Shown here: piece by piece, positions 1-64,000 of the stretch
How positions within the stretch are numbered: the first letter of the stretch is position 1
Layout of the letters: each line of letters begins with the position of its first letter
From: a virus
Length of the DNA stretch: 64,000 bases
Virus record (IMG/VR): IMGVR_UViG_3300042372_000291
Location: 43,732 to 107,731 of that record
Direction: 5' to 3' (one strand)
Notes under the pieces: generated by a model
What the model was told of the DNA's origin: nothing
Seen by the model: the letters and a program-made list of their open reading frames with translations, nothing else
Database searches by the model: none
Program-made: the position numbers and the translations under genes

Positions 1-105
1 CTTGAGAGATTTCTTATACATCTCCATAAAATAATAAACGTTTTCTTTTGTTGGCAAATCCATGTTAAACTCTTTGCCGTTCATGCTAGTTATCTTTAGT
101 TTCAT
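1..105 (-). CDS. partial small protein, N-terminal end only
   Basis: Starts at 105 on the complement and is still open at the window edge; 35 codons are visible (MKLKITSMNGKEFNMDLP...). A purine-rich ribosome-binding stretch (AAGAAAGAAG) lies just upstream, inside the end of the neighbouring gene at 86-199. It is the last visible member of a leftward run of four overlapping mini-genes. Not recognised. Confidence 0.6.
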   Translation of the reverse strand, partial: MKLKITSMNGKEFNMDLPTKENVYYFMEMYKKSLK

Positions 106-199
106 TTGTTTCTTCTTTCTTGTAATGGTCTCGTGGATAATTGTTTATAGTACCGCCTGACTTTAGCCAAGCCCTGCGCCTTTCTAGTTCCTCACTCAT
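86..199 (-). CDS. hypothetical 37-aa protein
   Basis: A short, highly charged product (MSEELERRRAWLKSGG...) rich in Glu, Lys and Arg. Its ATG overlaps the TGA stop of the upstream gene (ATGA junction) and its own end overlaps the next start, the spacing expected of a translationally coupled phage operon. No domain is recognised. It is accepted on operon context, because the length alone proves nothing. Confidence 0.5.
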   Translation of the reverse strand: MSEELERRRAWLKSGGTINNYPRDHYKKEETNETKDN

Positions 200-297
200 A
201 CACACTTGCAAGGGTCTATTCTTGTTTCGTGTTCATCAAATAAAATAATTCCTGTGTCTCCACATGTCTCGCATGTGTGTGCGTACATTGCGCTCAT
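196..297 (-). CDS. 33-aa CxxC zinc-knuckle mini-protein
   Basis: The product contains CETCGDTG followed by DPCKCV at its C-terminus: four cysteines arranged like half of a DnaJ-type zinc finger (CxxCxGxG). The ATG overlaps the preceding TAA (TAAATGA). It resembles in design the CxxC mini-proteins of the rightward arm, such as the one at 2915-3115. Metal binding is inferred from the cysteine spacing; the role is unknown. Confidence 0.55.
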   Translation of the reverse strand: MSAMYAHTCETCGDTGIILFDEHETRIDPCKCV

Positions 298-471
298 TTA
301 CTTACCCGCTCTCTTAGCAACGATAGCCTCTATCTGTGCTAGTTGTTCTGGTGTAGCGTTGCGAAACGCTTTCACACTTTCTCTAATCCATGGTGACTTA
401 GCCATAGCCTTCTCATGCTCTATTGCATAGCGAGCCTGTTGTTCTTGACGTATTCTGTTTAGTGTATCCAT
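298..471 (-). CDS. hypothetical 57-aa helical protein
   Basis: First gene of the leftward operon. The product (MDTLNRIRQEQQARYAIEHE...) is predominantly helical and charged and ends AKRAGK. The start is preceded by AAAGAAAGGTAGCCC, a good ribosome-binding site, and a promoter lies at 507-535. No family is recognised. Confidence 0.6.
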   Translation of the reverse strand: MDTLNRIRQEQQARYAIEHEKAMAKSPWIRESVKAFRNATPEQLAQIEAIVAKRAGK

Positions 472-506
472 TTAATGGGCTACCTTTCTTTAGTTTGTAT
501 AGGACT

Positions 507-572
507 ATCCTATACTAGGGGACTGACAAATTGGGGTCTTATTTGCTTAGGCTCACTGTGATTTGCATCACA
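507..572 (-). promoter_or_regulatory. leftward promoter with upstream CRP-like operator
   Basis: Reading the complement: -10 TAGGAT at 512-507, a 17-bp spacer that begins TTGTCAG right after a poor -35 (CCCAAT, 535-530), and a perfect TGTGA-N6-TCACA palindrome at 557-572. With +1 near 500 the palindrome is centred at about -64.5, a class-I CRP activation distance. It would drive the gene at 298-471. Two near-identical 16-bp direct repeats (ATTTGCTTAGGCTCAC and ATTTGCTAAGGCTCAT, from 541 and 577) flank the palindrome. Confidence 0.6.
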
Positions 573-625
573 TTTATTTGCTAAGGCTCATACCTTTTTT
601 GTCACTATTTAATTTTGATAGGAGT

Positions 626-691
626 ATCCTAACACATACCCCGCCAAAAGTCAAGTCCTAACACGGCGTGTCGCATGTGATTTAGACCACA
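626..691 (-). promoter_or_regulatory. second leftward promoter with CRP-like operator
   Basis: On the complement: -35 TTGACT (654-649), 17-bp spacer ending TGT, -10 TAGGAT (631-626), the best sigma-70-type match on this side. A TGTGA-N6-CCACA palindrome at 676-691 is centred at about -64.5 from the predicted +1 (619), the same distance as at the promoter at 507-535. A CGGCGTGTCG box (664-673) lies between operator and -35. Confidence 0.65.
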
Positions 692-699
692 TAATCTCC

Positions 700-719
700 C
701 CCCGCAGTCGGGCGTGTCG
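700..719. repeat. GC-rich repeat shared with 2571-2590
   Basis: The stretch CCCGCAGTCGGGCGTGTCG here is repeated identically at about 2572-2590. It holds a small CCCG-CAGT-CGGG inverted repeat followed by the GGCGTGTCG box that precedes several -35 hexamers in the left arm (1425, 2627, 2846). It may be a protein-binding site; function unknown. Confidence 0.6.
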
Positions 720-734
720 TTTTGTCGAAAAAAG

Positions 735-759
735 TTATCCACAGGGGTGATGTGGATAA
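735..759. promoter_or_regulatory. two perfect DnaA boxes, candidate replication origin
   Basis: TTATCCACA at 735-743 and its reverse complement TGTGGATAA at 751-759 both match the bacterial DnaA-box consensus exactly, 7 bp apart and facing each other. They lie in the 403-bp gene-free divergent region 472-874, between leftward and rightward operons, a typical place for an origin. Host DnaA binding is inferred. A second cluster of three boxes is at 12282-12323. Confidence 0.55.
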
Positions 760-763
760 GTCA

Positions 764-839
764 TGTGACCCTTATCACAAAAATAGTTTTGCGACACTCC
801 CGAGAAACGGGCTAATTTGTCAGTGGTCTATGTTAGGAT
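764..839 (+). promoter_or_regulatory. rightward promoter with CRP-like operator
   Basis: Perfect TGTGA-N6-TCACA palindrome at 764-779; -10 TAGGAT at 834-839 with TGT in front (extended -10); the 17-bp spacer begins TTGTCAG and the -35 (GCTAAT, 811-816) is poor. The palindrome centre is at about -74.5 from the predicted +1 (846), one helical turn beyond the -64.5 seen elsewhere. It drives the gene at 875-1099. The weak -35 would fit activator dependence. Confidence 0.65.
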
Positions 840-874
840 ACATAGTATAAAGATAAAAAAGAAAGGAGAACCAA

Positions 875-1099
875 ATGTTCTCACTAAAGTATAAAGTAGA
901 GTATAACTCTAATCCTAACTACCCTCTATCAAAAGAGTTTGGTAATGTATCTATAACAGTACCTAGCGAACAATACGCTAATGACTACTTAGACCTAGTA
1001 TCTCAGAAAGGTACTATCCTAGAAGTTTCTCTAACAGAGTTAGAAAACTACACACCTAGCAAGCGCATGGTGTACGCTACTACTAGAAGTTGGGAGTAA
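875..1099 (+). CDS. hypothetical 74-aa early protein
   Basis: First gene of the rightward arm. A strong ribosome-binding site (AAAGAAAGGAGAA) precedes the ATG. The product (MFSLKYKVEYNSNPNYPLSK...) alternates polar and hydrophobic residues as in a small beta-rich domain, with no motif recognised. It is followed after 4 bases by the next gene. Role unknown; its place directly behind the CRP-type promoter suggests early expression. Confidence 0.65.
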   Translation: MFSLKYKVEYNSNPNYPLSKEFGNVSITVPSEQYANDYLDLVSQKGTILEVSLTELENYTPSKRMVYATTRSWE

Positions 1100-1103
1100 T
1101 CTA

Positions 1104-1211
1104 ATGGATAAAGTTAGAAACCTAGAATTAGAAAACTATCTTGATGAACCTCAAGATGAATTAGCAACAAGGTTAGATAACCTAATCAAGAAAGGAGTGT
1201 ACACTAAATGA
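1104..1211 (+). CDS. hypothetical 35-aa acidic protein
   Basis: Short acidic helical product (MDKVRNLELENYLDEPQDEL...). Start 4 bases after the upstream stop; its TGA overlaps the next ATG (AAATGA). No domain is recognised. Accepted on tight packing between two other genes. Confidence 0.5.
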   Translation: MDKVRNLELENYLDEPQDELATRLDNLIKKGVYTK

Positions 1212-1354
1212 AAAAAAATGTACTAATTAGTTTCGTTACTGATGCAGAAACAGATCTGCAAGCAATCTTTGCACTAAACAGAATAATGGAGAAGCTCCCT
1301 GAATCTGATTTAGAAAAGTTTGAAGCATTTGAAGTTTTAGATGCTGTTCAATAA
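1208..1354 (+). CDS. hypothetical 48-aa protein
   Basis: Product MKKNVLISFVTDAETDLQAI... with a beta strand then helices; ATG overlaps the upstream stop and GAAAGGAGTG serves as ribosome-binding site. The first transcription unit ends here: a 9-bp hairpin (1360-1387) follows directly. No family is recognised. Confidence 0.55.
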   Translation: MKKNVLISFVTDAETDLQAIFALNRIMEKLPESDLEKFEAFEVLDAVQ

Positions 1355-1359
1355 ATAAG

Positions 1360-1387
1360 TTTTTGCGGAAATAAAACACCGCAAAAA
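1360..1387 (+). terminator. gene-end hairpin followed by AAAAATTTTCGA
   Basis: Perfect 9-bp stem TTTTTGCGG / CCGCAAAAA around the loop AAATAAAACA, then TTTTCGAC. It starts 5 bases after a stop codon. The A-rich loop and the AAAATTTTCGA tail recur at the other gene-end hairpins of the left arm, so it is read as a terminator or 3'-end stabiliser. Confidence 0.6.
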
Positions 1388-1399
1388 TTTTCGACAAAA

Positions 1400-1465
1400 T
1401 GTGGGGCAAATCACAATATCTCATCGGCGTGTCGCCTTGACTTTTTGGGGTTTCTCGTGTAGTAT
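1400..1465 (+). promoter_or_regulatory. promoter with CRP-like operator (first of tandem pair)
   Basis: TGTGG-N6-TCACA at 1400-1415; CGGCGTGTCG box at 1425-1434 two bases before -35 TTGACT (1437-1442); 17-bp spacer; -10 TAGTAT (1460-1465). The operator centre is at about -64.5 from the predicted +1 (1472). A second promoter with its own operator follows within 110 bp. Confidence 0.65.
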
Positions 1466-1499
1466 TCTACCTATACAATTAAATAAATAGCAAAAAAGG

Positions 1500-1575
1500 T
1501 GTGACGCAATTCACATTCAAAATGTCCTAAATGTCCGAATTTAGATTTGATTTTGTCAGCCAAAAATGCTAGACT
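1500..1575 (+). promoter_or_regulatory. promoter with CRP-like operator (second of tandem pair)
   Basis: TGTGA-N6-TCACA at 1500-1515; -35 TTGATT (1547-1552); 17-bp spacer that begins TTGTCAG and ends TGC (extended -10); -10 TAGACT (1570-1575). The operator centre is about -74.5 from +1 (1582). It drives the operon starting at 1610. Confidence 0.7.
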
Positions 1576-1609
1576 TACAGAGTAACAAACTAAAGAAAGG
1601 TGACAACTA

Positions 1610-1810
1610 ATGTCAGCAAACATCTACACAATAGAAAGCCTACTCGTAGGAAAAACTTATCGCTCAAAAACCTTAACGGGTGAAATTGTTTCAGCAGAAA
1701 AACACCCTTCCCCTGTATGGTATGAGAACGCAGAGGCGTATCTCGTAGAGGTTAGAAATCAAAATGGCGGTTATGCTTATCGCACTCTCGCAGTATCAAC
1801 AGAAAACTAA
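1610..1810 (+). CDS. small SH3-like beta protein, paralog of 4994 and 5766
   Basis: 66-aa product with the pattern VGKTYRSKTLTGEIVSAE ... LVEVRNQNGGYAYR, which parallels VGDTYTSQKSKVTGVIKEIVP ... VKLDVEGQTRW in the gene at 4994 and IGDLFTTSKTGVTGRIEKF in the gene at 5766. The spacing of short strands suggests a small beta barrel. A ribosome-binding site (TAAAGAAAGG) precedes the ATG. Homology to the other two is weaker than between those two. Function unknown. Confidence 0.65.
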   Translation: MSANIYTIESLLVGKTYRSKTLTGEIVSAEKHPSPVWYENAEAYLVEVRNQNGGYAYRTLAVSTEN

Positions 1811-1824
1811 GAAAGGAAAACTAA

Positions 1825-1968
1825 ATGACACTAGAGGAATTTAGACAGTATCAACAAGCCCAATACGCAAAACAGCGTGAGGCTAATAAAGAAAAAATCA
1901 ACGCTATGTTTCATAGTAACTCTCGCCCATTAAATAATTCACACCTACTAAAGAAAGCAGAAAACTAA
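1825..1968 (+). CDS. hypothetical 47-aa basic protein
   Basis: MTLEEFRQYQQAQYAKQREA... is a Gln/Lys-rich helical product. Ribosome-binding site GAAAGGAAAACTAA. Lies between 1610-1810 and 1971-2228 with gaps of 14 and 2 bases. It resembles in style the 57-aa protein at 298-471 (MDTLNRIRQEQQARYA...), possibly a distant paralog; not recognised otherwise. Confidence 0.55.
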   Translation: MTLEEFRQYQQAQYAKQREANKEKINAMFHSNSRPLNNSHLLKKAEN

Positions 1969-1970
1969 AA

Positions 1971-2228
1971 ATGACTAACACTACTTACACAGACTTCCCA
2001 TTCACCGCTAAGGGAATCAACTTTGTTTCAAGAGTTTATTCTAACTCTCCATTCCTTTCACGCATTCAGCAATTGCCAGCAGGCGTATTTGAAAGCATGA
2101 ACATTGACGCAGTTTCAGATTTGCTAACTATTGAAAAAGAATACACCCTAGATGAGGTTCAAGCAGAACTAGACCGAGTCAATGCAGGCGGAAGCCATGC
2201 GTTTATTTTGTTAGGAGAAAACAACTAA
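1971..2228 (+). CDS. hypothetical 85-aa protein
   Basis: Product begins MTNTTYTDFPFTAKGINF and ends HAFILLGENN. It contains an acidic helical stretch around residues 55-70 (IEKEYTLDEVQAELDRVNAG). The TAA stop overlaps the next ATG (TAATG). No family is recognised. Confidence 0.65.
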   Translation: MTNTTYTDFPFTAKGINFVSRVYSNSPFLSRIQQLPAGVFESMNIDAVSDLLTIEKEYTLDEVQAELDRVNAGGSHAFILLGENN

Positions 2229-2419
2229 TGATGACACGAAAAGACTATGTAAAAACTTCAAACATTCTAAAGGGTTTTTCTGATGAAATTCATCCAGCAG
2301 TTTTTGAGGATTTGGTTGAGGAGTTTTGTCAATACTTTGCAAGCGATAATGAAAACTTTGATAAAGTAAGATTTGAAAAGGCTTGCGGTGTTGATGAGTT
2401 AGGATTGATGCTAGCATGA
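2228..2419 (+). CDS. hypothetical 63-aa protein
   Basis: Starts within the preceding stop (TAATGATG), so ATG at 2228 or 2231 are both possible. The acidic product (MMTRKDYVKTSNILKGFSDE...) is mainly helical. Its stop overlaps the start of the membrane mini-protein at 2416. Not recognised. Confidence 0.6.
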   Translation: MMTRKDYVKTSNILKGFSDEIHPAVFEDLVEEFCQYFASDNENFDKVRFEKACGVDELGLMLA

Positions 2420-2514
2420 ATAGATTTATAACTTCCCTTGTTCAAATTCTTTTGTGGTTTCCAGTTATTCTTATTTTAGTATTTGCATACAGAGAACGCA
2501 AAAAGCAAAAGTAA
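2416..2514 (+). CDS. 32-aa single-span membrane mini-protein
   Basis: MNRFITSLVQILLWFPVILI... has one hydrophobic segment of about 18 residues followed by a basic tail YRERKKQK, so it should insert with a cytoplasmic C-terminus. ATG overlaps the upstream TGA (ATGA). Small membrane peptides of this type occur in phage early regions; the target is unknown. Confidence 0.6.
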   Translation: MNRFITSLVQILLWFPVILILVFAYRERKKQK

Positions 2515-2525
2515 AAAAAGATCCT

Positions 2526-2546
2526 AAGCATGATTTAAAACTGCTT
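2526..2546 (+). terminator. gene-end hairpin, AAGCA/TGCTT variant
   Basis: AAGCA (2526-2530) pairs with TGCTT (2542-2546) around an 11-nt A-rich loop. It starts 12 bases after a stop codon. In five other copies the stem is GAGCA/TGCTC or GAGCA/TGCTT, so the G-to-A change here is matched by a C-to-T change on the other arm, which supports selection on the pairing. AAAATTTTCGAC follows at 2560. Confidence 0.6.
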
Positions 2547-2602
2547 GAAGCTTCAACTAAAATTTTCGACCCCCGCAGTCGGGCGTGTCGCTTTACGTAC
2601 GA

Positions 2603-2667
2603 TGTGATTTTTACCACAATTTTGAGCGGCGTGTCGTTTTGATTTTGTCGGTGATAAATGATAGGAT
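2603..2667 (+). promoter_or_regulatory. promoter with CRP-like operator
   Basis: TGTGA-N6-CCACA at 2603-2618; CGGCGTGTCG box at 2627-2636; -35 TTGATT (2639-2644); 17-bp spacer starting TTGTCGG and ending TGA; -10 TAGGAT (2662-2667). The operator is centred at about -63.5. It drives 2697-2861. Confidence 0.7.
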
Positions 2668-2696
2668 TACAGAGTAATTAAATGAAAGGAAAACTA

Positions 2697-2861
2697 ATGA
2701 GTGAGTTTATTTTAATTAAGTCAGTATGCGGAGAAAAGGGTTCTTTCGTAGATGTCTATGATTTAGACCTTAACCCTCATGGAGTTGTTTGTTGTGATAA
2801 TTGTCGCAGCATTGTGGCTACTCGTGAAAATTGGTTTGCCGAACACGGCGTGTCGGTTTGA
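2697..2861 (+). CDS. 54-aa CxxC mini-protein
   Basis: MSEFILIKSVCGEKGS... carries VCCDNCRS near residue 31-38, a CxxC pair likely to bind zinc together with Cys11 or the nearby Cys. A ribosome-binding site (AAAGGAAAACTA) precedes the ATG. The promoter of the next gene starts inside its last codons (GGCGTGTCGGTTTGA). Function unknown. Confidence 0.6.
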   Translation: MSEFILIKSVCGEKGSFVDVYDLDLNPHGVVCCDNCRSIVATRENWFAEHGVSV

Positions 2862-2886
2862 TTTTGTCAGACCACTATGGTAAGTT
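2858..2886 (+). promoter_or_regulatory. promoter overlapping the preceding stop codon
   Basis: -35 TTGATT (2858-2863) contains the upstream gene's TGA; 17-bp spacer begins TTGTCAG and ends TGG; -10 TAAGTT (2881-2886). A CGGCGTGTCG box sits two bases upstream of the -35, inside the coding sequence. No CRP-like palindrome is seen here. Confidence 0.55.
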
Positions 2887-2914
2887 TGCAGTATTGAAAG
2901 AAAGGAAATGAAAA

Positions 2915-3115
2915 ATGGATAGAATAGAATACGCAGTAGAAAGAATTCACAATTGTGATGAGTGTGGAGGAACGGGCTCTCAGTTTTGGGCTAATGGTGA
3001 AGACTATGACTTTGAGACTTGTGAGGAGTGTAATCCTCACGAACTAATCTTTGACTATGATGGAAATGTAGTTTGGGATAACGGAACGCTATTTACAACA
3101 CAGGAGGCTAACTAA
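2915..3115 (+). CDS. 66-aa DnaJ-type zinc-finger mini-protein
   Basis: Contains CDECGGTG (residues 14-21) and CEECNPH (about 37-43): the CxxCxGxG plus CxxC pairing of half a DnaJ cysteine-rich domain. The rest is acidic. It may help assemble or mask a protein partner, but only zinc binding is suggested by sequence. Ribosome-binding site AAGAAAGGAAATG. Confidence 0.65.
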   Translation: MDRIEYAVERIHNCDECGGTGSQFWANGEDYDFETCEECNPHELIFDYDGNVVWDNGTLFTTQEAN

Positions 3116-3116
3116 A

Positions 3117-3410
3117 ATGGGAAGTAATTTTGCTAATGATTTAGTTACGCTTGGAGATTTGGGTATTGTCTTAGACATTGAAAGTCAGATAGGTATGCAC
3201 CTTCAGGCTAATCATTATCCACCTGTTCCCAAGTCTATGGTCAAGCCTTGTGTTGAGGCTATTGATGCAGTAAATGATTTAGGACTATGGAATTTGGACA
3301 TTGAGTTGCCTGAAGGTATCTCATGGCGTGGTTTGACTACCGCCCCCGCTTCGGCTATTATTGAAGCACACCACTTAGACGCTTGGATTATTGAACGAGA
3401 GGAATACTAA
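3117..3410 (+). CDS. hypothetical 97-aa protein
   Basis: Mixed alpha/beta product (MGSNFANDLVTLGDLGIVLD...) ending in a basic/acidic helix. Starts one base after the upstream stop; AGGAGG at 3103 is its ribosome-binding site. No motif is recognised. Confidence 0.65.
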   Translation: MGSNFANDLVTLGDLGIVLDIESQIGMHLQANHYPPVPKSMVKPCVEAIDAVNDLGLWNLDIELPEGISWRGLTTAPASAIIEAHHLDAWIIEREEY

Positions 3411-3411
3411 A

Positions 3412-3621
3412 ATGGAATACACTTACTCACTTACTACCTCGTATGACGGGGAACTAGTAAACACCTTGCGAGTATCAGACATGATGGAAGCAGTAGACGC
3501 ATGGAATAAATGCGTAGACTATGGAAATGCTAAAGACTATGCTACTTATAACCTATCAGACCCAACAGGTAAAATGTATACAAAAACTTTCTATGCCAAT
3601 GGCGAAGTAGTTATAAAATAG
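3412..3621 (+). CDS. hypothetical 69-aa protein
   Basis: MEYTYSLTTSYDGELVNTLR... The start at 3412 is preferred to an in-frame ATG at 3391 because it follows GAGAGGAAT at the right distance and avoids a long overlap. Pattern resembles the small alpha/beta protein at 875-1099 (strand, helix, strand), but similarity is too weak to call. Function unknown. Confidence 0.65.
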   Translation: MEYTYSLTTSYDGELVNTLRVSDMMEAVDAWNKCVDYGNAKDYATYNLSDPTGKMYTKTFYANGEVVIK

Positions 3622-3628
3622 GTATACA

Positions 3629-3841
3629 ATGAAAACTATGGATTATCGCATGGTTGATGTTCTCAACGCAGACCAATTAGAAGTAAATGATCTAATTGGT
3701 GTTGCGGATGAGATTGTAAAAGTTATTTCAATTGCCCCGCTTTCTGATGGGTTTTCACTTGTAATTGAAAATGAATTTGGTGAAAAAGATTTAATTGAAA
3801 TTCTTGATGATGAACAATTTGAGTTATTTATTTTAGAATAA
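3629..3841 (+). CDS. hypothetical 70-aa acidic protein
   Basis: MKTMDYRMVDVLNADQLEVN... includes LEVNDLIGVADEIVKVISIA, a strand-turn-strand arrangement like a small SH3-like barrel (compare VGDxY in 4994). Very acidic C-terminus. Weak ribosome-binding site AGGTATAC. Last gene of its unit: AAAGCTGCAAAAAATTTCGA follows. Confidence 0.6.
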   Translation: MKTMDYRMVDVLNADQLEVNDLIGVADEIVKVISIAPLSDGFSLVIENEFGEKDLIEILDDEQFELFILE

Positions 3842-3898
3842 AAGCTGCAAAAAATTTCGAGGGGCCCGAAATGTCCGAATTGCCCCTTTACGTCCGAT

Positions 3899-3927
3899 TT
3901 GATTTTTTCCCCTATTTCTGATAAGAT
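3899..3927 (+). promoter_or_regulatory. promoter for a leaderless gene
   Basis: -35 TTGATT (3899-3904), 17-bp spacer with TTTTTTCCCC and a final TGA, -10 TAAGAT (3922-3927). The ATG of the next gene lies exactly 6 bases after the -10, so the transcript should begin at the start codon. Upstream is TTTACGTCCG, a motif shared with the promoters near 6020 and 8161. Confidence 0.65.
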
Positions 3928-3933
3928 TATTCT

Positions 3934-4080
3934 ATGTTTAAGAAATCTAGTGAACAATTACGTCATCTGCAGGAGCTACGCAGATCTAATGCCGCTACCC
4001 CTTTACGTAACAAGAAAAAATACACTAGACAAAGTAACAAAAAAATGTTAGACTTAGAAAGTAAAGAGAGGCCCCAATGA
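3934..4080 (+). CDS. 48-aa basic protein, probably leaderless
   Basis: MFKKSSEQLRHLQELRRSNA... is a strongly basic product (many Lys/Arg), perhaps nucleic-acid binding. No ribosome-binding site is present: the ATG is 6 bases from the -10. The TGA overlaps the ATG of the Gp88-like gene (CAATGA). Not recognised. Confidence 0.6.
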   Translation: MFKKSSEQLRHLQELRRSNAATPLRNKKKYTRQSNKKMLDLESKERPQ

Positions 4081-4796
4081 AATTAAAACGCTCTAATGAT
4101 AGGAAAGTTACTAATGCTGTATCACCAAATGGAAAAACACCAACAATCGCCAACACTTTTGGATTACCTAGCGGCAAGGCTTACTCATGTCCTGGTGAGA
4201 CCTCTGTATGCGCTAAAGTATGCTACGCAGGAAAGCTTGAAAAAGTCTACAAAGGTGTAAGAGATACACTATTACACAATTGGAATTTATTAAAAGACGC
4301 AGACCATGACACAATGGAAGCATTACTTACAGACATGATTAATGATTTCAAGAAAGACTGTGAAAAACGAGAAGCCCCAATGTTATTTAGAATTCACTGG
4401 GATGGCGATTTCTTTAGTGACGAGTACGCATTCGCATGGAAGCATGTTATCTTAAATAATCCTGATGTTCAATTCTGGGTTTATACACGAGTAGCCTCTG
4501 CTGCCAATATGTTAAAAGATATAGATAACCTATCTCTCTATTTCTCAACAGATAGTGAGAATAAAGAAGTTGCTATTAGTCTTAATAAAGATAAGGGAAT
4601 TCGTTTAGCATACCTTGCCGATACCTTCGCAATTGGGCAGGCAGATCTAAAGGCAATGATAGGCAAGCCTGGCGCTAAGTGCCCTGAAAATAAAAAAGCA
4701 ATTCCGTTAATTGACAAAGAGGGCTCTGCCTGTGTAAAATGTTCTCTGTGTGTCTATAATAAGGCGGACATAGTATTCTCTGCTAAAAAGCGGTAG
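4077..4796 (+). CDS. Gp88-like cysteine-rich phage protein
   Basis: 239 aa with SCPGETSVCAKVCYAG near residues 37-52 and a second cluster CPENKK...CVKCSLC (about 200-225). The CPG...C..CYA signature matches the mycobacteriophage gene-product-88 family as I remember it; its members keep these cysteines and their function is not established, a metal or Fe-S cluster being plausible. FRIHWDGDFFS (about 104-114) is another conserved-looking motif. Co-transcribed with the basic mini-protein at 3934. The family call is from memory of Pfam GP88. Confidence 0.75.
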   Translation: MKLKRSNDRKVTNAVSPNGKTPTIANTFGLPSGKAYSCPGETSVCAKVCYAGKLEKVYKGVRDTLLHNWNLLKDADHDTMEALLTDMINDFKKDCEKREAPMLFRIHWDGDFFSDEYAFAWKHVILNNPDVQFWVYTRVASAANMLKDIDNLSLYFSTDSENKEVAISLNKDKGIRLAYLADTFAIGQADLKAMIGKPGAKCPENKKAIPLIDKEGSACVKCSLCVYNKADIVFSAKKR

Positions 4797-4819
4797 AGAT
4801 AAACAGAAAGGCAAAACTA

Positions 4820-4885
4820 GTGGAACTAATAATCCTATTAGGCATAGCCCTGCTAGCAACACTAATAATGGCTGGGGGGAAGTGA
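4820..4885 (+). CDS. 21-aa hydrophobic membrane peptide
   Basis: GTG start with AGAAAGG upstream; the product VELIILLGIALLATLIMAGG is almost wholly hydrophobic, a single membrane span followed by Lys. An intrinsic terminator follows at 4896. Such short peptides can be phage toxins or membrane modulators; that is inference. Start codon GTG and short length keep confidence moderate. Confidence 0.45.
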   Translation: MELIILLGIALLATLIMAGGK

Positions 4886-4895
4886 TTTACCTCAC

Positions 4896-4918
4896 AAATC
4901 TCAAATAATGAGATTTTT
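4896..4918 (+). terminator. intrinsic terminator
   Basis: Perfect 8-bp stem AAATCTCA (4896-4903) / TGAGATTT (4909-4916) with a 5-nt loop, running into TTTTT. It begins 11 bases after the membrane-peptide stop and ends the Gp88 unit. Confidence 0.6.
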
Positions 4919-4930
4919 AGGGAAAATAAC

Positions 4931-4959
4931 TTGACAAAGCCAAAAATAAATGAAATAAT
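4931..4959 (+). promoter_or_regulatory. promoter for 4994 gene
   Basis: -35 TTGACA (4931-4936), 17-bp spacer ending TGA, -10 AATAAT (4954-4959). It lies between the terminator and the next gene. No CRP-like site. Confidence 0.5.
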
Positions 4960-4993
4960 AAATACCATAACCAACAACAAAGGAGAAATACAA

Positions 4994-5158
4994 ATGACAG
5001 TATCAGTATCAACTTACAAGGTCGGCGACACTTACACTTCACAGAAGTCAAAGGTCACAGGCGTTATCAAGGAAATCGTACCAACAGACAAGAACACAGT
5101 TCGTGTCAAACTTGATGTAGAAGGTCAGACACGCTGGACAACTTGGAAAGCAAACTAA
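4994..5158 (+). CDS. 54-aa SH3-like beta protein
   Basis: Start at 4994 is chosen because AAAGGAGAAATACAA is an excellent ribosome-binding site; an in-frame ATG at 4931 overlaps the promoter. The product VGDTYTSQKSKVTGVIKEIV...RVKLDVEGQTRW aligns along its length with the gene at 5766 (IGDLFTTSKTGVTGRIEKFV...RVMLRLANGQQRF). The pattern is of a small beta barrel such as KOW/SH3; partner unknown. Confidence 0.7.
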   Translation: MTVSVSTYKVGDTYTSQKSKVTGVIKEIVPTDKNTVRVKLDVEGQTRWTTWKAN

Positions 5159-5185
5159 TTCCTAACAAAAAACAGGAAAAGTCCT

Positions 5186-5208
5186 GAGCATGACTACTAA
5201 AACTGCTC
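5186..5208 (+). terminator. gene-end hairpin GAGCA/TGCTC
   Basis: GAGCA (5186-5190) and TGCTC (5204-5208) around a 13-nt A-rich loop, 28 bases after a stop codon; a T-A pair can extend the stem. The next promoter starts three bases later. Confidence 0.55.
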
Positions 5209-5211
5209 AAT

Positions 5212-5240
5212 TTGATTTCTTATCTAATAAATGTTAGACT
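5212..5240 (+). promoter_or_regulatory. promoter for 5282 gene
   Basis: -35 TTGATT (5212-5217), 17-bp spacer ending TGT, -10 TAGACT (5235-5240). It follows directly on the gene-end hairpin, and no CRP-like palindrome is present. Confidence 0.6.
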
Positions 5241-5281
5241 AGATACCCCCAACAAAACACCAACAGAAAGGTAATACATAA

Positions 5282-5704
5282 ATGGCACGACAGAAAGCAA
5301 TTAGCGTAAAAATCGCAACACCAAAGGTAATCAAGGCACTAGAAACTCGTCTAGCAGAACTAGAAAAGAACTATGCCTCACAAGAAGCCAACGAAGCAAA
5401 GCATGAAAAGGCTATGGAGAAGTGGCGCAAGGAAGTAGCAAAGTTCGCTATGGCTAATTTTGCTAAGGCAGAAAACTTCCGCACAAACTATCGCTCATGG
5501 AACAAGACACTCAATGTTGATTTTGATTTAACAGTTAGTGAAACAGACTTTCCTAAAGAGCCTGAGAAGGACTACGAAGTTCTACACCGCCACTCATACA
5601 ATGAGATGAAAGAGGAGTTATCTAACGCTATCCGTATTCTCAAGATGACAGATGAGGAAGTAGTTTCTACTTCTACTTACAACGCTATCGCCCGATACTT
5701 GTAA
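5282..5704 (+). CDS. 140-aa coiled-coil protein
   Basis: Long Ala/Glu/Lys-rich helix from about residue 15 to 65 (LETRLAELEKNY...) with heptad character, then a shorter mixed region ending in a helix. N-terminus basic (MARQKAISVK). Clear ribosome-binding site (CAGAAAGGTAA). No catalytic motif; likely a scaffold or oligomeric accessory protein, function unknown. Confidence 0.7.
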   Translation: MARQKAISVKIATPKVIKALETRLAELEKNYASQEANEAKHEKAMEKWRKEVAKFAMANFAKAENFRTNYRSWNKTLNVDFDLTVSETDFPKEPEKDYEVLHRHSYNEMKEELSNAIRILKMTDEEVVSTSTYNAIARYL

Positions 5705-5716
5705 AATTACTTTCCT

Positions 5717-5737
5717 GAGCATGAAATAAAACTGCTC
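5717..5737 (+). terminator. gene-end hairpin GAGCA/TGCTC
   Basis: GAGCA (5717-5721) pairs with TGCTC (5733-5737), loop TGAAATAAAAC of 11 nt, 12 bases after the stop codon of the coiled-coil gene. Confidence 0.55.
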
Positions 5738-5765
5738 AACACCCCAACTAAGAAAGGAAAATAAA

Positions 5766-5933
5766 ATGACACTAGGCGGATACACTTACCAAATTGGTGA
5801 TTTATTTACAACAAGCAAGACAGGCGTTACAGGACGAATTGAAAAGTTTGTTCCACAAAGTAAAAATGTAACTCGTGTAATGTTGCGCTTAGCAAACGGA
5901 CAACAGCGTTTTGCTATGGTAAAAACCTACTAA
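5766..5933 (+). CDS. 55-aa SH3-like beta protein, paralog of 4994
   Basis: MTLGGYTYQIGDLFTTSKTG... shares with 4994-5158 the ordered pattern TYx(I/V)GDxxTxxKxxVTGxI...VP..KN..RVxL...GQxR. Ribosome-binding site AAGAAAGGAAAA. The pair flank the coiled-coil gene, which suggests tandem duplication followed by insertion. Function unknown. Confidence 0.7.
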   Translation: MTLGGYTYQIGDLFTTSKTGVTGRIEKFVPQSKNVTRVMLRLANGQQRFAMVKTY

Positions 5934-5945
5934 TAAAATTATCCT

Positions 5946-5966
5946 GAGCATGATAAAAAACTGCTC
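5946..5966 (+). terminator. gene-end hairpin with AAAATTTTCGA tail
   Basis: GAGCA (5946-5950) / TGCTC (5962-5966), 11-nt loop, 12 bases after a stop. AAAAAATTTTCGAG follows at once, then the CRP-like palindrome: the complete regulatory cassette. Confidence 0.6.
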
Positions 5967-5984
5967 AAAAAATTTTCGAGAAAA

Positions 5985-6048
5985 TGTGACCAAGATCACA
6001 CAGCAGCTTTACGGGGGATTTGTATTTTTTCCATATTTCTGCTAGACT
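5985..6048 (+). promoter_or_regulatory. promoter with CRP-like operator
   Basis: Perfect TGTGA-N6-TCACA at 5985-6000; -35 TTGTAT (6020-6025); 17-bp spacer TTTTTCCATATTTCTGC; -10 TAGACT (6043-6048). The operator centre is about -62.5. TTTACGGGGG lies just upstream of the -35. Confidence 0.7.
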
Positions 6049-6078
6049 TGGTATATACCCAAAGAAAGGATGCCCCTA

Positions 6079-6342
6079 ATGATATCAACCGCATTAGCAA
6101 TACAAGACGCAACAAAAGAAGCAATTCACGACGAGGATGTTATGGACATGGCTCGCTCTATTTATCTAAGCAGACATGAAGTTTCTGAGGATGAGTTTAT
6201 CAGAATGATGTACATTTATTCTGCTCATTTGTCTGCTATGACTGCTACTCTAGTTACTCATGCTTGCTTGACTGAAAGCCAACTAAATGATATGCTAGAA
6301 ACAATAAAAGAAATGGAAGCCCTAGGAAAGGATATAGAATAA
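6079..6342 (+). CDS. hypothetical 87-aa helical protein
   Basis: Start at 6079 is preferred to the in-frame ATG at 6070 because AAGAAAGG is too close to the latter. Product MISTALAIQDATKEAIHDED... is all-helical and acidic, with Met-rich segments. Overlaps the next gene by one base (TAATGG). No family is recognised. Confidence 0.65.
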   Translation: MISTALAIQDATKEAIHDEDVMDMARSIYLSRHEVSEDEFIRMMYIYSAHLSAMTATLVTHACLTESQLNDMLETIKEMEALGKDIE

Positions 6343-6752
6343 TGGAAGAAACAAATACACACTACATGACACGAGAGTTTCTTGAAACTACCCTTGTACA
6401 AAACAAGGAGCGCATTCAGCAACTTGAAGAGCACATACAGACAGTAACTCAGCGCTCATATGGTGAGGCTGCAGAGCGTAACCGTATGCGTAATGAAATG
6501 CAAGAATGGACCTTAGAAAACTTAAGCGACGGTACCATTTCAGAAGGTTCTGCAGAAGAGATTGCAAGCATTTGCGGTTTTGAGTTAACAAATGAATTTG
6601 AATTAGAGGTTACAGTTCAATATTCAGTTACAGTTAATGCTCGTGATGAAGAATCAGCAATTAATTTAATTCATGATATTGATTTTGATTCAGTGTCATA
6701 TCCTGAAGGTGTTACATATCTATCATCCACTGTTGACAGAATAGATTTGTGA
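6342..6752 (+). CDS. 136-aa coiled-coil plus beta-domain protein
   Basis: Residues about 10-55 form a charged coiled coil (LVQNKERIQQLEEHIQTV...); the C-terminal part (ELEVTVQYSVTVNARDEESA...) has the strand-helix pattern of a small alpha/beta domain often seen at the end of phage proteins that pair VxVxAxxxexA. Coupled to the upstream gene. Function unknown. Confidence 0.65.
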   Translation: MEETNTHYMTREFLETTLVQNKERIQQLEEHIQTVTQRSYGEAAERNRMRNEMQEWTLENLSDGTISEGSAEEIASICGFELTNEFELEVTVQYSVTVNARDEESAINLIHDIDFDSVSYPEGVTYLSSTVDRIDL

Positions 6753-6773
6753 TAGGGGGCTATCCAAGGACCT

Positions 6774-6892
6774 GAGCACGTCTTTAAACTGCTTTCGCCA
6801 GGCTGATTAGGGCGATCATAGAAATACTATAGAGCTAGTTCATTGGGGGACTAAAAGAACCCATACTACCTGAGCATGTAGGAAAAAGGCTC
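6774..6892 (+). other. intergenic region with two gene-end hairpins
   Basis: The gap after 6752 holds two copies of the hairpin: GAGCA/TGCTT (6774-6794, ending in a G.U pair) and GAGC/GCTC (6872-6892), the latter followed by AAAAAATTTTCGAC. Between them lie a TCGCC...GGCGA inverted repeat and ACTA/TAGT, but no credible gene. The stretch may be a short structured transcript or a decayed gene between two hairpins. Confidence 0.5.
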
Positions 6893-6910
6893 AAAAAATT
6901 TTCGACCCGC

Positions 6911-6998
6911 TGTGATTTTGATCACATTTACGATGGTGTCCGATTTTTCCCAATTTCTAATAACCCTATTTGACTTTGTCAGTCCTGTCTGCTAAGAT
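6911..6998 (+). promoter_or_regulatory. promoter with distal CRP-like operator
   Basis: Perfect TGTGA-N6-TCACA at 6911-6926; -35 TTGACT (6970-6975); 17-bp spacer starting TTGTCAG and ending TGC; -10 TAAGAT (6993-6998). The operator is at about -86.5, further than the others. A degenerate copy of a TTTTTCCC-type promoter sits between (6938-6965), so the distance may reflect insertion of the second promoter. Confidence 0.65.
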
Positions 6999-7027
6999 TG
7001 ATTCATATCAAGAAAGGATATTAATAA

Positions 7028-8044
7028 ATGGCACATGAACTAGAAACCCAAAATGGCGTTGCCTCATTCGCATCATTCCGTGAACCTGCTTGGCATGGTT
7101 TAGGAACTGTATTCACAGAAGAAAAAACAACAACAGAAATGTTGTCTGCTGCTAATCTATCTAATTGGAATGTTCGTCTTGAAGACGTAAATATTCCATC
7201 TCACTTATCATCAGATAAGAATTACCAATATGTTGTTCGTACTAATCCTACTGACAATTCCCAGACAGACATTTTAGGTGTTGTCGGTGAGCGTTACCAT
7301 GTTTTGCAGAATGAGGATTTATTCTCATTTGGTGATAACATTCTTGACGGTGGAGGTCGTTGGGAAACTGCTGGCTCTATTCGTGGAGGTCGTGTAGTAT
7401 TTGGTTCTCTTGCTCTTGAACGTGAGACAGTACTAGACCCTAGCGGTGTTGCAGATAAGGTAAAAACTTATTTGCTCATTAACACATCACATGATGGCTC
7501 AATCGCTATTCAAGCAAGCATTACACCTGTTCGTGTAGTGTGCGCTAACACTCTCAATCTTGCTTTAGGCTCTAAGCGTGGCAAGAACGCTATCAAGCAA
7601 TCTTTCAAAATCCGTCATACTCAGACGGCTAATGGTAAGGTTCAAATTGCTCGTGAGACTTTAGGTCTTGCTAATAAATACATGGACGCTTTTGATGTTA
7701 TGGCTAAGGCTATGATTGAAAAAGAAATCACCGCTGGTCAATTCAATGACATTATTCTTGCTGCTTACCCTAAGCCTGAAAAAGATGCTAAGGGCGCAAT
7801 CAAGAAGTGGGAAAACAAGGTTGATGTTATCAATGACATTTACACAGGCGAATTCAATGGTATGATTGCTAATACCGCTTGGGGTGCTTTCAATGCTCTA
7901 ACTGAACGCCTTGATTGGCACCGCTCTGCTCGTGGTGGGAATAACGAAAGTATTCTTGCTGCTGCTTCTGGTTTTGATGCTACAATTACAGCAGAAAAAA
8001 ATCGTTTGCTAAAAGTTGTAAAAGATGTTTTAGCGATAGCGTAA
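7028..8044 (+). CDS. DUF932 / TIGR03299-type phage-plasmid protein
   Basis: 338 aa. N-terminal PAWHGLGTVF (residues about 20-29), the VVGERYHVLQNEDLFSFGD segment near 89-107 and ITPVRVVCANTLNLAL (about 168-183) are hallmarks of the DUF932 family found on phages and plasmids. The biochemical role is not established; some members neighbour recombination or anti-restriction genes. Strong ribosome-binding site (AAGAAAGGATATTAATAA) and its own promoter make it a monocistronic unit, with a hairpin after the stop. Confidence 0.85.
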   Translation: MAHELETQNGVASFASFREPAWHGLGTVFTEEKTTTEMLSAANLSNWNVRLEDVNIPSHLSSDKNYQYVVRTNPTDNSQTDILGVVGERYHVLQNEDLFSFGDNILDGGGRWETAGSIRGGRVVFGSLALERETVLDPSGVADKVKTYLLINTSHDGSIAIQASITPVRVVCANTLNLALGSKRGKNAIKQSFKIRHTQTANGKVQIARETLGLANKYMDAFDVMAKAMIEKEITAGQFNDIILAAYPKPEKDAKGAIKKWENKVDVINDIYTGEFNGMIANTAWGAFNALTERLDWHRSARGGNNESILAAASGFDATITAEKNRLLKVVKDVLAIA

Positions 8045-8061
8045 ATAAATACGCAACTCCT

Positions 8062-8094
8062 GAGTAAGAGTATAAACTGCTCACTTTTTTATTT
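8062..8094 (+). terminator. gene-end hairpin with T-tract
   Basis: GAGTA (8062-8066) / TGCTC (8078-8082), 11-nt loop, then ACTTTTTTATTT. This copy has a clear T-tract and so looks like an ordinary intrinsic terminator for the DUF932 gene. T.G wobble replaces one C-G pair. Confidence 0.6.
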
Positions 8095-8160
8095 AGATCA
8101 AAAGCTGCTAAAAAAATTCGAAACCATGATATTTTTTTATATTGTTTAATTACGAACGAC

Positions 8161-8189
8161 TTGCTTTTTTCCCCAGTTTTTGGTATTCT
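8161..8189 (+). promoter_or_regulatory. promoter for 8216 gene
   Basis: -35 TTGCTT (8161-8166), spacer with TTTTCCCC ending TGG, -10 TATTCT (8184-8189). ATTACGAACG lies just upstream (8149-8158), the motif repeated in the gene-free region 11632-12330. Confidence 0.55.
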
Positions 8190-8215
8190 TTATTTACCAC
8201 AGAAAGGAAAAATAA

Positions 8216-8449
8216 ATGTCTAGTTTTCTAGAAAATGAAAATCAAATGGTTATTGATGCTATCTATCATGAGATTGGAGAAATGCTAGTTGAAGACTGGG
8301 TTAACTCCAATTTAGATGAAGGGCAGATGTTTGCAGATTTTAGATTTGCAGAGATGTCTGATGATAATTACATTAAGGGTAGATTTAATCTATTCTATGA
8401 TTTAAAACCAGGGGACCAATACTATCTAGAATGGGATGAGGAAGCATAA
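8216..8449 (+). CDS. hypothetical 77-aa acidic protein
   Basis: MSSFLENENQMVIDAIYHEI... is acidic with several aromatic residues near the C-terminus (RFNLFYDLKPGDQYYLEWD). Ribosome-binding site AGAAAGGAAAAATAA. Stop and next start overlap (TAATG). No family is recognised. Confidence 0.65.
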   Translation: MSSFLENENQMVIDAIYHEIGEMLVEDWVNSNLDEGQMFADFRFAEMSDDNYIKGRFNLFYDLKPGDQYYLEWDEEA

Positions 8450-8619
8450 TGTTGGGTTATGACTTAGAGGATTTAAACATAATGATGGATTCACTAGCAG
8501 AGGTTATTCAGATTGAAGAATCTTCTCAAACCCCGTCAATTTCTGATAGGAATCTAGGAGGACTTAAAACAAGCTTGTTTTTCTTACAAGGCTTGTGGGC
8601 AGAAGGGTATTTTGACTGA
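8449..8619 (+). CDS. hypothetical 56-aa protein
   Basis: MLGYDLEDLNIMMDSLAEVI... is helical and acidic in its first half and ends with a hydrophobic stretch (LFFLQGLWAEGYFD). Coupled to 8216 through TAATG. Not recognised. Confidence 0.55.
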   Translation: MLGYDLEDLNIMMDSLAEVIQIEESSQTPSISDRNLGGLKTSLFFLQGLWAEGYFD

Positions 8620-8625
8620 GGGGCA

Positions 8626-8692
8626 TGTGTCCTAAATCACACCCAAAAGGCTTTACGAACGCTTGACAAAAACCCCCATTTTTTGAGATAAT
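8626..8692 (+). promoter_or_regulatory. promoter with CRP-like operator
   Basis: TGTGT-N6-TCACA at 8626-8641; TTTACGAACG at 8652-8661; -35 TTGACA (8663-8668); 18-bp spacer with AACCCCCATTTTTTGA; -10 GATAAT (8687-8692). The operator centre is about -65.5. Drives 8722. Confidence 0.65.
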
Positions 8693-8721
8693 TGCATTAC
8701 GACCAACAGAAAGGACCCTAA

Positions 8722-9474
8722 ATGCCAAATTATTGTTTTAATACCTTGACTATTCAAGGACCGAAAGAACAAGTAGACTCTATTAAGGCTAAGTTAAATG
8801 AGCCTTTTCAAAGACATCATGACCAATGGAATACAGAAACTCAGCAAATGGAAATAAAAGAGTATTTCTATAATAATCCTGTGTTTGCATTTTGGAATAT
8901 TTATAATCCAGTACAAGACGGTATCTCTAACGAGGTCTACCTAGGTCAGCCTGACCATACTATTCCATTTGCAGAACAAATGAAATTTAAGACTAATGAT
9001 TGGTATTCATGGAATGTCCGTAATTGGGGAACCAAATGGGATGTTGCTGTAGGAGATGAAGATAACTATCCTGATACAGAGTTATTAGAACATATGGATA
9101 GAGGAGAAGACCAGTGGGTTATTTATAAGTTCAATACCGCTTGGTCTCCACCTGCTCCTGCTATGGAGAAGTTGTCTGCTCTAGTTCCTAACTGTGTAGT
9201 TACTCTTTCCTTTGAGGAAGAAACAGGTTGGGGTGGCGAGTATGAGTTTGTCAATGGAGAAATGACTGCAGAATCTAATTATGATTCTAAGTGCCGTGAC
9301 TGTGATGCAGAAGACCAAATGGAATACTGCGAAAACGATTGTGGAGAAATCTGCAGTGCTTGTCATTGGTTAGGTGAGGCAGACCTAGAGTGTGTTGCAG
9401 AATGTGATGAGCACAAGATATACTTGGACGAGGAACATGTACCAGATTACAGAAAGGATGAAATCAATGTCTAA
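8722..9474 (+). CDS. YubB/Api92-like protein with Cys-rich C-terminus
   Basis: 250 aa. The start MPNYCFNTLTIQGP plus the WYSWNVRNWGTKWD segment (about 94-107) and FNTAWSPPAPAMEKLS (about 136-151) match the ferredoxin-like YubB/Api92-type domain (DUF1281) common on plasmids and phages; no reaction is known. The last 60 residues add a run of cysteines (CRDCDAEDQMEYCENDCGE..) likely to bind one or two zinc ions, which I do not recall as usual for the family. It heads a polycistronic unit to 10264. Confidence 0.8.
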   Translation: MPNYCFNTLTIQGPKEQVDSIKAKLNEPFQRHHDQWNTETQQMEIKEYFYNNPVFAFWNIYNPVQDGISNEVYLGQPDHTIPFAEQMKFKTNDWYSWNVRNWGTKWDVAVGDEDNYPDTELLEHMDRGEDQWVIYKFNTAWSPPAPAMEKLSALVPNCVVTLSFEEETGWGGEYEFVNGEMTAESNYDSKCRDCDAEDQMEYCENDCGEICSACHWLGEADLECVAECDEHKIYLDEEHVPDYRKDEINV

Positions 9475-9670
9475 TTACTTATTAGAATATATGAAGATAC
9501 ATCTAATTAGTTTAGAACAAGATTTAGAGAATATAGCCCAAGAAATGGAATTGCTTGACCCTGAATCTAAAGCCTGTAAAGAATTAGACTATGAATATAA
9601 TCATATGTCAGGACAGATTCTTTCTACCCGCCATTTTATACAGGTAGGAGAAGAACATGCAGGCAATTAA
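9467..9670 (+). CDS. hypothetical 67-aa helical protein
   Basis: Start 9467 follows AGAAAGGATGAAATCA, a good ribosome-binding site; the upstream in-frame ATGs lie deep in the previous gene. Product MSNYLLEYMKIHLISLEQDL... is one long amphipathic helix bundle. Overlaps both neighbours. Unknown. Confidence 0.65.
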   Translation: MSNYLLEYMKIHLISLEQDLENIAQEMELLDPESKACKELDYEYNHMSGQILSTRHFIQVGEEHAGN

Positions 9671-9932
9671 TGAGTTAGAACCATATCTGCAGAAGGCTGT
9701 TGACGCTGGCATATCTGGATTGGATATCATGCACGGTCATCTCAAAACATTAATGCTGGAGGCTGAGCGGGAACTAGAAGAGGCAAGCCGCATTGAGATT
9801 GAGAACGACTATTCAGACGCAATAGAATCCATGGAGCGTAAATACTGGGAAGGCCAATGTGACGCTCTTTCACACCTATATGCATTAACATATCAACTAT
9901 CATTTGCCATAGCAGAAAGGGACGGGCAATGA
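9657..9932 (+). CDS. hypothetical 91-aa helical protein
   Basis: MQAINELEPYLQKAVDAGIS... is helical and acidic, with ELEEASRIEIENDYSDAIES near the middle. AGGAGAAGAAC precedes the ATG; overlaps the next gene by 4 bases (ATGA). Together with 9467 and 9929 it looks like a set of small helical partners. Not recognised. Confidence 0.65.
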   Translation: MQAINELEPYLQKAVDAGISGLDIMHGHLKTLMLEAERELEEASRIEIENDYSDAIESMERKYWEGQCDALSHLYALTYQLSFAIAERDGQ

Positions 9933-10264
9933 GTTTAGATCTACAAGAACAAACACGTATGCTAGATGTATATCGTGATATTGAAGATATCATTGACAGA
10001 ATTAGTAAACTTCCTATTGGAATGCCGCTAGTCTGGGTATATGTCTGGGATGTTGCTCGTCAACTATGGCATGACATCATGGAAGGTCAGGAAGAAGAAT
10101 TCTGCACAGCCATGGATGAAGAAGAGATGTGGGAACTGTTTTGGACCCAGGCTGATAAGAATGGGTTTACTTTAGAATACGGAACAGAGGACCTATATGA
10201 GTCTATCCGTGATTGGATGTTTGACCAGGGTATTATTGAAGAAGTAGAAGAGGAAGAGGAATGA
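9929..10264 (+). CDS. hypothetical 111-aa acidic protein
   Basis: MSLDLQEQTRMLDVYRDIED... very acidic, ending EEVEEEEE. Such acidic C-termini occur in phage DNA-mimic or nuclease-inhibitor proteins, but nothing specific supports that. Tryptophan-rich middle (LVWVYVWDVARQLWHD). Coupled to the preceding gene. Confidence 0.65.
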   Translation: MSLDLQEQTRMLDVYRDIEDIIDRISKLPIGMPLVWVYVWDVARQLWHDIMEGQEEEFCTAMDEEEMWELFWTQADKNGFTLEYGTEDLYESIRDWMFDQGIIEEVEEEEE

Positions 10265-10275
10265 TGTACGAGCAG

Positions 10276-10304
10276 TTGACATTAAACTTAGATTTTGATA
10301 TCAT
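10276..10304 (+). promoter_or_regulatory. promoter for 10332 gene
   Basis: -35 TTGACA (10276-10281), 17-bp spacer ending TGA, -10 TATCAT (10299-10304); the predicted start is about 20 bases before the next ATG. It lies in the 67-bp gap after 10264. No CRP-like site is seen. Confidence 0.6.
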
Positions 10305-10331
10305 TGAGCAAACTATAGAAAGGGAAGAGTA

Positions 10332-10679
10332 ATGGGAGCTCGTTGTACATTTGTATTTAAACAGTCAGAGGAGCAAGCTGTAGCACTATACAGTCATTGG
10401 GGTGAAGACTCTATGTATGAGGACCTAGCAGCAGCATTGCGACATGCAGCACCACGGGTAGGAGACCAATCCTACTACGTAAGAATGGCAGTTAGTTATT
10501 TACTGCAGCATAGTATTTTGGATGAGACAGGTTATGGCCTATATGCATGTAATCCTAATGACCTAGGTTTCATGGACCATCCAATTGTAATTAATCTATT
10601 AGATAGTACAATTCAAGATGACACTGGAATTCACACTATTGATGAATTTGTTAATTATCATGCAGGCCTAAAGGTTTAG
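10332..10679 (+). CDS. hypothetical 115-aa protein
   Basis: MGARCTFVFKQSEEQAVALY...SHWGEDSM. The pattern strand, then VALYSHWGG/E-like turn, resembles small phage proteins annotated only as hypothetical in actinophages. GAAGGGAAGAG is the ribosome-binding site. Followed by a GC-rich structured region (10684-10776). Function unknown. Confidence 0.7.
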   Translation: MGARCTFVFKQSEEQAVALYSHWGEDSMYEDLAAALRHAAPRVGDQSYYVRMAVSYLLQHSILDETGYGLYACNPNDLGFMDHPIVINLLDSTIQDDTGIHTIDEFVNYHAGLKV

Positions 10680-10683
10680 TTGA

Positions 10684-10776
10684 GGGTCCGTGTGGTGAGC
10701 GGACTGTATACGTGGGACGAGGGGTCCTCCCACGACAATAAGGGTGGAGCGCAGGCTGTGGTGGGCTTGCGCTCCC
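10684..10776 (+). ncRNA. candidate structured RNA of three GC-rich hairpins
   Basis: Three consecutive perfect stems in about 90 bases: GTCCG/CGGAC (10686-10690 with 10700-10704), CGTGGGA/TCCCACG (10711-10717 with 10728-10734) and GGAGCGCA/TGCGCTCC (10746-10753 with 10768-10775). The loops are G-rich. The stretch is clearly richer in G+C than the surroundings and has no reading frame of note. No T-tract follows, so it is not a simple terminator. It could be a small RNA, a 5' leader element for 10813, or an imported piece. Confidence 0.5.
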
Positions 10777-10795
10777 CCAACATCTTTGATACAAT
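10767..10795 (+). promoter_or_regulatory. candidate promoter for 10813 gene
   Basis: -35 TTGCGC (10767-10772, in the third hairpin), 17-bp spacer ending TGA, -10 TACAAT (10790-10795). The -35 is poor, the extended -10 acceptable. Confidence 0.4.
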
Positions 10796-10812
10796 AAGAG
10801 AGGGTATAAATA

Positions 10813-11052
10813 ATGACATACAGGATTAGTAAGGGGATTACCCCCGAAGAGCGAGTAGCCAAAAGACTAAAAACAATTGTAGAAGACTTAGATTTAGACC
10901 TAGAACAAACTGGAGTAATGCTTGCTAGAGTATTGCCACATTTGACTTATACAAGATTAGTCACTATGATAGAAGCGGCACAAGAGGAAAAAGAGTTTAT
11001 TCTAAACCCTAAGAAGCGACATGAAAGTTGGATACAAAATGGACTATGGTAA
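10813..11052 (+). CDS. hypothetical 79-aa protein
   Basis: MTYRISKGITPEERVAKRLK... is helical; LDLEQTGVMLARVLPHLTYT near the middle could hold a helix-turn-helix but the match is not convincing. Ribosome-binding site GAGAGGGTATAAATA. The end overlaps the next start. Unknown. Confidence 0.6.
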   Translation: MTYRISKGITPEERVAKRLKTIVEDLDLDLEQTGVMLARVLPHLTYTRLVTMIEAAQEEKEFILNPKKRHESWIQNGLW

Positions 11053-11347
11053 GGTAGCAGACATACTAGCAGTAATCTATAATGATGGTGTAGATTTAGA
11101 AGCAGTAGAATACCTGCCTTCTGAGTATTGGTTAGAGTGTGAGGACGGGATAACCCTTGCTACATTTATTTCATCTGGTTGGGCAGAGCCTACCGAAATG
11201 GGTAAATCTCAGTTAGAGTATGCCTGGCGTGTTCTTTGTGCTGCCAGAAGTCTTGACCCTGAAATAATGTATGAAACTCCACTTGAGTTTTTTGAGGCAC
11301 AGATAGTAGAAGCTGATGTTATCCCAATTGAGGAGGGTAGAAAGTAA
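11039..11347 (+). CDS. hypothetical 102-aa protein, distant paralog of 11347
   Basis: ATG at 11039 is chosen over 11021 because the product then begins MDYGKVADIL, parallel to MLDYKTKCNIL in the next gene; both continue with an acidic helical region, an A..I..G turn and an E.TE.G motif at similar positions. Neither has a strong ribosome-binding site. Function unknown; tandem duplication is inferred. Confidence 0.6.
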   Translation: MDYGKVADILAVIYNDGVDLEAVEYLPSEYWLECEDGITLATFISSGWAEPTEMGKSQLEYAWRVLCAARSLDPEIMYETPLEFFEAQIVEADVIPIEEGRK

Positions 11348-11631
11348 TGCTTGACTATAAAACAAAATGCAATATTCTATCAGATCTATGGGAGAACTAT
11401 AGAGATGAAGAATCTTTTATAGATTTTATTGAATATAACGATCTTGGATTACCTATGGCATATATGCTACGGGAAGGTTTAGTCAACGAGGTAACAGAAA
11501 CAGGACAGTTATATATCAATGAGACATTTAATTTATTTATTGCTGCCCTTCAAATTAAAGAAGAAGAAATCAAAGAAGGCACAACATTAGATATCTTATT
11601 AGATATGGCTGAGAAAAAGCAAAACCCATAA
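11347..11631 (+). CDS. hypothetical 94-aa protein, last gene of the rightward arm
   Basis: MLDYKTKCNILSDLWENYRD...; acidic, helical. GAGGGTAGAAAGTA precedes the ATG, overlapping the upstream TAA. After its stop comes AGATTTTTCGACA and then 700 bases without genes. See 11039 for the probable paralogy. Confidence 0.65.
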   Translation: MLDYKTKCNILSDLWENYRDEESFIDFIEYNDLGLPMAYMLREGLVNEVTETGQLYINETFNLFIAALQIKEEEIKEGTTLDILLDMAEKKQNP

Positions 11632-11660
11632 GATTTTTCGACAAACCTTTTAGGAATTTA

Positions 11661-11732
11661 TTAGATTACGAACATCGAATATTTTTCCCATTTTTTTAGA
11701 TTACGAACAAACAATATTTTTCCCCAAACCCT
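11661..11732. repeat. two tandem copies of a 36-bp unit
   Basis: Unit 1 (11661-11696) and unit 2 (11697-11732) both read TTAGATTACGAACA....AATATTTTTCCC. The core TTACGAAC recurs singly elsewhere, so these may be protein-binding iterons or decayed promoters. Confidence 0.6.
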
Positions 11733-12281
11733 ATATCCAAACATATCTATATCCTTATACCAGGTATACTTCTTATAGTAGTAATTGGTATTCTTTATAT
11801 ACCCCGCCATTTTTGAAAAAATAAGATTACGAACGAGCTTTTTTAAGCCCAGCATTTTGACGGGCATCTTACCACACGACGGGCGTTTTGTCAAGGGGCG
11901 CAAAAAACGGGACGGTATAAAAAAGATTACAACCAATACCCTATATACAAACACTATATCCTGGATAAAATAGATTACGAAAGCTATAAATTTTTTCCTG
12001 GATTTTCCAAATATTATCCATATATTTTATAACATTTTGTTATTGTTTTCCACAATTTTGAGCAATTTTTATAACATTTCTATATCAAATATTGAGACAT
12101 GTTTTGCTCATATTGTGGGTAAATGGATACTTGACAAACAATTTGATATGTGGTATATGGGGAAATTCCCTGTTTTAAAATTTGGAAAGGGGGTTTTGCC
12201 GCTGCAGCATTACGAACGCCCCTCTTAAAAGTGGTCCATTCCCCACTATCCTCCACTTTCCTCCATTCATAGAATATAAAA

Positions 12282-12323
12282 TTATCCACAGTAAGATTTA
12301 AATGTGGATAAACCTGTGGATAA
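12282..12323. promoter_or_regulatory. cluster of three perfect DnaA boxes
   Basis: TTATCCACA (12282-12290), TGTGGATAA (12303-12311) and TGTGGATAA (12315-12323). Exact consensus matches in an AT-rich gene-free region are strong origin signals in bacteria; with the pair at 735-759 the window holds five. Confidence 0.6.
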
Positions 12324-12330
12324 CTATGAA

Positions 12331-12963
12331 TTATTGCCTATATTTTTGTCTATTTATTTCCCAATTGTCAATATCTCTTGGTAGATCAAAGTCTTCTGTC
12401 CAATCATTTATCTTTACTACATCAAAGCTATGCTTGTTAGTTTTTAACTGTTCGTATAAACACCAACCACCAGGTAGATTAAAATAATCAGAAGACTCTA
12501 TAATAGAGCGTATTGTATTATCTAGTATAGGTATAGACTTTCCATTAAACCCAATTCCCCATATTTCTTTCCAAGGCTTTCCAGTTATCTCTGAAGCCCT
12601 ATCCCTAAGATAAAATGATAGATCAGATTTATCATTCATTATTGTTTCAACTGCTTCATCTGTAAAATATACATCTGCAAAAACGAGAATATTTCTCTCT
12701 GATGACCATATATCCCTGCTAGACCAAAACTTGGCTACATCTTTCCATGCTTTATCAACAGGGGGGACATAGGTTTGAGCCCCATTTACGGTATCTTCTC
12801 CATCATTACACACTATAACAATATTATCTGTATACTTAGAAAACTGCCTATAAGTTCTTTCAATTAATACTTCTTCTTCAATTAATAAACGATGCTTGGG
12901 GGTTCCCCTATAATTTCCCCACCTGGTTCCATTTCCTGCAGCTAATATTAAAACCTTTATCAT
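12331..12963 (-). CDS. sugar-phosphate nucleotidyltransferase-like protein
   Basis: 210 aa. VLILAAGNGTRWG (residues 4-16) with PKHR after it is the nucleotide-binding signature of NTP_transferase/MobA-like enzymes, which make NDP-sugars or CDP-alcohols from NTP and a sugar phosphate. NILVFADVYFTDE (about 91-103) supplies the metal-binding Asp. Its substrate is not deducible. No ribosome-binding site: TATTCT lies 6 bases before the ATG, so it is probably leaderless. A second such enzyme is at 20117. Confidence 0.8.
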   Translation of the reverse strand: MIKVLILAAGNGTRWGNYRGTPKHRLLIEEEVLIERTYRQFSKYTDNIVIVCNDGEDTVNGAQTYVPPVDKAWKDVAKFWSSRDIWSSERNILVFADVYFTDEAVETIMNDKSDLSFYLRDRASEITGKPWKEIWGIGFNGKSIPILDNTIRSIIESSDYFNLPGGWCLYEQLKTNKHSFDVVKINDWTEDFDLPRDIDNWEINRQKYRQ

Positions 12964-12997
12964 AAATCAAGAATACCATATCTGGTATCATAGATAT
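12964..12997. promoter_or_regulatory. overlapping divergent leaderless promoters with palindrome
   Basis: The inverted repeat ATACCATATCTGGTAT (12973-12988) contains two extended -10 elements facing away from each other: TGG-TATTCT on the complement (12978-12970) and TGG-TATCAT on the + strand (12983-12991). Each is followed by exactly 6 bases and an ATG (12963 leftward, 12998 rightward). The promoters must share DNA, so transcription of the two genes is likely mutually exclusive or jointly regulated. Confidence 0.6.
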
Positions 12998-13153
12998 ATG
13001 TATTGTCGTCATGTTTATGAGTATGTTTATGCAGATATCTGCCCTCATTGTGGGAAAGATACTCATGAAACTGATTGGAAATTTGAAGCAGAATTACATA
13101 AAGAGTGGATATCATCTGGTAAAGCATCTTCTCAGGGGTGGTGGTCTATCTAA
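12998..13153 (+). CDS. 51-aa zinc mini-protein, leaderless
   Basis: MYCRHVYEYVYADICPHCGK... contains CRH, CPHCG and a further His, a zinc-ribbon-like arrangement; C-terminus GWWSI. Starts 6 bases after TATCAT with no ribosome-binding site. Stop overlaps the next ATG (TAATG). Function unknown. Confidence 0.6.
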   Translation: MYCRHVYEYVYADICPHCGKDTHETDWKFEAELHKEWISSGKASSQGWWSI

Positions 13154-13377
13154 TGCCTAGCCAAGAATCAAAATGGTATAAAGATATAAGACTGATTAAG
13201 GCTTTGGACGAAATTCGTCAGAAGAATCTGGCCTTTATGTCTTATTGTTATTATTGTGACGCTAAGTCCATAGATATAAAAGCAGTCAAAGAAAAGCTAT
13301 ATCCTGTATGTGAAAAACATGATCAGGAAAATAACATAAATAAACTATTGGAGTCTCAATCCTCATTTGAGGAATAA
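13153..13377 (+). CDS. 74-aa CxxC protein
   Basis: Start at 13153 overlaps the upstream stop; an in-frame ATG further upstream lacks support. MPSQESKWYKDIRLIKALDE... holds YCYYCDAK and YPVCEKH, i.e. C..C......C..H, a plausible zinc site. Its 3' end overlaps the opposing gene at 13356 by 22 bases. Confidence 0.55.
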   Translation: MPSQESKWYKDIRLIKALDEIRQKNLAFMSYCYYCDAKSIDIKAVKEKLYPVCEKHDQENNINKLLESQSSFEE

Positions 13378-13565
13378 TACGAGGGTAGATCAGTAAAATC
13401 CCCATATGCTTCTTCGCATAATGGGCAATAACTATTAGCAGTATTTGTTTGATCTAGGCTAATCAGCAATAATCCCTTATCCTGCATATCTAATATTTCT
13501 GGATCTACTCGTCCATGGATTATAGGTATTAATTTAGCTTTACATGTTATACAGTTTGTTATCAT
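13356..13565 (-). CDS. 69-aa zinc-ribbon protein
   Basis: CITCKAKLIPIIHGRVDPEI... then YCPLCEEAYGD: two CxxC pairs about 40 residues apart around a KLIPIIHG turn, a layout known from actinobacterial small zinc-ribbon proteins. An extended -10 (TGC-TAAACT, 13583-13575) lies 9 bases before the ATG. Role unknown. Confidence 0.6.
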   Translation of the reverse strand: MITNCITCKAKLIPIIHGRVDPEILDMQDKGLLLISLDQTNTANSYCPLCEEAYGDFTDLPSYYSSNED

Positions 13566-13605
13566 ACTAGGATAAGTTTAGCATACTTCTATATACCGCC
13601 CTGAT

Positions 13606-13634
13606 TTGCATACTGCCCATATATGCGCTATAAT
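13606..13634 (+). promoter_or_regulatory. strong promoter, TTGCAT-N17-TATAAT
   Basis: -35 TTGCAT (13606-13611), 17-bp spacer, perfect -10 TATAAT (13629-13634). No annotated gene starts within 100 bases, so its product may be the small RNA at 13641. Confidence 0.55.
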
Positions 13635-13640
13635 TGATAC

Positions 13641-13712
13641 TAGAGACGTTAGCCCTCCCTTTCTGGGGCTATTTCCTCTTCTCCTGAGCATGAGGTTAAA
13701 AGGCTCCCTTTC
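13641..13712 (+). ncRNA. candidate small RNA or leader with two hairpins
   Basis: Downstream of a consensus promoter: first hairpin AGCCC/GGGCT (13651-13655 with 13666-13670), then a copy of the gene-end hairpin GAGC/GCTC (13686-13707) followed by CCTTTCTG. A 21-codon frame starting at 13690 and ending KYCPCCEIMNI overlaps the second hairpin and reaches the next ATG; it may be a coupled mini-gene instead. Either reading is possible. Confidence 0.35.
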
Positions 13713-13716
13713 TGTA

Positions 13717-13745
13717 TTGAAATACTGCCCATGTTGTGAGATAAT
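13717..13745 (+). promoter_or_regulatory. promoter for a leaderless gene
   Basis: -35 TTGAAA (13717-13722), 17-bp spacer ending TGA, -10 GATAAT (13740-13745), then 6 bases to the ATG at 13752. Confidence 0.6.
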
Positions 13746-13751
13746 GAATAT

Positions 13752-13940
13752 ATGAGTGATTTAGATGAATTTATGAAAGACCCATGGAAACGATTTAATG
13801 AAATGCGTAAAACCCCACATGAATGTGATTATGACTATAGAATAGACTCATCAGGAACAATGTTTTTTGAAATATGTAAATTATGCTTAGATACAAAAGG
13901 GGTCGTTGAAATGAATAATAATGAGGAATTAAATGATTAA
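13752..13940 (+). CDS. 62-aa His/Cys mini-protein, leaderless
   Basis: MSDLDEFMKDPWKRFNEMRK... with HECDYDYRID and ICKLCLDTKG: H.C ... C..C, the arrangement of a small zinc-binding fold common in actinobacterial short proteins. Starts 6 bases after GATAAT. Overlaps the next gene. Unknown role. Confidence 0.6.
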   Translation: MSDLDEFMKDPWKRFNEMRKTPHECDYDYRIDSSGTMFFEICKLCLDTKGVVEMNNNEELND

Positions 13941-14046
13941 AAATGAATGTAAAAAATGTGAGATGAGCTTTAAAGATCCTTTATATTGGGATGTTCATCA
14001 AACTATGTCAGATAATAGTATTTGGTGTGTAGTTAGAAAACCTTAA
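13933..14046 (+). CDS. 37-aa CxxC mini-protein
   Basis: MIKNECKKCEMSFKDPLYWD... with CKKC and a later WCVV. Out of frame overlap of 8 bases with the upstream gene. A GCCCT-GTTT-AGGGC hairpin follows at about 14054. Unknown. Confidence 0.5.
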   Translation: MIKNECKKCEMSFKDPLYWDVHQTMSDNSIWCVVRKP

Positions 14047-14110
14047 CCATACCGCCCTGTTTAGGGCATATGTTGGTTTTAGTTTTCTATTTTCCGCCGA
14101 ACTTAAAAGA

Positions 14111-14139
14111 TTGACTTTGGCCTATTTTTTCGCTATACT
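14111..14139 (+). promoter_or_regulatory. promoter for a leaderless gene
   Basis: -35 TTGACT (14111-14116), 17-bp spacer, -10 TATACT (14134-14139), 6 bases to the ATG at 14146. Confidence 0.65.
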
Positions 14140-14145
14140 TGATAT

Positions 14146-14250
14146 ATGGGTAGAGTTGTAATTTGTGACATTTGTAAAAAAGAAATAGAGTTGCGATGGG
14201 GCATTTTTGGACATGATACTTTATACCGTCATAGAAAGGAACATAAGTGA
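14146..14250 (+). CDS. 34-aa C2H2-type zinc-finger mini-protein, leaderless
   Basis: MGRVVICDICKKEIELRWGI... ends with HDTLYRHRKEHK: C..C...(about 12)...H....H, a minimal zinc finger. It may bind nucleic acid or a protein. A very similar design (CTLC...NHVRWH) is at 15938. No ribosome-binding site. Confidence 0.6.
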   Translation: MGRVVICDICKKEIELRWGIFGHDTLYRHRKEHK

Positions 14251-14372
14251 ACGAGCAAGAATTACGTGAACAGATAGCAAAAGAGATTGAAACAATTGAA
14301 ATTCAAACAAGTATTACAAACGCACTAGGTATGCGTATTATGGCTGCAAAAGTTGCAAGAGGAGAAAAATGA
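14247..14372 (+). CDS. hypothetical 41-aa protein, GTG start
   Basis: GTG at 14247 follows AGAAAGGAACATAA and overlaps the upstream TGA. VNEQELREQIAKEIETIEIQ... is a single acidic/basic helix. Ends overlapping the next ATG (AAATGA). Not recognised. Confidence 0.5.
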   Translation: MNEQELREQIAKEIETIEIQTSITNALGMRIMAAKVARGEK

Positions 14373-14536
14373 AAAAACAAAAATATTTTACTAAAAACAT
14401 AAATAATGAGTTGGAAGTCATTGATGAAGATATTGTTAATGATGTTATTAGGCAATACATTGAGAGAAAGTATATAGGGGTAATAGTACTATCTACCTTT
14501 ATTATTAGCTTTCTTCTTGGAGTTATTGCTTCTTGA
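14369..14536 (+). CDS. 55-aa tail-anchored membrane protein
   Basis: Polar N-terminal 33 residues, then a hydrophobic segment (YIGVIVLSTFIISFLLGVIA, about 35-54) at the very end: a single C-terminal membrane anchor. GAGGAGAAAA is its ribosome-binding site. The next promoter begins inside its stop codon. Role unknown. Confidence 0.6.
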   Translation: MKKQKYFTKNINNELEVIDEDIVNDVIRQYIERKYIGVIVLSTFIISFLLGVIAS

Positions 14537-14561
14537 CATACCGCCCCACTTATGCTAAACT
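14533..14561 (+). promoter_or_regulatory. promoter for ssb
   Basis: -35 TTGACA (14533-14538), 17-bp spacer ending TGC, -10 TAAACT (14556-14561). Confidence 0.65.
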
Positions 14562-14604
14562 ATTAAAGCAAGGGAATGCGTAACTATACAGAAAAGAGAG
14601 AGCA

Positions 14605-14982
14605 ATGAATCCTGAAATAACGCTAGTGGGTCGTCTTGGTACAGATCCAGAAAAAATCGGAGACAAGGGTGTACGTCTTCGTATTGTAACAAGTGATCGT
14701 GTAAAAAGTGCATCTGGTGAATGGTCGGACAAGGATACTTCTTGGTGGACTGTTAAGCTTTGGAATAAGCCAGCAGAGCAAGCATTTACAACGATTAAGA
14801 AGGGCCAAGAAGTTATGGTCCGTGGAACAATTTATCAAGACACTTGGACTGATAAAGATGGTTCAAGTCGTAGCACTTACGAAGTAAGAGGAGAGTCTAT
14901 TGGAGTAACATCCTATACTCTTGCAAAGAATGCGTCGCCATCAATGGCAATGACAGTATCCACTGAGGATCCGTGGAAATAA
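14605..14982 (+). CDS. ssb: single-stranded DNA-binding protein (OB fold)
   Basis: 125 aa. NPEITLVGRLGTDPE at the start, WWTVKLWNKPAEQ near 48-60, and GQEVMVRGTIYQDTW are the beta strands of a bacterial-type SSB OB fold; the C-terminus ends TEDPWK, close to the acidic DDxPF-type tip used to recruit repair and replication proteins. It coats single-stranded DNA during replication. Own promoter, GAGAGAGCA ribosome-binding site, and a terminator region after it. Slightly shorter than cellular SSB because the linker is short. Confidence 0.85.
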   Translation: MNPEITLVGRLGTDPEKIGDKGVRLRIVTSDRVKSASGEWSDKDTSWWTVKLWNKPAEQAFTTIKKGQEVMVRGTIYQDTWTDKDGSSRSTYEVRGESIGVTSYTLAKNASPSMAMTVSTEDPWK

Positions 14983-15015
14983 AAATGCGTCATTAATATG
15001 ACTTCATTGAAGATT

Positions 15016-15060
15016 GGAGGGCGGTAAGAATTGATAACTTCCGTCCTCCACTTCGGTGGA
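15016..15060. terminator. terminator region between convergent genes
   Basis: Two overlapping hairpins: GGAGGGCGG/CCGTCCTCC (15016-15024 with 15041-15049, one G.U) and TCCAC-TTCG-GTGGA (15047-15060) with a UUCG tetraloop. They share bases 15047-15049 so cannot both form fully. Placed between ssb (+) and the leftward glycosyltransferase, they probably stop both. Confidence 0.6.
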
Positions 15061-15068
15061 TTGCAAAT

Positions 15069-15872
15069 TTAGCTATTATTATCGTCAATTGCTTTATTTA
15101 ATACTGCAAAATCAACAAATGATCCAGTAAACAACATACTTCCCATATGCTGTAGTTTTACCCAAGGCATTAACCAAGTTTTATATCCAATTTTATTTGC
15201 CCAACGTGTAAAGAAATAGTCCTCTGACAAATATGTATTGTCAATTTCATCAATCTTACAATCAAAATAAGCAAACATAGGTTCTTCAGTTTTTGCATTT
15301 ACATATCTTTGCTCTGGGTATGCTTCGTAAAACTTTTCAAATACTTCTCTTGCAATGAGCATAAATCCAGTACTGCCATCTTTAATTTCTACTGGGTTGG
15401 TTAATGATATTTCTCTTTTTTCACCATAAAAATTAATACCGTATCTACCAGAATATTTCATATAATCAGATTCTTGTTTAATTAGTCCAAGATCTTTTGC
15501 TTTTTGTATTCTGTCCCATACAATTGTTTTATGTGGATATGGTCCAACAATTATCTGCTTGTCATCGTTTGTAGCAGCAAGATATACAGCATGTATAAAA
15601 TCAATATAATCAAAAGAGATATCGCCATCAATAAAAAATAGATAGTCGTAGTCACTATCTAAAAATTGTTTAACAATTTCGTTTCTTCCACGAGCAATCA
15701 GTGACTCTGAAGTTATATATGTCATTCCTAGCTTTATATTTTCTTTAGCACAAAAAATAGAAAGCCTCATCATTGACTCAAAATAATTGGCAAAGCTCAT
15801 ACCGCCATACATTGGAGTACCAACCATGACGGATTTTCCTCTAACTACATTTAAATCTATATTGTTATCCAT
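15069..15872 (-). CDS. GT-A-type glycosyltransferase
   Basis: 267 aa. VMVGTPMYGGMSFANYFESM at the start and DYLFFIDGDISFDY (about 74-87) with its DxD metal/nucleotide-sugar motif mark a GT-A fold of the kind related to Anp1/family-2-like transferases. LSEDYFFTRWANKIGYKTW (about 219-237) supplies the usual downstream ED acidic pair. It would transfer a sugar from an NDP-sugar to a phage or host glycan. Ribosome-binding site AGGAAAGGGGAATT; promoter -10 TATAAT at 15894-15889. Acceptor unknown. Confidence 0.75.
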   Translation of the reverse strand: MDNNIDLNVVRGKSVMVGTPMYGGMSFANYFESMMRLSIFCAKENIKLGMTYITSESLIARGRNEIVKQFLDSDYDYLFFIDGDISFDYIDFIHAVYLAATNDDKQIIVGPYPHKTIVWDRIQKAKDLGLIKQESDYMKYSGRYGINFYGEKREISLTNPVEIKDGSTGFMLIAREVFEKFYEAYPEQRYVNAKTEEPMFAYFDCKIDEIDNTYLSEDYFFTRWANKIGYKTWLMPWVKLQHMGSMLFTGSFVDFAVLNKAIDDNNS

Positions 15873-15888
15873 AATTCCCCTTTCCTAA

Positions 15889-15894
15889 ATTATA
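15889..15894 (-). promoter_or_regulatory. leftward -10 TATAAT for 15069-15872
   Basis: Perfect TATAAT on the complement, with a poor -35 (CATCAA) 17 bp upstream. It overlaps the divergent promoter at 15903-15931. Confidence 0.4.
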
Positions 15895-15902
15895 CACCAT
15901 AG

Positions 15903-15931
15903 TTGCACTATTTGATGTTTTCTGATATCAT
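15903..15931 (+). promoter_or_regulatory. promoter for a leaderless gene
   Basis: -35 TTGCAC (15903-15908), 17-bp spacer ending TGA, -10 TATCAT (15926-15931), 6 bases to the ATG at 15938. Confidence 0.65.
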
Positions 15932-15937
15932 GTATGT

Positions 15938-16066
15938 ATGGCTGAGGTATCTTTTAATATTACAAAAATAGGTCACGAAGTGGTATTTTGTACCCTTTGT
16001 TTTGCCATGGTACCGTCAGACAAGCAGTCAAATCATGTTCGTTGGCACGATAGGATGAAAGAATAA
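15938..16066 (+). CDS. 42-aa zinc-finger mini-protein, leaderless
   Basis: FCTLCFAM...SNHVRWHDRM gives C..C...(about 13)...H....H, like 14146-14250. The stop overlaps the ferredoxin ATG (TAATGG), so the two are translationally coupled. No ribosome-binding site upstream. Function unknown. Confidence 0.6.
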   Translation: MAEVSFNITKIGHEVVFCTLCFAMVPSDKQSNHVRWHDRMKE

Positions 16067-16302
16067 TGGCATACGTTATAACAGATGCATGTAATGATAT
16101 TAAAGATAAATCTTGTATTGATGAATGCCCTGTAAATTGTATTTATGAAGGAGATCAACAGCTTTTCATAAACCCAGATGACTGTATAGATTGCGGTGCT
16201 TGTGAGCCTGTTTGTCCAGTTAATGCAATATATTATCAAGATGATTTACCACAAAACAAAAAAATATTTATAGAAATTAATAAAAATTTCTTTAATAACT
16301 AG
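16066..16302 (+). CDS. bacterial-type ferredoxin
   Basis: 78 aa. First cluster ACNDIKDKSCIDECPVNC (Cys spacing C-x7-C-x3-C-x3-C) and second CIDCGACEPVCPV (CxxCxxCxxxCP) match seven-/eight-iron ferredoxins (FdxA-like) that pass electrons at low potential. In this phage the obvious clients are unclear; the flavin-dependent halogenase at 25771 or the Gp88-like protein are speculative partners. C-terminal Lys/Asn-rich tail. Coupled to the zinc mini-gene and followed after 10 bases by a WWK-family gene. Confidence 0.85.
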   Translation: MAYVITDACNDIKDKSCIDECPVNCIYEGDQQLFINPDDCIDCGACEPVCPVNAIYYQDDLPQNKKIFIEINKNFFNN

Positions 16303-16312
16303 GGAATTGGTT

Positions 16313-17017
16313 ATGTCAAAAAAAATTATTTTTAAAGCAATGGATGAAGAAGGTTTTAATATTCAGGATAGACCATATCCAGCATCCAAAGCTATTCCAG
16401 AATGGTGGAAAAATCATAGCATATATGATAATGGCTCAAACAAGCTTGAATTGATTAACAGAACTCCAAACTTTTCTTTTAAAAAATGTACTCCAATGCT
16501 AGATGCATTAACGTCTGGCTATATAATACCCTTACACGCAGATGTATTAGTTTCAAGACAAGAAGACAGAGTTTTTCTATCTTGGAAAACAGAAAAAGAT
16601 ATTTTTCAACTACATGGTCAATCATCACATAATGTAGAAGCACCACCTGGATATAGTAATTTAGTTTTTAAATATTTAAATACTTGGATTCCAATTACTC
16701 CAAAGGGTTATTCTGTATTAATTACAAGTCCATTTGGATATAGAAATTTGCCAATGATGGCTATACCAGCTATAATTGACTCAGATAGATCTTTATTAGA
16801 CATGGCAAACCCTATGTGGATTAAAGATGATTTTGAAGGCATTATAGAGAAAGGAACTCCATTGATACAAGTTACTCCATTTAAAAGAGATGATTGGGAA
16901 GCCTCTTTTGAGCACTTTAAAAAAGATGAATGGAAAACTCATACTGAAAAGAACTTTTCAGCAAACATAGTAGGACACTATATTAAGAATATTTGGTCAA
17001 AAAAAAACTATAAGTAG
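16313..17017 (+). CDS. WWK-family paralog 1 of 8
   Basis: 234 aa, ATG at 16313 preceded by AGGGAATTGGTT. Family pattern: P.PASKAIPEWWK (about residues 20-31), C..M.D..TSGYIIPLHADV (about 56-75), PKGYSVLITSPFGYRNLP (about 128-145), then IIEKGTPLIQVTPFKRDDWE (about 180-199). Closest to the copy at 24531. The C-terminal half recalls the DUF6065 family as I remember it; that link is tentative. Function unknown. It is the only copy on the + strand. Confidence 0.75.
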   Translation: MSKKIIFKAMDEEGFNIQDRPYPASKAIPEWWKNHSIYDNGSNKLELINRTPNFSFKKCTPMLDALTSGYIIPLHADVLVSRQEDRVFLSWKTEKDIFQLHGQSSHNVEAPPGYSNLVFKYLNTWIPITPKGYSVLITSPFGYRNLPMMAIPAIIDSDRSLLDMANPMWIKDDFEGIIEKGTPLIQVTPFKRDDWEASFEHFKKDEWKTHTEKNFSANIVGHYIKNIWSKKNYK

Positions 17018-17025
17018 GGGTAAAA

Positions 17026-17190
17026 ATGAAAACAATTAAGTATATCTTCAAACACCTTAAAATGTTTTTAAAGCAAAAAAGATGTAGTCATGAAAGTGTT
17101 GATATGTCATCATGTCCATTTACTGGAATGACATATAAAACATGCAATGCCTGCTGGAAAAGAATCTCTGCTACAAAAACAAACGATTAA
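17026..17190 (+). CDS. 54-aa basic Cys/His protein
   Basis: MKTIKYIFKHLKMFLKQKRC... with CSH...SSCPF...KTCNACWKR: four cysteines and a His likely binding zinc. Ends 6 bases before the first tRNA. Ribosome-binding site TAGGGGTAAAA. Unknown. Confidence 0.55.
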   Translation: MKTIKYIFKHLKMFLKQKRCSHESVDMSSCPFTGMTYKTCNACWKRISATKTND

Positions 17191-17196
17191 GAACTT

Positions 17197-17273
17197 GCAG
17201 CAATAGCTCAGTTGGTTAGAGCCCCCGACTCATAATCGGGTCGTCGTAGGTTCAAGTCCTACTTGCTGCACCA
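17197..17273 (+). tRNA. tRNA-Met (CAT)
   Basis: Acceptor GCAGCAA/TTGCTGC, D arm AGCTCAG-TTGGTTA-GAGC, anticodon loop CTCATAA in stem CCCGA/TCGGG, T loop TTCAAGT, discriminator A and an encoded CCA. The G1-C72 pair argues against an initiator; a lysidine-modified tRNA-Ile2 cannot be excluded. Confidence 0.9.
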
Positions 17274-17274
17274 A

Positions 17275-17345
17275 GGGATTGAAGCATTAAAGTGATGCTC
17301 AGGACTTTTAATCCTGAGAAGAAGGAGCATTACCTTCCAGTCCTA
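17275..17345 (+). tRNA. aberrant tRNA-Lys-like cloverleaf (TTT)
   Basis: All four stems form with standard lengths: acceptor GGGATTG/CAGTCCT (7 bp, two G.U), D stem GCAT/ATGC, anticodon stem CAGGA/TCCTG with loop CTTTTAA (anticodon TTT), T stem GAAGG/CCTTC with a 7-nt loop. But the D loop (TAAAGTG) lacks GG and the T loop is AGCATTA instead of TTCRANN, so the normal elbow cannot form. It fills the space between the Met and Ile tRNAs exactly. It may be a functional reduced tRNA, a decoy or a decaying gene. Confidence 0.5.
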
Positions 17346-17346
17346 C

Positions 17347-17420
17347 GCATCTGTAACTCAGTTGGTTAGAGTACCTGCCTTATATGCAGAGAGCCGTAGG
17401 TTCAAGTCCTACCAGATGTA
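17347..17420 (+). tRNA. tRNA-Ile (TAT)
   Basis: Acceptor GCATCTG/CAGATGT, D arm ACTCAG-TTGGTTA-GAGT, anticodon loop CTTATAT giving TAT (reads AUA), T arm GTAGG-TTCAAGT-CCTAC, discriminator A, no encoded CCA. The base of the anticodon stem has one C-A mismatch. AUA is a common codon in an AT-rich phage. Confidence 0.85.
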
Positions 17421-17424
17421 CGAT

Positions 17425-17496
17425 ACCTCTGTAACTCAGCGGAAGAGTAACGGACTTCTAATCCGTAAGTCGTAGGTTCGATCCCTACCAGGGGTG
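17425..17496 (+). tRNA. tRNA-Arg (TCT)
   Basis: Acceptor ACCTCTG/CAGGGGT, anticodon stem ACGGA/TCCGT with loop CTTCTAA (TCT, reads AGA), T arm GTAGG-TTCGATC-CCTAC, discriminator G. No encoded CCA. Confidence 0.88.
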
Positions 17497-17517
17497 CTAC
17501 AATTAATATTCATTTTA

Positions 17518-17591
17518 GGTCTGTTAGCTCAGTTGGTTAGAGCGCTACCCTGTCACGGTAGAGGTCGTGGGTTCAAGTCCCATACAGATCG
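17518..17591 (+). tRNA. tRNA-Asp (GTC)
   Basis: Acceptor GGTCTGT/ACAGATC, anticodon stem CTACC/GGTAG with loop CTGTCAC (GTC), T arm GTGGG-TTCAAGT-CCCAT, discriminator G. No encoded CCA. Confidence 0.9.
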
Positions 17592-17596
17592 CATAA

Positions 17597-17671
17597 GGCA
17601 CTATCGTCTATCGGTTAGGACATCGCCCTTTCACGGCGGAAAGACGGGTTCGATTCCCGTTAGTGCTGCCA
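17597..17671 (+). tRNA. tRNA-Glu (TTC)
   Basis: Acceptor GGCACTA/TAGTGCT, anticodon loop CTTTCAC (TTC), T arm ACGGG-TTCGATT-CCCGT, discriminator G and encoded CCA. Confidence 0.9.
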
Positions 17672-17672
17672 A

Positions 17673-17681
17673 TGATATAAT
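17673..17681 (+). promoter_or_regulatory. extended -10 for a leaderless gene
   Basis: TGA-TATAAT (17673-17681) immediately after tRNA-Glu, then 6 bases to the ATG at 17688. The -35 position falls in the tRNA and is poor. Confidence 0.5.
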
Positions 17682-17687
17682 AAATAA

Positions 17688-17837
17688 ATGTCAATAGAAG
17701 AAGATATTAAAAACGTTTTATTTCAAATTGGTAAAGACATTAAAATACATAAAATAGACTCTCAAAATTCAATCATTGAAATAGACTATGATAAATACGT
17801 TAATGCTATAATTGATCTTATAAACAAAAAGGGGTAA
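17688..17837 (+). CDS. 49-aa protein, leaderless
   Basis: MSIEEDIKNVLFQIGKDIKI... ends in an amphipathic helix. Probably leaderless. It is the first gene of the glycan cassette and is followed by the TTG-start glycosyltransferase after 2 bases. Not recognised. Confidence 0.55.
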   Translation: MSIEEDIKNVLFQIGKDIKIHKIDSQNSIIEIDYDKYVNAIIDLINKKG

Positions 17838-17839
17838 TC

Positions 17840-18781
17840 TTGGCAAAAATAGTTTTTCTTGGTAATTTTCGTGTTGACTATACTAGTGAAACGCATCATG
17901 CAAATACCCTGGAGTCTCTGGGTCATAAGGTAATAAGGCTTCAAGAATCTGAAGCAAAAAGTGAAGAAATTTTAAAATATTCAATAGATTCAGACTTGTT
18001 TATTTGGGTTCATACACATGGCTGGAAAACTCCTGGAAAATTTGAAATGGACAAGGTTTTATTGACACTTTCCGATTATAAAATACCCACAATAACATAT
18101 CATTTAGATTTATGGTTTGGTTTACAAAGACAAAAAGATTTAAATAAGCATCCAGTTTATAAAAATATAGGTCATTTTTTTACTGTTGACAAAAAGATGG
18201 CAGATTGGTTTAATTCTAAAACAAATGTACAGGGTCATTACGTACCTGCTGGTGTTTATGATAAAGAATGTTACCTGAAAGATTTTCCTAAAACACATGA
18301 TGTTATTTTTGTTGGAAGTAAAAGATATCACCCTGAGTGGGAATATAGACCTAAGTTGATTGATTGGTTAGAAGAAACATATTCAAATAAATTTGAGCAT
18401 TATGGAAGCGGTGGAAAGCCATCAATTCGTGGAGCACAACTGAATAAGCTGTATGCAACATCAAAAATAGTTGTTGGTGATACTCTTTGTATAGGCTTTA
18501 AATACCCAGACTACTGGTCTGATCGGGTATATGAAACTATGGGTCGTGGTGGTTTTATTATTCATCCATATGTAAGAGGTATGGAAAGAGAATTTGAAGA
18601 TAAAAAACATTTAGTGTTTTATGAATACGGAAACTTTGTTCAATTAAAAGAATTAATAGATTATTACTTAGAGCATGACGAAGAGCGTGAAGAAATTAGA
18701 AGAGCAGGGCACGAATTGGTTAAGTCTAACTATACCTATAAAAATAGATGGCAACAGATACTCAAGGAATTGAATATATGA
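17840..18781 (+). CDS. GT-B glycosyltransferase, CgeB-like
   Basis: 313 aa, TTG start with AAAAGGGGTAA upstream. N-terminal KIVFLGNFRVDYTSETHHAN is the first Rossmann-type strand and loop; the C-terminal domain has MGRGGFIIHPYVRGMEREF (about 233-252) and LIDYYLEHDEEREEIRRAGH (about 273-292), the donor-binding pattern of spore-maturation CgeB/Glyco_trans_1_2 proteins. It should add a sugar from a nucleotide donor. First of five coupled glycan genes (ATGA overlap with the next). Confidence 0.8.
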   Translation: MAKIVFLGNFRVDYTSETHHANTLESLGHKVIRLQESEAKSEEILKYSIDSDLFIWVHTHGWKTPGKFEMDKVLLTLSDYKIPTITYHLDLWFGLQRQKDLNKHPVYKNIGHFFTVDKKMADWFNSKTNVQGHYVPAGVYDKECYLKDFPKTHDVIFVGSKRYHPEWEYRPKLIDWLEETYSNKFEHYGSGGKPSIRGAQLNKLYATSKIVVGDTLCIGFKYPDYWSDRVYETMGRGGFIIHPYVRGMEREFEDKKHLVFYEYGNFVQLKELIDYYLEHDEEREEIRRAGHELVKSNYTYKNRWQQILKELNI

Positions 18782-19434
18782 TTTACACAGTCCCAGAAAC
18801 CAGCACTGTAATTTTTGATGTTAGAGAAAACTACCTAACAGATCAAATTGTAATTAGAGAGATTTGGGAAGAAGATGTTTATGAGGTAAAAAATACACGA
18901 TTTAATAATGGTGGGGTTGTAATTGATATTGGTGCAAATATTGGGGCATTCTCTCTATATGCTTCATATCATGGAGCAATTGTGTATGCAATTGAACCTG
19001 AGCCACATAATCTAGAGGCATTAAAGAAGAATATTGAACTTAATAACAAAGAAGATAGTGTTTATGTATGTCCATATGCAATAAGTGATTATAAAGGAAC
19101 AGCAGTTATATCAGATGAAGGTGGCGGAGCAACAATCGTAGATGATGGTATCTTTGGTGCAGAGGTAGAGGTAATGCCATTAGATATGTTTTTTGATCTA
19201 TATCACATAAAAGAAGTTGATGTTTTAAAGATAGATGTTGAAGGTGCAGAGCCAGAAATAATTCTTGGCGCTTCAAAAGAAACCCTGCAAAAATGTAAAT
19301 ATATTACTATGGAGTTTGATATTCGCACTGGAAATAGGCTTGGGGAAATGACACAAAAACTTTCCGAGACACATCATGTTAGAACTATGGGCTCTTGGGA
19401 ACGTGGAGGAATGGTTTGGGCATGGCTTTACTAG
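18778..19434 (+). CDS. FkbM-family methyltransferase
   Basis: 218 aa; the start overlapping the upstream stop (ATATGA) is chosen over an internal upstream ATG. VVIDIGANIGAFSLYA (about 47-62) is the SAM-binding motif I, YAIEPEPHNLEALKKNIELN (about 72-91) the acidic-loop region and VDVLKIDVEGAEPEII (about 150-165) the FkbM-family signature. The family O-methylates sugars or polyketides; here a glycan hydroxyl is likely given the neighbours. Confidence 0.85.
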   Translation: MIYTVPETSTVIFDVRENYLTDQIVIREIWEEDVYEVKNTRFNNGGVVIDIGANIGAFSLYASYHGAIVYAIEPEPHNLEALKKNIELNNKEDSVYVCPYAISDYKGTAVISDEGGGATIVDDGIFGAEVEVMPLDMFFDLYHIKEVDVLKIDVEGAEPEIILGASKETLQKCKYITMEFDIRTGNRLGEMTQKLSETHHVRTMGSWERGGMVWAWLY

Positions 19435-20117
19435 AGACAGATTATATAATTTGCATACCAGTATATAAAGTAACAGAGCGTGTATATAAATGCATGGAAT
19501 CTATAAAAGATAAAAATGTTTTACTTATAGACAATAGTGGAAACAGAGAGTGTGAAATATTTGAAAAGAAGTATGGATTTCAAGTAGAGTATCAATCAGA
19601 AAATATTGGCTTAGCAAGAGCATGGAACATAGGATTAAAAAAGAATCATGAATGGACATTTGTTGTTTCATCTTCAATGCTATTCAATAAGCCTTTTTCT
19701 CATATCGTTGATATGCTTGATGACTTTAAGGGCTTAATGTTTAGAACACAGCACGGTTGGCATCTTTGTGCAATAAATAAAAAGTTAGTTTTAGAAATTG
19801 GATATTTTGATGAAAATTTTTATCCATATAATTTTGATGATTGTGACTGGGATCAAAGAACAAGAGTATTAAAAATAGCAGAGTATGGAAACCACGAAGT
19901 TGATGTAACATGTCAGATAGACGGCGCTGCAACAATAGACGGACTAAGAATTAAAATTGAACCGCTTCATGATTACTTTAAGGCTAAGTGGGGTGGAGAT
20001 AGAACAAGGGAAGGTTTTGGCGAGTATAAATATCCATTTAACGATCCAACAAAGTCTTTAGACTATTGGGAAGTAAATGATATAGCAACACTAAAGAAAC
20101 GGTATGGGCTAAAATAA
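19422..20117 (+). CDS. family-2-like glycosyltransferase
   Basis: 231 aa from ATG 19422, which overlaps the methyltransferase end by 13 bases. IICIPVYKVTERVYKCMESI (about 9-28), VLLIDNSGN, and NIGLARAWNIGLKK (about 62-75) are typical of GT2-like GT-A enzymes; the FDDCDWDQRTRV segment (about 138-149) gives the acidic catalytic region. Adds a sugar to a phage or host glycan; acceptor unknown. Confidence 0.8.
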   Translation: MALLETDYIICIPVYKVTERVYKCMESIKDKNVLLIDNSGNRECEIFEKKYGFQVEYQSENIGLARAWNIGLKKNHEWTFVVSSSMLFNKPFSHIVDMLDDFKGLMFRTQHGWHLCAINKKLVLEIGYFDENFYPYNFDDCDWDQRTRVLKIAEYGNHEVDVTCQIDGAATIDGLRIKIEPLHDYFKAKWGGDRTREGFGEYKYPFNDPTKSLDYWEVNDIATLKKRYGLK

Positions 20118-20782
20118 TGAGAACAATAGGGGTTTTACCAGCATCTGGAAAAGCATCTAGAATTGGTGGCATACCAAAGTTTTGTTTGCCAATTTCAGAT
20201 GAAAGATCTTTACTTCAATGGCATGTAGAGCAGATGCTAGAAGTGTGTGATGAAGTTCGTGTATCAACTAGGGCTGAGTGGGTTCCTATTATACAAAATA
20301 TGGACATGAATATCAAGTTAATTGTTCGTGAACCAACAACCATGTCTGATGCAGTTAAGTTTATGATTGGTGACTATAATGATACTGTTCTTGTTGGAAT
20401 GCCAGATACTTATATATTAAATGCACCAGTAAATATTTATAAAGAAATGATGAAAGAAACAAATGCTGATTTGGTTTTAGGTGTTTGGGAATGTGGTGAT
20501 GATTTAAAGGGTCGTGTTGGACAGGTACTTTTGTCTGGCGACAAGGTAATTGCTTCTGAAGATAAAACAGAAAGTTGTGATTACCCAGATATGTGGGGGA
20601 CCATGATGTTTAGAAAGAATATGATCAGATATATAGATCCATCATTAGAGCACCCTGGAAAACAATTAAAAGAGTGGCTACTAGAAAGCTCTAACATAAG
20701 AGCAGTAAGACCTGGTGGAAAATATATGGATATTGGAACACTAAAAGGATTAAAACAGTTATACAAAGAAATGGACCTATGA
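20117..20782 (+). CDS. sugar nucleotidyltransferase
   Basis: 221 aa. GVLPASGKASRIGGIPKFCL (residues 5-24) is the G-x-G-x-R..PK nucleotide-binding signature of the NTP_transferase family; TVLVGMPDTY (about 93-102) holds the metal Asp; PGGKYMDIGTLKGLKQLYKE (about 197-216) is the usual C-terminal motif of glucose-1-phosphate-type enzymes. It probably makes the NDP-sugar used by the neighbouring transferases. Stop/start overlaps on both sides (TAATGA, ATGAGA). Confidence 0.85.
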   Translation: MRTIGVLPASGKASRIGGIPKFCLPISDERSLLQWHVEQMLEVCDEVRVSTRAEWVPIIQNMDMNIKLIVREPTTMSDAVKFMIGDYNDTVLVGMPDTYILNAPVNIYKEMMKETNADLVLGVWECGDDLKGRVGQVLLSGDKVIASEDKTESCDYPDMWGTMMFRKNMIRYIDPSLEHPGKQLKEWLLESSNIRAVRPGGKYMDIGTLKGLKQLYKEMDL

Positions 20783-21810
20783 GACTAGGAATTATTGCAA
20801 GATCAGACAATACTGGTCTTGGTAATCAAACTAAAGAGTTAACTAATATGCTACAACCTGCAAAGGTTATGCTAATTAACTCTACTTCATTTAATAAAAA
20901 TAAACAACATCCTGAATGGTATGAAAAATATGATTGCCAACATATTCGTGGATTTCCAAAACCAAGTGATATAAATATATTTCTTCGTGGGCTAGATGCT
21001 GTACTATCTTGTGAAACATTTTATAATAAAGATTTTATATTTTTAGCCAGAAAAAGAAATGTTAAGACTATTCTTCAATATAACTATGAGTTTTTAGATA
21101 ACCTTCAAAGACCAGAGCTAGACCTTCCAGATGTCCTTCTAGCACCCAGTTTATGGGGTTTTGAAGCTATTACAGAGGCTTTTGGAGCTAAGTCTAATGT
21201 TATTCACCTTCCCCCTCCAACTACGCATGAAGGCTTCTCTAAGGTAAAGGCTAATAACTTAAGTAAAGACTATAAAAGATTATTACATGTTGGCGGAAAA
21301 GCAGCACATTTGGATCGCAATGGAACAAATACAATAGTTGAAATGCTTAAATATTCTAAAACAGATTATGAAATTGTTATAAAATCTCAGTCTGATCTTG
21401 ATATAAATATTAATGATAGTCGTTTATCTATTGACACTTCAAGTCCAGAAAATAGGGAAGATTTGTATTCTGGCTTTGATGGTATGGTCTTGCCAAGACG
21501 GTATGCTGGGTTATGTCTTCCAATGAATGAAGCTTTGTTGTCTGGACTACCAGTTTTTATGACAGACATATCTCCAAATAATACTATTTTGCCAAAAGAA
21601 TGGTTAGTTAAATCTAATAAGATAGATCAATTTAGAGCAAGAACACTGATTGATGTTTATGAAGCTAATCCAAAAATGCTTGCTAAATTAGTTGATGAAT
21701 ATATTGGTAGTTCAGATAAAACAAAACAAAAACAAAAAGCATTTGACATTGGTTACAATAATTTTTCTGTTGATGTTTTAAAAAATAAATATATTGATAT
21801 ATTAAAATAG
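20779..21810 (+). CDS. GT-B glycosyltransferase
   Basis: 343 aa. N-terminal MRLGIIARSDNTGLGNQTKE looks like an acceptor-side GT-B loop with glycine-rich turn; the C-terminal RRYAGLCLPMNEALLSGLPV (about 235-254) plus FMTDISPN is the donor-binding E..(x)..G motif of GT4-type enzymes. LLHVGGKAAHLDRNGTNTI (about 169-187) starts the second domain. Last gene of the cassette, ended by hairpins at 21810. Confidence 0.8.
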   Translation: MRLGIIARSDNTGLGNQTKELTNMLQPAKVMLINSTSFNKNKQHPEWYEKYDCQHIRGFPKPSDINIFLRGLDAVLSCETFYNKDFIFLARKRNVKTILQYNYEFLDNLQRPELDLPDVLLAPSLWGFEAITEAFGAKSNVIHLPPPTTHEGFSKVKANNLSKDYKRLLHVGGKAAHLDRNGTNTIVEMLKYSKTDYEIVIKSQSDLDININDSRLSIDTSSPENREDLYSGFDGMVLPRRYAGLCLPMNEALLSGLPVFMTDISPNNTILPKEWLVKSNKIDQFRARTLIDVYEANPKMLAKLVDEYIGSSDKTKQKQKAFDIGYNNFSVDVLKNKYIDILK

Positions 21811-21858
21811 GGCGAGACCATTTCTGGCCCCGCCCCATCTTGAGTAAATAAATTACTC
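21810..21858. terminator. bidirectional terminator region
   Basis: GGGCG/CGCCC (21810-21814 with 21831-21835) enclosing a CCA/TGG pair, then GAGTAA-ATAAA-TTACTC (21842-21858), which overlaps the stop codon of the opposing gene. It separates the rightward glycan genes from the leftward block. Confidence 0.55.
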
Positions 21859-22104
21859 TTCAGACTTCTTCTTTGGTTTTGCAGCCTTTAAAGCTTTTTC
21901 AACCACTGAAGTTCCTGGCATACGACCAAATGCTGGATCGTTAGGATTAACTGCACGTGCTGCTACTGGAATAAGAGCACCAACAAGTGCTGCCCATAGA
22001 TCCTTTGGATCTGTTACTCCAGCTACATATAAAGCTGCTACTGCACCAACAATTGAACGACCATATGATGCGAGCATTGCCTTATGTTTATTGTTTAGTT
22101 CCAT
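21853..22104 (-). CDS. r1t-like holin
   Basis: 83 aa with two hydrophobic segments (SIVGAVAALYVAGV about 17-30 and LWAALVGALIPVAARAV about 36-52) joined by TDPKD, then NPNDPAFGR and a basic tail. The AALYVAGVTDP...ALxPVxxRAxNPxDPAFGR pattern is that of actinophage r1t-type holins, which form the inner-membrane holes that release the endolysin. It lies 15 kb from the CHAP endolysin. AGGAGGAAAAAC is its ribosome-binding site. Confidence 0.7.
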   Translation of the reverse strand: MELNNKHKAMLASYGRSIVGAVAALYVAGVTDPKDLWAALVGALIPVAARAVNPNDPAFGRMPGTSVVEKALKAAKPKKKSEE

Positions 22105-22114
22105 GTTTTTCCTC

Positions 22115-22273
22115 CTAGGATAGAACCTTAATTAGTATAGCGTAACCAGCCCATAGACCAATAATTCCTGCAACTCCTGCAAAAACTGGTGGTGCTGGAA
22201 CTGGTAATTTGAATGCAGCAAATACTACACCACATCCAAAACCTGTTATCGTTGATAGCAATATATCTTTCAT
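22115..22273 (-). CDS. XapX-domain membrane protein
   Basis: 52 aa. MKDILLSTITGFGCGVVFAA...KLPVPAPPVFAGVAGIIGLW is the XapX/DUF1427 pattern: two short transmembrane helices with a PxPAPP turn. Family function is unknown; in bacteria it is found near nucleoside uptake genes. Placed next to the holin, it may act in the lysis cassette, but that is a guess. Confidence 0.7.
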   Translation of the reverse strand: MKDILLSTITGFGCGVVFAAFKLPVPAPPVFAGVAGIIGLWAGYAILIKVLS

Positions 22274-22987
22274 TTATACCCCCCTATAGAACTTAAAATA
22301 CTTGGTTTTTAAGTTTATATTATGTTTGTTTATTTTTTTTAAATCTTTTTCTGTAGCATCTCTTACCTCAATTAATGGTTTTTCTTTTTTAAATGGTATA
22401 AAATGTGCAATTGGAGTTCCTCTCTCAATAAATATTTCTTTTTTATCTGAATGAATTAAAAACTGTATATTCATTTCATTGTATTTATCAATTTGTCTAA
22501 CTCCAGGTACTATACTGAAATCTTCATTAAAATGAAAATATGTTGGTAATTGATACATTAAGTATTCTTGATCTGAAAAAACCATCCAAGGACATTTCAT
22601 TTTTAAAACCGCATAAGAATTTTTTCCAAAAAATTTATGTTGTGAATAATCTAAATACTGATTATTTGGATGCGTTCCCCATTCAAAAAGTGTGTTAGGA
22701 GTTCTCCATCTCCATTCTCCAGTTGATGAATCCACATAAATAACTGTATCTGTCCACATAGGCATTATGTATCCATTAGAAAAATAATCAGCAAAAGATG
22801 GACATATTTTTGCATTTCCAAAAAATGGTCCATTTTCTATATTTATGTTATTTTTTTCTGTTGGCATATTTTTCCACCAGTCTGGTATATATTTAGATAC
22901 TGGTTTTGGAACACAGCTTTCAATACTTTCTAATCCTGGAATAGTAGAAATGAAACTTATCTCTGGTTTATTTTTTTTGCTAATCAT
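22274..22987 (-). CDS. WWK-family paralog 2 of 8
   Basis: 237 aa. PKPVSKYIPDWWKNMP (about 27-42), ICPSFADYFSNGYIMPMWTD (about 61-80), FHFNEDFSIVPGVRQID (about 154-170) and FIERGTPIAHFIPFKKEK (about 188-205) follow the family order. Closest to the copy at 35598 (shared FISTIP/FVSNIP start, YFHFN-type motif). Ends at the base before the XapX start. Function unknown. Confidence 0.75.
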   Translation of the reverse strand: MISKKNKPEISFISTIPGLESIESCVPKPVSKYIPDWWKNMPTEKNNINIENGPFFGNAKICPSFADYFSNGYIMPMWTDTVIYVDSSTGEWRWRTPNTLFEWGTHPNNQYLDYSQHKFFGKNSYAVLKMKCPWMVFSDQEYLMYQLPTYFHFNEDFSIVPGVRQIDKYNEMNIQFLIHSDKKEIFIERGTPIAHFIPFKKEKPLIEVRDATEKDLKKINKHNINLKTKYFKFYRGV

Positions 22988-23177
22988 TTTTTACGTCACT
23001 ATCTGGACTATCTAATGGTGTTGGTGCGGTACAAAAAGTTCCGCATTCGTGACACTCTATATCTAAATGATACATACCTATGGTATATGTTTCTGAATCA
23101 AATGCAACTAATGCTCTAAATAAAGTGCCACCACAATTTGGACACTCACATGTAGGAATTCCCCTAGCGTCTATCAC
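22980..23177 (-). CDS. 65-aa zinc-ribbon protein
   Basis: PTCECPNCGGTLF (about 8-20) and IECHECGTFC (about 40-49) form two cysteine knuckles 25 residues apart, a classical zinc ribbon. Overlaps both neighbours. May bind DNA, RNA or protein; unknown. Confidence 0.65.
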   Translation of the reverse strand: MIDARGIPTCECPNCGGTLFRALVAFDSETYTIGMYHLDIECHECGTFCTAPTPLDSPDSDVKND

Positions 23178-23583
23178 TAGAATCCTCTGGAAGTAATTTT
23201 TTTAATTCTTTTAATTCTAAAGATATTTTTTTAAGGGCATTATCATGCGAAATAATCATTCCTTCTACAGCCTGCCCATATTTATCATAATACTCTATGT
23301 GTGGTTCAACTTCATTGATAAATTTTTCTAGTCCAGATTGAACACTATCTATATAGTCATATGCCCATTCTCTAGAATCAGACAAAAATTTTATAAAATT
23401 TTCTTTATGGATATCTTCTTCTTCTTTGGTTGGCATATCATCAACTAAAGATCTTAATATTTGATTTGCCTCATAAAGCTTTTGAAAACCACTAACAAGA
23501 TTTATTAATCTTTTTCTTATATTAAAATATAGAAGAAAAAAGACAAGAGATGTTGCTCCTAAAACAAAATAAATAATATCCAT
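23164..23583 (-). CDS. membrane-anchored coiled-coil protein
   Basis: 139 aa from ATG 23583 (GAAAGAGGTGTTT upstream). Residues 3-20 (IIYFVLGATSLVFFLLYF) are one transmembrane helix; the rest is charged and helical with heptads near the end (LKKISLELKELKKLLPEDS). Topology resembles spanins or membrane anchors, but no lipobox or disulfide pattern is present. Own promoter at 23603-23631. Confidence 0.6.
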   Translation of the reverse strand: MDIIYFVLGATSLVFFLLYFNIRKRLINLVSGFQKLYEANQILRSLVDDMPTKEEEDIHKENFIKFLSDSREWAYDYIDSVQSGLEKFINEVEPHIEYYDKYGQAVEGMIISHDNALKKISLELKELKKLLPEDSSDRR

Positions 23584-23602
23584 AAACACCTCTTTCAATA
23601 CT

Positions 23603-23631
23603 ATTGTACTACTATTATGTATCTAAGTCAA
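23603..23631 (-). promoter_or_regulatory. leftward promoter TTGACT-N17-TACAAT
   Basis: Complement: -35 TTGACT (23631-23626), 17-bp spacer, -10 TACAAT (23608-23603). The start overlaps the end of the upstream transferase gene. Serves 23164-23583 and genes beyond. Confidence 0.65.
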
Positions 23632-24531
23632 GCCATAGATTTTTTTGAAATCTACCCCAGCAAATTTTTCATATGCTTTTAAATGCCTATAATTGCCAGC
23701 ACCAAAAACTCCTTTTTCAGTTCCACATAAAATTAATTGTTGTCTTTCTTTTGATTTTTGTTCTATTTCTTTCCAAGAAAGCTTTCTTATATTTTTATCT
23801 TTCCATATCTTGCTATAGTTTGCACGATTATAAAAATGATATACAATGTTCTTTGATGGAGAATATATGTCCCATCCCCTAGTCCATGCTCTCATAGCAA
23901 AACAAATCTCTTCTCCAAAAAAACTAATATCTGGATCGTATGGAACTTCCTCTACAATATTGCCAGAGGTAAAAATAAAACCAGCAAGGACTGTTGACGA
24001 CTGCTCTGGATTTTCCCTTTCACTATTTATAAAATCTAATCTTTTAGCAGTCCACTCATTTCTTTTATTTAAAGATGGCTCTTGTCTAGTTGGATATGGT
24101 GGCTTAGTTTTATCATTTTTAATAAAATACATTTGTTTGTTTGGTTCTATATGAAACGGCGCTGGAAAATAAGATAAAATTACCTTGTCATTTTTAGCAA
24201 TTAACTTTGCTGAATTATGTTGATCAATACATTCTATATCCCAGTTTTTTTCAAATATGGTGTGTGAATCTATTTGTAAATAATAATCTTCCCCATCGTA
24301 CTGACTCATTGCAATTGATCTAGCATATCCAGCACCTTTTGCATCTCTTGGATGCATTTTAATTAATCGTAAATTTTTAACCCACGATAGGTCTGGAATA
24401 TCTTTTTCTAAATCTTGAATAACTACAGAAAAGAATAATCTATCTGGATTAAAGGCATTATCAATTGCAGATCTAATAGTTCTAGTTAATTCTGGATCTC
24501 TATAGCTAGCAATTGAAATAAATATTGTCAT
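23623..24531 (-). CDS. GlcNAc-type glycosyltransferase
   Basis: 302 aa. IFISIASYRDPELTRTIRSA (about 3-22), YYLQIDSHTIFEKNWD (about 83-98) with its DxH in place of DxD, and DISFFGEEICFAMRAWTRGW (about 202-221) are the hallmarks of the GlcNAc family (Pfam PF11397, as recalled) related to the Skp1 GlcNAc-transferase. It would attach a sugar, probably GlcNAc-like, to phage or host targets. ATG overlaps the end of the next gene's stop. Confidence 0.8.
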   Translation of the reverse strand: MTIFISIASYRDPELTRTIRSAIDNAFNPDRLFFSVVIQDLEKDIPDLSWVKNLRLIKMHPRDAKGAGYARSIAMSQYDGEDYYLQIDSHTIFEKNWDIECIDQHNSAKLIAKNDKVILSYFPAPFHIEPNKQMYFIKNDKTKPPYPTRQEPSLNKRNEWTAKRLDFINSERENPEQSSTVLAGFIFTSGNIVEEVPYDPDISFFGEEICFAMRAWTRGWDIYSPSKNIVYHFYNRANYSKIWKDKNIRKLSWKEIEQKSKERQQLILCGTEKGVFGAGNYRHLKAYEKFAGVDFKKIYGLT

Positions 24532-25229
24532 TATTTAAAACTTTTTTTCGCTCTCTTTGAAGAATAATAACCATAAACTTTAGTAAAAACTTTTTCAGAT
24601 TCATTATAAAATTTATTTTCACCTGGGTTTGTAAACTCTGATTCCCAAGACTCTCTTTTAAAAGGAATAACTTGTGCCATTGGCGTTCCCTTTTCAATTA
24701 CACCCTCAAAACCATCTTTAATAAAAAATGGACAGTTAATTGCTGTAGTCAATATATCTGTATCAACTATTCCAGGTATTGATCTTATGGGAAGGTTTTG
24801 ATACCCTACTGGATGAGTAAATAAGCATGACCATCCTGGAGGAGTTAAAATGTTCCATCCATGATAGTATTTGTATGCAGCCTTTCCAAATCCAGAAGGA
24901 ACTTCAAATGTACTTGATTGTTGAAGACTCCAAACATCTAAAACTCTTTCCTGTGTTGCCCATTTTATTACTGGTATGCCATTTTCTTGTATAACTAATA
25001 TGTCACACCACAATGGAATAATATATCCAGCTGTTATCATATCAATAGTTGGAGCACATTGTTTTACTGTAACATTTGCGTGTGGACCAAGATCAAGCTT
25101 TGTAGATGTAGAATATTTTGGTATTTCTTTCCACCAGTCTGGAACCATTTTTGCTGCAGGGACTGGTTTTTCTCTTACATTAAATACATGATCAGATTGT
25201 GCTTCAAATATAATTTTATTAGTTTTCAT
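24531..25229 (-). CDS. WWK-family paralog 3 of 8
   Basis: 232 aa. EKPVPAAKMVPDWWKEIP (about 20-37), QCAPTIDMITAGYIIPLWCD (about 57-76), FTHPVGYQNLPIRSIPGIVD (about 136-155) and VIEKGTPMAQVIPFKRESWE (about 175-194). The best match to copy 1 at 16313. Its stop abuts the glycosyltransferase start at 24531 and its ATG overlaps the glycosylase end. Function unknown. Confidence 0.75.
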   Translation of the reverse strand: MKTNKIIFEAQSDHVFNVREKPVPAAKMVPDWWKEIPKYSTSTKLDLGPHANVTVKQCAPTIDMITAGYIIPLWCDILVIQENGIPVIKWATQERVLDVWSLQQSSTFEVPSGFGKAAYKYYHGWNILTPPGWSCLFTHPVGYQNLPIRSIPGIVDTDILTTAINCPFFIKDGFEGVIEKGTPMAQVIPFKRESWESEFTNPGENKFYNESEKVFTKVYGYYSSKRAKKSFK

Positions 25230-25711
25230 TTATTTCTTTCTTCGTGAGTAACCCAGTAATAGTTACATCCAACGCAGCAGGGTTTATTATAAATGCTATG
25301 TTTTGCATAAGCAAAATGTGCATAGTGTATAGGATCTTTTTCAAATAAACGAGCTTTATGAGTAGTTGTAATACGCATCATTTTACTTTTATCTGAAAAC
25401 CATTTTGGCATATCTGTTCCCCATGTACCACTATAGCTTAATTCTAATTCTTGTATATTTGAATTATTTTTATCTGTTTTTATACCACGATTGTTAGCTT
25501 CATTAATCATTATATTTGCGTATGTTCTAAGAGAATACTCATACCCTTTCCACATAAGGACTGCTGGATGATTCCTCCATCCTCCAGTTGGAGATGCATT
25601 AGACAGCACTTTTAAAATTTGATACGCCTCAAGTATTTGCTTATTTAATCTTTTAGAATCAAGAACTTGTGCAGACTCATAAATGTTGCTATGTGGAAAA
25701 AATGTTTGAAT
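25226..25711 (-). CDS. pyrimidine-dimer DNA glycosylase-like protein, ATT start
   Basis: 161 aa read from ATT at 25711. The N-terminus QTFFPHSNIYESAQVLDSKR, followed by QILEAYQIL and GWRNHPAVLMWKGYE (about 50-64), matches the MSMEG_6728-type relatives of endonuclease V that remove UV dimers; those begin MQTFxPyxxfxxSAxvLDxxRLgKQ. No ATG, GTG or TTG lies upstream of that motif, while a GGGGG ribosome-binding stretch precedes ATT. A GTG at 25609 would remove the conserved start. C-terminal CCVGCNYYW may bind metal. Confidence 0.7.
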   Translation of the reverse strand: MQTFFPHSNIYESAQVLDSKRLNKQILEAYQILKVLSNASPTGGWRNHPAVLMWKGYEYSLRTYANIMINEANNRGIKTDKNNSNIQELELSYSGTWGTDMPKWFSDKSKMMRITTTHKARLFEKDPIHYAHFAYAKHSIYNKPCCVGCNYYWVTHEERNK

Positions 25712-25740
25712 GATATGCCCCCAATATTAGTTACACTACT

Positions 25741-25768
25741 ATTATATCAAATATAGATAATAAGTCAA
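25741..25768 (-). promoter_or_regulatory. leftward promoter TTGACT-N16-TATAAT
   Basis: Complement: -35 TTGACT (25768-25763), 16-bp spacer ending TGA, perfect -10 TATAAT (25746-25741). It is followed by about 25 bases of leader with GGGGG before the ATT start. Confidence 0.7.
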
Positions 25769-25770
25769 GA

Positions 25771-27327
25771 TTAACTATGAATCTTTTTTAAGATTTCATA
25801 ATGAGTTTCAGCGTTGTTAACTATATTTCTCCAATGTATTGACATTTTTTCTCTTTCTGCAAAAATTGGATCTAGCTCTTCTTTAACATTTATTTTGTAT
25901 AAATGGTTTAGTGTGTCAATACTCCATTTATTTAATGGATAATAGTCAAAACCTTGAGTAGCTATAACCATATACAAAATATTATCCATTTTTTGCTCAA
26001 TGTATGACTTTACATTTAGATCAATGATAGAGTTGTTAAACTCACGTGACGATATTCTATTCCAATATTGACTATCATCTCTCTGTGTAAGCTGAAAATG
26101 CATAGTAACAAAATCAAATGTATTTTGTATTCTTGTAATTGTACTTCTATTAAATGTTTCAATATCCCACGAAGTAATTGCGCCCCGATTAGAAAGAATT
26201 CCACAAAAGTCTAGAAGTGCACCGTGAACAAATAATAATCCAGTGCTTTCTAGTGGCTCTAAAAATGCAGCAGACAAGCCTATTGCTAATACGTTTCCAA
26301 CAAAACATTTTTCGTAATATCCATTTTTTACAGTTATATGTTTAAAGTTTAATTCTTTTGATCTGTTTGGATTATATACAGCCATTTTATCGGAATCTAG
26401 ATAATCTTTAAATTCTTGTAAAGCATCTTCATCACTGATAAATTCATCACTATATATATAGCCTGTTCCAATACGTGACCAAAGTGGTGTATTCCAAGCC
26501 CACCCATTTTTTAATGCTGTTGCATTAGTAAAAGTTTGCATCTCTTTATCTTTATCTGTATATTGAACAGGTGCAAAATAAGCTTTATTATTTGGTAAGT
26601 TGTCTTTAGTGCTAATGAATGGAACATCAAGATGCTGTCCTAAAAGCAAACTTTTAAATCCAGTGCAATCAACAAATAAGTCTCCATGTATTTCAGTTCC
26701 ATCTTCTAAAACAATAGACTCTATTGTTCCATCTTTTTTATCTATAATTTTATTAACAGTTCCTAAAATTCTTTTTACACCTTTAGGTGTACAATATTTT
26801 TCATAAAGCCAAATAGCAAATTTATTTGCATCAATTTGAAATGCCAAATCTCTTTCTGGACGATATGATACTCCGAATGATTCATCGTGTTCCATTACAA
26901 TTTTATTAGTATAAAAAGAAGAATCCGCTGGCCAATAATATCTAGCAAAATCACGATTATCTGTTTCTGGATAAAGATATTTTTTTAATGGCCAATCATT
27001 TAATTCTAGTACGTGTGGTTGTCTTGCTGCATGTCCAAATGGGAAAAAAAATGTTGGAGATGTTTCAGTTTTAAAATTAGTAAAACCAAGACCAAGTTTA
27101 AAAGCTGCATCAGTCTCACGCATAAACTCATCTCTATCTATGTCAAGAAACTTTAACCAAGTTACAAACTCAGAAGTTGTACTTTCGCCAACACCAATTC
27201 TTGGTATTTCTGCACTTTCTACTACCAATATTTCTTTTTCAGGGAAAGCTTTAATAAATGTAGCAGCACTCATCCAGCCAGCGGATCCTCCACCAACAAT
27301 TACTATTTTATTTATATTTAACGTCAT
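25771..27327 (-). CDS. flavin-dependent tryptophan-halogenase-like protein
   Basis: 518 aa. VIVGGGSAGWMSAATFIK (about 9-26) is the FAD-binding GxGxxG-type motif, ESAEIPRIGVGESTT (about 37-51) and AAFKLGLGFTNF (near 74-85) supply the conserved region with the catalytic Lys, and GWAWNTPLWSRIGTGYIYS near 270-290 is the WxWxIP-type motif of flavin-dependent halogenases (here WAWNTP). The family halogenates tryptophan or related indoles using FADH2 and halide. Substrate cannot be told; the ferredoxin at 16066 could help reduce the flavin. Overlaps the next gene by 4 bases. Confidence 0.85.
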   Translation of the reverse strand: MTLNINKIVIVGGGSAGWMSAATFIKAFPEKEILVVESAEIPRIGVGESTTSEFVTWLKFLDIDRDEFMRETDAAFKLGLGFTNFKTETSPTFFFPFGHAARQPHVLELNDWPLKKYLYPETDNRDFARYYWPADSSFYTNKIVMEHDESFGVSYRPERDLAFQIDANKFAIWLYEKYCTPKGVKRILGTVNKIIDKKDGTIESIVLEDGTEIHGDLFVDCTGFKSLLLGQHLDVPFISTKDNLPNNKAYFAPVQYTDKDKEMQTFTNATALKNGWAWNTPLWSRIGTGYIYSDEFISDEDALQEFKDYLDSDKMAVYNPNRSKELNFKHITVKNGYYEKCFVGNVLAIGLSAAFLEPLESTGLLFVHGALLDFCGILSNRGAITSWDIETFNRSTITRIQNTFDFVTMHFQLTQRDDSQYWNRISSREFNNSIIDLNVKSYIEQKMDNILYMVIATQGFDYYPLNKWSIDTLNHLYKINVKEELDPIFAEREKMSIHWRNIVNNAETHYEILKKIHS

Positions 27328-27557
27328 TTATTTAAAGGCTCCCTAGTTACCAATATTATAGCACCTTCCATTTCAAGTGCTTTTTTAACCATAGAAACAT
27401 ACTTTATTGCTTCTATTTTTTCATCGTGTGTCATATTAATAAATGATTTTTCATCCAGTTTTATAGTAATAAAGCTAGTATTATCAATAACGTTTACACC
27501 AAAATTTTTTGGAGGAATAATAGAATGAAATGCTCTACGCATAGAATCTGTATACAT
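27324..27557 (-). CDS. hypothetical 77-aa protein upstream of halogenase
   Basis: MYTDSMRRAFHSIIPPKNFG... then beta-alpha elements (FITIKLDEKSF; EKIEAIKYVSMVKKALEMEG; AIILVTREPLNK). Overlaps the halogenase start and follows directly on 27557, so it is part of the same operon and may serve the halogenase. Not recognised. Confidence 0.6.
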   Translation of the reverse strand: MYTDSMRRAFHSIIPPKNFGVNVIDNTSFITIKLDEKSFINMTHDEKIEAIKYVSMVKKALEMEGAIILVTREPLNK

Positions 27558-27760
27558 TATTTTCTACCCCACTGTATGTAATTCCATCCACGCTCATGTA
27601 TGTAATAAATAAATACTTTAACTACCGTTTCCCAGAACGCAATTGTTGCAGAAAGGGCAGCGTTCCTTGTTATAACATAAGCAACTGCAACAGATGAAAG
27701 AGTTCCCCATATGCGATAACTAAGTGCTTTTGCAAATGACCTAGCCCTGGTTACTTTCAT
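27557..27760 (-). CDS. DUF2061 membrane protein
   Basis: 67 aa from ATG 27760 (GGGGAGGCACTG upstream). ARSFAKALSYRIWGTLSSVA...VITRNAALSATIAFWETVVK then YYIHERGW: the two-helix DUF2061 pattern (R..KaitwR..at..T....(18)...E...K...Yy.HER.W). Family members are small inner-membrane proteins of unknown role. Overlaps its upstream neighbour by 20 bases. Confidence 0.8.
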   Translation of the reverse strand: MKVTRARSFAKALSYRIWGTLSSVAVAYVITRNAALSATIAFWETVVKVFIYYIHERGWNYIQWGRK

Positions 27761-27848
27761 CAGTGCCTCCCCATTTTTTATCAACAATGTAAACCATAAC
27801 CCCAGCAATTATAAAAGAAACAACAACTGCAATAGCATTCTCTACCAT
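27741..27848 (-). CDS. 35-aa single-span membrane protein
   Basis: MVENAIAVVVSFIIAGVMVY... one transmembrane helix followed by DKKWGGTDESNQG. The end overlaps the DUF2061 start in another frame. Accepted on position; unknown function. Confidence 0.5.
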   Translation of the reverse strand: MVENAIAVVVSFIIAGVMVYIVDKKWGGTDESNQG

Positions 27849-28610
27849 TTATATGCCCATCTCTTTGCGCTTTTGTGTTGCAGAAATTGCATGAATATCT
27901 GCACCTAAATCTACTTGCTCAATCTTATATCCTACATCACGACCATATACAATGTTGGTAATGTTAGGTAATCTAAGAACCATTGCGCCATCCATAAATT
28001 CATCCTTGGCAATATATTCTTTTACCTGATCAAACTTAAGTGGATCTTTCTCGCTTGTATTGTAGGTATTGCGTACTCCAAGAAGAACTTGGTCTGTTCT
28101 CTTACCAGCCTCCTTATAAAGTGCGTGGTGGCCTTCGTGCCAAGGTTGATATCTTCCTAGCATTAGCGTTGTAGGTGCAGACCAATCATGTAATCCAAAA
28201 GTATTTATAACCATTGTAGACTTTTCATTTTGATCTAAATCGTGATTGCTAAATTTAAAGTCGTATGTTTCTGGTTTCTCAAACATCTTATTAGTGTCTT
28301 CAAACCTACCCTCAGCAATCGTATCCATGAACACTAGAATATCTGGCTTTCCAAATGCTGCACGAGCTAAATCTGTTGGACATACAAAATCTACTACTAC
28401 TGGAGCAACTCCTTGCTTAGCTATAAGTCTAGCCATCTCTCCCATACGACGTGCCTGCTCAATTCTATCTTCAGCACTGAAACCAAGATCAGAATTTACA
28501 GTTGCACGAACTTCATCTGCGTTTAGATGAATGGCATTAATGCGTTCTTTTAGCGCTTTTGCTAATTCTGTTTTTCCAGATCCAGGTAAACCTATAATTT
28601 GTATAATCAT
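27849..28610 (-). CDS. adenylylsulfate-kinase-like / nucleotidyltransferase fusion
   Basis: 253 aa. N-terminal half: IIQIIGLPGSGKTELAKAL (Walker A, about 2-20) then NAIHLNADEVRATVN, like APS kinase CysC. C-terminal half: LMLGRYQPWHEGHHALYKEA (about 149-168) with the GR..P.H.GH signature and HAISATQKRKEM (about 240-251), the HxGH plus ISATxxR signature of NMNAT/cytidylyltransferase-type enzymes. The two domains together recall bifunctional sulfate-activating or nucleotide-salvage enzymes. The exact reaction is not settled. ATG directly follows WhiB's stop. Confidence 0.8.
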   Translation of the reverse strand: MIIQIIGLPGSGKTELAKALKERINAIHLNADEVRATVNSDLGFSAEDRIEQARRMGEMARLIAKQGVAPVVVDFVCPTDLARAAFGKPDILVFMDTIAEGRFEDTNKMFEKPETYDFKFSNHDLDQNEKSTMVINTFGLHDWSAPTTLMLGRYQPWHEGHHALYKEAGKRTDQVLLGVRNTYNTSEKDPLKFDQVKEYIAKDEFMDGAMVLRLPNITNIVYGRDVGYKIEQVDLGADIHAISATQKRKEMGI

Positions 28611-28895
28611 TTATTGCTCCATTGTCAGTGCTTGCCATGTATAAGACCATTCTTTTTTAGTCTTATGACTATTAAATTCTCTAGAGATTTCTCCATTTTC
28701 TAAATAGATACCTCCCCAAACTCCCCACTCTTTTCCAGATACGCCAACGGCAAAACAGGTTTTAGATACAGGACATGTTCTACATAAAGAATCTACAAAC
28801 TCTCTTGTTTCTATTTGTTCTTCGTAGGTATCAAAAAATACATTAGTCTCAGAACCTAAACATAATGCATCATCTTTCCATAGATGCTGTTTCAT
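28611..28895 (-). CDS. WhiB-like transcription regulator
   Basis: 94 aa with the four-cysteine Fe-S pattern: DALCLG (Cys about 12), CRTCPVSKTC (about 38-47) and the following GVWGGIY turn (about 57-63), diagnostic of WhiB proteins. These hold a 4Fe-4S cluster and bind region 4 of the main sigma factor; the family is restricted to actinobacteria and their phages. Likely tunes host or phage promoters. Basic DNA-binding tail short (HKTKKEW). Confidence 0.9.
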   Translation of the reverse strand: MKQHLWKDDALCLGSETNVFFDTYEEQIETREFVDSLCRTCPVSKTCFAVGVSGKEWGVWGGIYLENGEISREFNSHKTKKEWSYTWQALTMEQ

Positions 28896-28897
28896 AT

Positions 28898-29107
28898 TTA
28901 GCCTCTATACTTGTTTGGTATATCCCATCCATTACGTGTAACTGAATAGATGCGCTGTAGATACCAGACTCCATCAACCCTAACACCGTTAACGGCAGTA
29001 CGACCTGACTCAGATCTTTTAAGATCTCTTACATCCCAGCCAAGCCAAGATAGCTCTTTATTTTTTGCTACAATTTTTTCCATTTTTTCTAAATTTGTTA
29101 CAATCAT
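28898..29107 (-). CDS. hypothetical 69-aa protein
   Basis: MIVTNLEKMEKIVAKNKELS..., then WDVRDLKRSESGRTAVNGVR and WYLQRIYSVTRNGWDIPNKY, tryptophan-rich and basic. Its pattern recurs in actinophages next to whiB in my recollection, without assigned function. Starts 9 bases after the upstream gene. Confidence 0.6.
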   Translation of the reverse strand: MIVTNLEKMEKIVAKNKELSWLGWDVRDLKRSESGRTAVNGVRVDGVWYLQRIYSVTRNGWDIPNKYRG

Positions 29108-29115
29108 TATTACTC

Positions 29116-29466
29116 CTAATATCTAAAAATTCCAACTTCAATATTTTTTAATTCTGCTTCTGCAACTAACTTAGAAACAGACTGCTTAGGCTTACTTAAA
29201 AATGCAAAATAGTTTATATACTCCATATTTTCAATTACCCATGAAGGTGGAACCTTGTAGTTTTTAATTTTCATTCCACGTGCCTTCATTCCACGTTCAG
29301 ACAAATTACAAAATTCTATAACCATAGAATTAACTTTAGATGGACCTACAGAGTATATGTGTAGTTCGGTATCTTCATTTTTCATTTCAGACATAGCAAC
29401 TCCCATTGCTCGCAAAAAAGTATTGTAGTCGTTAAACTCGTTACTACCCTGAACCACTAAATTCAT
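29116..29466 (-). CDS. possible SLOG/YspA-like nucleotide-binding protein
   Basis: 116 aa. NLVVQGSNEFNDYNTFLRAM (about 2-21) and LHIYSVGPSKVNSMVIEFC resemble the G.R.f.d......l and nucleotide-sensing loop of SLOG/DUF2493 proteins. The match is weak. Overlaps its neighbours. Confidence 0.5.
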   Translation of the reverse strand: MNLVVQGSNEFNDYNTFLRAMGVAMSEMKNEDTELHIYSVGPSKVNSMVIEFCNLSERGMKARGMKIKNYKVPPSWVIENMEYINYFAFLSKPKQSVSKLVAEAELKNIEVGIFRY

Positions 29467-29834
29467 CTGTCATCCTCCTTTACTATATTATCCAGTATAA
29501 AAAGCATTTTGTCAAGCTCTTGTTTAGACATTTCGGATATGTTTACTGGTTGTGCATTTACCATGTTAGGAATATTATCAATAACATTAGTATAATAAAA
29601 TATGTTATCTTGAACCCAATATGCGGTCTCGTCAAAAACTAAAACTTTTACAGCATCCTTTTGTCTACTATTCATTTGTGTTTTTTTTTGTTTTTTAACT
29701 GTTTGATTGTTTAAATATTTTTTTATTAATATGTGATTGTCTAATTGAGATGGCACATAGTCTTTTTTATTATAAAAAAAATATCTATAAACAAAAAAAA
29801 ATAATATAAAAATTATTGCATATGTTTCTAACAT
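29463..29834 (-). CDS. membrane-anchored hypothetical protein
   Basis: 123 aa. Residues 4-19 (TYAIIFILFFFVYRYF) are a transmembrane helix followed by a basic region (KKDYVPSQLDNHILIKKY...) and a C-terminal soluble domain. Unknown. Confidence 0.55.
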   Translation of the reverse strand: MLETYAIIFILFFFVYRYFFYNKKDYVPSQLDNHILIKKYLNNQTVKKQKKTQMNSRQKDAVKVLVFDETAYWVQDNIFYYTNVIDNIPNMVNAQPVNISEMSKQELDKMLFILDNIVKEDDR

Positions 29835-29840
29835 AGGCTA

Positions 29841-30164
29841 CTATTTCTTATTGTTTTTTCTTTTTTTTACAAAAACAGTTTCCCCATCATGATTTGTAGT
29901 TTTTACCCTATCTGTTTCATTTTCAATAATACCCTCAAAATGTGCTAATCTTCTTTGATATGACTCAATTAAATTTTTTTGTGACTCTTTAAAAGAGTCT
30001 TGTCTTTTATTAATTTCTTCTTCCATAGATTTATTTTTATCTACTAAAATTCTTTGCACATCTACCTGAAGCAGAACATACTTATATTCCAGATCAACGC
30101 ATTTTGCCTTATAATAATCTACAATTTTTTTGTAGTCTTCAAAGGTTAAATTATTTTCAGACAT
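29841..30164 (-). CDS. 107-aa coiled-coil protein
   Basis: Charged helix over most of the length (YKKIVDYYKAKCVDLEYKYV...) and a very basic C-terminus (VKKRKNNKK). No motif. Separated by 6 bases from the membrane-anchored neighbour at 29463. Confidence 0.6.
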   Translation of the reverse strand: MSENNLTFEDYKKIVDYYKAKCVDLEYKYVLLQVDVQRILVDKNKSMEEEINKRQDSFKESQKNLIESYQRRLAHFEGIIENETDRVKTTNHDGETVFVKKRKNNKK

Positions 30165-30176
30165 TACCCAAACCCC

Positions 30177-30578
30177 TTATTTTAAACTAAAATTAGAACC
30201 TTGCCAAAGCTTTTCTGTTTTTTTCTTTTCACGTTCAACAATTGAGCGTGACCAAGAAAATCCTGCATCCCCACCCCAAGCATCCCACATAATTCTTCCA
30301 TTAGATGGGTTACTAGTATTATAGAAGTCTTTTCCCTTTTTGTCAACCTCATGACGAGAAAAGAAAGAATACATTCTTTTAACTGTATCTAATGAAAGTC
30401 CACGTCCAGCAACTATATCTGTTGCTCTTCCCCATCCGACTGGAGTTCCAGCACCTGTTGCTTTACCTTCTTCTTTCCAACGCAAGGCACGTCTAGCTGC
30501 TGCCTTCATTCCAGAAGTAGGAGTATATGTGTCAGCTTTATGAAAATCTGATGGATTTACTATATTACTTCTTGTCAT
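30177..30578 (-). CDS. conserved phage module protein (AxWGGDAGxxWS type)
   Basis: 133 aa. Start at 30578 is used because the longer frame enters the upstream gene. MKAAARRALRWKEEGKATGA (about 24-43), LDTVKRMYSFFSRHEVDKKG (about 68-87), GRIMWDAWGGDAGFSWSRS (about 100-118) form a module I recall from many actinophage head or protease-linked proteins. Function not established. Confidence 0.65.
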   Translation of the reverse strand: MTRSNIVNPSDFHKADTYTPTSGMKAAARRALRWKEEGKATGAGTPVGWGRATDIVAGRGLSLDTVKRMYSFFSRHEVDKKGKDFYNTSNPSNGRIMWDAWGGDAGFSWSRSIVEREKKKTEKLWQGSNFSLK

Positions 30579-30708
30579 CTTTTTTATACTCCCCATACTT
30601 ACCAAGAACTGATTTAATTGTTCCGTTTTTATTAAGACGCACAATCATTCCATCTTTTATTTGAATGGCATTAAAAGGATGCTTAGTTTTATATTTTCCA
30701 GATGACAT
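30565..30708 (-). CDS. hypothetical 47-aa basic protein
   Basis: MSSGKYKTKHPFNAIQIKDG...RLNKNGTIKSVLGKYGEYKK: a small basic beta protein. Start at 30708 overlaps the upstream gene's stop; the end overlaps the next start by 14 bases. Missed easily because of its length. Not recognised. Confidence 0.55.
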   Translation of the reverse strand: MSSGKYKTKHPFNAIQIKDGMIVRLNKNGTIKSVLGKYGEYKKDDKK

Positions 30709-31547
30709 TATTTTATAAATGGGTTAAGATCAAAAATTGATCCAGACCATTCCCCCATACTTTTTGAAGTTTCTGACTTGTATGTTCCTCCACGACGCTT
30801 ATACTCTTGTACCACCCAACCATTTGCAACTGCAGATGGATATACATCAAACTTATCTTTTGCTTCTTGAACTATTCTTGCATATAAACGTGGATTTGAT
30901 GGAGTTGACCCACCTCTACGTGGCTTAATCATTTCTCCATAGTTTGGCTTCTTAGCCTTATTCATATCTGAACAACACATGCTCTTCATTCCAGATGCTA
31001 AACATACTGGACATTGATCACAGCTAACGTTCAATTCTTTACATGTTGGACATCCGCACCCCTCATATTGCTTGTCCATTTCATCATCTTCCATATCGTC
31101 TTCTTCAGTAATAGACCCGTCTACTGACTTATCTATTCCAACATTTGATTCAAGAGATGGCATTGCCATTACTTCTGATGCTTTCTTTCCAACAAAGTAT
31201 TCTGTTTCTTCTAATCCGCCCTCTTCCATTTCAAAGAGTTGAATTAATACCGCTGGTTCTTCTGGTGATGCCATGAGAGCATACTCTGATCCAGGCATTC
31301 CAAGCATACCCTCTGTCATTACATGAACTACACGACCAACATAAACTTCGTCGTCATTTGGTGCCATCACCATGTCGCCCTCTTTAATCATAGACTTACC
31401 TATATTTCCTTCGCTAATATTAATAGCATAAATTTGACGAGCAGCAGCTCCTCTTGTTTTATGGCAGCCCATAACAGTACCGTCGTCTTTCAGGGCAGGG
31501 TATCCTGCACAACCGTACGAACCTTTAGAACCTACATGATATGGCAC
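30708..31547 (-). CDS. capsid-associated-like protein with zinc region
   Basis: 279 aa. YHVGSKGSYGCAGYPALKDD (about 3-22) with GCHKTRGAAARQIYAINISE matches the C-terminal tail seen on actinophage head or protease proteins. The middle carries CGCPTCKELNVSCDQCPVCL (about 162-181), a cysteine-dense zinc region, and the end NPRLYARIVQEAKDKFDVYP...NGWVVQEYKRRGG is a small conserved helical domain. The three-part architecture is uncommon; the true role is uncertain. Confidence 0.6.
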   Translation of the reverse strand: MPYHVGSKGSYGCAGYPALKDDGTVMGCHKTRGAAARQIYAINISEGNIGKSMIKEGDMVMAPNDDEVYVGRVVHVMTEGMLGMPGSEYALMASPEEPAVLIQLFEMEEGGLEETEYFVGKKASEVMAMPSLESNVGIDKSVDGSITEEDDMEDDEMDKQYEGCGCPTCKELNVSCDQCPVCLASGMKSMCCSDMNKAKKPNYGEMIKPRRGGSTPSNPRLYARIVQEAKDKFDVYPSAVANGWVVQEYKRRGGTYKSETSKSMGEWSGSIFDLNPFIK

Positions 31548-31549
31548 AC

Positions 31550-31897
31550 TTACATTATATCAGAGTTCTTAGACCTTAAGATTCTCTTTATTTCTTCTAT
31601 TCCCCATCTATCTTCTTTAGATAATTTGGAGATTTCTACCTCATCAAATGCCTTTGACGTAAGGCGAACTATAGGATTATTTTCTGTCATATTAATATTT
31701 AAAAATCCATTTTCCCATAGCCTCATAAGTTCTCCATTGACATGGGCAACATGCTCTTGGTATAGCATTGGAGATACCTCTTTTAATTTAGGGGTAAAGT
31801 TGTATAATAACTCTCCAGTTTCCATATCTATTCCAGCTGGCTCCAGTGCTCCAGAAAGAATTAGCTGGTCCATCATTTCTTCATGCTCATTATCCAT
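31550..31897 (-). CDS. 115-aa protein, paralog of 45036
   Basis: Shares LILSGALEPAGIDMETGELL...KLKEVSPMLY with LILQNAVVIEGFDTETGETI...KLKEVSPDIY in 45036-45269. The block looks like a short structural repeat of alpha/beta type. Starts coupled to thioredoxin. Function unknown. Confidence 0.6.
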   Translation of the reverse strand: MDNEHEEMMDQLILSGALEPAGIDMETGELLYNFTPKLKEVSPMLYQEHVAHVNGELMRLWENGFLNINMTENNPIVRLTSKAFDEVEISKLSKEDRWGIEEIKRILRSKNSDIM

Positions 31898-32144
31898 TTA
31901 TAAATTCTACCAATTGCTCTCTTGTTTGTCCACCAATAATTCTATTTTTTTCTATTCCCTCATCAAATAAAATAAAAGTTGGTATAGATTGAATACCAAA
32001 ATTCTTAACTAATTCGTAGTTATCATCAACATCAATAATCTGAAACGCAGCAGTGCTTTGCTCACGATTTAATTGTTCAACAATTGGTCTTGTCTTCTTG
32101 CATGGTTGACACCAGTCAGCAGTAAAATAATAAACAGTTTTCAT
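31890..32144 (-). CDS. thioredoxin-like protein
   Basis: 84 aa. YYFTADWCQPCKKTRPIVEQ (about 5-24) contains the WCxPC redox motif, and IQSIPTFILFDEG (about 51-63) the cis-Pro. A compact thioredoxin of the phage type that reduces disulfides, for example in ribonucleotide reductase or to support polymerase. Slightly shorter than host thioredoxins (about 105 aa). Confidence 0.88.
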   Translation of the reverse strand: MKTVYYFTADWCQPCKKTRPIVEQLNREQSTAAFQIIDVDDNYELVKNFGIQSIPTFILFDEGIEKNRIIGGQTREQLVEFING

Positions 32145-32146
32145 TA

Positions 32147-32410
32147 TTAGTTAGAACTTCCAACTAATCTATTTTCAATTAGTTTTTCTCGTTCATCAAT
32201 AATCTCAAGCATAAAAGACATCATTTTTGTATAAGAGTTTGGATCATTCATGATTTTATCGTAATGATGACCACAAAACATTAAATCTCCAGTTACACCT
32301 TTCACCTGCACATAGGCCTGTGCTCCACATTTATCGCATCTATCTATTGCTTTTAATTGCCATTCTTTTTCTTGTATAGTTGGATGATCTTTAATAACTG
32401 GTCTAGCCAT
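32147..32410 (-). CDS. DUF7455-like zinc-ribbon protein
   Basis: 87 aa. KAIDRCDKCGAQAYVQVKGV (about 20-39), LMFCGHHYDKIM (about 43-54) matches actinobacterial DUF7455 proteins (AADRCDRCGAQAYVR...LLFCAHH). Two cysteines plus Cys/His/His probably bind zinc. Function unknown; often found beside sigma or WhiB genes. Confidence 0.75.
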   Translation of the reverse strand: MARPVIKDHPTIQEKEWQLKAIDRCDKCGAQAYVQVKGVTGDLMFCGHHYDKIMNDPNSYTKMMSFMLEIIDEREKLIENRLVGSSN

Positions 32411-32424
32411 AATATTATTATACT

Positions 32425-32601
32425 CTACTTTCTGTTATCCGTTGAATAAAATCCTGAACCATTAAAAAGAACTCCAGGTGGGCTTGTCCACATTCTTGTC
32501 ATTATTGTTTGACAACAGGATGGCTCTCTATCTTCACCAAACCCACGCTGGAATTCTATTACAGAAGAACAAACATTACATTTATAGTCATATACTGGCA
32601 T
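32425..32601 (-). CDS. FmdB-type zinc-ribbon protein, leaderless
   Basis: 58 aa. PVYDYKCNVCSSVIEFQRGF...EPSCCQTIMTRMWTSPPGVLF is the FmdB (CxxC..CC) short regulatory-protein pattern: MPxYxYxCxxCGxxFE...CP..C. On the complement TATACT (32613-32608) lies 6 bases before the ATG, so it is leaderless. Role unknown. Confidence 0.7.
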   Translation of the reverse strand: MPVYDYKCNVCSSVIEFQRGFGEDREPSCCQTIMTRMWTSPPGVLFNGSGFYSTDNRK

Positions 32602-32607
32602 AAACTT

Positions 32608-32637
32608 AGTATATCACTGCATAATCAATGTTGTCAA
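32608..32637 (-). promoter_or_regulatory. leftward promoter for a leaderless gene
   Basis: Complement: -35 TTGACA (32637-32632), 18-bp spacer ending TGA, -10 TATACT (32613-32608), then 6 bases to the ATG at 32601. Confidence 0.65.
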
Positions 32638-32640
32638 CTG

Positions 32641-33060
32641 TTACTTGATTTTGATTGTTTTTGGTTTTTTTTCTTCTGGAATGTTTCTTTCCACGAAGAC
32701 GCTAAGAATACCGTCTGCCATTTCAGCACGATCAACCTCCATATACTCTCCAAGAGCAAAGGTGCGTGTGAATTTCCTGGTTGCAATACCCTTATGCAAT
32801 ACCTCGTTTGAAGCATCTTCGGTTTTCTCACCCTTGATAATTAAACTTCCATTATCTACAGAAACCTCTACCTCACTCTTACTAAAGCCAGCAAGTGCTA
32901 AAGATAGCTTATAAGTGTCTTCATCAAGCTTTACCACATCATACGGTGGATAAGACTGACGAGTTGCTTCACGATGTATGTTTGAAAGACGGTCCAACTC
33001 TCTGTTGAAACCAATAAAAAAAGGATCTTTAAAAAGATCCAATGCAAATGAACTTACCAT
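32641..33060 (-). CDS. small heat-shock protein Hsp20
   Basis: 139 aa from ATG 33060, which follows AAAAGGAGAATAAA; the in-frame ATG at 33087 is less well placed. YPPYDVVKLDEDTYKLSLAL (about 37-56) opens the alpha-crystallin domain and KPKTIKIK closes it; RKFTRTFALGEYMEVDRAEM (about 100-119) is the conserved middle. These ATP-independent chaperones hold unfolding proteins; several cyanophages and some actinophages carry one, probably for capsid assembly. Own promoter -10 at 33125-33120. Confidence 0.9.
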   Translation of the reverse strand: MVSSFALDLFKDPFFIGFNRELDRLSNIHREATRQSYPPYDVVKLDEDTYKLSLALAGFSKSEVEVSVDNGSLIIKGEKTEDASNEVLHKGIATRKFTRTFALGEYMEVDRAEMADGILSVFVERNIPEEKKPKTIKIK

Positions 33061-33119
33061 TTTATTCTCCTTTTCAGCGAGTTTCATTTATGTACCCCCT
33101 TTTGGCAGGCACAGCAATA

Positions 33120-33128
33120 ATTATATCA
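33120..33128 (-). promoter_or_regulatory. extended -10 (TGA-TATAAT) for hsp20
   Basis: Complement: TGA-TATAAT (33128-33120); the -35 position is poor. The start lies about 55 bases before the hsp20 ATG. Confidence 0.45.
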
Positions 33129-33133
33129 CATAT

Positions 33134-33835
33134 TTATATTAAGTTTTGCTTAATTTCCTTTAATATGTGTTTTTTATGATTAAATTTTTCATAAAATAAA
33201 TCTAAGCTATGATATCTTTTAGACTTATAATTTTGAATACTAACTGAAGATTTAAGATAAGACTCAATTTTATCATTAACAATGAATTGTTTAAAAACTA
33301 TTTTTTTATCTGTATGAAATCTTATGTAATAAAGAACATCTTCGTATCCAACATTAAATTCATCAAAATTGTCTTTTAAAATAAATGGAAATTCTAATGG
33401 CCTAAACCACTTTCCTATATCATATTGTCCAGGAATTGGTATGCATCTTTTTGATATTTCGTTTTGTTCTAAGAATGGAAATTCATAAGCTGTTATTGGC
33501 AAGCTTTCTTCGTCTGTAAAAAATATGTATCTATTATTAAAACTAAAAAACTTATTTTCTATAGATCTTACAACTACATGCTCATCAAAAAAGTTTTGAT
33601 CGTACATATCTGTTTTTAATTCATTATCTATAATTGTAAAGTTATAATCATATAATGAGTTTACAGAATAAAGATTTTTTAAATTTTTATTAAAAGCTGG
33701 ACAATAGTTTAGGGACGTTCCTCCATAATTACTATTGCTTATATCGGATGAATAAAAAGTTTTTGATACGCTAAAGGGTTCTTTAGCTCTCATCCATTCA
33801 CTTTCAAAACAAGCCCAATAAACATTTATACTCAT
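33134..33835 (-). CDS. WWK-family paralog 4 of 8, divergent branch
   Basis: 233 aa. Begins SINVYWACFESEW; YCPAFNKNLKNLYSV (about 43-57) corresponds to the family's CP..... segment; PGQYDIGKWFRPLEFPFILK (about 137-156) and YYIRFHTDKKIVFKQF correspond to the end region. It lacks the WWK and GTP..PFKR motifs but shares these segments with 43933, which links it by shared order. Function unknown. Confidence 0.7.
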   Translation of the reverse strand: MSINVYWACFESEWMRAKEPFSVSKTFYSSDISNSNYGGTSLNYCPAFNKNLKNLYSVNSLYDYNFTIIDNELKTDMYDQNFFDEHVVVRSIENKFFSFNNRYIFFTDEESLPITAYEFPFLEQNEISKRCIPIPGQYDIGKWFRPLEFPFILKDNFDEFNVGYEDVLYYIRFHTDKKIVFKQFIVNDKIESYLKSSVSIQNYKSKRYHSLDLFYEKFNHKKHILKEIKQNLI

Positions 33836-34221
33836 ATTTTTGTTTCCTCACTTATTGTATCAAAACTTTTTGTCAAATAAGTAATTGCTCTATTTAGTCT
33901 ATCTGTATTGTCTTGAAATATTCCAAGTCCCCTGTTACAGTTATGGCATAAATGTCCTCTAAATGTATCTGTATTATGATCGTGATCTACTACCCAAATA
34001 CTTGCATTTCCACCAGTACCTTTTAATTCTTCTTCATTTTTTAAACAAATAGGACATATGTAATCTATTGGAGGATATCCATATAATTTTCTAAGAACAT
34101 CTCTTTCTTTTGAAAGTTTTTTTGCACAAGACTTACACTCAGGTCTTAAATATTTACCACCGCTTGATGGTGAAAATTGAGAAACTGATAATTCTTGTTT
34201 ACATTTGCTACAAGTTTTCAC
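33832..34221 (-). CDS. recombination endonuclease VII-like (HNH) protein
   Basis: 129 aa. Zinc knuckles CSKCKQ and CKSCAKK at the start, then YICPICLKNEEEL and WVVDHDHNTDTFRGHLCHNC (about 81-100) followed by NRGLGIFQDNTDRLNRAITY: the endonuclease VII / gp49 pattern (DHDH.TG..RG.LC..CN.gLG). It resolves branched DNA before packaging. Immediately follows WWK copy 4. Confidence 0.85.
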   Translation of the reverse strand: MKTCSKCKQELSVSQFSPSSGGKYLRPECKSCAKKLSKERDVLRKLYGYPPIDYICPICLKNEEELKGTGGNASIWVVDHDHNTDTFRGHLCHNCNRGLGIFQDNTDRLNRAITYLTKSFDTISEETKI

Positions 34222-34222
34222 G

Positions 34223-34294
34223 AGCCCCCCGTCAGGATTGAACTGACGACCTTCCGCTTACAAGGCGGATGCTCTACCACTGAGCTAGAGAGGC
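34223..34294 (-). tRNA. tRNA-Thr (TGT)
   Basis: Complement: acceptor GCCTCTC/GGGGGGC, D arm with AGTGG, anticodon stem TCCGC/GCGGA with loop CTTGTAA (TGT), T arm GTCAG-TTCAATC-CTGAC. First of three on this strand; no encoded CCA. Confidence 0.9.
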
Positions 34295-34297
34295 GTG

Positions 34298-34368
34298 AGC
34301 GGATGACCAGAATCGAACTGGCACCGTCTGCTTGGAAGGCAGAGGCACTACCATTATGCAACATCCGC
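34298..34368 (-). tRNA. tRNA-Gly (TCC)
   Basis: Complement: acceptor GCGGATG/CATCCGC, anticodon stem TCTGC/GCAGA with loop CTTCCAA (TCC), T arm CCAG-TTCGATT-CTGG. No encoded CCA. Confidence 0.88.
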
Positions 34369-34372
34369 AGTG

Positions 34373-34445
34373 CTGGACTGGTAGGATTCGAACCTACGAC
34401 CTAGGAGTTAACAGCTCCCCGCTCTGCCTACTGAGCTACAGTCCA
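34373..34445 (-). tRNA. tRNA-Asn (GTT)
   Basis: Complement: acceptor TGGACTG/CAGTCCA, D arm AGCTCAG-TAGGCA-GAGC, anticodon stem GGGAG/CTCC with loop CTGTTAA (GTT), T arm GTAGG-TTCGAAT-CCTAC, discriminator G. Confidence 0.88.
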
Positions 34446-34452
34446 AAACCAA

Positions 34453-35352
34453 TTAACCTAAAACATCAACAAATGAATTGGTTGATGTGAATTGATTGCT
34501 GGTTGCCTTACCAATAGATTTTAAATAATCAAATGTTGCTTGATAAGTTCCCTTATAATTCTTTGCCCAGTATGCAGACAAAGCAACAGTAGATGCTGAT
34601 GTGCCTACAGAATTCTTTACTGGAGTCATAAATGTTCCAAGAGCATAAAAATCTACCTCTGGAGCAGTATTAAAGAAAATAGAAAGTGTTGGTAATTCTC
34701 CAGCCTTATGAGCATTGGATCCGCCAACTGCTACTGCTTGTGGAATACATGCAGGGAAGTTAATTCGTGAACGATCACGACCATTTCCTGCTGCAAACAT
34801 TGTAGCAACACCATTTGACATAAGTGTTTCAATATTAGAAACCAACTTTGTATGTGGTGCTTTAATTGGACAATAGCTACCAGTTCTATTATATGATGCG
34901 TGTCCAGCAGATGCTGAAACAGACACGATATTATACTTAGACTTGTTTGCAATAGTCCAATCAAGTGCTCGTGTTACTGAAACATCTGAGAATGAATACA
35001 TTTTTTGTGTTCGTGGATTCATTCCTGCAACACGAATAAAAATAATATTGACATTTGGATTAACTTGTAATGCAATAAGAGACATCAAAGTTCCATGTTC
35101 AAATCCATTACTGTATGCCTGTGTTACTGGAAGGCTTGCAGCCCCAGAACCTTCTTGAAACATTGTTCCGTTAGGACATACACCAGATTCTACCAAGCAT
35201 ACTTCCTGAATAATTTTGCCCTTAAATTCTGAGCGTGTAGAATCAATTGCTGTATCAATAATAACAATAGATTCATTTGCTGCTTGTGCACTTACTGGTT
35301 GCAATAGTGTAAAACCAAAAACTATTGCAATCCCCACTGCGATTTTCTTCAT
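34453..35352 (-). CDS. secreted subtilisin-like serine protease
   Basis: 299 aa. Signal peptide: KKIAVGIAIVFGFTLLQPVS then AQAA. Catalytic set: IVIIDTAID (Asp, about 30-38), GFEHGTLMSL (His, about 82-91), and SVGTSASTVALSAY (Ser, about 248-261), the S8 subtilase triad. AAGNGRDRSRINFP (about 187-200) supplies the oxyanion Asn region. It would cut proteins outside the cytoplasm, perhaps cell-surface proteins of the host. Compact: no prodomain is evident between signal peptide and Asp. tRNAs follow it. Confidence 0.85.
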   Translation of the reverse strand: MKKIAVGIAIVFGFTLLQPVSAQAANESIVIIDTAIDSTRSEFKGKIIQEVCLVESGVCPNGTMFQEGSGAASLPVTQAYSNGFEHGTLMSLIALQVNPNVNIIFIRVAGMNPRTQKMYSFSDVSVTRALDWTIANKSKYNIVSVSASAGHASYNRTGSYCPIKAPHTKLVSNIETLMSNGVATMFAAGNGRDRSRINFPACIPQAVAVGGSNAHKAGELPTLSIFFNTAPEVDFYALGTFMTPVKNSVGTSASTVALSAYWAKNYKGTYQATFDYLKSIGKATSNQFTSTNSFVDVLG

Positions 35353-35362
35353 TTTTCTCCCT

Positions 35363-35566
35363 TTATATCATTATTCTAATTACGTGTTGACATGGGTCGC
35401 CCCCTGCTTCCCATTCTTCCAACTCTTCTTCACTCATATATTGATAACCACCATCATGTGTTGAACAAAATGGCTCTGTTACCCAACCTTTTTCAATGCC
35501 AGAACTTAACCAGACACCGAAATCTTTATCTTCTTGAGACAAATCTTCTTGAGCTATATGATTCAT
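35363..35566 (-). CDS. 67-aa acidic protein, leaderless
   Basis: MNHIAQEDLSQEDKDFGVWL...SGIEKGWVTEPFCSTHDGGY...EEEEW: the WLxxGIxxGWVTEPFCxTHDG motif is one I have seen in short actinobacterial proteins of unknown function; possible metal binding by Cys/His. Leaderless: TAATAT lies 6 bases before the ATG. Confidence 0.65.
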   Translation of the reverse strand: MNHIAQEDLSQEDKDFGVWLSSGIEKGWVTEPFCSTHDGGYQYMSEEELEEWEAGGDPCQHVIRIMI

Positions 35567-35572
35567 ATATAT

Positions 35573-35601
35573 ATATTATCATAGGTGGGCAGATAAGTCA
35601 A
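35573..35601 (-). promoter_or_regulatory. leftward promoter for a leaderless gene
   Basis: Complement: -35 TTGACT (35601-35596), 17-bp spacer ending TGA, -10 TAATAT (35578-35573), then 6 bases to the ATG at 35566. The -35 lies inside the 3' end of the WWK gene. Confidence 0.65.
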
Positions 35602-36341
35602 GATGACTTATTTCTTCTATTTTTTATATACCAATTTTTAAATATTGTTTGTCTTGTTACTCTATCTTTTTCTTTTCTAACTTTATCTTCATCATTCATA
35701 TCTCTAACAATTAAATCAAACTCATCTCTTTTATATGGAAACATTTGAACAAGCGGAGTACCACGCTTAATAAAAATTTCTTTACCATCACCATGATATG
35801 CAATTTCTATTTTATGTTGAAAGCTTATATCGGAATCTACTATTCCTGGAAGCGCACTAAAGTCTTTATTAAAGTGATAGAAAAGCGGTAATTGCATAAT
35901 AGAGTATCCAGGATCTGTAAACATATGCCAAGGAGAATCAAATTGAAATATTGCTGTAGCATTAGTACCCTGAAATTTATGTTCAACATGATTAAGATAT
36001 TGTGAAGGATGAAATATAATCATATTAAAATCAGAGTTGTGCCCTCCACATTTCCAACTCCATTCTAGTGTTTCTTTATCAAAAGATATAACTGTGTCTG
36101 CCCACATTGGTATAATATATCCTGCAGAAAAAACGTCTGGAAAAGATGGGCACTGTCTAACAGACATACTTTCTGGTCTGTATTTTGCCTCTTCCATATT
36201 TTTATCATATGGAACTTTTTTCCACCAGTCTGGCACAAATCTGCTAGCTGGAACAGGCTGAATTTCTTTTATTTCTGATAAATATGGAATATTAGAAACA
36301 AATTCAATTTTTGGATTTTTACTCATGTACTCACTATCCAT
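35598..36341 (-). CDS. WWK-family paralog 5 of 8
   Basis: 247 aa. VPASRFVPDWWKKVPYDK (about 28-45), QCPSFPDVFSAGYIIPMWAD (about 60-79), FYHFNKDFSALPGIVDSDIS (about 151-170), IFIKRGTPLVQMFPYKRDEF (about 188-207). Closest to copy 2 (22274). ATG 36341 or 36326 are both possible; the former overlaps the upstream stop. Function unknown. Confidence 0.75.
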   Translation of the reverse strand: MDSEYMSKNPKIEFVSNIPYLSEIKEIQPVPASRFVPDWWKKVPYDKNMEEAKYRPESMSVRQCPSFPDVFSAGYIIPMWADTVISFDKETLEWSWKCGGHNSDFNMIIFHPSQYLNHVEHKFQGTNATAIFQFDSPWHMFTDPGYSIMQLPLFYHFNKDFSALPGIVDSDISFQHKIEIAYHGDGKEIFIKRGTPLVQMFPYKRDEFDLIVRDMNDEDKVRKEKDRVTRQTIFKNWYIKNRRNKSS

Positions 36342-36852
36342 TTACAAAGTCAACTGGACCAATACAGGATGTGCTTAAATAACATGCAGCATCAACTGCT
36401 AGAGCAAGCCTACGCTTTGGATCTTTGTGATTGCGGGTGGCATGTAAAGAACCCATAGCGTAGTCTGCCCCTGATCCTATGGCAATATAATCTCTGTCAT
36501 AGGAAATTAATGTAAGGTCTTCTGCATCATGTTCATATAGTCTACCCTTAATACCAACAATAAGAGATACTTCGGAATCTTTTCCACCAATGTCCCACTC
36601 TGCGTAAAATGTTTTTAAAGCTTTTAAAAATTTAGTATGCATAAATTTATCTAAATTGCCTTCTGGGGTTGGAGGATTAAAATTATATTGAATAATTTGA
36701 CTATTAAATGTTCCAGCATACCCAAAAACATATGGACCATTTTTCCATATTTTTGGTCTATCTATAGGGACTATATAGGTTCCCTCTGAAGCCCCTCGTT
36801 CACCAGCAAGATAAACCTTGCCATCTTTCATTATTCCTGCAATACAAGTCAT
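36334..36852 (-). CDS. proteasome-beta/HslV-like Ntn-hydrolase
   Basis: 172 aa. MTCIAGIMKDGKVYLAGERG puts a Thr right after the initiator Met, as in self-processing proteasome-beta and HslV subunits; IGSGADYAMGSLHATRNHKD (about 127-146) is the matching G.G..A.Ga...m region. The Thr would be the nucleophile for peptide hydrolysis. No separate alpha subunit or ATPase is seen in the window, so it may be a stand-alone particle. ribosome-binding site AGGGGTAGGC. Confidence 0.8.
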   Translation of the reverse strand: MTCIAGIMKDGKVYLAGERGASEGTYIVPIDRPKIWKNGPYVFGYAGTFNSQIIQYNFNPPTPEGNLDKFMHTKFLKALKTFYAEWDIGGKDSEVSLIVGIKGRLYEHDAEDLTLISYDRDYIAIGSGADYAMGSLHATRNHKDPKRRLALAVDAACYLSTSCIGPVDFVNG

Positions 36853-36881
36853 GCCTACCCCTAGATTTTCTTGTTTTATCT

Positions 36882-36910
36882 AGTATATCACTAAGATTTT
36901 AATGTGTCAA
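36882..36910 (-). promoter_or_regulatory. leftward promoter TTGACA-N17-TATACT
   Basis: Complement: -35 TTGACA (36910-36905), 17-bp spacer ending TGA, -10 TATACT (36887-36882). Starts the proteasome-like unit. Confidence 0.65.
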
Positions 36911-36918
36911 ATATGATA

Positions 36919-37539
36919 TTATTTTACGGTTTGACCGCAGGTTGGGCATGTCTTTGCTTCAGAACCAGCCTCAGCAGGCTTATCAATAGCTTTTCCAGCA
37001 CCTTTAAATTTTGGACGACCAAATCCTACAATAGAGACCATTACTCCTGCTTTATTTTTCTTATAAGCCCGAAGTTGCTTGCAGGCTTCTCCACCATTTC
37101 TTTGGCTTCCCTTTTTATTTGAAGAAGTATTTCCTTCAATACACCATACGGTCCCGTCTTCATTATCCTCAATAACAATTCCGACGTGAGAAATGCGATC
37201 AACGCCATCTGAGGGGAAATCAAAATAGGCAATATCTCCTGGCTCAGGATCAGCAATGTCTCCGTCAATCCAAGCGTTTGCTTTCTTAAATGCTGCTGCT
37301 CCTCCAGGCGTATACACCGTATTTGGGATTTTGACTCCTGCTTCGTTTGCACACCAATTTACAAAACTTCCACACCAAGGTTGAAAATTTGCCTTGGTGT
37401 ACGCTCCGTATTTTGTTTCGTTGTCTTTAGGTCCTTCTATATATCCCACTTGAGATTTAGCAACCTGAATTAATCTAGCAACTGTTCCTTTCGGAGCCTT
37501 TGCTGTTTCTGCTGGAACTGGAAATTTATCTATTGTCAT
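36919..37539 (-). CDS. CHAP-domain endolysin
   Basis: 206 aa. NFQPWCGSFVNWCANEAGVK (about 51-70) has the catalytic Cys; ISHVGIVIEDNEDG (about 114-127) the His; VWCIEGNTSSNKKGS supplies the Glu/Asn. The CHAP fold is an amidase or endopeptidase of peptidoglycan, here the lysis enzyme. The C-terminus TCPTCGQTVK adds a small zinc-knuckle that could be a cell-wall or protein anchor. No signal peptide, so release needs a holin (37539 or 21853). Confidence 0.88.
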   Translation of the reverse strand: MTIDKFPVPAETAKAPKGTVARLIQVAKSQVGYIEGPKDNETKYGAYTKANFQPWCGSFVNWCANEAGVKIPNTVYTPGGAAAFKKANAWIDGDIADPEPGDIAYFDFPSDGVDRISHVGIVIEDNEDGTVWCIEGNTSSNKKGSQRNGGEACKQLRAYKKNKAGVMVSIVGFGRPKFKGAGKAIDKPAEAGSEAKTCPTCGQTVK

Positions 37540-37982
37540 TACTCTTTATCCCAATCTGTATCAACTGGTTGTTCTGCTGGCATTGCACCATCTGGTTTAG
37601 CTGCTAAACGTGCTTTAACTGCATCAAGTTCTGCATCTACTTTCTTTTCTGCAATTTCTAATTCTGACTCAAGCTTTTTGTCTGCCTGAGTATTTTTAGC
37701 ATCCATTTCTTTATTATCAAGTTGTGCCTTCATAACATCTCTTGCACCACTCTGACCAATTAAAAGACCAGCAAGTGTTCCTGTAATAAATGTTGCTACT
37801 GATCCAAGAACGTTGAAAAACATCTTGTCATTTTCTGACTGTGCACCAACGGGCTGTGTAACAAAAAGCAACCCATAAAGAATTCCAATTGCTGTTAAAA
37901 ATAAAATTGATCCAAGAGTTATTCCTAAAATAAACTTTAATCTTGCATCTAGGTCTTGTGGACTTAATCTTTCTTTACTCAT
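37539..37982 (-). CDS. two-span membrane coiled-coil protein, holin-like
   Basis: 147 aa. Transmembrane segments about residues 17-40 (FILGITLGSILFLTAIGI...) and 58-75 (VLGSVATFITGTLAGLLI), then a long coiled coil (KKLESELEIAEKKVDAELDA...). It overlaps the endolysin by one base. The position and topology suggest a lysis or membrane role; the coiled coil is unusual for a holin. Confidence 0.6.
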   Translation of the reverse strand: MSKERLSPQDLDARLKFILGITLGSILFLTAIGILYGLLFVTQPVGAQSENDKMFFNVLGSVATFITGTLAGLLIGQSGARDVMKAQLDNKEMDAKNTQADKKLESELEIAEKKVDAELDAVKARLAAKPDGAMPAEQPVDTDWDKE

Positions 37983-38190
37983 TCTCTACCCCTTTTGTCT
38001 TTTGATATTCATCCCATGTTTCTTGTCCAACTAAATCTCTTGAGCACAAACCAACAGGCTCACAAATAGGTGGGTTGCATTCTGCTTTATCCCAATTTGC
38101 TGGATCTTGGCAAGGATATCTGTATTGTCCATCATAGCCACACCCAGATAGGGCTAAACCAAGTAGAGCAATTCCGATTATCCTTAGCAT
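37975..38190 (-). CDS. small lipoprotein
   Basis: 71 aa from ATG 38190 (an in-frame ATG at 38199 is also possible). IIGIALLGLALSGCGYDGQY carries a lipobox (LSGC), so the mature protein is anchored by its Cys. YRYPCQDPANWDKAECNPPI then has four cysteines and is a pattern I recall from actinophage lipoproteins near lysis genes. Might act as an outer-layer lysis or superinfection-exclusion factor; that is inference. Confidence 0.7.
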   Translation of the reverse strand: MLRIIGIALLGLALSGCGYDGQYRYPCQDPANWDKAECNPPICEPVGLCSRDLVGQETWDEYQKTKGVENE

Positions 38191-38209
38191 ACCCACCATT
38201 ATACCAAGT

Positions 38210-38533
38210 TTATTCTTCTTTTTCTTCTCTCAAAGGTATAGTAACAAGCCATAAAATAGTAGCAAAAACAGTAGCAATTCCTACTATTTGTTGGGCGGTA
38301 CCAGTCAGGGTAAGCCAGGCAATAAAAAATCCTAGAAGGGTCCATACTTGTGCAATGCTTTCCTTAATAGCCTTTCCAAGCCATACTAGGAAGCCTTTAA
38401 GGGCCTTTAGAGCTAGCATAGGTGTTTTACCTACCATATTCAATACCTTTGGCAATACCGCTTTAAAATTAGGCAGTTTGATTTTGCCAATAAGGTCTTT
38501 TGCTTGACTAATTAACTTATCCATCATTATCAT
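38210..38533 (-). CDS. membrane protein near lysis genes
   Basis: 107 aa. One or two hydrophobic segments near the middle and end (FLVWLGKAIKES..., VWTLLGFFIAWLTLTGTAQQ, VFATILWLVTIPL) after a basic helical N-terminus. ATG at 38524 is an alternative. Could be a holin or anti-holin. Unknown family. Confidence 0.55.
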   Translation of the reverse strand: MIMMDKLISQAKDLIGKIKLPNFKAVLPKVLNMVGKTPMLALKALKGFLVWLGKAIKESIAQVWTLLGFFIAWLTLTGTAQQIVGIATVFATILWLVTIPLREEKEE

Positions 38534-38534
38534 A

Positions 38535-40139
38535 TTATAACCTCCTTAATGACATAACAGAACTAACTATGTTAGAAACCAGAATTACTGGAATAATAAC
38601 TTCTTGAACTTTTTCTCTTTGATCATCTGTCATATCCTTACCCCATTCCGATGGGCTAAGAATCTTATCCAAGTCTATATTTGTTAAAACTGCCAGTGGA
38701 TCTTCTAAAAATTTTTCTGCTTGTATTTCAGTAACCGCATCTGCTAGAGTATAAGGCATAGGGGCATCAGCATTATTTTCTGCCATATCTGCAAATTGAA
38801 CAACAGCTACTGCTAGGGCTGGATTTTCTTTTGCTGCTTCTGCAATTAATGCAATTTCATCTGCCTTAATGCCAAGATCTGAAGCAAAAGATTTTTTGGC
38901 TTCTGGTGACAATTCAGTTAGAAGATCTGATACTGCTGACATCAATTTAACATCATTAACACTAATTAGTTTATTTAAATTTTTAAGTTCTTCTTCAGAA
39001 ATGGCATTGTCATCATTTGTGTTATTATCATCTGGTGTTGGTAATACAAGATCTTCGTCAACAGGTTGCTCAGGTTCAGGCTCTGGCGATAAATCTATAT
39101 CCGTTGGCTGAGGTGAAGGCTCTTCTGAAGGCTCTGGAGAAGGATCACTTTCTTCATTCTCCCCATCTGTGGTTTCTGGGTTTGGAGAAGGATTGGAATC
39201 TTCTGGTTCAGTTTGCTCTTGATCATCAGGGAATCTAGGATCCTCTGGAGTAATAACTTCTGGCTCAACTTCAACATCTGGTTCTGGTAAATTTGGCTCT
39301 TCTATTGGTTCAGGTGTTAGATCTTCAGTTGGTTCTGTTATTGGTTCTTCAACTTCTTCATTATTTATTGCAGCAATAAGATTGTTAATATCAGCAATTT
39401 CATTTGCTAATGTTACTGCCTCAACAACTTCAGCCTGTACTTCTTCTGGAGTTAGTGGTTCTTCAGTTGGTGTAGGAGTAGGTTCTGAAATTGGCTCTGG
39501 AGCTAATGTTGGAATAGGATCTCCTGCTTGTATTTGTGTAGCACCCCATGCCTCTAAAGAAACAATATCACCATTATGGAGTCTAACTCCAGTTCTTAAA
39601 TTTGGATATTCAGGTCCTTGATAGCTGTAGGCAACAGAAATACCGCCAGTATTTGTAATTGCAACAATGATATTAATATTGCTTGGAGTTGAAGCATTCC
39701 ATTGTCCAAATGGAATTACTTCTAAATCTAATTGAAATCCACCTTCAGAATAAGATATATTTAAAGTATCTGGTGCGTTATAGTATCCTGAAACCCAGTC
39801 CATAGAGTATAAAGAAATAGATGGAGTATTTGGATATTGCCAATATGTATTATCTGGTTGTCCAAATGTGATTACTGAATTTGTTGTAGCATAAATATTT
39901 GAATATTGAACACCATCAAATGTAATTGTTGTTGCTATTGGTATCTGATAAGAAGTATCATCTCCGCCACAAGTATCCATTGTGTGTACCGTTGGAACTT
40001 CGTCACCCTCGTAGGCTGCTGCTATAGTTTGAGACTGTATATAGTTAACACAAGTAGCATATGCATTCTCTGGAAAACCAAAAAGACTTGTAAAAAGAAT
40101 TCCCGCCACTGCTGTTATGCGTAGGAATTTTTTGTTTAT
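38535..40139 (-). CDS. secreted cell-surface/adhesin-like protein, ATA start
   Basis: 534 aa read from ATA at 40139: the leader NKKFLRITAVAGILFTSLFG then ends AYA, a classical signal peptide, and AGGAG lies 7 bases before ATA. The next usable start (GTG at 40109) would drop the basic part of the leader. A globular beta domain (about 30-220) is followed by a Pro/Glu/Thr-rich spacer (PEPISEPTPTPTEEPLTPEE, SPEPSEEPSPQPTDIDLSPE), then helical segments and a C-terminal hydrophobic helix (VIIPVILVSNIVSSVM). It may coat the virion or the host cell. Function unknown. Confidence 0.7.
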   Translation of the reverse strand: MNKKFLRITAVAGILFTSLFGFPENAYATCVNYIQSQTIAAAYEGDEVPTVHTMDTCGGDDTSYQIPIATTITFDGVQYSNIYATTNSVITFGQPDNTYWQYPNTPSISLYSMDWVSGYYNAPDTLNISYSEGGFQLDLEVIPFGQWNASTPSNINIIVAITNTGGISVAYSYQGPEYPNLRTGVRLHNGDIVSLEAWGATQIQAGDPIPTLAPEPISEPTPTPTEEPLTPEEVQAEVVEAVTLANEIADINNLIAAINNEEVEEPITEPTEDLTPEPIEEPNLPEPDVEVEPEVITPEDPRFPDDQEQTEPEDSNPSPNPETTDGENEESDPSPEPSEEPSPQPTDIDLSPEPEPEQPVDEDLVLPTPDDNNTNDDNAISEEELKNLNKLISVNDVKLMSAVSDLLTELSPEAKKSFASDLGIKADEIALIAEAAKENPALAVAVVQFADMAENNADAPMPYTLADAVTEIQAEKFLEDPLAVLTNIDLDKILSPSEWGKDMTDDQREKVQEVIIPVILVSNIVSSVMSLRRL

Positions 40140-40182
40140 GGGGCTACTCCTAATTAATTAATTAATCATATTATATCATGAT

Positions 40183-40212
40183 AAAAGAAAAAGGCGCAGA
40201 TTGCTCTGCGCC
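40183..40212 (-). terminator. strong intrinsic terminator
   Basis: On the complement: GGCGCAG (40212-40206) AGCAAT CTGCGCC (40199-40193) then TTTTTCTTTT: 7-bp GC-rich stem plus T-tract, 20 bases after the stop of the surface-protein gene at 40232. Confidence 0.8.
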
Positions 40213-40231
40213 CTAATCTTTTATTTGTTAA

Positions 40232-41380
40232 TTACTTAACAAGTGTGACCTTTGCCTTTGGGTTCTTTGCGTTCCACTTCTTAGCAAGATCATTGAATGC
40301 CTTTTTCATATCAGCGATTGCCTTAGCATTTGCAGCCTTGACTGCATCTAGCTCTGTCTTAGCAGCAGCCTGTGCATCAGCAAGAGCCTTATCTGCAGCA
40401 ACCTTAGCAGTTACGGCATCAGCCTTCAACTTAGCAATTTCAGCAGCAGCAGTAATAGCAGCAGCATCAGCAGTAGCCTTTGCAGCAGCTGCATCAGAAG
40501 CAGCCTTTGCAATAGCAGCAGCAAGTGCAGCATCTGCAGTTACCTTATCAGCAGCACGAGCAGCCTTTTCTGCAGCGAGTGCAGCATTAGCGGTAGCAAG
40601 TGCACCAGCAAGATCAGATACTGTTACGATTGCAGTCTGAGAAGTTGTTGCCAACTTGATTGTTGGAACAGATGTTGGAGCAGTAATAGATGCTCCGACA
40701 GCAACAGTTCCAGCAGTTGCAGGAAGTGAAATCTCTGATGTGTAACGACCTGTTACAAGAGCATCAGCAGTTACTGTTCCAGCAGTTGCGCCACCAAGGG
40801 TAGTAACAGTTACTGTATCAGCAACAGCGTTGCCGAAAATATCTGCTACATCAAGAGTTGCAGTTACCTTTCCAGAAATATTTCCTGAAGCAGGGATTGA
40901 CATCTTAAGATCATATGCAGGACCTGCAACACCCTTAAGATAAATTGTTGTTGCTGCACCAGTTACAGAAACTGTAACAGCAGAAGCAGCAGTGCTTGTT
41001 GTGTATGCATATACAGTCGCTGTTGTTGAAGCAGGCGTTACTGTAATTGAAGATGATCCAGCAGATGCATTAACTGTTGAACCAACTGCAGATACTAGGC
41101 GTGTATTAGCACCAACTGCAGTAAATGTTACTGGTGTTCCAGCAACTACTGTAGCAGTGATAAGAAGTGCTTCGTTGTTTGTTGCAGTTGTGGTATCTGC
41201 AACGCTAACTACGTTGTCAGAAGGAACCTTAACTGTGAATGGTGAGGCTGCTGTACCAGAACCAGATACTTCAGTTGTTACGTCTACTGAAACGGTATTG
41301 GCACTTGCAGGTGTCACTACGAGTGTGCCCAGTGTCATGGCTGCAACCACGGCAAGAGCGATTTTCTTAAATGAATTCAT
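40232..41380 (-). CDS. secreted Ala/Thr-rich surface protein
   Basis: 382 aa from ATG 41380 (AAGGAGAAAA upstream). Signal peptide NSFKKIALAVVAAMTLGTLV then VTPASA. The mature part is a Thr/Val-rich beta domain (about 30-260) followed by an Ala-rich coiled coil (about 270-370; LAAEKAARAADKVTADAALA...) and a basic tail NAKNPKAKVTLVK. Its base composition is visibly richer in G+C than its neighbours and its codons look host-like, so it may be a recent transfer from the host. Perhaps a host-cell coat protein mimic. Confidence 0.7.
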   Translation of the reverse strand: MNSFKKIALAVVAAMTLGTLVVTPASANTVSVDVTTEVSGSGTAASPFTVKVPSDNVVSVADTTTATNNEALLITATVVAGTPVTFTAVGANTRLVSAVGSTVNASAGSSSITVTPASTTATVYAYTTSTAASAVTVSVTGAATTIYLKGVAGPAYDLKMSIPASGNISGKVTATLDVADIFGNAVADTVTVTTLGGATAGTVTADALVTGRYTSEISLPATAGTVAVGASITAPTSVPTIKLATTSQTAIVTVSDLAGALATANAALAAEKAARAADKVTADAALAAAIAKAASDAAAAKATADAAAITAAAEIAKLKADAVTAKVAADKALADAQAAAKTELDAVKAANAKAIADMKKAFNDLAKKWNAKNPKAKVTLVK

Positions 41381-41406
41381 TTTTCTCCTTGTTTGATTCA
41401 TCGTAT

Positions 41407-43188
41407 TTAAATTAACTTATATTCTCCAAGGTATTCTTGAACATCGTCAGGAATTGCCTTGGTATCCAATTCTACCATAGCCTTCTTCTTTTCTGCAAGT
41501 CGGCTAGCAGAACTCCATGTATGAACCTCAATCTCTAGATTAGAGTCCCTACTTGTGTGAGATATTGCTCCAAATACCGCCCCACAAACGGCATCCGCCA
41601 AGTCTTTAGATTTCTTGCGTGGGTGATCTACACGATTATTTTTCATAATCTTTAGCTCACTCATTTCTTCAAGAAGTAAAGGAATCATTGGCATTGCAAT
41701 TCTTTCTTCATAAATCATCATAGCTAGGTCTTCATAATGTTTCTTAGCAACAGAAACAGTATCAGTTCTCATTCCTACCGCTTTTAATTCCTGTTGAATA
41801 TCAAAGGACTGCCAACGGTCAAATGTAACCATACCTATGTTAAAACCCTCTCTACGAAGATTCATAATCCATTTTTTTACCTCTGAGAGGTCTACTGGCC
41901 CCTCTATTTTAGGCTCCCACCACGCAACAGCATCCACAATAACAATTGGAGCAACCTGTTCGTAATCTTTGATTACTTGAACATTTACCCAACGTTCAAC
42001 ATGTGCAATAGCAACTGCACACTTATCGTGAACCTGTGCAAGATCGGCATGAATATAATATACTTTATCAGGGTCTGGCTTAAAAGTCAAATCAAATCTT
42101 TTATGATTGTCTATTGGATTTCTTAATGTCATGCATTTTTCTAACTTATCTTTTTGTTTAAAAAATGCGTCAGACGAGTATGTTGGTGTGCAAAGGAAAC
42201 GCATCATGGCATCTCCTAAGTCTGTTAAAAATGCAATTTTAAAATCATCAATTTTTCTTGTTGGGTTTACTTCCCATGTTGGTCTTTTTAAAGCAAACAT
42301 TCTAGGGTATTTATAAGAAGTAATATGATCTTCTTCCCAGACTATTTCAAATTCATTGTCTGGTCCTTCTGGTAGCTCTTCATTAATAACAAACTTGTAT
42401 CGTCTTTCTATTACATCTTTTTCCATGATTACATCTTCATACCGTTTTGAAATAAAGTCACCGTTGTATCGGGGAAATGATAGAAGAACCACCTTGCCTA
42501 AATCTGGGAAACGAGAATCTACTGTGCCTCTAAATGCTTTATATATATTATCAGCAGTTTTGCCCTGATCATTTCCTGTTCCTACTTCTGTAGCAAAACC
42601 TGAAATCTCATCAAGAACAGCCATGAACAAGTTCAAACCCTCATGTGATTCACGCTCTGAGTGACCAGAGTAAACGGTGATTGATTTATCAAAACCAATA
42701 GAGTTTACTTTTGGGTCATACTTTCCAGCAAACCATGGAGATCTTTCAATTTTTGATTTAAAACCTTTAAAGAAAACATTTTTAGCTTGTTCTGCGTTAA
42801 TAGCAACGTTAATAATATCTATTGCATCTCCTGCAGGTTTGCCATAATATCTTGCTGGATCTTTTAAGCAAAGTAGTTTATAGACAACATAGGCGCAGGC
42901 AACAGTAGAAACAAAGTCTTTACCACTACCTTTTCCTAATTGTAGAATAATTTCATTTTTGGTATATTTAGCAAAATGTTTGTCGCCCTGTTCTGTACCC
43001 ATTAACATTTGTAAATCTTCTTTGCGATAAATTTGGCTCATCGCCTCAACAATGTCATATTGAATAGTAGAAAGAGGTGGTTGCCCAAGAAAGTCTGGAG
43101 ACTCAACAAAAGTCTTTACGTCTACAGGAGTTTCTTCAAATTGACTATCTTGAAGTGCTTCAAAAAAATCATTGAACTTGGTGGACAA
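41407..43188 (-). CDS. terL: terminase large subunit
   Basis: 593 aa. ATPase: LQLGKGSGKDF (Walker A, about 83-93), FMAVLDEISGF (Walker B, about 186-196). Nuclease: YYIHADLAQVHDKCAVAIAH (about 374-393), GMVTFDRWQSFDI (about 449-461), HPRKKSKDLADAVCGAVFGA (about 518-537), the RNase-H-like metal acidic residues. It translocates and cuts DNA into capsids. Follows the putative small subunit with 20 bases of overlap. Confidence 0.92.
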   Translation of the reverse strand: MSTKFNDFFEALQDSQFEETPVDVKTFVESPDFLGQPPLSTIQYDIVEAMSQIYRKEDLQMLMGTEQGDKHFAKYTKNEIILQLGKGSGKDFVSTVACAYVVYKLLCLKDPARYYGKPAGDAIDIINVAINAEQAKNVFFKGFKSKIERSPWFAGKYDPKVNSIGFDKSITVYSGHSERESHEGLNLFMAVLDEISGFATEVGTGNDQGKTADNIYKAFRGTVDSRFPDLGKVVLLSFPRYNGDFISKRYEDVIMEKDVIERRYKFVINEELPEGPDNEFEIVWEEDHITSYKYPRMFALKRPTWEVNPTRKIDDFKIAFLTDLGDAMMRFLCTPTYSSDAFFKQKDKLEKCMTLRNPIDNHKRFDLTFKPDPDKVYYIHADLAQVHDKCAVAIAHVERWVNVQVIKDYEQVAPIVIVDAVAWWEPKIEGPVDLSEVKKWIMNLRREGFNIGMVTFDRWQSFDIQQELKAVGMRTDTVSVAKKHYEDLAMMIYEERIAMPMIPLLLEEMSELKIMKNNRVDHPRKKSKDLADAVCGAVFGAISHTSRDSNLEIEVHTWSSASRLAEKKKAMVELDTKAIPDDVQEYLGEYKLI

Positions 43189-43708
43189 CAGTAATCACTT
43201 CTCCTTCTTTTGCAATTGCAGATAGTCTTTGCATAATAAGATCACGTATTTCTGGGTGTTCGGATGCTATATCACGAAGAATGCCAACAAGAACTTCTTG
43301 TCTCTTTTCAATTTCAACCATTTCTTCTGCCAACTCTTTATTTTCTAATAATCCTGCTTTTTGTAACATGTCAATACGACGTGCCTCAATATCCATAACG
43401 AGCTTGATAGCAGCAGTCTTAGCATTTAAATTTGCAGTTGTTGTTGCATCATCAATAACCTCATATGCTTGCTGAATTAGTTTTGTATAGTGTGCATCAG
43501 CGCTAACCAAAGCATCTTTAGCACGAGCACGGATAGCATCATTAGCAGATGCCATCGTCTTCCACTCATTAAGGTGTGCTACGACACGTGTTCTTGGAAG
43601 CGATAATGTCTTAGAAATCTTAGTAGGATCGTTACCTTTTAGATATTCTTCAACAACCTTATTTACTTCATCAAGATGTTTTACGATTTCTATTTCTGCG
43701 TCTATCAT
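43169..43708 (-). CDS. putative terminase small subunit
   Basis: 179 aa. The N-terminal YLKGNDPTKISKTLSLPRTR (about 23-42) with VVAHLNEWK looks like a helix-turn-helix, followed by a long helical oligomerisation region (DIEARRIDMLQKAGLLENKE...). The order small subunit then TerL is typical. The call rests on context plus HTH, not on a clear family match. Confidence 0.7.
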   Translation of the reverse strand: MIDAEIEIVKHLDEVNKVVEEYLKGNDPTKISKTLSLPRTRVVAHLNEWKTMASANDAIRARAKDALVSADAHYTKLIQQAYEVIDDATTTANLNAKTAAIKLVMDIEARRIDMLQKAGLLENKELAEEMVEIEKRQEVLVGILRDIASEHPEIRDLIMQRLSAIAKEGEVITVVHQVQ

Positions 43709-43940
43709 ATTTACCTTCTAGTCTATTGATTTCATCTTGAATATAAAAGATTGCCTTTTTCAAGTCTTCAATATGTTTAGATTCATCTTTTATACCAGCT
43801 CTCCAGAGATACTTTATTGCATTACCAATATTAAAGTTTCTGTGTCTAGTAATTTCAATTGCCTCTACCCCACTTGGATCATTTGTATAATGATAAGGAT
43901 GGTTAACCTGATCAACCTTTATTATAAATTTTTCACTCAT
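43671..43940 (-). CDS. DUF3310 protein
   Basis: 89 aa. QVNHPYHYTNDPSGVEAIEI (about 11-30), NFNIGNAIKYLWRAGIKD (about 35-52), HIEDLKKAIFYIQDEI: the DUF3310 pattern (VNHPxHY...G.E.IE...F.lGNaiKYl.RaG.K....eDL.KA). Phage early protein of unsettled role, sometimes annotated as nucleotide kinase. Overlaps the putative TerS gene. Confidence 0.85.
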   Translation of the reverse strand: MSEKFIIKVDQVNHPYHYTNDPSGVEAIEITRHRNFNIGNAIKYLWRAGIKDESKHIEDLKKAIFYIQDEINRLEGKYDRRRNRNRKTS

Positions 43941-44703
43941 TATGTTCTCCTGTTAAATTTTTTTTAATTTCTGTTAAAATTGTTTCATTAAATCTAGACT
44001 CCATAAACTTTTTATATCTTGTAACCAATGGTAAATTTTCTCCCATAAATGATGGAGAATTTACACAATGATTCATATATTTGTCAAGCGCCCTACTGTG
44101 TTTAAACCTATGTAATTTTATTTTTTTATCGGTATTAAAGTGAACATAAAATAATGGCTCATCTTCTTCAAATTTAAAAAATCCACTTTGATTCCACATC
44201 TGCACTTCAACATTGTATGACCTAAACCATCTTCCTATATCAAAGTTGCCTGGAAAGATAGTTCCATATTGTGTATATTGAGATTTATGAAAAATAGGTT
44301 GATAGAAAAATGCTTGTAATGGTTGGTCTGCAAAAAATCCATAGGATAGTTCAAAAGTTATAGATGGACCAACATTTAAACCAAAATCAGATCTTACATT
44401 AAAATCTATATAGCTTTTAGATAGTGGCTCTATTTCTGCAGGGGTTTTTGAAAAATCAAACCTATATTCTGATTGAACTACATTTTTAAAAACAAAAGTA
44501 TTTTTAAATTGATTTTTTACTGCAGGACATGAAAAAAATGTTTTTGATTTTCCCTTACCTCCAATATTATTGCTTTTATTTTCTAATAGTGATAAATATA
44601 AATTGGTTGGTTCTGGATATAACATCTCCCACTCATTATGTCCATTAGCACTATATCCAATTGCTGGAGCCCAGTAAACGTTTATGACATCTTTATTGCT
44701 CAT
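43933..44703 (-). CDS. WWK-family paralog 6 of 8, divergent branch
   Basis: 256 aa. VINVYWAPAIGYS (about 6-18), FFSCPAVKNQFKNTFVFKN (about 56-74), TIFPGNFDIGRWFRSYNVEV (about 148-167), PLFYVHFNTDKKIKLHRFKH (about 184-203): shared in order with 33134 and with the CP..., PG..D and end segments of the other copies. Lacks WWK. Function unknown. Confidence 0.7.
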   Translation of the reverse strand: MSNKDVINVYWAPAIGYSANGHNEWEMLYPEPTNLYLSLLENKSNNIGGKGKSKTFFSCPAVKNQFKNTFVFKNVVQSEYRFDFSKTPAEIEPLSKSYIDFNVRSDFGLNVGPSITFELSYGFFADQPLQAFFYQPIFHKSQYTQYGTIFPGNFDIGRWFRSYNVEVQMWNQSGFFKFEEDEPLFYVHFNTDKKIKLHRFKHSRALDKYMNHCVNSPSFMGENLPLVTRYKKFMESRFNETILTEIKKNLTGEHNE

Positions 44704-44855
44704 CTTTTTGATTTCCTCAATCCAAACTTAGCAAGGTATACGTAAATAGTTTCCAAGCTTACTCCACATTCCTTTGCTATATCCTCTGGACTTTTTTTAT
44801 CCACATGGTATCTTTTTTTAAGCCATAGTTCATTTGTATATAGTTTACCAGACAT
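44700..44855 (-). CDS. 51-aa helix-turn-helix protein
   Basis: ELWLKKRYHVDKKSPEDIAK then ECGVSLETIYVYLAKFGLRK is a homeodomain-type helix-turn-helix (resolvase/Fis-like): helix, turn EC-GVS, recognition helix LETIYVYLAKF. Its stop overlaps the next ATG (TCAT junction). A tiny DNA-binding protein, possibly a regulator; easily missed because of its length. Confidence 0.7.
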   Translation of the reverse strand: MSGKLYTNELWLKKRYHVDKKSPEDIAKECGVSLETIYVYLAKFGLRKSKR

Positions 44856-44856
44856 G

Positions 44857-45054
44857 TTATTTTTTGTCAACCCTAACTACTGGATCTAGCCTATCCCAAT
44901 ACCCTTTAGAATTACCCTGGTAAACTTGTCCAGTTTCTCTATCAATCAATAACCATTTTGTTGGAACTAAAGTTTTAACAGATAAGACAACATCTTGACT
45001 TTCTTCCACAAAATTAAAAGAATTTCTTTCCATAATCAAACTCTCATTTTCCAT
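44857..45054 (-). CDS. hypothetical 65-aa protein
   Basis: MENESLIMERNSFNFVEESQ...VPTKWLLIDRETGQVYQGNS: WLLIDRETGQVYQG recalls small actinophage proteins of unknown role. Overlaps its neighbour. Confidence 0.6.
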   Translation of the reverse strand: MENESLIMERNSFNFVEESQDVVLSVKTLVPTKWLLIDRETGQVYQGNSKGYWDRLDPVVRVDKK

Positions 45055-45269
45055 TGCATTGAAATTGGACCTTTATCTATAAGCTTGAACATATGGTCTT
45101 CAAATTCCATTTTCATCTGATAGTAAATGTCAGGGCTTACTTCCTTTAGTTTGTCTGTAACACTATAAATAGTTTCTCCAGTTTCAGTATCGAATCCCTC
45201 TATAACAACCGCATTTTGTAAAATCAAATGCTCCAGCATTGCCTGTGTTTTAATAATATTTTTATTCAT
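45036..45269 (-). CDS. 77-aa protein, paralog of 31550
   Basis: Shares LILQNAVVIEGFDTETGETI and TDKLKEVSPDIYY with 31550-31897 (LILSGALEPAGIDMETGELL, TPKLKEVSPMLYQ). Small alpha/beta protein, 13 kb from the paralog. Unknown. Confidence 0.6.
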   Translation of the reverse strand: MNKNIIKTQAMLEHLILQNAVVIEGFDTETGETIYSVTDKLKEVSPDIYYQMKMEFEDHMFKLIDKGPISMQWKMRV

Positions 45270-45840
45270 AAGAAACTGCTTTTTCCCAATTATTTATAGC
45301 CCAATGTCCAATACCGCAGGCATCTGCAACATCGTTATCTGTAATAGTTCTATCATAGTTAATATTGACAAACTTAATGGTTCTTTCTTTTCTTAAGTTT
45401 CTTTCGTATGCTTTGTACCATGAAATCGACTTACCTGGATTTTTAGATCTAATCAGAAGCTGTTCATCCTTAGATATTTTTTTATTACCAATATAGTTTT
45501 GCCATGTAATTGGAGATACCCTACCTATTATTTTTGTTCCAGACTGCCCAGCTGACCCAAGAATTGCTCCTTGTACTAAAGCTAGGTCTGCTGCAGTTTT
45601 AGGACTATTCATAAAAACGGTATGCTCAATAACAATTGCTTCAAAACCACCATATATATCAAAAAATACTTTTACTTTCTTACCAGCATCGATGACCTTC
45701 TGATAAATATCACTACCTTCAAAAGTAATTTTACCTATAGTGATTAATGTTTTTTCTTGGGTATCAAAAATAGCAAAAGCAAGGCTATTAGTGCTAGCAT
45801 CAATTGCACAAATATTTCTTGATTGATTAATCTTGTTCAT
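45262..45840 (-). CDS. RuvC-like Holliday-junction resolvase
   Basis: 192 aa from ATG 45840. NICAIDASTNSLAFAIFDTQ (about 9-28) is the first RNase-H-like strand with the metal Asp; AIVIEHTVFMNSPKTAADLA (about 68-87) carries the Glu; TITDNDVADACGIGHWAIN (about 165-183) the final DxxDA. Cuts four-way junctions during replication or packaging. Confidence 0.85.
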   Translation of the reverse strand: MNKINQSRNICAIDASTNSLAFAIFDTQEKTLITIGKITFEGSDIYQKVIDAGKKVKVFFDIYGGFEAIVIEHTVFMNSPKTAADLALVQGAILGSAGQSGTKIIGRVSPITWQNYIGNKKISKDEQLLIRSKNPGKSISWYKAYERNLRKERTIKFVNINYDRTITDNDVADACGIGHWAINNWEKAVSYE

Positions 45841-46117
45841 AATCAAAATATCCTTTTATTTGCTTCAACATTTTATCTACTGCTTTCTTGCTAACATTAC
45901 AGTTAGCACAAAATCCATCATCATTATATATAGAAAGAGTTTGTCCGCATCCTCCAAGACACATTCTTTTCTTTCCTTTTCTTTTTTGTCTTTTTGTTAC
46001 TTGATAACGCTCTGCTATTTTGTCTTTAGTCGCTTCGGTTCTGCAATCTGCACTGCAATAAATTTGATAAGTAACTTTTGCTTTAAAGTAAGACTCACAT
46101 CTACTGCACTGTTTCAC
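45827..46117 (-). CDS. Cys-rich zinc-finger protein, GTG start
   Basis: 96 aa. CSRCESYFKAK and IYCSADCRTEATKD, then RMCLGGCGQTL and FCANCNVSKKA: two zinc sites separated by a very basic helix (RYQVTKRQKRKGKKR). The first half recalls the YacG-like zinc ribbon. May bind DNA together with the neighbouring recombination proteins. Confidence 0.65.
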   Translation of the reverse strand: MKQCSRCESYFKAKVTYQIYCSADCRTEATKDKIAERYQVTKRQKRKGKKRMCLGGCGQTLSIYNDDGFCANCNVSKKAVDKMLKQIKGYFDYEQD

Positions 46118-46916
46118 TGAATCCCTCCAGAGATTTTATCTTTACTACCCCTGGCTCTGAAGTTGCACAAACTGCCTTTACTGGGCAATTCTTACATATT
46201 TTTGAGTTTACACGATAGTTTTTTTGCGGTAACTGCTGATCTTTCCAAGACTTGTGAACAGTACGCATCCAGTCAAATGTATTGTCAATCCATTCTTTAT
46301 ATTTTGGAGTTACTTCAATTGGAAATACCAACAGGTCGTGATTGTTTTTATTTTCATAAATTAGAACACCTTTTGATTTTTTTAAAACCTTCATATAAAT
46401 AATTAATTGTTTTACATGATACTCTGCTGGCTCATTTTTAATTTTATAATTTTCAAATGCTTCGGATTTCATTGTTTTTATTTCGCCAATAATATCTTCA
46501 TCGTTCATAGCTATCATAGCATCGCCCCAGCCAAAAATTGGTGGGTCATCATTTACCACTTTGAATTCTGTAGTTGGGTTATTATCATCATCTAGATATT
46601 CTTTTGCTACTCCAGAATCTAACATAGCCTGCTGAATTCTGTCATGTGATTTAGTTCCAGCAGTCATATTTGCTATGTCATATGGAGTATTATTACTTTC
46701 AAATATATTTCCTTCAAATGCAAGATACCAATATCTTGGACATTCTCCGTGCCCGTAGACTAGACTTGATGGAGCAAAAGTCTTTTTCTTAGTATACTTA
46801 GGCTCTTGCTTTGCTATATACCCATTATTAATTTTTTGTATAAGGGCAGCAGAATCAAGTATGTGAGATGTATCCTCAGCTTTTTTCATCATTTGCTTTA
46901 TCAAATTTTTAGTCAT
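46101..46916 (-). CDS. Cas4/AddB-like PD-(D/E)XK nuclease with Fe-S-type cysteines
   Basis: 271 aa. FAPSSLVYGHGECPRYWYLA (about 47-66) opens the family; GWGDAMIAMNDEDIIGEIKT (about 130-149) has the D...(x)..ExK active site; the C-terminus KICKNCPVKAVCATSEPGVV has CxxC....C, with the early Cys forming a possible 4Fe-4S cluster. Known members are 5'-3' exonucleases. It likely processes phage DNA ends. Confidence 0.85.
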   Translation of the reverse strand: MTKNLIKQMMKKAEDTSHILDSAALIQKINNGYIAKQEPKYTKKKTFAPSSLVYGHGECPRYWYLAFEGNIFESNNTPYDIANMTAGTKSHDRIQQAMLDSGVAKEYLDDDNNPTTEFKVVNDDPPIFGWGDAMIAMNDEDIIGEIKTMKSEAFENYKIKNEPAEYHVKQLIIYMKVLKKSKGVLIYENKNNHDLLVFPIEVTPKYKEWIDNTFDWMRTVHKSWKDQQLPQKNYRVNSKICKNCPVKAVCATSEPGVVKIKSLEGFSETVQ

Positions 46917-46934
46917 CGTAATCCTTTTTTATCT

Positions 46935-46943
46935 ATTATATCA
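46935..46943 (-). promoter_or_regulatory. extended -10 TGA-TATAAT for 46101 gene
   Basis: Complement: TGA-TATAAT (46943-46935); no good -35. The nuclease start is 19 bases downstream. Confidence 0.45.
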
Positions 46944-46944
46944 G

Positions 46945-47259
46945 TTATCGGATTATGTATTTAAGAGCAGATACAAGATCGTTTATGGCTTCCGCTGCCG
47001 TATAGTATATATTTTTTTTGCTTCTGTCTGACTTATCCACATTAGTCATCCACGTTGCTTTAAATGCCATCTTAGCTGCTATAGCCTGAAGTCTAACTAT
47101 TTCCAAAGTTGCAACATTAAGCGGTATATCTGGCTTAATAATAATTTTAGCAATAAATGTTAGTGCAGCAGTCAGTTCTTCATCCTGCATATAATCTGCT
47201 ATTTCGGATAAGCCATTAACCATCTCTATAGTTGTTTTATTTTGTTCTTTCTGTTCCAT
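46945..47259 (-). CDS. hypothetical 104-aa helical protein
   Basis: From ATG 47259: MEQKEQNKTTIEMVNGLSEI... all-helical, with VATLEIVRLQAIAAKMAFKATWM in the middle. The pattern resembles helical phage recombination accessory proteins, but no family is recognised. Confidence 0.6.
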   Translation of the reverse strand: MEQKEQNKTTIEMVNGLSEIADYMQDEELTAALTFIAKIIIKPDIPLNVATLEIVRLQAIAAKMAFKATWMTNVDKSDRSKKNIYYTAAEAINDLVSALKYIIR

Positions 47260-47551
47260 GTTCACCACCCAATGTTAGTTGATCTAATAAATCAAACTCT
47301 ATTATAGCAAGACGAGTTTTTTTGTTTCCTTCCCCAAGTATTACAACTATGGCTGGAGATTTATCTGTACCAGCTTTTATGGAGTCAGTAACAGCCTTTG
47401 CCCAAACATCTTGATTTATAGTAAAAGATTTTGATGTTTCTTTAAAGTCAACAATAAAATTTCTCCAAGTAGCATCACCCTTTTTATTATTACGTCCAGA
47501 GTTTTTATGTTGTTGAGCATTGATTCTTTTGGATTCATTTTTTTCAGACAT
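47237..47551 (-). CDS. PD-(D/E)XK resolvase-like nuclease
   Basis: 104 aa from ATG 47551 (alternative start 47569). NSGRNNKKGDATWRNFIVDF (about 16-35) followed by KETSKSFTINQDVWAKAV: GD...(x)..(V)DFK is a plausible PD-(D/E)XK motif as in Hjc-type or phage resolvases. Would make it a second junction nuclease near RuvC and RecA. The small size and tentative motif lower confidence. Confidence 0.6.
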   Translation of the reverse strand: MSEKNESKRINAQQHKNSGRNNKKGDATWRNFIVDFKETSKSFTINQDVWAKAVTDSIKAGTDKSPAIVVILGEGNKKTRLAIIEFDLLDQLTLGGEHGTERTK

Positions 47552-48114
47552 TATTTTATCCAAGCCCATACTTGATCATGAACTGTTATCTTAGAATTAT
47601 CATTTATATCTTGTTTAAAGAATAAAATAATATCTTTAATCATATCCCAGTCATGTCCACACATAATTCCACCAGTTTTTAGTTTTCTATACCATGCTGC
47701 CATATCTTGTAAAACTGCACTGTATGTAGTTGGGCAGTCCCAAAAAATAAAGTTTAAAGAATTATCTTCAAATTTATGTGATGCATTAATACTTGTATCC
47801 TCTATAATTTCTATTTTATCTGATACCCCTGAAAATTTTATATTATGCATAGCAAGATTTCTTGCATAGTCAGACTCTTTTTCTCCATATGAAATATTTT
47901 CTATTTCATTTACGCCAGGTGTGTACGGATCTATTCCGTAAATCTTAGACACATTGTCACATTTTTGAGCTATCATACAAGATGTTTGTGCATAAAAAAG
48001 TCCTAACTCAACACCAACAGAATTCTCTGGCAAATAGAGTCCAAAAAGATGTATTAGGCTTTGACCATTAATATCTTTACTATTAAAATTATATATACTA
48101 TCTAATTTGTTCAT
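47551..48114 (-). CDS. class I SAM-dependent methyltransferase-like protein
   Basis: 187 aa. NSVGVELGLFYAQTSCMIAQ (about 31-50) is the glycine-rich SAM loop (E-L-G); YGIDPYTPGVNEI follows with the acidic residue; KTGGIMCGHDWDMIKDIILF (about 146-165) is typical of Methyltransf_24-like enzymes. Substrate unknown. Overlaps both neighbours. Confidence 0.7.
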   Translation of the reverse strand: MNKLDSIYNFNSKDINGQSLIHLFGLYLPENSVGVELGLFYAQTSCMIAQKCDNVSKIYGIDPYTPGVNEIENISYGEKESDYARNLAMHNIKFSGVSDKIEIIEDTSINASHKFEDNSLNFIFWDCPTTYSAVLQDMAAWYRKLKTGGIMCGHDWDMIKDIILFFKQDINDNSKITVHDQVWAWIK

Positions 48115-48283
48115 TTATAAAATCCTTTTTTCTTTTTATTATTAGAGCCTTTGATAAATGTTTTTTACTACACATCCATGTAAGCTCAAAACTTTCTTTC
48201 CATAATCTTAAAGATGACACCTCTTCTTTACACGTATGGCAAATAAATTTACCTGAGTATATAGAAAATCTTGAATCAGCCAT
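48098..48283 (-). CDS. 61-aa CxxC zinc protein
   Basis: From ATG 48283: GKFICHTCKEEVSSLRLW ... WMCSKKHLSKALIIKRKKDF: CHTC and C....H around 20 residues apart, followed by a basic tail. Overlaps RecA's stop. Unknown. Confidence 0.6.
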   Translation of the reverse strand: MADSRFSIYSGKFICHTCKEEVSSLRLWKESFELTWMCSKKHLSKALIIKRKKDFINEQIR

Positions 48284-49292
48284 TTGCAAGTTTGGTCTTT
48301 AACATGTCCTGTAAATCCAAATCCTCTCGCACTCTATTAATAAGACCTTCACGGCCTTGTACTTTTGTACCATCTTCTAGTTGATACCAAGCTCCAGTTC
48401 TACTTATATACCCAGCTAATTCTGCTGTATCAACAAGATCGCCAACAGTGTCAATCCCAAGATTGTCCCCTCTAAAATAAAAATCATATTCGCCATTTTG
48501 AAAAGCAGGCGATGTTTTAGAAAATTGCAACTCCCAACGAACCTTTCTACCAATCTTTTCTTCAATAAGTTTGTCTCCAACATGTATTTTTCCTTTAATT
48601 GCTTGATTATCTGATTCTGAAGAAAACAACTTAATAACGGTTGAAGAATAAAATTTAGTAGCTTGTCCACCTGTTGGTTGTTGACTTGTATACATTGCAC
48701 TAATATTATTACGAGATTGACTAATCAATACAAATAATGTTGGCTTTACCTTATTGTTTGCATAATTAATCATCTTCCATGCATTGCTAAAGTCACGTGA
48801 CTCTGCACCAATTTGCTTAGTATTCTCCAATTGCTTTAATTCTTCAGAATCTTTTTCAAAATAAATAGCGGGCAATAATGAAGTAATTGAATCAACTACA
48901 ATTAAATCTACACCAGCCTCCATTAAATTAATTCCTACATCAACCATCTCATTAATAGTTCTTGCTTGAGAAACAATCAACTTTGATGTATCTACTCCAA
49001 GTTTTTCTGCCCAATTTTTGTCATATGACATTTCTGCATCAATCCATGCACATACCTTTCCCTCTTTTTGTGCAAGACCAATCATTTGTAAACATAAAGA
49101 TGATTTAGCGCTTGACTTACTTCCCCAAATAAGGACCTGTCTGCCATATGGAAGACCACCGTTTAAAGCACGATTAAGTCCAAAACTAGGGGTTGCTGCA
49201 TACTCAGTCTTGGGAACTGAATCTCCTACTAAAATACTTTTTCGTAACTTTGGATTTAACTGAGCTAATACTTGTTCAACAGTAACTGTCAT
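48276..49292 (-). CDS. recA: RecA/UvsX-type recombinase
   Basis: 338 aa. VLIWGSKSSAKSSLCLQMIG is the Walker A region, GSKSSAKS in place of the usual GPESSGKT (the Lys is kept, Gly is Ala). AGVDLIVVDSITSLLP (about 126-141) is Walker B; ISQSRNNISAMYTSQQPTGG (about 194-213) covers the loop regions. Filament-forming ATPase that pairs homologous DNA. Overlaps MazG's stop by one base; replication and recombination genes surround it. Confidence 0.88.
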   Translation of the reverse strand: MTVTVEQVLAQLNPKLRKSILVGDSVPKTEYAATPSFGLNRALNGGLPYGRQVLIWGSKSSAKSSLCLQMIGLAQKEGKVCAWIDAEMSYDKNWAEKLGVDTSKLIVSQARTINEMVDVGINLMEAGVDLIVVDSITSLLPAIYFEKDSEELKQLENTKQIGAESRDFSNAWKMINYANNKVKPTLFVLISQSRNNISAMYTSQQPTGGQATKFYSSTVIKLFSSESDNQAIKGKIHVGDKLIEEKIGRKVRWELQFSKTSPAFQNGEYDFYFRGDNLGIDTVGDLVDTAELAGYISRTGAWYQLEDGTKVQGREGLINRVREDLDLQDMLKTKLANG

Positions 49293-49609
49293 TAAAATCT
49301 TACCCCATGCTTTTCTGGTCTAGTTAAATTAAACTTTGTTTTTTCCTCAAATGCATGGTCTAAAGAAATCTTGGTATATCCTGCTTCAACCATTCCTGCA
49401 TAAAGATCAAGTGTACGAATCATAATGTCTGCAAACTCTTTTGCAATTTCTTCTTCGCCTTTATCTTTACGAACTGCTTCAAGAACCTCAACAACTTCTG
49501 AAACAATCATCATTAGTTGCTTTGATACAAAAATATCATCAACATCTTGATCCCAAAATCCTTTTTCAACTGCAACCTTATGTAGTTCTTCTGCTAATTC
49601 ATCAAACAT
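49292..49609 (-). CDS. MazG-like nucleotide pyrophosphohydrolase
   Basis: 105 aa. MIVSEVVEVLEAVRKDKGEE (about 34-53) and KEFADIMIRTLDLYAGMVEA (about 57-76) form the EExxE..(x)..EexxD metal motif of the all-alpha MazG fold. Hydrolyses NTPs or (p)ppGpp-like alarmones; common in phages to keep the host active. Couples to recA. Confidence 0.85.
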   Translation of the reverse strand: MFDELAEELHKVAVEKGFWDQDVDDIFVSKQLMMIVSEVVEVLEAVRKDKGEEEIAKEFADIMIRTLDLYAGMVEAGYTKISLDHAFEEKTKFNLTRPEKHGVRF

Positions 49610-52600
49610 TTATTACATCCTCCATTATTACTGTGCCATCTTTTGTTTTGCCAAACTCAAATTTATAAATATTGCCAGCCTCTACACTCATGTATGCTTT
49701 GGGGAAAGCAGTTGGAAATACTGTTACTGCATGTAACTCTCTTCCAGCATCTGCTAAAGTTAAAGAGGCCATCTTTTTGCCAGCCTTTGTTATTCTTGGC
49801 TTAAATGAAACTACAAACATTTCATCATCTTTATATGGAAGCATCTTATAGTTTAAGAACTTAATAAGTGGATCCTTAGATTCTTTTATTTCATCTACAG
49901 GTATTGAACTAACAACACGATTATCATTAGCCAAAATGATATACGTGCGACCAGCCTCGATAACGGTATTCTCTTCATCAAATATGCCCACACTTCCAGT
50001 TTTATCTAACAACTCTACCCTTGACCATCCTTTAGACCTTTTAATTGATTTTACCATACCCATTAAAATGAATGCACCTTTTTCTTCATACTCTTCAATA
50101 TCATTAATATATGCATGATAATGTTGTGGCACAGATATATTAAATTCAGGTAGGTTCAGGTACTCATAAAGATTTTCTTTTACCTTTTCTGAATCTGCTG
50201 TATTGTCTTGAAACGTTAAAGCTCCAATTGCATTCATTGCCTGTAATGCACGAGAGTTTACTCCATTTCCTTTTGTAAATGTAAACTCTTCAACTTCTGC
50301 AAAAGACTTAAAAGGTCTTGCCGATATATATCGTTCTGCAATTTTATCAGAGATAAACTTAATTGCGGAGAGTCCAAATCTGATACCTTTGCCCTCAATT
50401 TTAAAATCAATATCCGAATCATTAATGTGAGGTAGCTTAATGCTAATCCCCATTCTTTTCGCTTCAATAAGATATTCAGTTCGTGCATCTTTATCCTTTT
50501 CATTTTTTAAAAGCGCAAACATAAACTCAATTGGATAGTGGTATTTTAGCCATGCCGTCCAATACGAGAGCGTAGAATAAGCAACCGCATGAGACTTGTT
50601 GAACGAATATCCCGCATGTGCTTCAAAGTCATGCCATAAATCCAAAGCATCGTTAGGAGCAATATACTTAGAAGCACCCTTAATAAACTTGTCTTTAAAC
50701 TGATCAAATTCTTTTGCATCTTTCTTCTTTCCAATAATCTTGCGAACCTTATCAGCTTCGGCCATGGTCATTCCACCAAGCTCAACGCAAGCCTGCATAA
50801 CCTGCTCCTGATAAAGAATACATCCATAAGTTTCTTGTGTAAACGGCTTAATAACCTGATGCGTATAAGAAATATTTTGACGACCATGCTTACGAGCAAT
50901 ATAGTCTTTTCCAATAGTATTCATAGCACCTGGTCGAACAAGAGCATTTGATGCAGCAAGCTCTGATAAATTTTTAACACCCATCTTAATTAATAGATTT
51001 GTATATGGGGTTGCTTCACATTGGAATACACCTTTTGTATACCCATCAGAAAGCATTTGATAAACATTCTTATCTTCCATATCGATTTTAAGCAAGTCTA
51101 TTTTCTTGCCGTGCCTATTTTCAATAATATCAATAGTATCTTTAAGAACACTTAAAGTTTTTAAACCAAGTGCATCTATCTTGATTAATCCAATTCTTTC
51201 AGCTTCTTCCATATCTACGGCTACAACTGGAATACGTTCATCAGCTCCAGTTACATTTCTAGTTTCTAGTGGAGCATACTTAAATATTGGTTCTTTACTT
51301 GTTACAACACCCGCTGCGTGAATTCCTGTTCCACGAATACGACCACGTAGTTGGTCTCCAAGTGCAACAACTTCTGGATATTTTTCACGAAACCAGTCTG
51401 CATTCTTTGATGTACAAAAATCATCCCAAGTATCTACAGTTTTTAATACTTTGTTTACATCTGACAAAGGAATATTAAGTGAGCGAGCAACATCTCGTAC
51501 AACACCTTTATCTTTAAATTGTAAAAAAGTAGCAATAGATGCAACATGACGATATTGCTTAACTAAATAATCTTTTACTTCATCACGACGTGAATCCTGA
51601 ATATCTGAATCAATATCTGGAAAATCATTACGCTCAGGGTTAATAAAACGGAAAAACAATAATCCGTGCTTGATTGGATCAATGTCTGTAATGCCAATTG
51701 CATAACATAATAAAGAGCCAGCCGAGGATCCACGGCCTGGACCGACCATAATTCCTTCTTTTTTTGCCCAATTCAACATGTTACGAACAACCAAGAAGTA
51801 AGGTTCAAAATTCTTTTCTGAAATAATTTTTAATTCTTCGTCAAGTCGATTTAGATATTCTTCATTTGTATCTAGTCCACGCTCTTTTAATCCATCTAGA
51901 GCAAGCTTCTTTAGCTCATTACCTGGATTTCTATATTGAACTGGTAGTAGATTTAGACCAGACTTAATGTCATAATCTTCTATTTTGTTATATATATCCA
52001 TAGTACTTTCAAACATTTCTTCATTATCTATACCCTGCTTTGCCATGGCAGCCTTCATCTCTTCATATGAAAGAAGATGAATATCAAATGAACGGAAAGA
52101 CATTTGACGATCTGACCCATACAAATAATCTAGACGATCCATCATATCTTTGTACTTTTTTGATTTATCATACGTAACATCTTTTTGCAATTTTGCATGG
52201 GTATTTAGAATAAGCATTAGTTCTTGTATTTCTTTTTGACTTGTATCAGAATGATGGCAGTCTGGAGTAACTACAATTTTTACACCCATAGACTTAGCCA
52301 AATCAATTAACCCTTTATTAACTTTCTCAGGGTTATGTGGCATTACTTCAATATAATAATCATCTTTAAAAGTGTCTTTAAACCATTGAATATGTTTCTT
52401 GGCAGTAGCAAGTTCATCTAGCTCTACCGCCTTCGCAATCCAGCCACTGAGGCAGGCAGAAGTTACAATAAGTCCTTCTTTGTATTTTTCTAATGTTGAA
52501 AAATCAAACCTTGGCTTACTAAAAAATCCATCTGTCCAAGCAATTTCATTAATTTTATTAAGATTTTCTAGACCTTGTTGGCTCTTAGCAAGAAGAACTA

Positions 52601-52877
52601 TATGATGATAATTTTGATCAAGAGGATCAGTGCGATCTGCCTTTGCTCTCTTATCAGCCATATCTGTTGTCATATATCCTTCTATGCCAAGGATAGGCTT
52701 AATGCCAGCATCCTTAGCAGCACGATACATTTCACGATGCCCAGACAAGGTTCCGTGATCTGTTATAGCAATTCCTGGCATACCAAGCTCAACTGCCCTA
52801 CTTACATATTCTTGTGGGGTAGCTACGCCATCCATCAAAGAATAATGTGTGTGAACATGCAATCCAATATAGTTCAT
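49602..52877 (-). CDS. dnaE: DNA polymerase III alpha subunit
   Basis: 1091 aa. PHP domain at the N-terminus (GLHVHTHYSLMDGVATPQEY, about 5-24). Polymerase core: GPGRGSSAGSLLCYAIGITD (about 379-398) then DFPDIDSDIQDSRRDEV with the catalytic Asp pair. SHAVAYSTLSYWTAWLKYHY is the conserved thumb/finger motif, and FILMGMVKSIKRSKGWSRVE near the end the OB fold. It is the replicative polymerase; a little shorter than host DnaE (about 1180). A WWK gene follows directly upstream (start 52877). Confidence 0.93.
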   Translation of the reverse strand: MNYIGLHVHTHYSLMDGVATPQEYVSRAVELGMPGIAITDHGTLSGHREMYRAAKDAGIKPILGIEGYMTTDMADKRAKADRTDPLDQNYHHIVLLAKSQQGLENLNKINEIAWTDGFFSKPRFDFSTLEKYKEGLIVTSACLSGWIAKAVELDELATAKKHIQWFKDTFKDDYYIEVMPHNPEKVNKGLIDLAKSMGVKIVVTPDCHHSDTSQKEIQELMLILNTHAKLQKDVTYDKSKKYKDMMDRLDYLYGSDRQMSFRSFDIHLLSYEEMKAAMAKQGIDNEEMFESTMDIYNKIEDYDIKSGLNLLPVQYRNPGNELKKLALDGLKERGLDTNEEYLNRLDEELKIISEKNFEPYFLVVRNMLNWAKKEGIMVGPGRGSSAGSLLCYAIGITDIDPIKHGLLFFRFINPERNDFPDIDSDIQDSRRDEVKDYLVKQYRHVASIATFLQFKDKGVVRDVARSLNIPLSDVNKVLKTVDTWDDFCTSKNADWFREKYPEVVALGDQLRGRIRGTGIHAAGVVTSKEPIFKYAPLETRNVTGADERIPVVAVDMEEAERIGLIKIDALGLKTLSVLKDTIDIIENRHGKKIDLLKIDMEDKNVYQMLSDGYTKGVFQCEATPYTNLLIKMGVKNLSELAASNALVRPGAMNTIGKDYIARKHGRQNISYTHQVIKPFTQETYGCILYQEQVMQACVELGGMTMAEADKVRKIIGKKKDAKEFDQFKDKFIKGASKYIAPNDALDLWHDFEAHAGYSFNKSHAVAYSTLSYWTAWLKYHYPIEFMFALLKNEKDKDARTEYLIEAKRMGISIKLPHINDSDIDFKIEGKGIRFGLSAIKFISDKIAERYISARPFKSFAEVEEFTFTKGNGVNSRALQAMNAIGALTFQDNTADSEKVKENLYEYLNLPEFNISVPQHYHAYINDIEEYEEKGAFILMGMVKSIKRSKGWSRVELLDKTGSVGIFDEENTVIEAGRTYIILANDNRVVSSIPVDEIKESKDPLIKFLNYKMLPYKDDEMFVVSFKPRITKAGKKMASLTLADAGRELHAVTVFPTAFPKAYMSVEAGNIYKFEFGKTKDGTVIMEDVINV

Positions 52878-53611
52878 TAATCAAACTTCTTTCTATGCCA
52901 AAAAAATTTTTTATATCCATTTGTAAAAGCAGACGTTAACTTATTAATAATTTTTACATATGCATAATGGTCATTTTCAATAATGTGAGAAGAAAAATCC
53001 TCTCTCTTAAATGGAATAATCTGAACTAATGGGGTTCCAGCTTTTATTGTTCCAGTAAATCCATCTTTCACCCAAAAATTATATGCCTCTCTTGCTGGGA
53101 ATGTATCTGTATCAATAACTCCAGAAATTGCTAGTAGTGGTAAATCGTATCTATGAGATGGCTGAGTTACAAAAATACTATAGTCTGGATCTGTTTTTAT
53201 TCCCCAAAGAAGATTAATTCTAATAACTGTTTTACAGTATCCTTCTGGAACATAAAAATTAGAAATAGCATTATTATTTGTTAAACCAACATACTCAGTG
53301 GCATTATTGTTGGTATCGTTATACATTGCAGTTTTATGATAAAACTTAACAATGTCTTTGCTTGATGTATCTATATGTATGTCATATGGCAAATATAATG
53401 TATAACCAAAATTCATACTGTCACTAATCGCTGGACAGTTTCTAACAGTAGAAAAATCTCTTAAATTTTGATTAGATAATTCTTCTGCTATTGTATGATA
53501 TCTTGGCATATCTTTCCACCACGAAGGTTTTGGAACTTGATGAGAGGCTGTGGGCTGTGTATCGGAAGTACACAAGCTATCCTCTAGCCTTTCAAAATAT
53601 ATATTTGCCAT
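52877..53611 (-). CDS. WWK-family paralog 7 of 8
   Basis: 244 aa. HQVPKPSWWKDMPRYH (about 24-39), CPAISDSMNFGYTLYLPYD (about 59-77), FVTQPSHRYDLPLLAISGVI (about 147-166), GTIKAGTPLVQIIPFKREDF (about 190-209). Its stop coincides with the DnaE start. More divergent at the start than copies 1-3. Function unknown. Confidence 0.75.
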   Translation of the reverse strand: MANIYFERLEDSLCTSDTQPTASHQVPKPSWWKDMPRYHTIAEELSNQNLRDFSTVRNCPAISDSMNFGYTLYLPYDIHIDTSSKDIVKFYHKTAMYNDTNNNATEYVGLTNNNAISNFYVPEGYCKTVIRINLLWGIKTDPDYSIFVTQPSHRYDLPLLAISGVIDTDTFPAREAYNFWVKDGFTGTIKAGTPLVQIIPFKREDFSSHIIENDHYAYVKIINKLTSAFTNGYKKFFWHRKKFD

Positions 53612-53622
53612 ATGACTACTTA

Positions 53623-54276
53623 TTACCAGTCTATGTTTGTTGCTGTTGTAGATGGAGTATCAAATCCAAAATAAAATGCTTCTTGTTCTGGATATGGAAC
53701 TTCACGAACTACCTTTTCTAAGTTAAAGAATTCTTCATTCTGCCACTTAAATGGTTCTGAATCTGGACTAGATGGAATCAATGTATAGTTTGTTTCAGTT
53801 CCCTGTCCATTTCTTTTTAGCTTCCAAACTAAATTAGATATGCTTCCTGTTTCAAGGGCATATTCACGAATTGTATTAAATGCTGATTGCTTACTGATAC
53901 CCTGTGACCATACTGCAACATATGGATCTTCTGTACCATCGTCAACAAGTACATTTGTATAAAAACGAAGACGTGCTCTCCAGCCACTCTTTGGTTCTTT
54001 ACGAGCCATCTCGCAACCAAAGCAACGACCTTCGGATTCTTGAGTACATGCTGCTTTGCGCTTATAATCTTTTGGATTTGTATGTTCTGAAACCACAACT
54101 GCTAGACCACGATCTTCGTTATAATTAGCAGAATCAGAGTCCAGTTCATTAACAAAACGAATCTTTGCTGCTTGTCCGTCAGCTAGTTTTACCCAACGAA
54201 CCTTTGTTCCTGTGCTTTCGTATTTTGGTTTTTCGACTAGGGCGTTAATATTTTTTAGTCCCTTTACAATAGTCAT
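53623..54276 (-). CDS. putative ssDNA-binding protein with zinc site
   Basis: 217 aa. TKVRWVKLADGQAAKIRFVN (about 24-43) is an OB-like start; KAACTQESEGRCFGCEMARK (about 74-93) has C-x7-C-x2-C, as in T4 gp32-type proteins; WRARLRFYTNVLVDDGTED follows. Acidic C-terminus around FFNLEKVVREVPYPEQEA. Probably a replication SSB beside DnaE and primase; a second SSB is at 14605. The call is by pattern. Confidence 0.7.
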   Translation of the reverse strand: MTIVKGLKNINALVEKPKYESTGTKVRWVKLADGQAAKIRFVNELDSDSANYNEDRGLAVVVSEHTNPKDYKRKAACTQESEGRCFGCEMARKEPKSGWRARLRFYTNVLVDDGTEDPYVAVWSQGISKQSAFNTIREYALETGSISNLVWKLKRNGQGTETNYTLIPSSPDSEPFKWQNEEFFNLEKVVREVPYPEQEAFYFGFDTPSTTATNIDW

Positions 54277-54297
54277 TTTTTCTCCTTATTTTTTATA

Positions 54298-54591
54298 CTA
54301 TAGTATTATATTAAAGTGCTTTAGTATTGTTAGTGATGCAAGAATTGTCCATAAGATATTAAACCAAATAATGGTTGGCAAAGTTTTTACTGTTGATGAC
54401 CAAATTAGCGCTAAGCTTGATATCAAAGCAAATATAAATAACCACCACCATTGCTTATTAAATAATAAGCCTGGAAAAATAATAGAAATCTTTGTCATAA
54501 ATGCAAAAAACTCAACTGTGTTAGCCTTATTCCAATATTCCCTATGAAACATTGTCTTTAAGGCCTGTATCCATTGTGTTTGAAACTTCAT
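54298..54591 (-). CDS. 97-aa multi-span membrane protein
   Basis: From ATG 54591 (an in-frame GTG lies at 54600). Three hydrophobic segments (FFAFMTKISIIFPGLLF; WWWLFIFALISSLALIW; TIIWFNILWTILASLTI). Unknown membrane protein between ssDNA-binding protein and primase; could tether replication to the membrane, as inference. Confidence 0.6.
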   Translation of the reverse strand: MKFQTQWIQALKTMFHREYWNKANTVEFFAFMTKISIIFPGLLFNKQWWWLFIFALISSLALIWSSTVKTLPTIIWFNILWTILASLTILKHFNIIL

Positions 54592-54605
54592 CTTTATCAC
54601 CTTTT

Positions 54606-55526
54606 CTATTCTAGCATAGCAATGATGGAGTTGTCAAACTGATATTCCAAGTTTTTAATCGCATCATTATCCATGTCTCCTATATCTTTATATTGTTTAT
54701 CTAATTTCATTATTGTTATTAATGAGCCTAATTTTTCAGTTAGGCGGTCTGCCATGATTGAACCAGCCCCATCATTATCTGCTACAAGCACAACATTATT
54801 GAAGTACTTTTCTAATAGCTTCATCTGGCTTGATGAAACATTAGCCCCCAGTGTAGCAACTGCAGGGAAGCCTACTTGGTCCAATCTGATAGCATCGAAA
54901 GATGACTCAACAACATATACAAATTTTGATGTTTTAACTCTATGAAGATTAAATAGTATTTTGCTTTTTGGCAAACCTGGTGTATTTTTAAATTCTTTAC
55001 CCTCTATTGTTCTTGCAACAAATCCAATACACATACCCTCTGGAGAATGCATAGGAACAATAACTGAGTCTTGTTTTTCAGAATATCCTAGATCAAATTT
55101 TGCCATAGAATCTTTTGTTATTTTACGACCTTCAAAATAAGAAATAGGTCTTGGGCTTTCTAATGCTTGCTTATTTAGTCTTCTGATTAGCAGTTCATCA
55201 TACTGAACAAAATCGGGTGCAGCATATAAAGCCTTATTTACTACATCCTCTAAATCAACATTAGTTTCTTTACTTTTTATATATCTAACAGATTCAAAAT
55301 ATGATCTGCCAGTCATATGCATAATTAGCTCTGTTAAATTTTTAGTAGTTTGACATCCAAAACAGAAGAATAGACCAGACTCTTTTGATACTTCTCCAGC
55401 AGGGGTTCTGTTGTTATTATGATATGGGCAGAAGATAATATAATCAGTTCCGTACTCAGCTTCTATGTCTATGCCAGCACCAGTCAGAACTCTGTGTATC
55501 TGCTGTGAAGTATATATATTTTTCAT
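54606..55526 (-). CDS. DnaG-type primase
   Basis: 306 aa. Zinc-binding CHC2 domain: IFCPYHNNNRTPAGEV (about 31-46) and LFFCFGC (about 52-58). TOPRIM: VYVVESSFDAIRLDQVGF (about 205-222) and VVLVADNDGAGSIMADRL (about 247-264) hold the Glu and DxD. It lacks the C-terminal helicase-binding domain of cellular DnaG, as in many phages. Makes RNA primers; works with the DnaB helicase at 56241. Confidence 0.88.
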   Translation of the reverse strand: MKNIYTSQQIHRVLTGAGIDIEAEYGTDYIIFCPYHNNNRTPAGEVSKESGLFFCFGCQTTKNLTELIMHMTGRSYFESVRYIKSKETNVDLEDVVNKALYAAPDFVQYDELLIRRLNKQALESPRPISYFEGRKITKDSMAKFDLGYSEKQDSVIVPMHSPEGMCIGFVARTIEGKEFKNTPGLPKSKILFNLHRVKTSKFVYVVESSFDAIRLDQVGFPAVATLGANVSSSQMKLLEKYFNNVVLVADNDGAGSIMADRLTEKLGSLITIMKLDKQYKDIGDMDNDAIKNLEYQFDNSIIAMLE

Positions 55527-56254
55527 ATGTATGTTTTTTTACTCCACCATCTATTTTTATAAGTTCTAATAAAATCTATTTTAGATGCACTTTGTTCGTT
55601 ATGTTCATATTTTGGATCAAAGTCAACGCTTTCAGATTTCCAATCATCTCTTTTAAAAGGAAGTATTTGAGCTATTGGTGTTCCTTCTTCTATAATTCCT
55701 TCAAAACCTTCTTTAAGAAAAAATGGAAACTGTAGTGCGTTTGGATGTTTATCAGTATCAACTACTCCACCAATAGTTGTAAATGGTAAATCGTGTCTTT
55801 GATGTGGATGAGTAATTAATGTGCTATATCCTTTTGGTGTTCTTATTCCCCAATATGTAATCCACCTAAAAAAATCTGGACAATGGCCAAATGGAATTGG
55901 ATAATTAGATAACCCCTCATACCCTTTATGCTCTAATGGTTTCCAGTGAACTGCCCAAGATATTCTTGGCATGTATGAAGACTCTGACACATTTTCAACC
56001 ATTATGGCAGATGATAAAGTTACTGTATACCCAGATGTTAATGAATCAACTATTGGAACACATAGTTTATACGTGCCAATCCCACCCTTTTTTATTAGAG
56101 AAAAATCATCACCGTTGCCAGTTGTAAATAATGTATCATTTTTATACCAGTTTGGAACACACTGAGTTGATGGTTTTGGTGGCTGCATTAACGTTGGAAC
56201 AAAATCATGTAATGGCTCAAACTGAATAATTTTTGTTTTATTATTTTTCTTCAT
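55523..56254 (-). CDS. WWK-family paralog 8 of 8
   Basis: 243 aa from ATG 56254 (56284 is another possible start). PPKPSTQCVPNWYKND (about 25-40; WYK rather than WWK), CVPIVDSLTSGYTVTLSSAI (about 66-85), THPHQRHDLPFTTIGGVVDT (about 146-165), IIEEGTPIAQILPFKRDDWK (about 188-207). Overlaps DnaB's end and the primase start. Function unknown. Confidence 0.75.
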   Translation of the reverse strand: MKKNNKTKIIQFEPLHDFVPTLMQPPKPSTQCVPNWYKNDTLFTTGNGDDFSLIKKGGIGTYKLCVPIVDSLTSGYTVTLSSAIMVENVSESSYMPRISWAVHWKPLEHKGYEGLSNYPIPFGHCPDFFRWITYWGIRTPKGYSTLITHPHQRHDLPFTTIGGVVDTDKHPNALQFPFFLKEGFEGIIEEGTPIAQILPFKRDDWKSESVDFDPKYEHNEQSASKIDFIRTYKNRWWSKKTYI

Positions 56255-57461
56255 AGTCTTTGTACCTATAATATCCTTTATCAAAATCTGCTTGTACTAA
56301 AAAATCTCCCATAAATCCATTACGATTTTTTCTAAATGCACATTCAATTATATCGCTATTGGCCCCACGACCTAATGCTAGAACCCAGTCAGCATCATAT
56401 GCAATTTGTCTTGACCAAGATGTTTGCCCTAAAGTTGGAACAGTACTCATATTAGTAACATCGTCTGGTGTAGCAGAAGAAATAGCAATAATAGGAATTT
56501 CTTCACTAATAGACATAAGCTTTAATTCACGAGAAAGATTTTTCATACGAACAGTTTCATTATCTGATTTTTGGTTTGGTGCCATAAGTTGTAGGTAATC
56601 TACAATAATAAAATCTGGTTTATATTGATCAATCTTTCCACGAATAACAGATGGATTAATTTCTCCACCGCTATCATTAGAAATAATATGGAATGGTGGC
56701 TTACCTTCAATCTTATTTTCATGCCACTTTTTCAGCATATCTATCTCAATGTCTCCATTTGAAATCTTGCGATGTGACCAAAGACCTTCACCCATAATCG
56801 CAAATACACGATTACGAACTTCTGTCTCAGACATTTCAAGACTTATAATCATTGGAGTTTTGCCCTGTTTCCATGCCTGTACGGCAAAGTAAAGAGCAAG
56901 CCAGGATTTGCCAATACCTGGATACGCCAAGAAAATACCTAATTGCCCTGGCATAATTCCTGAAGGGAGATAATTGTCAAACCCTGGCAAGCCTGTTTTT
57001 ATTCCAATTTTGCCAAGTTCTTGCTGCTTCTTTACATTTTCAAAATAAGCTATTGCAGACTGAATATCAGTTGCATCGATATCACGAATAGCAGATGTAT
57101 TCTTTTTTAGTTCTGATGTTTTTGTGATTAATCCTTCTAACGCCTTTACACCTTGACCACCCTGCACATCAGTTGCAGCATTACGAATAATATCTTTAAG
57201 GCTATCGTTTAAATAATCTGCCTGAAGCTCTTCCAAATGATGTTTAGTAGTTCCTACTCCAGACACTGGCGAAAAGTCTCTAAATTTTTCAACTACTAAT
57301 GATGAAGGTGGAACTGTTCCATTAGTCTCAGCATACCTTTTAATAAAATTCCATACATCATTATGAGTTCGCAAAAGTCCATCTATATTGGCTTGTAGGA
57401 GTACGTGAACCTGCTTATCTTCTAATACTGCACTTATTACTTTTGCTTCCGAGTTACTCAC
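56241..57461 (-). CDS. DnaB-type replicative helicase
   Basis: 406 aa. IFLAYPGIGKSWLALYFAVQ (about 175-194, Walker A), TPMIISLEMSETEVRNRVFA (about 202-221), DFIIVDYLQLMAPNQKSDNE (about 282-301, Walker B), and AYDADWVLALGRG with the downstream arginine region. N-terminal domain short. Hexameric helicase that unwinds the fork and recruits primase. Confidence 0.9.
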   Translation of the reverse strand: MSNSEAKVISAVLEDKQVHVLLQANIDGLLRTHNDVWNFIKRYAETNGTVPPSSLVVEKFRDFSPVSGVGTTKHHLEELQADYLNDSLKDIIRNAATDVQGGQGVKALEGLITKTSELKKNTSAIRDIDATDIQSAIAYFENVKKQQELGKIGIKTGLPGFDNYLPSGIMPGQLGIFLAYPGIGKSWLALYFAVQAWKQGKTPMIISLEMSETEVRNRVFAIMGEGLWSHRKISNGDIEIDMLKKWHENKIEGKPPFHIISNDSGGEINPSVIRGKIDQYKPDFIIVDYLQLMAPNQKSDNETVRMKNLSRELKLMSISEEIPIIAISSATPDDVTNMSTVPTLGQTSWSRQIAYDADWVLALGRGANSDIIECAFRKNRNGFMGDFLVQADFDKGYYRYKDYEEK

Positions 57462-57762
57462 TTAACCACTTCCTAGCTAATTCTCTACGCTCTTTGCGTT
57501 CTTTAATATCTTGCTCTGTAGCACTTCTACCACTAAGAATTTCTTGTGCATTGTATGCAAAAAAGTTCCAGCTTGGATTTTGAGCTATACTAAAATAATA
57601 TTCTAATAAGTCATAGCAAACGCCAATGCCATAAGACTCTACTAAGGCATCTGCAGCCCATTGCTCAACGTTAAGATTGAGATTAGACTTTTGCTCATAT
57701 CTCTGCAAATGAAACTTATTGTAGCGACTGAGCAAAGCCATTCGGTCTTTGCGGTCTGCCAC
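57454..57762 (-). CDS. hypothetical 102-aa basic protein next to helicase
   Basis: MADRKDRMALLSRYNKFHLQ... helical and basic, with GVCYDLLEYYFSIAQNPSWN in the middle and ERKERRELARKWLSE at the end. Position immediately upstream of DnaB suggests a helicase partner or loader, but no ATPase motif is present. Confidence 0.55.
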   Translation of the reverse strand: MADRKDRMALLSRYNKFHLQRYEQKSNLNLNVEQWAADALVESYGIGVCYDLLEYYFSIAQNPSWNFFAYNAQEILSGRSATEQDIKERKERRELARKWLSE

Positions 57763-57764
57763 AA

Positions 57765-57992
57765 TTATTCTTCTGTAATCTCTGTTTTTGCTTCTTGAAC
57801 TTTTTCAATAACCTTTGCTTCTACAAAATCATAAACACGATTCATAGCATCATTGGTTGTTTCTCCATCACGAACGTGATCAACAACACCAAGATCAACT
57901 CGCAAAGATTGGAAATTACCTAGATTAAGCGTATATCCAAGTGTTACATTTACTTTTGTTTCATTTCTTTCTTCCACCACTGCCTCCTTCAT
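57765..57992 (-). CDS. hypothetical 75-aa protein
   Basis: NVTLGYTLNLGNFQSLRVDLG...RVYDFVEAKVIEKVQEAKTE: strands then a charged helix. Seen, from memory, in actinophage replication clusters without a function. 2 bases from its neighbour. Confidence 0.6.
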   Translation of the reverse strand: MKEAVVEERNETKVNVTLGYTLNLGNFQSLRVDLGVVDHVRDGETTNDAMNRVYDFVEAKVIEKVQEAKTEITEE

Positions 57993-57995
57993 AGG

Positions 57996-58541
57996 CTAAT
58001 TAATGCTCTCTCCCCAAACAGGGATAAATCTGCCATCTTCAGTCTTTGTATAAACCAGTATACCATCGCCCATTTTTCTTGTCAATTCTTGCGAAGTAGG
58101 TATAGAATTATTTGTTATTAAATTGTCTTTTCTTGGTCTACCATTATGTATAGTTGCCAGTATATCACGAATGTTTTTTATTTGTGATTCAGAGTAGTAG
58201 GATCTTATTTGCCATCCACGCTCTCCATTAACTTTAGCTCCAACTGGTGCAGGAATAATTCCTTTTTTAATTAAATAAGGAAAATACTTACGATGCCTAT
58301 TGACAAGACGTGCAGTTTCTGCTACAGTATATGCTCTTTGTCTATTTTTTCTAAAATCAGTACGCATACATGTTTCTAGTCTGTCTTTTGTAATATTATA
58401 AACAGTAACCATTCCAGTAGAACGAGAGCTATGATGAAGCCTTACTAAATCATTATTTAAAAACCAGAGTGTTTTATTACCAGGGATTACAGGCTGGCTA
58501 TTGTACGATTCGCTCTTGTCTGCTCTATTTTTAGAAGCCAT
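57996..58541 (-). CDS. MerR-like helix-turn-helix protein
   Basis: 181 aa. RAYTVAETARLVNRHRKYFP then YLIKKGIIPAPVG is the excisionase/MerR-type winged helix-turn-helix (about 89-121), followed by NGERGWQIRSYYSESQIKNI, the usual second strand. The N-terminal part (about 20-85) is unassigned. Might regulate the replication operon that begins here. Confidence 0.75.
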   Translation of the reverse strand: MASKNRADKSESYNSQPVIPGNKTLWFLNNDLVRLHHSSRSTGMVTVYNITKDRLETCMRTDFRKNRQRAYTVAETARLVNRHRKYFPYLIKKGIIPAPVGAKVNGERGWQIRSYYSESQIKNIRDILATIHNGRPRKDNLITNNSIPTSQELTRKMGDGILVYTKTEDGRFIPVWGESIN

Positions 58542-58678
58542 GAGCCCTCCTGAGATTGTGAAGGCGGATGAAAAAATTTTCTAAAACCACAAGAAATGCA
58601 ATACGTTTCAAGGTGCATTTCGCTAGAAAACAATCTATCAACAAACATTCTCCCACTACACTTTTTGCAATAAATCAT
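58487..58678 (-). CDS. 63-aa zinc-ribbon protein
   Basis: From ATG 58678: MIYCKKCSGRMFVDRLFSSE...TYCISCGFRKFF: two CxxC pairs about 24 residues apart, a standard zinc ribbon. Overlaps the helix-turn-helix gene by 55 bases in another frame, suspicious but consistent with its good zinc pattern. Confidence 0.6.
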   Translation of the reverse strand: MIYCKKCSGRMFVDRLFSSEMHLETYCISCGFRKFFHPPSQSQEGSWLLKIEQTRANRTIASL

Positions 58679-58679
58679 A

Positions 58680-59123
58680 TTAGTTTGGAACACCAACTGC
58701 TATTAAATGTACAGAAACTGAAAGATCTCCCGATGCATTAAATCTAACTATTCCATTTACACCAGATGTTGTAATGCTTGTTAACACAACTGTTACATTT
58801 TGTCCTGCCTGTGTACCGCCTATGTTTACTGGCGATGCTGTTGCTACTGGAGCATACTTAAAACCAGTATCAAATGTAATAGAAAATGATTTTTCATTTC
58901 CAGCGTTTACAATTGAGTTATTGGCAACATTAACAATTTTTGCAACTACTCTTGCTTGAGATGTTGGAATGTTTTGTGTTCCTGCAGAAATTGTATCTAT
59001 AGTTGTATAGTTATAAACGCTACTAGAAATGCTATCCGACATATCATTAAAAGCGTCGGCAAGCTGATAGATGTACGAAACATCCAAAGGCTGCCCTCGT
59101 TCTGGTAGTGGTATTTTTGCCAT
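58680..59123 (-). CDS. minor structural/tail protein
   Basis: 147 aa. MAKIPLPERGQPLDVSYIYQ...LADAFND: coiled start then beta-rich domain with Thr/Ser/Val content (SQARVVAKIVNVANNSIVNA...). The placement after a row of tail genes and TITSIS-like beta repeats suggest a virion component. A TGA-TATAAT (59141-59133) precedes it. Confidence 0.6.
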   Translation of the reverse strand: MAKIPLPERGQPLDVSYIYQLADAFNDMSDSISSSVYNYTTIDTISAGTQNIPTSQARVVAKIVNVANNSIVNAGNEKSFSITFDTGFKYAPVATASPVNIGGTQAGQNVTVVLTSITTSGVNGIVRFNASGDLSVSVHLIAVGVPN

Positions 59124-59141
59124 TATCTCTCCATTATATCA

Positions 59142-59675
59142 CTAAACTGTTTCATTTAAAAGTCTATATACTTTTAAAAACGGTGTTCCAGGAGCTCCGT
59201 CTGCTCTTTCTACTGGATCTCCTTTTAAATATATCTCAACGCTTACTCTATTTGGACTTGTTGGCTGAACAACACCGTTGATTGTCCAACTTGATGCAAT
59301 TGGGATTAATAAAGATGTTGTGTCTATTCTTTCTTTATACAGCCAATCTCCGTCACCATCTCCACGATCCCATCTAACCCAAATATCATATTCATGAGAT
59401 TTAGATATTGAATATGTTTTACCATTAGATATTTTTGTTATTTCTACAGAATCCCAAACAATAGAAGCGGCATCTCCTGTTTTATTAAAAACTATATCTC
59501 CAGAAACAAAAGTATAATCTGGTTGTATTAGTTGAATGGGAGACCAGTGAGATGTTCTGTTTCTATCTTCTGAAACAACTCTATATCTAACATCGTAACC
59601 CTCATATATACTGCTTATAGCAGGCATGTCAGATATTGTGACCCTAAATTGTTTAATTCCGCTATCTGCCATCAC
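59142..59675 (-). CDS. minor tail protein with fibronectin-like domain
   Basis: 177 aa. VTISDMPAISSIYEGYDVRY (about 8-27), TSHWSPIQLIQP and LLIPIASSWTINGVVQPTSP read as a beta-sandwich (FN3-like) virion domain. Coupled to the upstream gene. Function by context only. Confidence 0.6.
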   Translation of the reverse strand: MMADSGIKQFRVTISDMPAISSIYEGYDVRYRVVSEDRNRTSHWSPIQLIQPDYTFVSGDIVFNKTGDAASIVWDSVEITKISNGKTYSISKSHEYDIWVRWDRGDGDGDWLYKERIDTTSLLIPIASSWTINGVVQPTSPNRVSVEIYLKGDPVERADGAPGTPFLKVYRLLNETV

Positions 59676-60826
59676 GTTACTCCAACAGAAAATCTAAACT
59701 CTATGTAATTACTTGTATTTGATGCTTTAGTGATTGTAGTAGCATCTGAATTTTTTACAACTGTATATCCAGTCATACCGTAAATAGGATTGACTGTAGA
59801 AACATTTTCAAGTCTAAGAGCGTCTAGTGCAATATAATATTGATCTGATGGAACATTGTCTACCATTGCACAAGCATATATTTTTACAACAGTTACAGCA
59901 TTCCAAGTAAAGTTTGGTGTTATATATAAATCCTGTAGTTGTGTTGAAACTACATAATATCTATTATCGTCTAGATTGTATTCTCCACCACCAGTACCGC
60001 CACTATTTTCTAACTCTATTTCAAATCTAGCAAAGTTGTCTGATGATGGATCGTCTGTAGAAGCAAAATCTATTAAAATTCTTACAATGTCTGGTGCAGA
60101 TGTAGAATCTCCGTCTTTATTTATAACAGAAAAAGCAAATCTTAATTCATCTGTTGGTGAATTTCTAGTAAAATCAACATCTGGGCTTGTTAGATGTATG
60201 TGATTAGATCCAGGCTCTACATAAAAATGTCCAGCAGGCGATCCTGTTGACATATCTATTGTTATATCAGAATCATCTCCACGCATAACAATCATATTAT
60301 TTAAAAATCTACAACGCTCATATCTTTCTGGTCTTGGAGATTTAAAAAATATTGCATTGTCAGCATTAGTTTGAAATACTAAATCATTAGTTGCAATTAT
60401 ATTATCATCATCTGGATCGTCAAGTGGCTCTGATATTGTGGGAATTGCTGTAGCTGCTGTTGATGTATGGTGCTGCCAATTTTCTCCTTGTGTAAAAGCA
60501 AATACAGTTTTACTATCATATGCTCCAGCTGAGGGGTTAGATCCTGCAGAATATAATCCTATTTCTGTTATTTCATATCTTTCTTCTGTTGGTAGCTCTG
60601 CTGTTAATACTATTTTTTCAGTGCCATCATCATTTATAAAACCTCGTGAAGAAATTGGAACACGGAACATTTCAAAATCTAAGTTTTCTTTTTCTGAATA
60701 ATCCCCGTAAGGTGTAGCAGTTAATAATGGCTGGGCACCGCAGCCTACAGCTATATATGAAGCATAAGCTGGTGCTTGACCAATTAAATATTTTCCAATT
60801 ATGGATTTGCCTTTATCAGTTATCAT
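59672..60826 (-). CDS. tail fibre/baseplate-like protein
   Basis: 384 aa. KGKSIIGKYLIGQAPAYASY (about 5-24) then IAVGCGAQPL: this MLTxKGKxIIAKYLLGQAPAYASYIAVG start recurs in actinophage and cyanophage tail proteins. The middle (about 60-130) is beta-rich with ITEIGLYSAGSNPSAGAYDS; the C-terminal half includes YNLDDNRYYVVSTQLQDLYI. Virion surface protein; overlaps the genes on both sides. Confidence 0.7.
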   Translation of the reverse strand: MITDKGKSIIGKYLIGQAPAYASYIAVGCGAQPLLTATPYGDYSEKENLDFEMFRVPISSRGFINDDGTEKIVLTAELPTEERYEITEIGLYSAGSNPSAGAYDSKTVFAFTQGENWQHHTSTAATAIPTISEPLDDPDDDNIIATNDLVFQTNADNAIFFKSPRPERYERCRFLNNMIVMRGDDSDITIDMSTGSPAGHFYVEPGSNHIHLTSPDVDFTRNSPTDELRFAFSVINKDGDSTSAPDIVRILIDFASTDDPSSDNFARFEIELENSGGTGGGEYNLDDNRYYVVSTQLQDLYITPNFTWNAVTVVKIYACAMVDNVPSDQYYIALDALRLENVSTVNPIYGMTGYTVVKNSDATTITKASNTSNYIEFRFSVGVT

Positions 60827-61620
60827 AATTCCGCCTCATATATTGTACCACTAGTCGTTATCTGTACCTCTACCTGCTCGTCTTCTTCTAGGTTTACAGC
60901 TTCTACAACTAAGTCTCCAGTCTCTGGATCTATATAAACATTTGCTCCTGCAGGCCCATTTCCAATATTTGGTATTTTATTATTTAATTTAATTGCAAAA
61001 TTTTGAAAGTATTTATCTGATGTTGATTGAAGAGCAATAATATTATTGGGATTATACTCTTGCTGTATTCTGGCTAAATTTTTAATAGGTTGATAAATAA
61101 TATTTTGACCATTAACAGTATCGCTTCTAGCAATATTGATTAACTCTTGACCCCCAATATTTTCAAATATTAAGTCTGTCATTAACTCTATTGGTATTGA
61201 TCCTTCATTTAACAATATTGTATCTATTGGTGCAGTCTTAACTGGTTCTGGTGCAGCCTGAGTTACTACTGGAGATGAAACAAGAGACGTAGATAAAGGT
61301 ACTGGTGGAGTTGGTGCTACTGGAGTTGTGTCTGGCTGTACTGATCCAGTATTTGTATTGCTTGCAACCTCAGTTGTTGATACATTTGGAACATTAAGAT
61401 ATGGTCTATGCCCAGCATTAGAAACTACGCCAGCATTAGACCTTACGGTTCCCCAGCCCCAATGAATACCCTTTTGCGATCCAACACCTATTAACTGATT
61501 GTCTTCATTAAAATATGGAACAGTATATTCTGGATTACCTGTCCACTGTTTTTGTCTTTCTGTTCCAAGAGAGTCCCATAAATGTTGTGGTATCTCAATC
61601 CCATTTAACTGTGGCATCAT
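60823..61620 (-). CDS. hypothetical tail-associated protein
   Basis: 265 aa. QLNGIEIPQHLWDSLGTERQ (about 4-23), HWGWGTVRSNAGVVSNAGHR, then a Pro/Thr/Val-rich region (about 90-130) and a folded end with IYEAEL. Pattern of a tail tip or host-contact protein. By context. Confidence 0.55.
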   Translation of the reverse strand: MMPQLNGIEIPQHLWDSLGTERQKQWTGNPEYTVPYFNEDNQLIGVGSQKGIHWGWGTVRSNAGVVSNAGHRPYLNVPNVSTTEVASNTNTGSVQPDTTPVAPTPPVPLSTSLVSSPVVTQAAPEPVKTAPIDTILLNEGSIPIELMTDLIFENIGGQELINIARSDTVNGQNIIYQPIKNLARIQQEYNPNNIIALQSTSDKYFQNFAIKLNNKIPNIGNGPAGANVYIDPETGDLVVEAVNLEEDEQVEVQITTSGTIYEAEL

Positions 61621-64000
61621 ACCTCACTCAAATAAACTATCATTGAAGGCCCTGTATTATTTCTAGAATATTCAATATTATACACCACAAATCTTTCTCC
61701 AGAATCAGCAACTAAGTCTAGTCCGTCACTATTTTGATATGACACTGTAACTATATCTCCAAGTTGTAGAGTTGGAATAGAGAATAGATTTATACCTATA
61801 GACTTTCTTGGATTCATTACTTTTTCAATAATCCAACCCATTAACTTATTAGCATCGTCCTGTGTTTGAATGTATGGGCTATCTATAGTAAATTCATTAT
61901 TTCCATAAATTAAACGACTAAGTTTAATTTTGTCATATTTTTGCTGCTCTACCGTTGGAGAAACAACAAGAACACTTCCACTGAGTTGTGGAGTAGAAAA
62001 ATTAGATCTCTTAGCAAAATATTCATCTACTGTTAATTCATGAGATGTGTCTTGTGTAAATGTAATACCCTGGATTCTTAAATAGTTTCCTGTAGTTTCA
62101 TCTAATGATAATGCTTTATCGGTATTATTAAATATTAAAAACTCTGCCCCATAAGAATCTGCCTGAAAACCAGAAACTGTGTATCCCTTTATTCTATTAA
62201 ATGTTGGAGATAACTTAGCATATAAAGCTGGGTAAGCACGATCATACTTAATATCAAAATATGCACATTCACGCATAATGGTGCCAAATTCTTCATAATA
62301 CATTTTATAAGATGGCGGTTGCTGAGAGCTTAACCCAGATAGATATGTTGAATTTACTATACCACTCATAGCATATTTTCTAAATGACTCATCGGCGTCA
62401 ATTACTCCATCTCCAAATGCAGAGGCATTGGATGCAATAGTGCCTGCGGGTGATCGTAAATCTACTGCTGAAAAAACTGAATTCTGTGCATAGTTTTCTG
62501 ACAAAGCATACAGGTTTTCAAACATCACTCTTGCTGAACCACGAACAAATGGTGCCATATTATTATAAATTGGAAGTGGATCTGTGTCATCTATAACTTT
62601 TATTAATGTGTTATTAATATATAAGTAAAATCTTCTTGTGCCGCCAATATCCTGGTACTCAACTGCTAGGTCGTATACAGTAGGAATTTCTTCTGCAGAC
62701 ATTCTATATTGCCCAGTGAATCTACCGTCATCTACTACCACGCTTGTAATACCTCCCCAAAGTTTAATTGGTATAGCATTACTGTTTGAGGAATCCTTTT
62801 TAATTTTATAAAAAACAACGTTATTAAGAGATATCTCTGATTCTCCAACATCATTTAATTTTAAATATGAATCAATGTTGGCCTCATTCATTGCTATGAT
62901 TTCAAAATAATATCCAACATTAGTTTCTGGATTTAATAATACTGAAATACCTCCAGAGCCACCACCAAGAGTGATACTCTTGCTTGGATCTATTCCAGGT
63001 ACTTGGTAGTATGGGATTGAACCTACTGGAGTTTGACCTCTAACCTCACTACTTTCAATCTTGCCAATAATTCTCATTCTAGCACCAAAATGTTTATAGG
63101 CATTATCTAGTTGTTTATATTGATAAGAAACAAAGTTTAGAGGATTTTCATTTGTTTTAAAAGATGGACCATTCATTACTAAAGCAGATGACTGTATGGT
63201 TCCAGACTGAACTGTTTTTAAAGTATTAGCTTCTGTTTCAGATAGGTAGCTTGTAGCCATAAAATTTTTAATAATGCTATTTCTTGTTGTTGATCTTGCT
63301 ATAGACAAATCCACACCCGCTGCTCCTATGGTTGTAGAAGGTAATGTTGGATCTACTTCTGTTGTAAACAAATATTGTGATTGCATGTTACATCCACGAA
63401 CATAGTTATTATCTGACCAGTAACTATTTAGTCCTGCGTAATGATCTGTAACAGTTGTTCCAAACTGTCCACGCCCATGTTCATAAACAGGTCCAGGCTT
63501 TAATCTTTCAACTCCATTTACTGTTTCATAGTAAGGAACAGAATATATTCTAACGAGTCCAGTCGGATATATTTTTCCATTGAATGGCAAATTTGCAAAA
63601 TATCTTTGGTATTCCTGATTGCTTGTAATCCATACATTACCAGTACCAGTTATATTAAATTGTGCAGCATCATATTTAATTATTTCTCCATTAGCATAAA
63701 AATATCCTTGATACCTTGTTAGCCAATAAATATTTTCACCAAGATCCATTATGTTGTTAACAATATTATTATTTACTACGGTTGGTAATGCGCTAGACAA
63801 ATTTGCATTAAGTGGCATTGCTCCAAGAACATAATTACTTTGTTTTTGTACAGATGAATTAACTGTTTTGGTAAAATCATCACCTGCTACCTCCCATAAA
63901 AGAACTGGAAGATATGTCCAATTTTTTTCACGATCAATCATTGATGCTAGCTTTATTGATGGATAAGTTCTTTGAATATATCTAGTTGTATAATTTATCT
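61617..64000 (-). CDS. large minor tail protein, partial at window edge
   Basis: At least 794 aa. The frame remains open past the ATG at 63941 to the window edge (INYTTRYIQRTYPSIKLASM...), and that ATG has no ribosome-binding site, so the true start lies outside. The visible part is beta-rich (LLWEVAGDDFTKTVNSSVQK ...), with SVLVVSPTVEQQKYDKIKLS near the end and NIEYSRNNTGPSMIVYLSEV at the C-terminus, like minor tail or receptor-contact proteins of siphophages. The exact role is not identifiable. Confidence 0.65.
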   Translation of the reverse strand, partial: INYTTRYIQRTYPSIKLASMIDREKNWTYLPVLLWEVAGDDFTKTVNSSVQKQSNYVLGAMPLNANLSSALPTVVNNNIVNNIMDLGENIYWLTRYQGYFYANGEIIKYDAAQFNITGTGNVWITSNQEYQRYFANLPFNGKIYPTGLVRIYSVPYYETVNGVERLKPGPVYEHGRGQFGTTVTDHYAGLNSYWSDNNYVRGCNMQSQYLFTTEVDPTLPSTTIGAAGVDLSIARSTTRNSIIKNFMATSYLSETEANTLKTVQSGTIQSSALVMNGPSFKTNENPLNFVSYQYKQLDNAYKHFGARMRIIGKIESSEVRGQTPVGSIPYYQVPGIDPSKSITLGGGSGGISVLLNPETNVGYYFEIIAMNEANIDSYLKLNDVGESEISLNNVVFYKIKKDSSNSNAIPIKLWGGITSVVVDDGRFTGQYRMSAEEIPTVYDLAVEYQDIGGTRRFYLYINNTLIKVIDDTDPLPIYNNMAPFVRGSARVMFENLYALSENYAQNSVFSAVDLRSPAGTIASNASAFGDGVIDADESFRKYAMSGIVNSTYLSGLSSQQPPSYKMYYEEFGTIMRECAYFDIKYDRAYPALYAKLSPTFNRIKGYTVSGFQADSYGAEFLIFNNTDKALSLDETTGNYLRIQGITFTQDTSHELTVDEYFAKRSNFSTPQLSGSVLVVSPTVEQQKYDKIKLSRLIYGNNEFTIDSPYIQTQDDANKLMGWIIEKVMNPRKSIGINLFSIPTLQLGDIVTVSYQNSDGLDLVADSGERFVVYNIEYSRNNTGPSMIVYLSEV

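Follow-up and report, generated by a model that had tools for sequence, protein, structure and literature searches.

A putative AUU start codon in a predicted PF03013 glycosylase-family gene of a freshwater, probably actinobacterial phage

The AUU start of Escherichia coli pcnB is a sporadic one that limits translation, as has been shown experimentally. Non-canonical starts are repressed by IF3 according to passages of PMC5472188, which also give ATT as the start of infC in E. coli, ATC as its start in Streptomyces and GTC as that of Streptomyces sigR. In Staphylococcus aureus, cvfC1 (AUU) and ccpN (AUA) are described in parts of PMC13009471 as each having an extended Shine-Dalgarno sequence, with reporter output in poor medium at about 10% of that from AUG. 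With the terms used, a search of the open-licence literature returned no phage gene with an AUU or AUA start.

The window, that is, the whole stretch of 64,000 nucleotides analysed here (from IMG/VR record IMGVR_UViG_3300042372_000291), holds a gene for which the explanation put forward below is on the whole probable: that it belongs to the PF03013 glycosylase family, comes from a phage of actinobacteria and is translated from AUU (25711). The features concerned are the following:

25226..25711, minus strand: PF03013 (Pyr_excise; pyrimidine-dimer glycosylase family) gene, 161 codons, from the putative ATT start at 25711-25709 to the stop TGA at 25228-25226
25709..25711, minus strand: putative ATT start codon, aligned with ATG (93) or GTG (2) in 95 other distinct genes
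25718..25722, minus strand: GGGGG Shine-Dalgarno sequence, 6 nt before ATT, duplex of -8.4 kcal/mol
25741..25768, minus strand: promoter TTGACT-16-TATAAT, with TG one base ahead of the -10 element
25771..27327, minus strand: tryptophan halogenase gene (PF04820, E 3.2e-99), between the glycosylase gene and its usual upstream neighbour
27324..27557, minus strand: 77-aa gene, which directly precedes the glycosylase gene in many relatives
24531..25229, minus strand: DUF6065-like gene (Pfam match short of the curated cut-off); its ATG and the glycosylase stop overlap (ATGA)

The putative start resembles that of pcnB in being a sporadic, limiting AUU, the difference being that pcnB is a cellular gene and was characterized by experiment. 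As far as the passages on infC go, the phage gene would share with it an AUU start limited by IF3, a control presumed for the phage gene, but infC is autoregulated and conserved, whereas a single phage allele has the ATT. The sigR start is likewise described there as a non-canonical actinobacterial start repressed by IF3, although it is GTC and belongs to a host gene. The likeness with cvfC1 and ccpN is that a strong, extended Shine-Dalgarno sequence precedes an AUU or AUA; those genes are, however, bacterial and proven by ribosome profiling, whereas the phage genes are known from sequence alone.

The coordinates that the first-pass annotation had assigned to an ATT-initiated gene are exact, and the gene lies on the minus strand within an open frame that runs from stop to stop over 25226..25726. 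The first ATG, GTG or TTG in frame is a GTG at 25609, the 35th codon when ATT is taken as the first. The product scores 69.4 bits against the PF03013 profile, for which the curated cut-off is 23, and is thus a predicted member of this family. Of the 81 profile positions, the protein read from ATT matches 2-78, the protein read from GTG only 37-78, and T4 denV (endonuclease V) 1-77, so that the product shares with denV a match from the start of the profile. The two differ in that comparison by hhalign of the glycosylase (A1) with denV gave no meaningful match, and the activity here is only predicted. The predicted structure has a mean pLDDT of 91.1 and found no match in the PDB at E 0.001 or better, nor did the A1 profile match PDB sequences at E 0.1. 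Six BFVD models matched the structure at E 0.001 or better, mostly unnamed and none named glycosylase; one model named pyrimidine dimer glycosylase was reached only at E 0.54.

The gene appears to belong to a freshwater phage with an actinobacterial host. WhiB, exclusive to Actinobacteriota according to a passage of PMC10202952, was found in all six records searched and, among 14 control genomes, in Corynebacterium only. The nearest annotated terminases are those of Streptomyces phages, at about 53% identity. These observations together point to an actinobacterial host, which we infer.

Two scans for relatives of the glycosylase gene yielded 160 loci, 159 of them with a readable start (the truncated L007 was left out of the count), which represent 96 distinct genes including the window allele. 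The start column reads ATG in 93 of these genes, GTG in two and ATT in the window allele only (1/96), so that the glycosylase does not keep a non-AUG start across relatives. At the level of loci, ATG or GTG stands at exactly the codon of ATT in all 153 other readable ones. Since the two scans share contigs, three contigs appear twice and make up the six ATT loci. The ATT allele is identical over 6483 bp in these three IMG/VR contigs, which carry different metagenome ids; a single sequencing error is therefore unlikely, and ATT is a real allele. Comparison of the aligned codons indicates that ATT is the derived state of one lineage. No sister phage with the same halogenase arrangement was found beyond the three contigs of this one allele, which show no polymorphism.

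The first-pass annotation had further proposed that a conserved N-terminal segment is encoded upstream of the first ordinary start. An alignment of 20 sequences bears this out, the motifs QTF..P and LD.KRLNKQILE.YQILKVLS being invariant or nearly so, and the family alignment and other phage copies, which it had named as the check, place ATG (93) or GTG (2) at the aligned codon of the 95 other distinct genes. Neither an unconserved segment nor relatives that use the internal GTG were encountered. Initiation at that GTG, giving a 127-aa protein, would have the advantage of the first canonical start in frame, but we consider it scarcely credible: it would drop the invariant QTF..P and LD.KRLNKQILE and PF03013 positions 1-36, its Shine-Dalgarno duplex is weak (-2.0 kcal/mol), and an ATG or GTG occupies the upstream position in 153 of 153 other readable loci. 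The GTG (25607..25609, minus strand) was rejected as a start on account of this weak duplex and of the PF03013 match cut to 37-78. ATT as the glycosylase start is well supported by these alignments.

The signals upstream of ATT are those that the first-pass annotation had described: the GGGGG stretch is present before it with a 6-nt spacer, and the TTGACT-N16-TATAAT promoter lies at 25768-25741, inside the 59-nt gap that follows the halogenase gene. A Shine-Dalgarno duplex as strong as that of ATT (-8.4 kcal/mol) occurs at 2.75% of 2000 random positions, and 9 of 42 long-ORF starts have a stronger one; of 1108 first canonical starts examined across 10 related records, 20 are likewise preceded by GGGGG. 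A promoter match of at least 11/12 within a 59-nt gap has a simulated chance of 0.0013, or 0.00015 with the TG extension, and 26 of 6396 real 59-nt windows (0.4%) reach 11/12. The gap itself gave no convincing match elsewhere among the fetched sequences. ATT is thus preceded by a well-spaced Shine-Dalgarno sequence and has no canonical alternative nearby, the next being at residue 35. A slightly longer N terminus could arise from an ATC one codon upstream, which is in frame, or from the TTG before the G-run with a +1 slip, for which TTGGGGG offers a site. Either route is most improbable, since the ATC is just 3 nt from the G-run, slippage requires two rare events, and the start in relatives coincides precisely with the ATT codon.

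The surroundings of the gene differ from those in its relatives. The letters at the glycosylase start are TAATG in 85 of the 96 distinct genes, and in many loci the stop of the 77-aa gene overlaps the glycosylase start (gap -1); other loci have additional sequence, with gaps of 124 to 1024 nt, between the two genes. In the window, it is the halogenase ATG with which the 77-aa gene overlaps, and the glycosylase gene follows 59 nt after the halogenase stop. Among 80 loci compared, a halogenase gene stands at this place in the window's own allele only. L046, L049, L052, L059 and L060 carry a different halogenase gene, of about 29% identity, immediately downstream of the glycosylase gene. The site between the 77-aa gene and the glycosylase gene (window 25711-27324; L004-L081) varies in content, its gaps ranging between -1 and 1612 nt in a manner reminiscent of an insertion hot spot. 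Downstream, the DUF6065-like gene at 24531..25229 is likely to be in the same operon as the glycosylase gene. The window contains at least six DUF6065-like paralogues (16316-16981, 22382-22909, 24531-25229, 35604-36320, 52886-53605 and 55631-56227).

Another reading is that ATT marks the loss of a start, the protein no longer being made in useful amounts and the promoter serving the downstream DUF6065-like genes. In its favour, ATT is unique to one allele, the gene has lost its customary coupling with its upstream neighbour, the promoter could serve the overlapping genes downstream, and a recent start mutation in a gene being lost would look identical today. Against it, the reading frame has no stops, 64 of 65 otherwise invariant columns are intact and a well-spaced Shine-Dalgarno sequence immediately precedes ATT; we consider such a loss unlikely. 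The 65 columns are those invariant in 19 relatives, and the window deviates from them at column 1 alone, the start. For the pairs that allowed its computation, dN/dS lies at 0.09-0.19; in the comparison with L004, the nearest relative, dS was saturated.

For initiation at AUU, the proposed course of events would be that a halogenase gene came to sit between the 77-aa gene and the glycosylase gene and broke the usual TAATG stop-start overlap. The glycosylase gene would have been left with its own promoter, a G-run Shine-Dalgarno sequence and a start altered from ATG to ATT. The strong Shine-Dalgarno sequence may then position the ribosome, and initiation with fMet-tRNA on AUU would be slowed by IF3, which disfavours this codon and on which the start presumably depends. 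Weak, IF3-limited AUU initiation rescued by a strong Shine-Dalgarno sequence, as in infC, pcnB and cvfC1, appears to be the likeliest mechanism. On sequence evidence, the gene would be a new phage example of AUU initiation and involve no new mechanism. A bolder proposal, which we regard as doubtful, is that freshwater-actinobacterial phages use a strong Shine-Dalgarno sequence with AUA or AUU as a deliberate switch, which would place selected genes, among them one that dozens of genomes conserve with no ATG at all, under IF3 control with an output tracking host physiology or infection stage, the glycosylase gene having joined this class since coming to lie behind the halogenase gene.

The suggestion in the first-pass annotation that initiation is relaxed in the phage or its host was addressed by a census of 10 related phage records, including that of the window. 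It covered 798 frames with a start expected from relatives, a count that keeps duplicates from 1-kb overlaps between pieces and may include some antisense frames. A canonical start was found at the expected place in 763 of the 798 (ATG 630, TTG 75, GTG 58), and 35 frames were flagged. Inspection of these by eye left three as ATT, the rest having a canonical start elsewhere or no clear expected start. This stricter census replaced a first one, discarded with 234 flagged frames, too many because aligned stretches extend upstream of true starts. The three ATT starts with a Shine-Dalgarno sequence, by our reading, are that of the glycosylase gene and one each in G009 and G010:

L209:14439-15146, plus strand (G009): DUF6065-like gene with a putative ATT start behind GGGGGGG, 6 nt
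L220:990-1323, minus strand (G010): second further gene with a putative ATT start, behind GAGG, 7 nt

For the G010 gene, the codon aligned with ATT is ATG in four of five orthologue frames, two of them alike in context. Three cases among 798 make ATT starts rare and a matter of individual genes, so that relaxed initiation is not supported as a general trait and survives as recurrent, gene-by-gene ATT and ATA starts. Low-rate AUU and AUA starts would accordingly recur across the phage group in particular genes and not generally. Relaxation of the host through a phage initiator tRNA was also considered and rejected. Hallmarks of initiator tRNAs are an unpaired first acceptor position and three consecutive G-C pairs bordering the anticodon loop. 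In the phage tRNA-Met(CAT) the first acceptor bases are paired and the stem beside the anticodon loop lacks such a G-C triplet; by our reading it is thus an elongator. Rfam matches in the window were to tRNAs only. One of these, at 17275-17345 (42.3 bits), lies between tRNA-Met and tRNA-Ile and is absent from the ARAGORN output.

The companion ATA start reported at 40139 also appears to be real:

38535..40139, minus strand: signal-peptide gene with a putative ATA start at 40139-40137, near the terminase gene
40147..40151, minus strand: AGGAG Shine-Dalgarno sequence, 7 nt before ATA
40175-40170, minus strand: TATAAT, upstream of the ATA gene

The family of this gene was scanned from three members, and 80 of the 289 to 298 confirmed loci in each scan were retained, giving 212 loci (L096-L175, L311-L442), of which L160, L363 and L387 could not be read and were dropped and L136/L368 counted as unclear. 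For each member, whichever start-like codon in frame had the best Shine-Dalgarno sequence was taken as the start, a choice from which ATG or GTG could have come out and did not. The 57 distinct 5' ends among the loci kept comprise ATA 26, ATT 14, TTG 16, unclear 1 and ATG 0; a non-AUG start is thus kept across the relatives of the ATA gene. In 30 of the 57, some ATG or GTG does occur in frame in the stretch from the preceding stop to the hydrophobic segment; in one group, L108-L111, a stop codon immediately precedes ATA; and some ATT members have their nearest GGAGG at an unusually long distance of 11 nt. Within this comparison the ATA gene is the stronger non-ATG case than the glycosylase gene, and its family recalls the conserved non-AUG starts of cvfC1 and ccpN. 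Of the earlier proposal of low-expression tuning, the portion that fits is that for the ATA gene, whose non-ATG start is conserved. The structure model of its product is poor (pLDDT 43.1), the protein has no family in PHROGs at E 0.001 or in Pfam above the curated cut-off, and its family has no relative in the annotated phage collection or the collection of genome contigs.

With such starts, ordinary gene finders, which use ATG, GTG and TTG, misread both genes: they would remove 34 conserved residues from the glycosylase and the start of the signal peptide from the ATA gene product. If confirmed, the ATA-gene family would provide an accessible natural series (ATA, ATT, TTG, never ATG) in which to study why a gene with a strong ribosome-binding site retains a weak start, and would let one ask whether phages exploit IF3. 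The ATA gene and the terminase gene flank a second gene with a likely signal peptide (40232-41401), the C-terminal half of which is Ala/Lys-rich.
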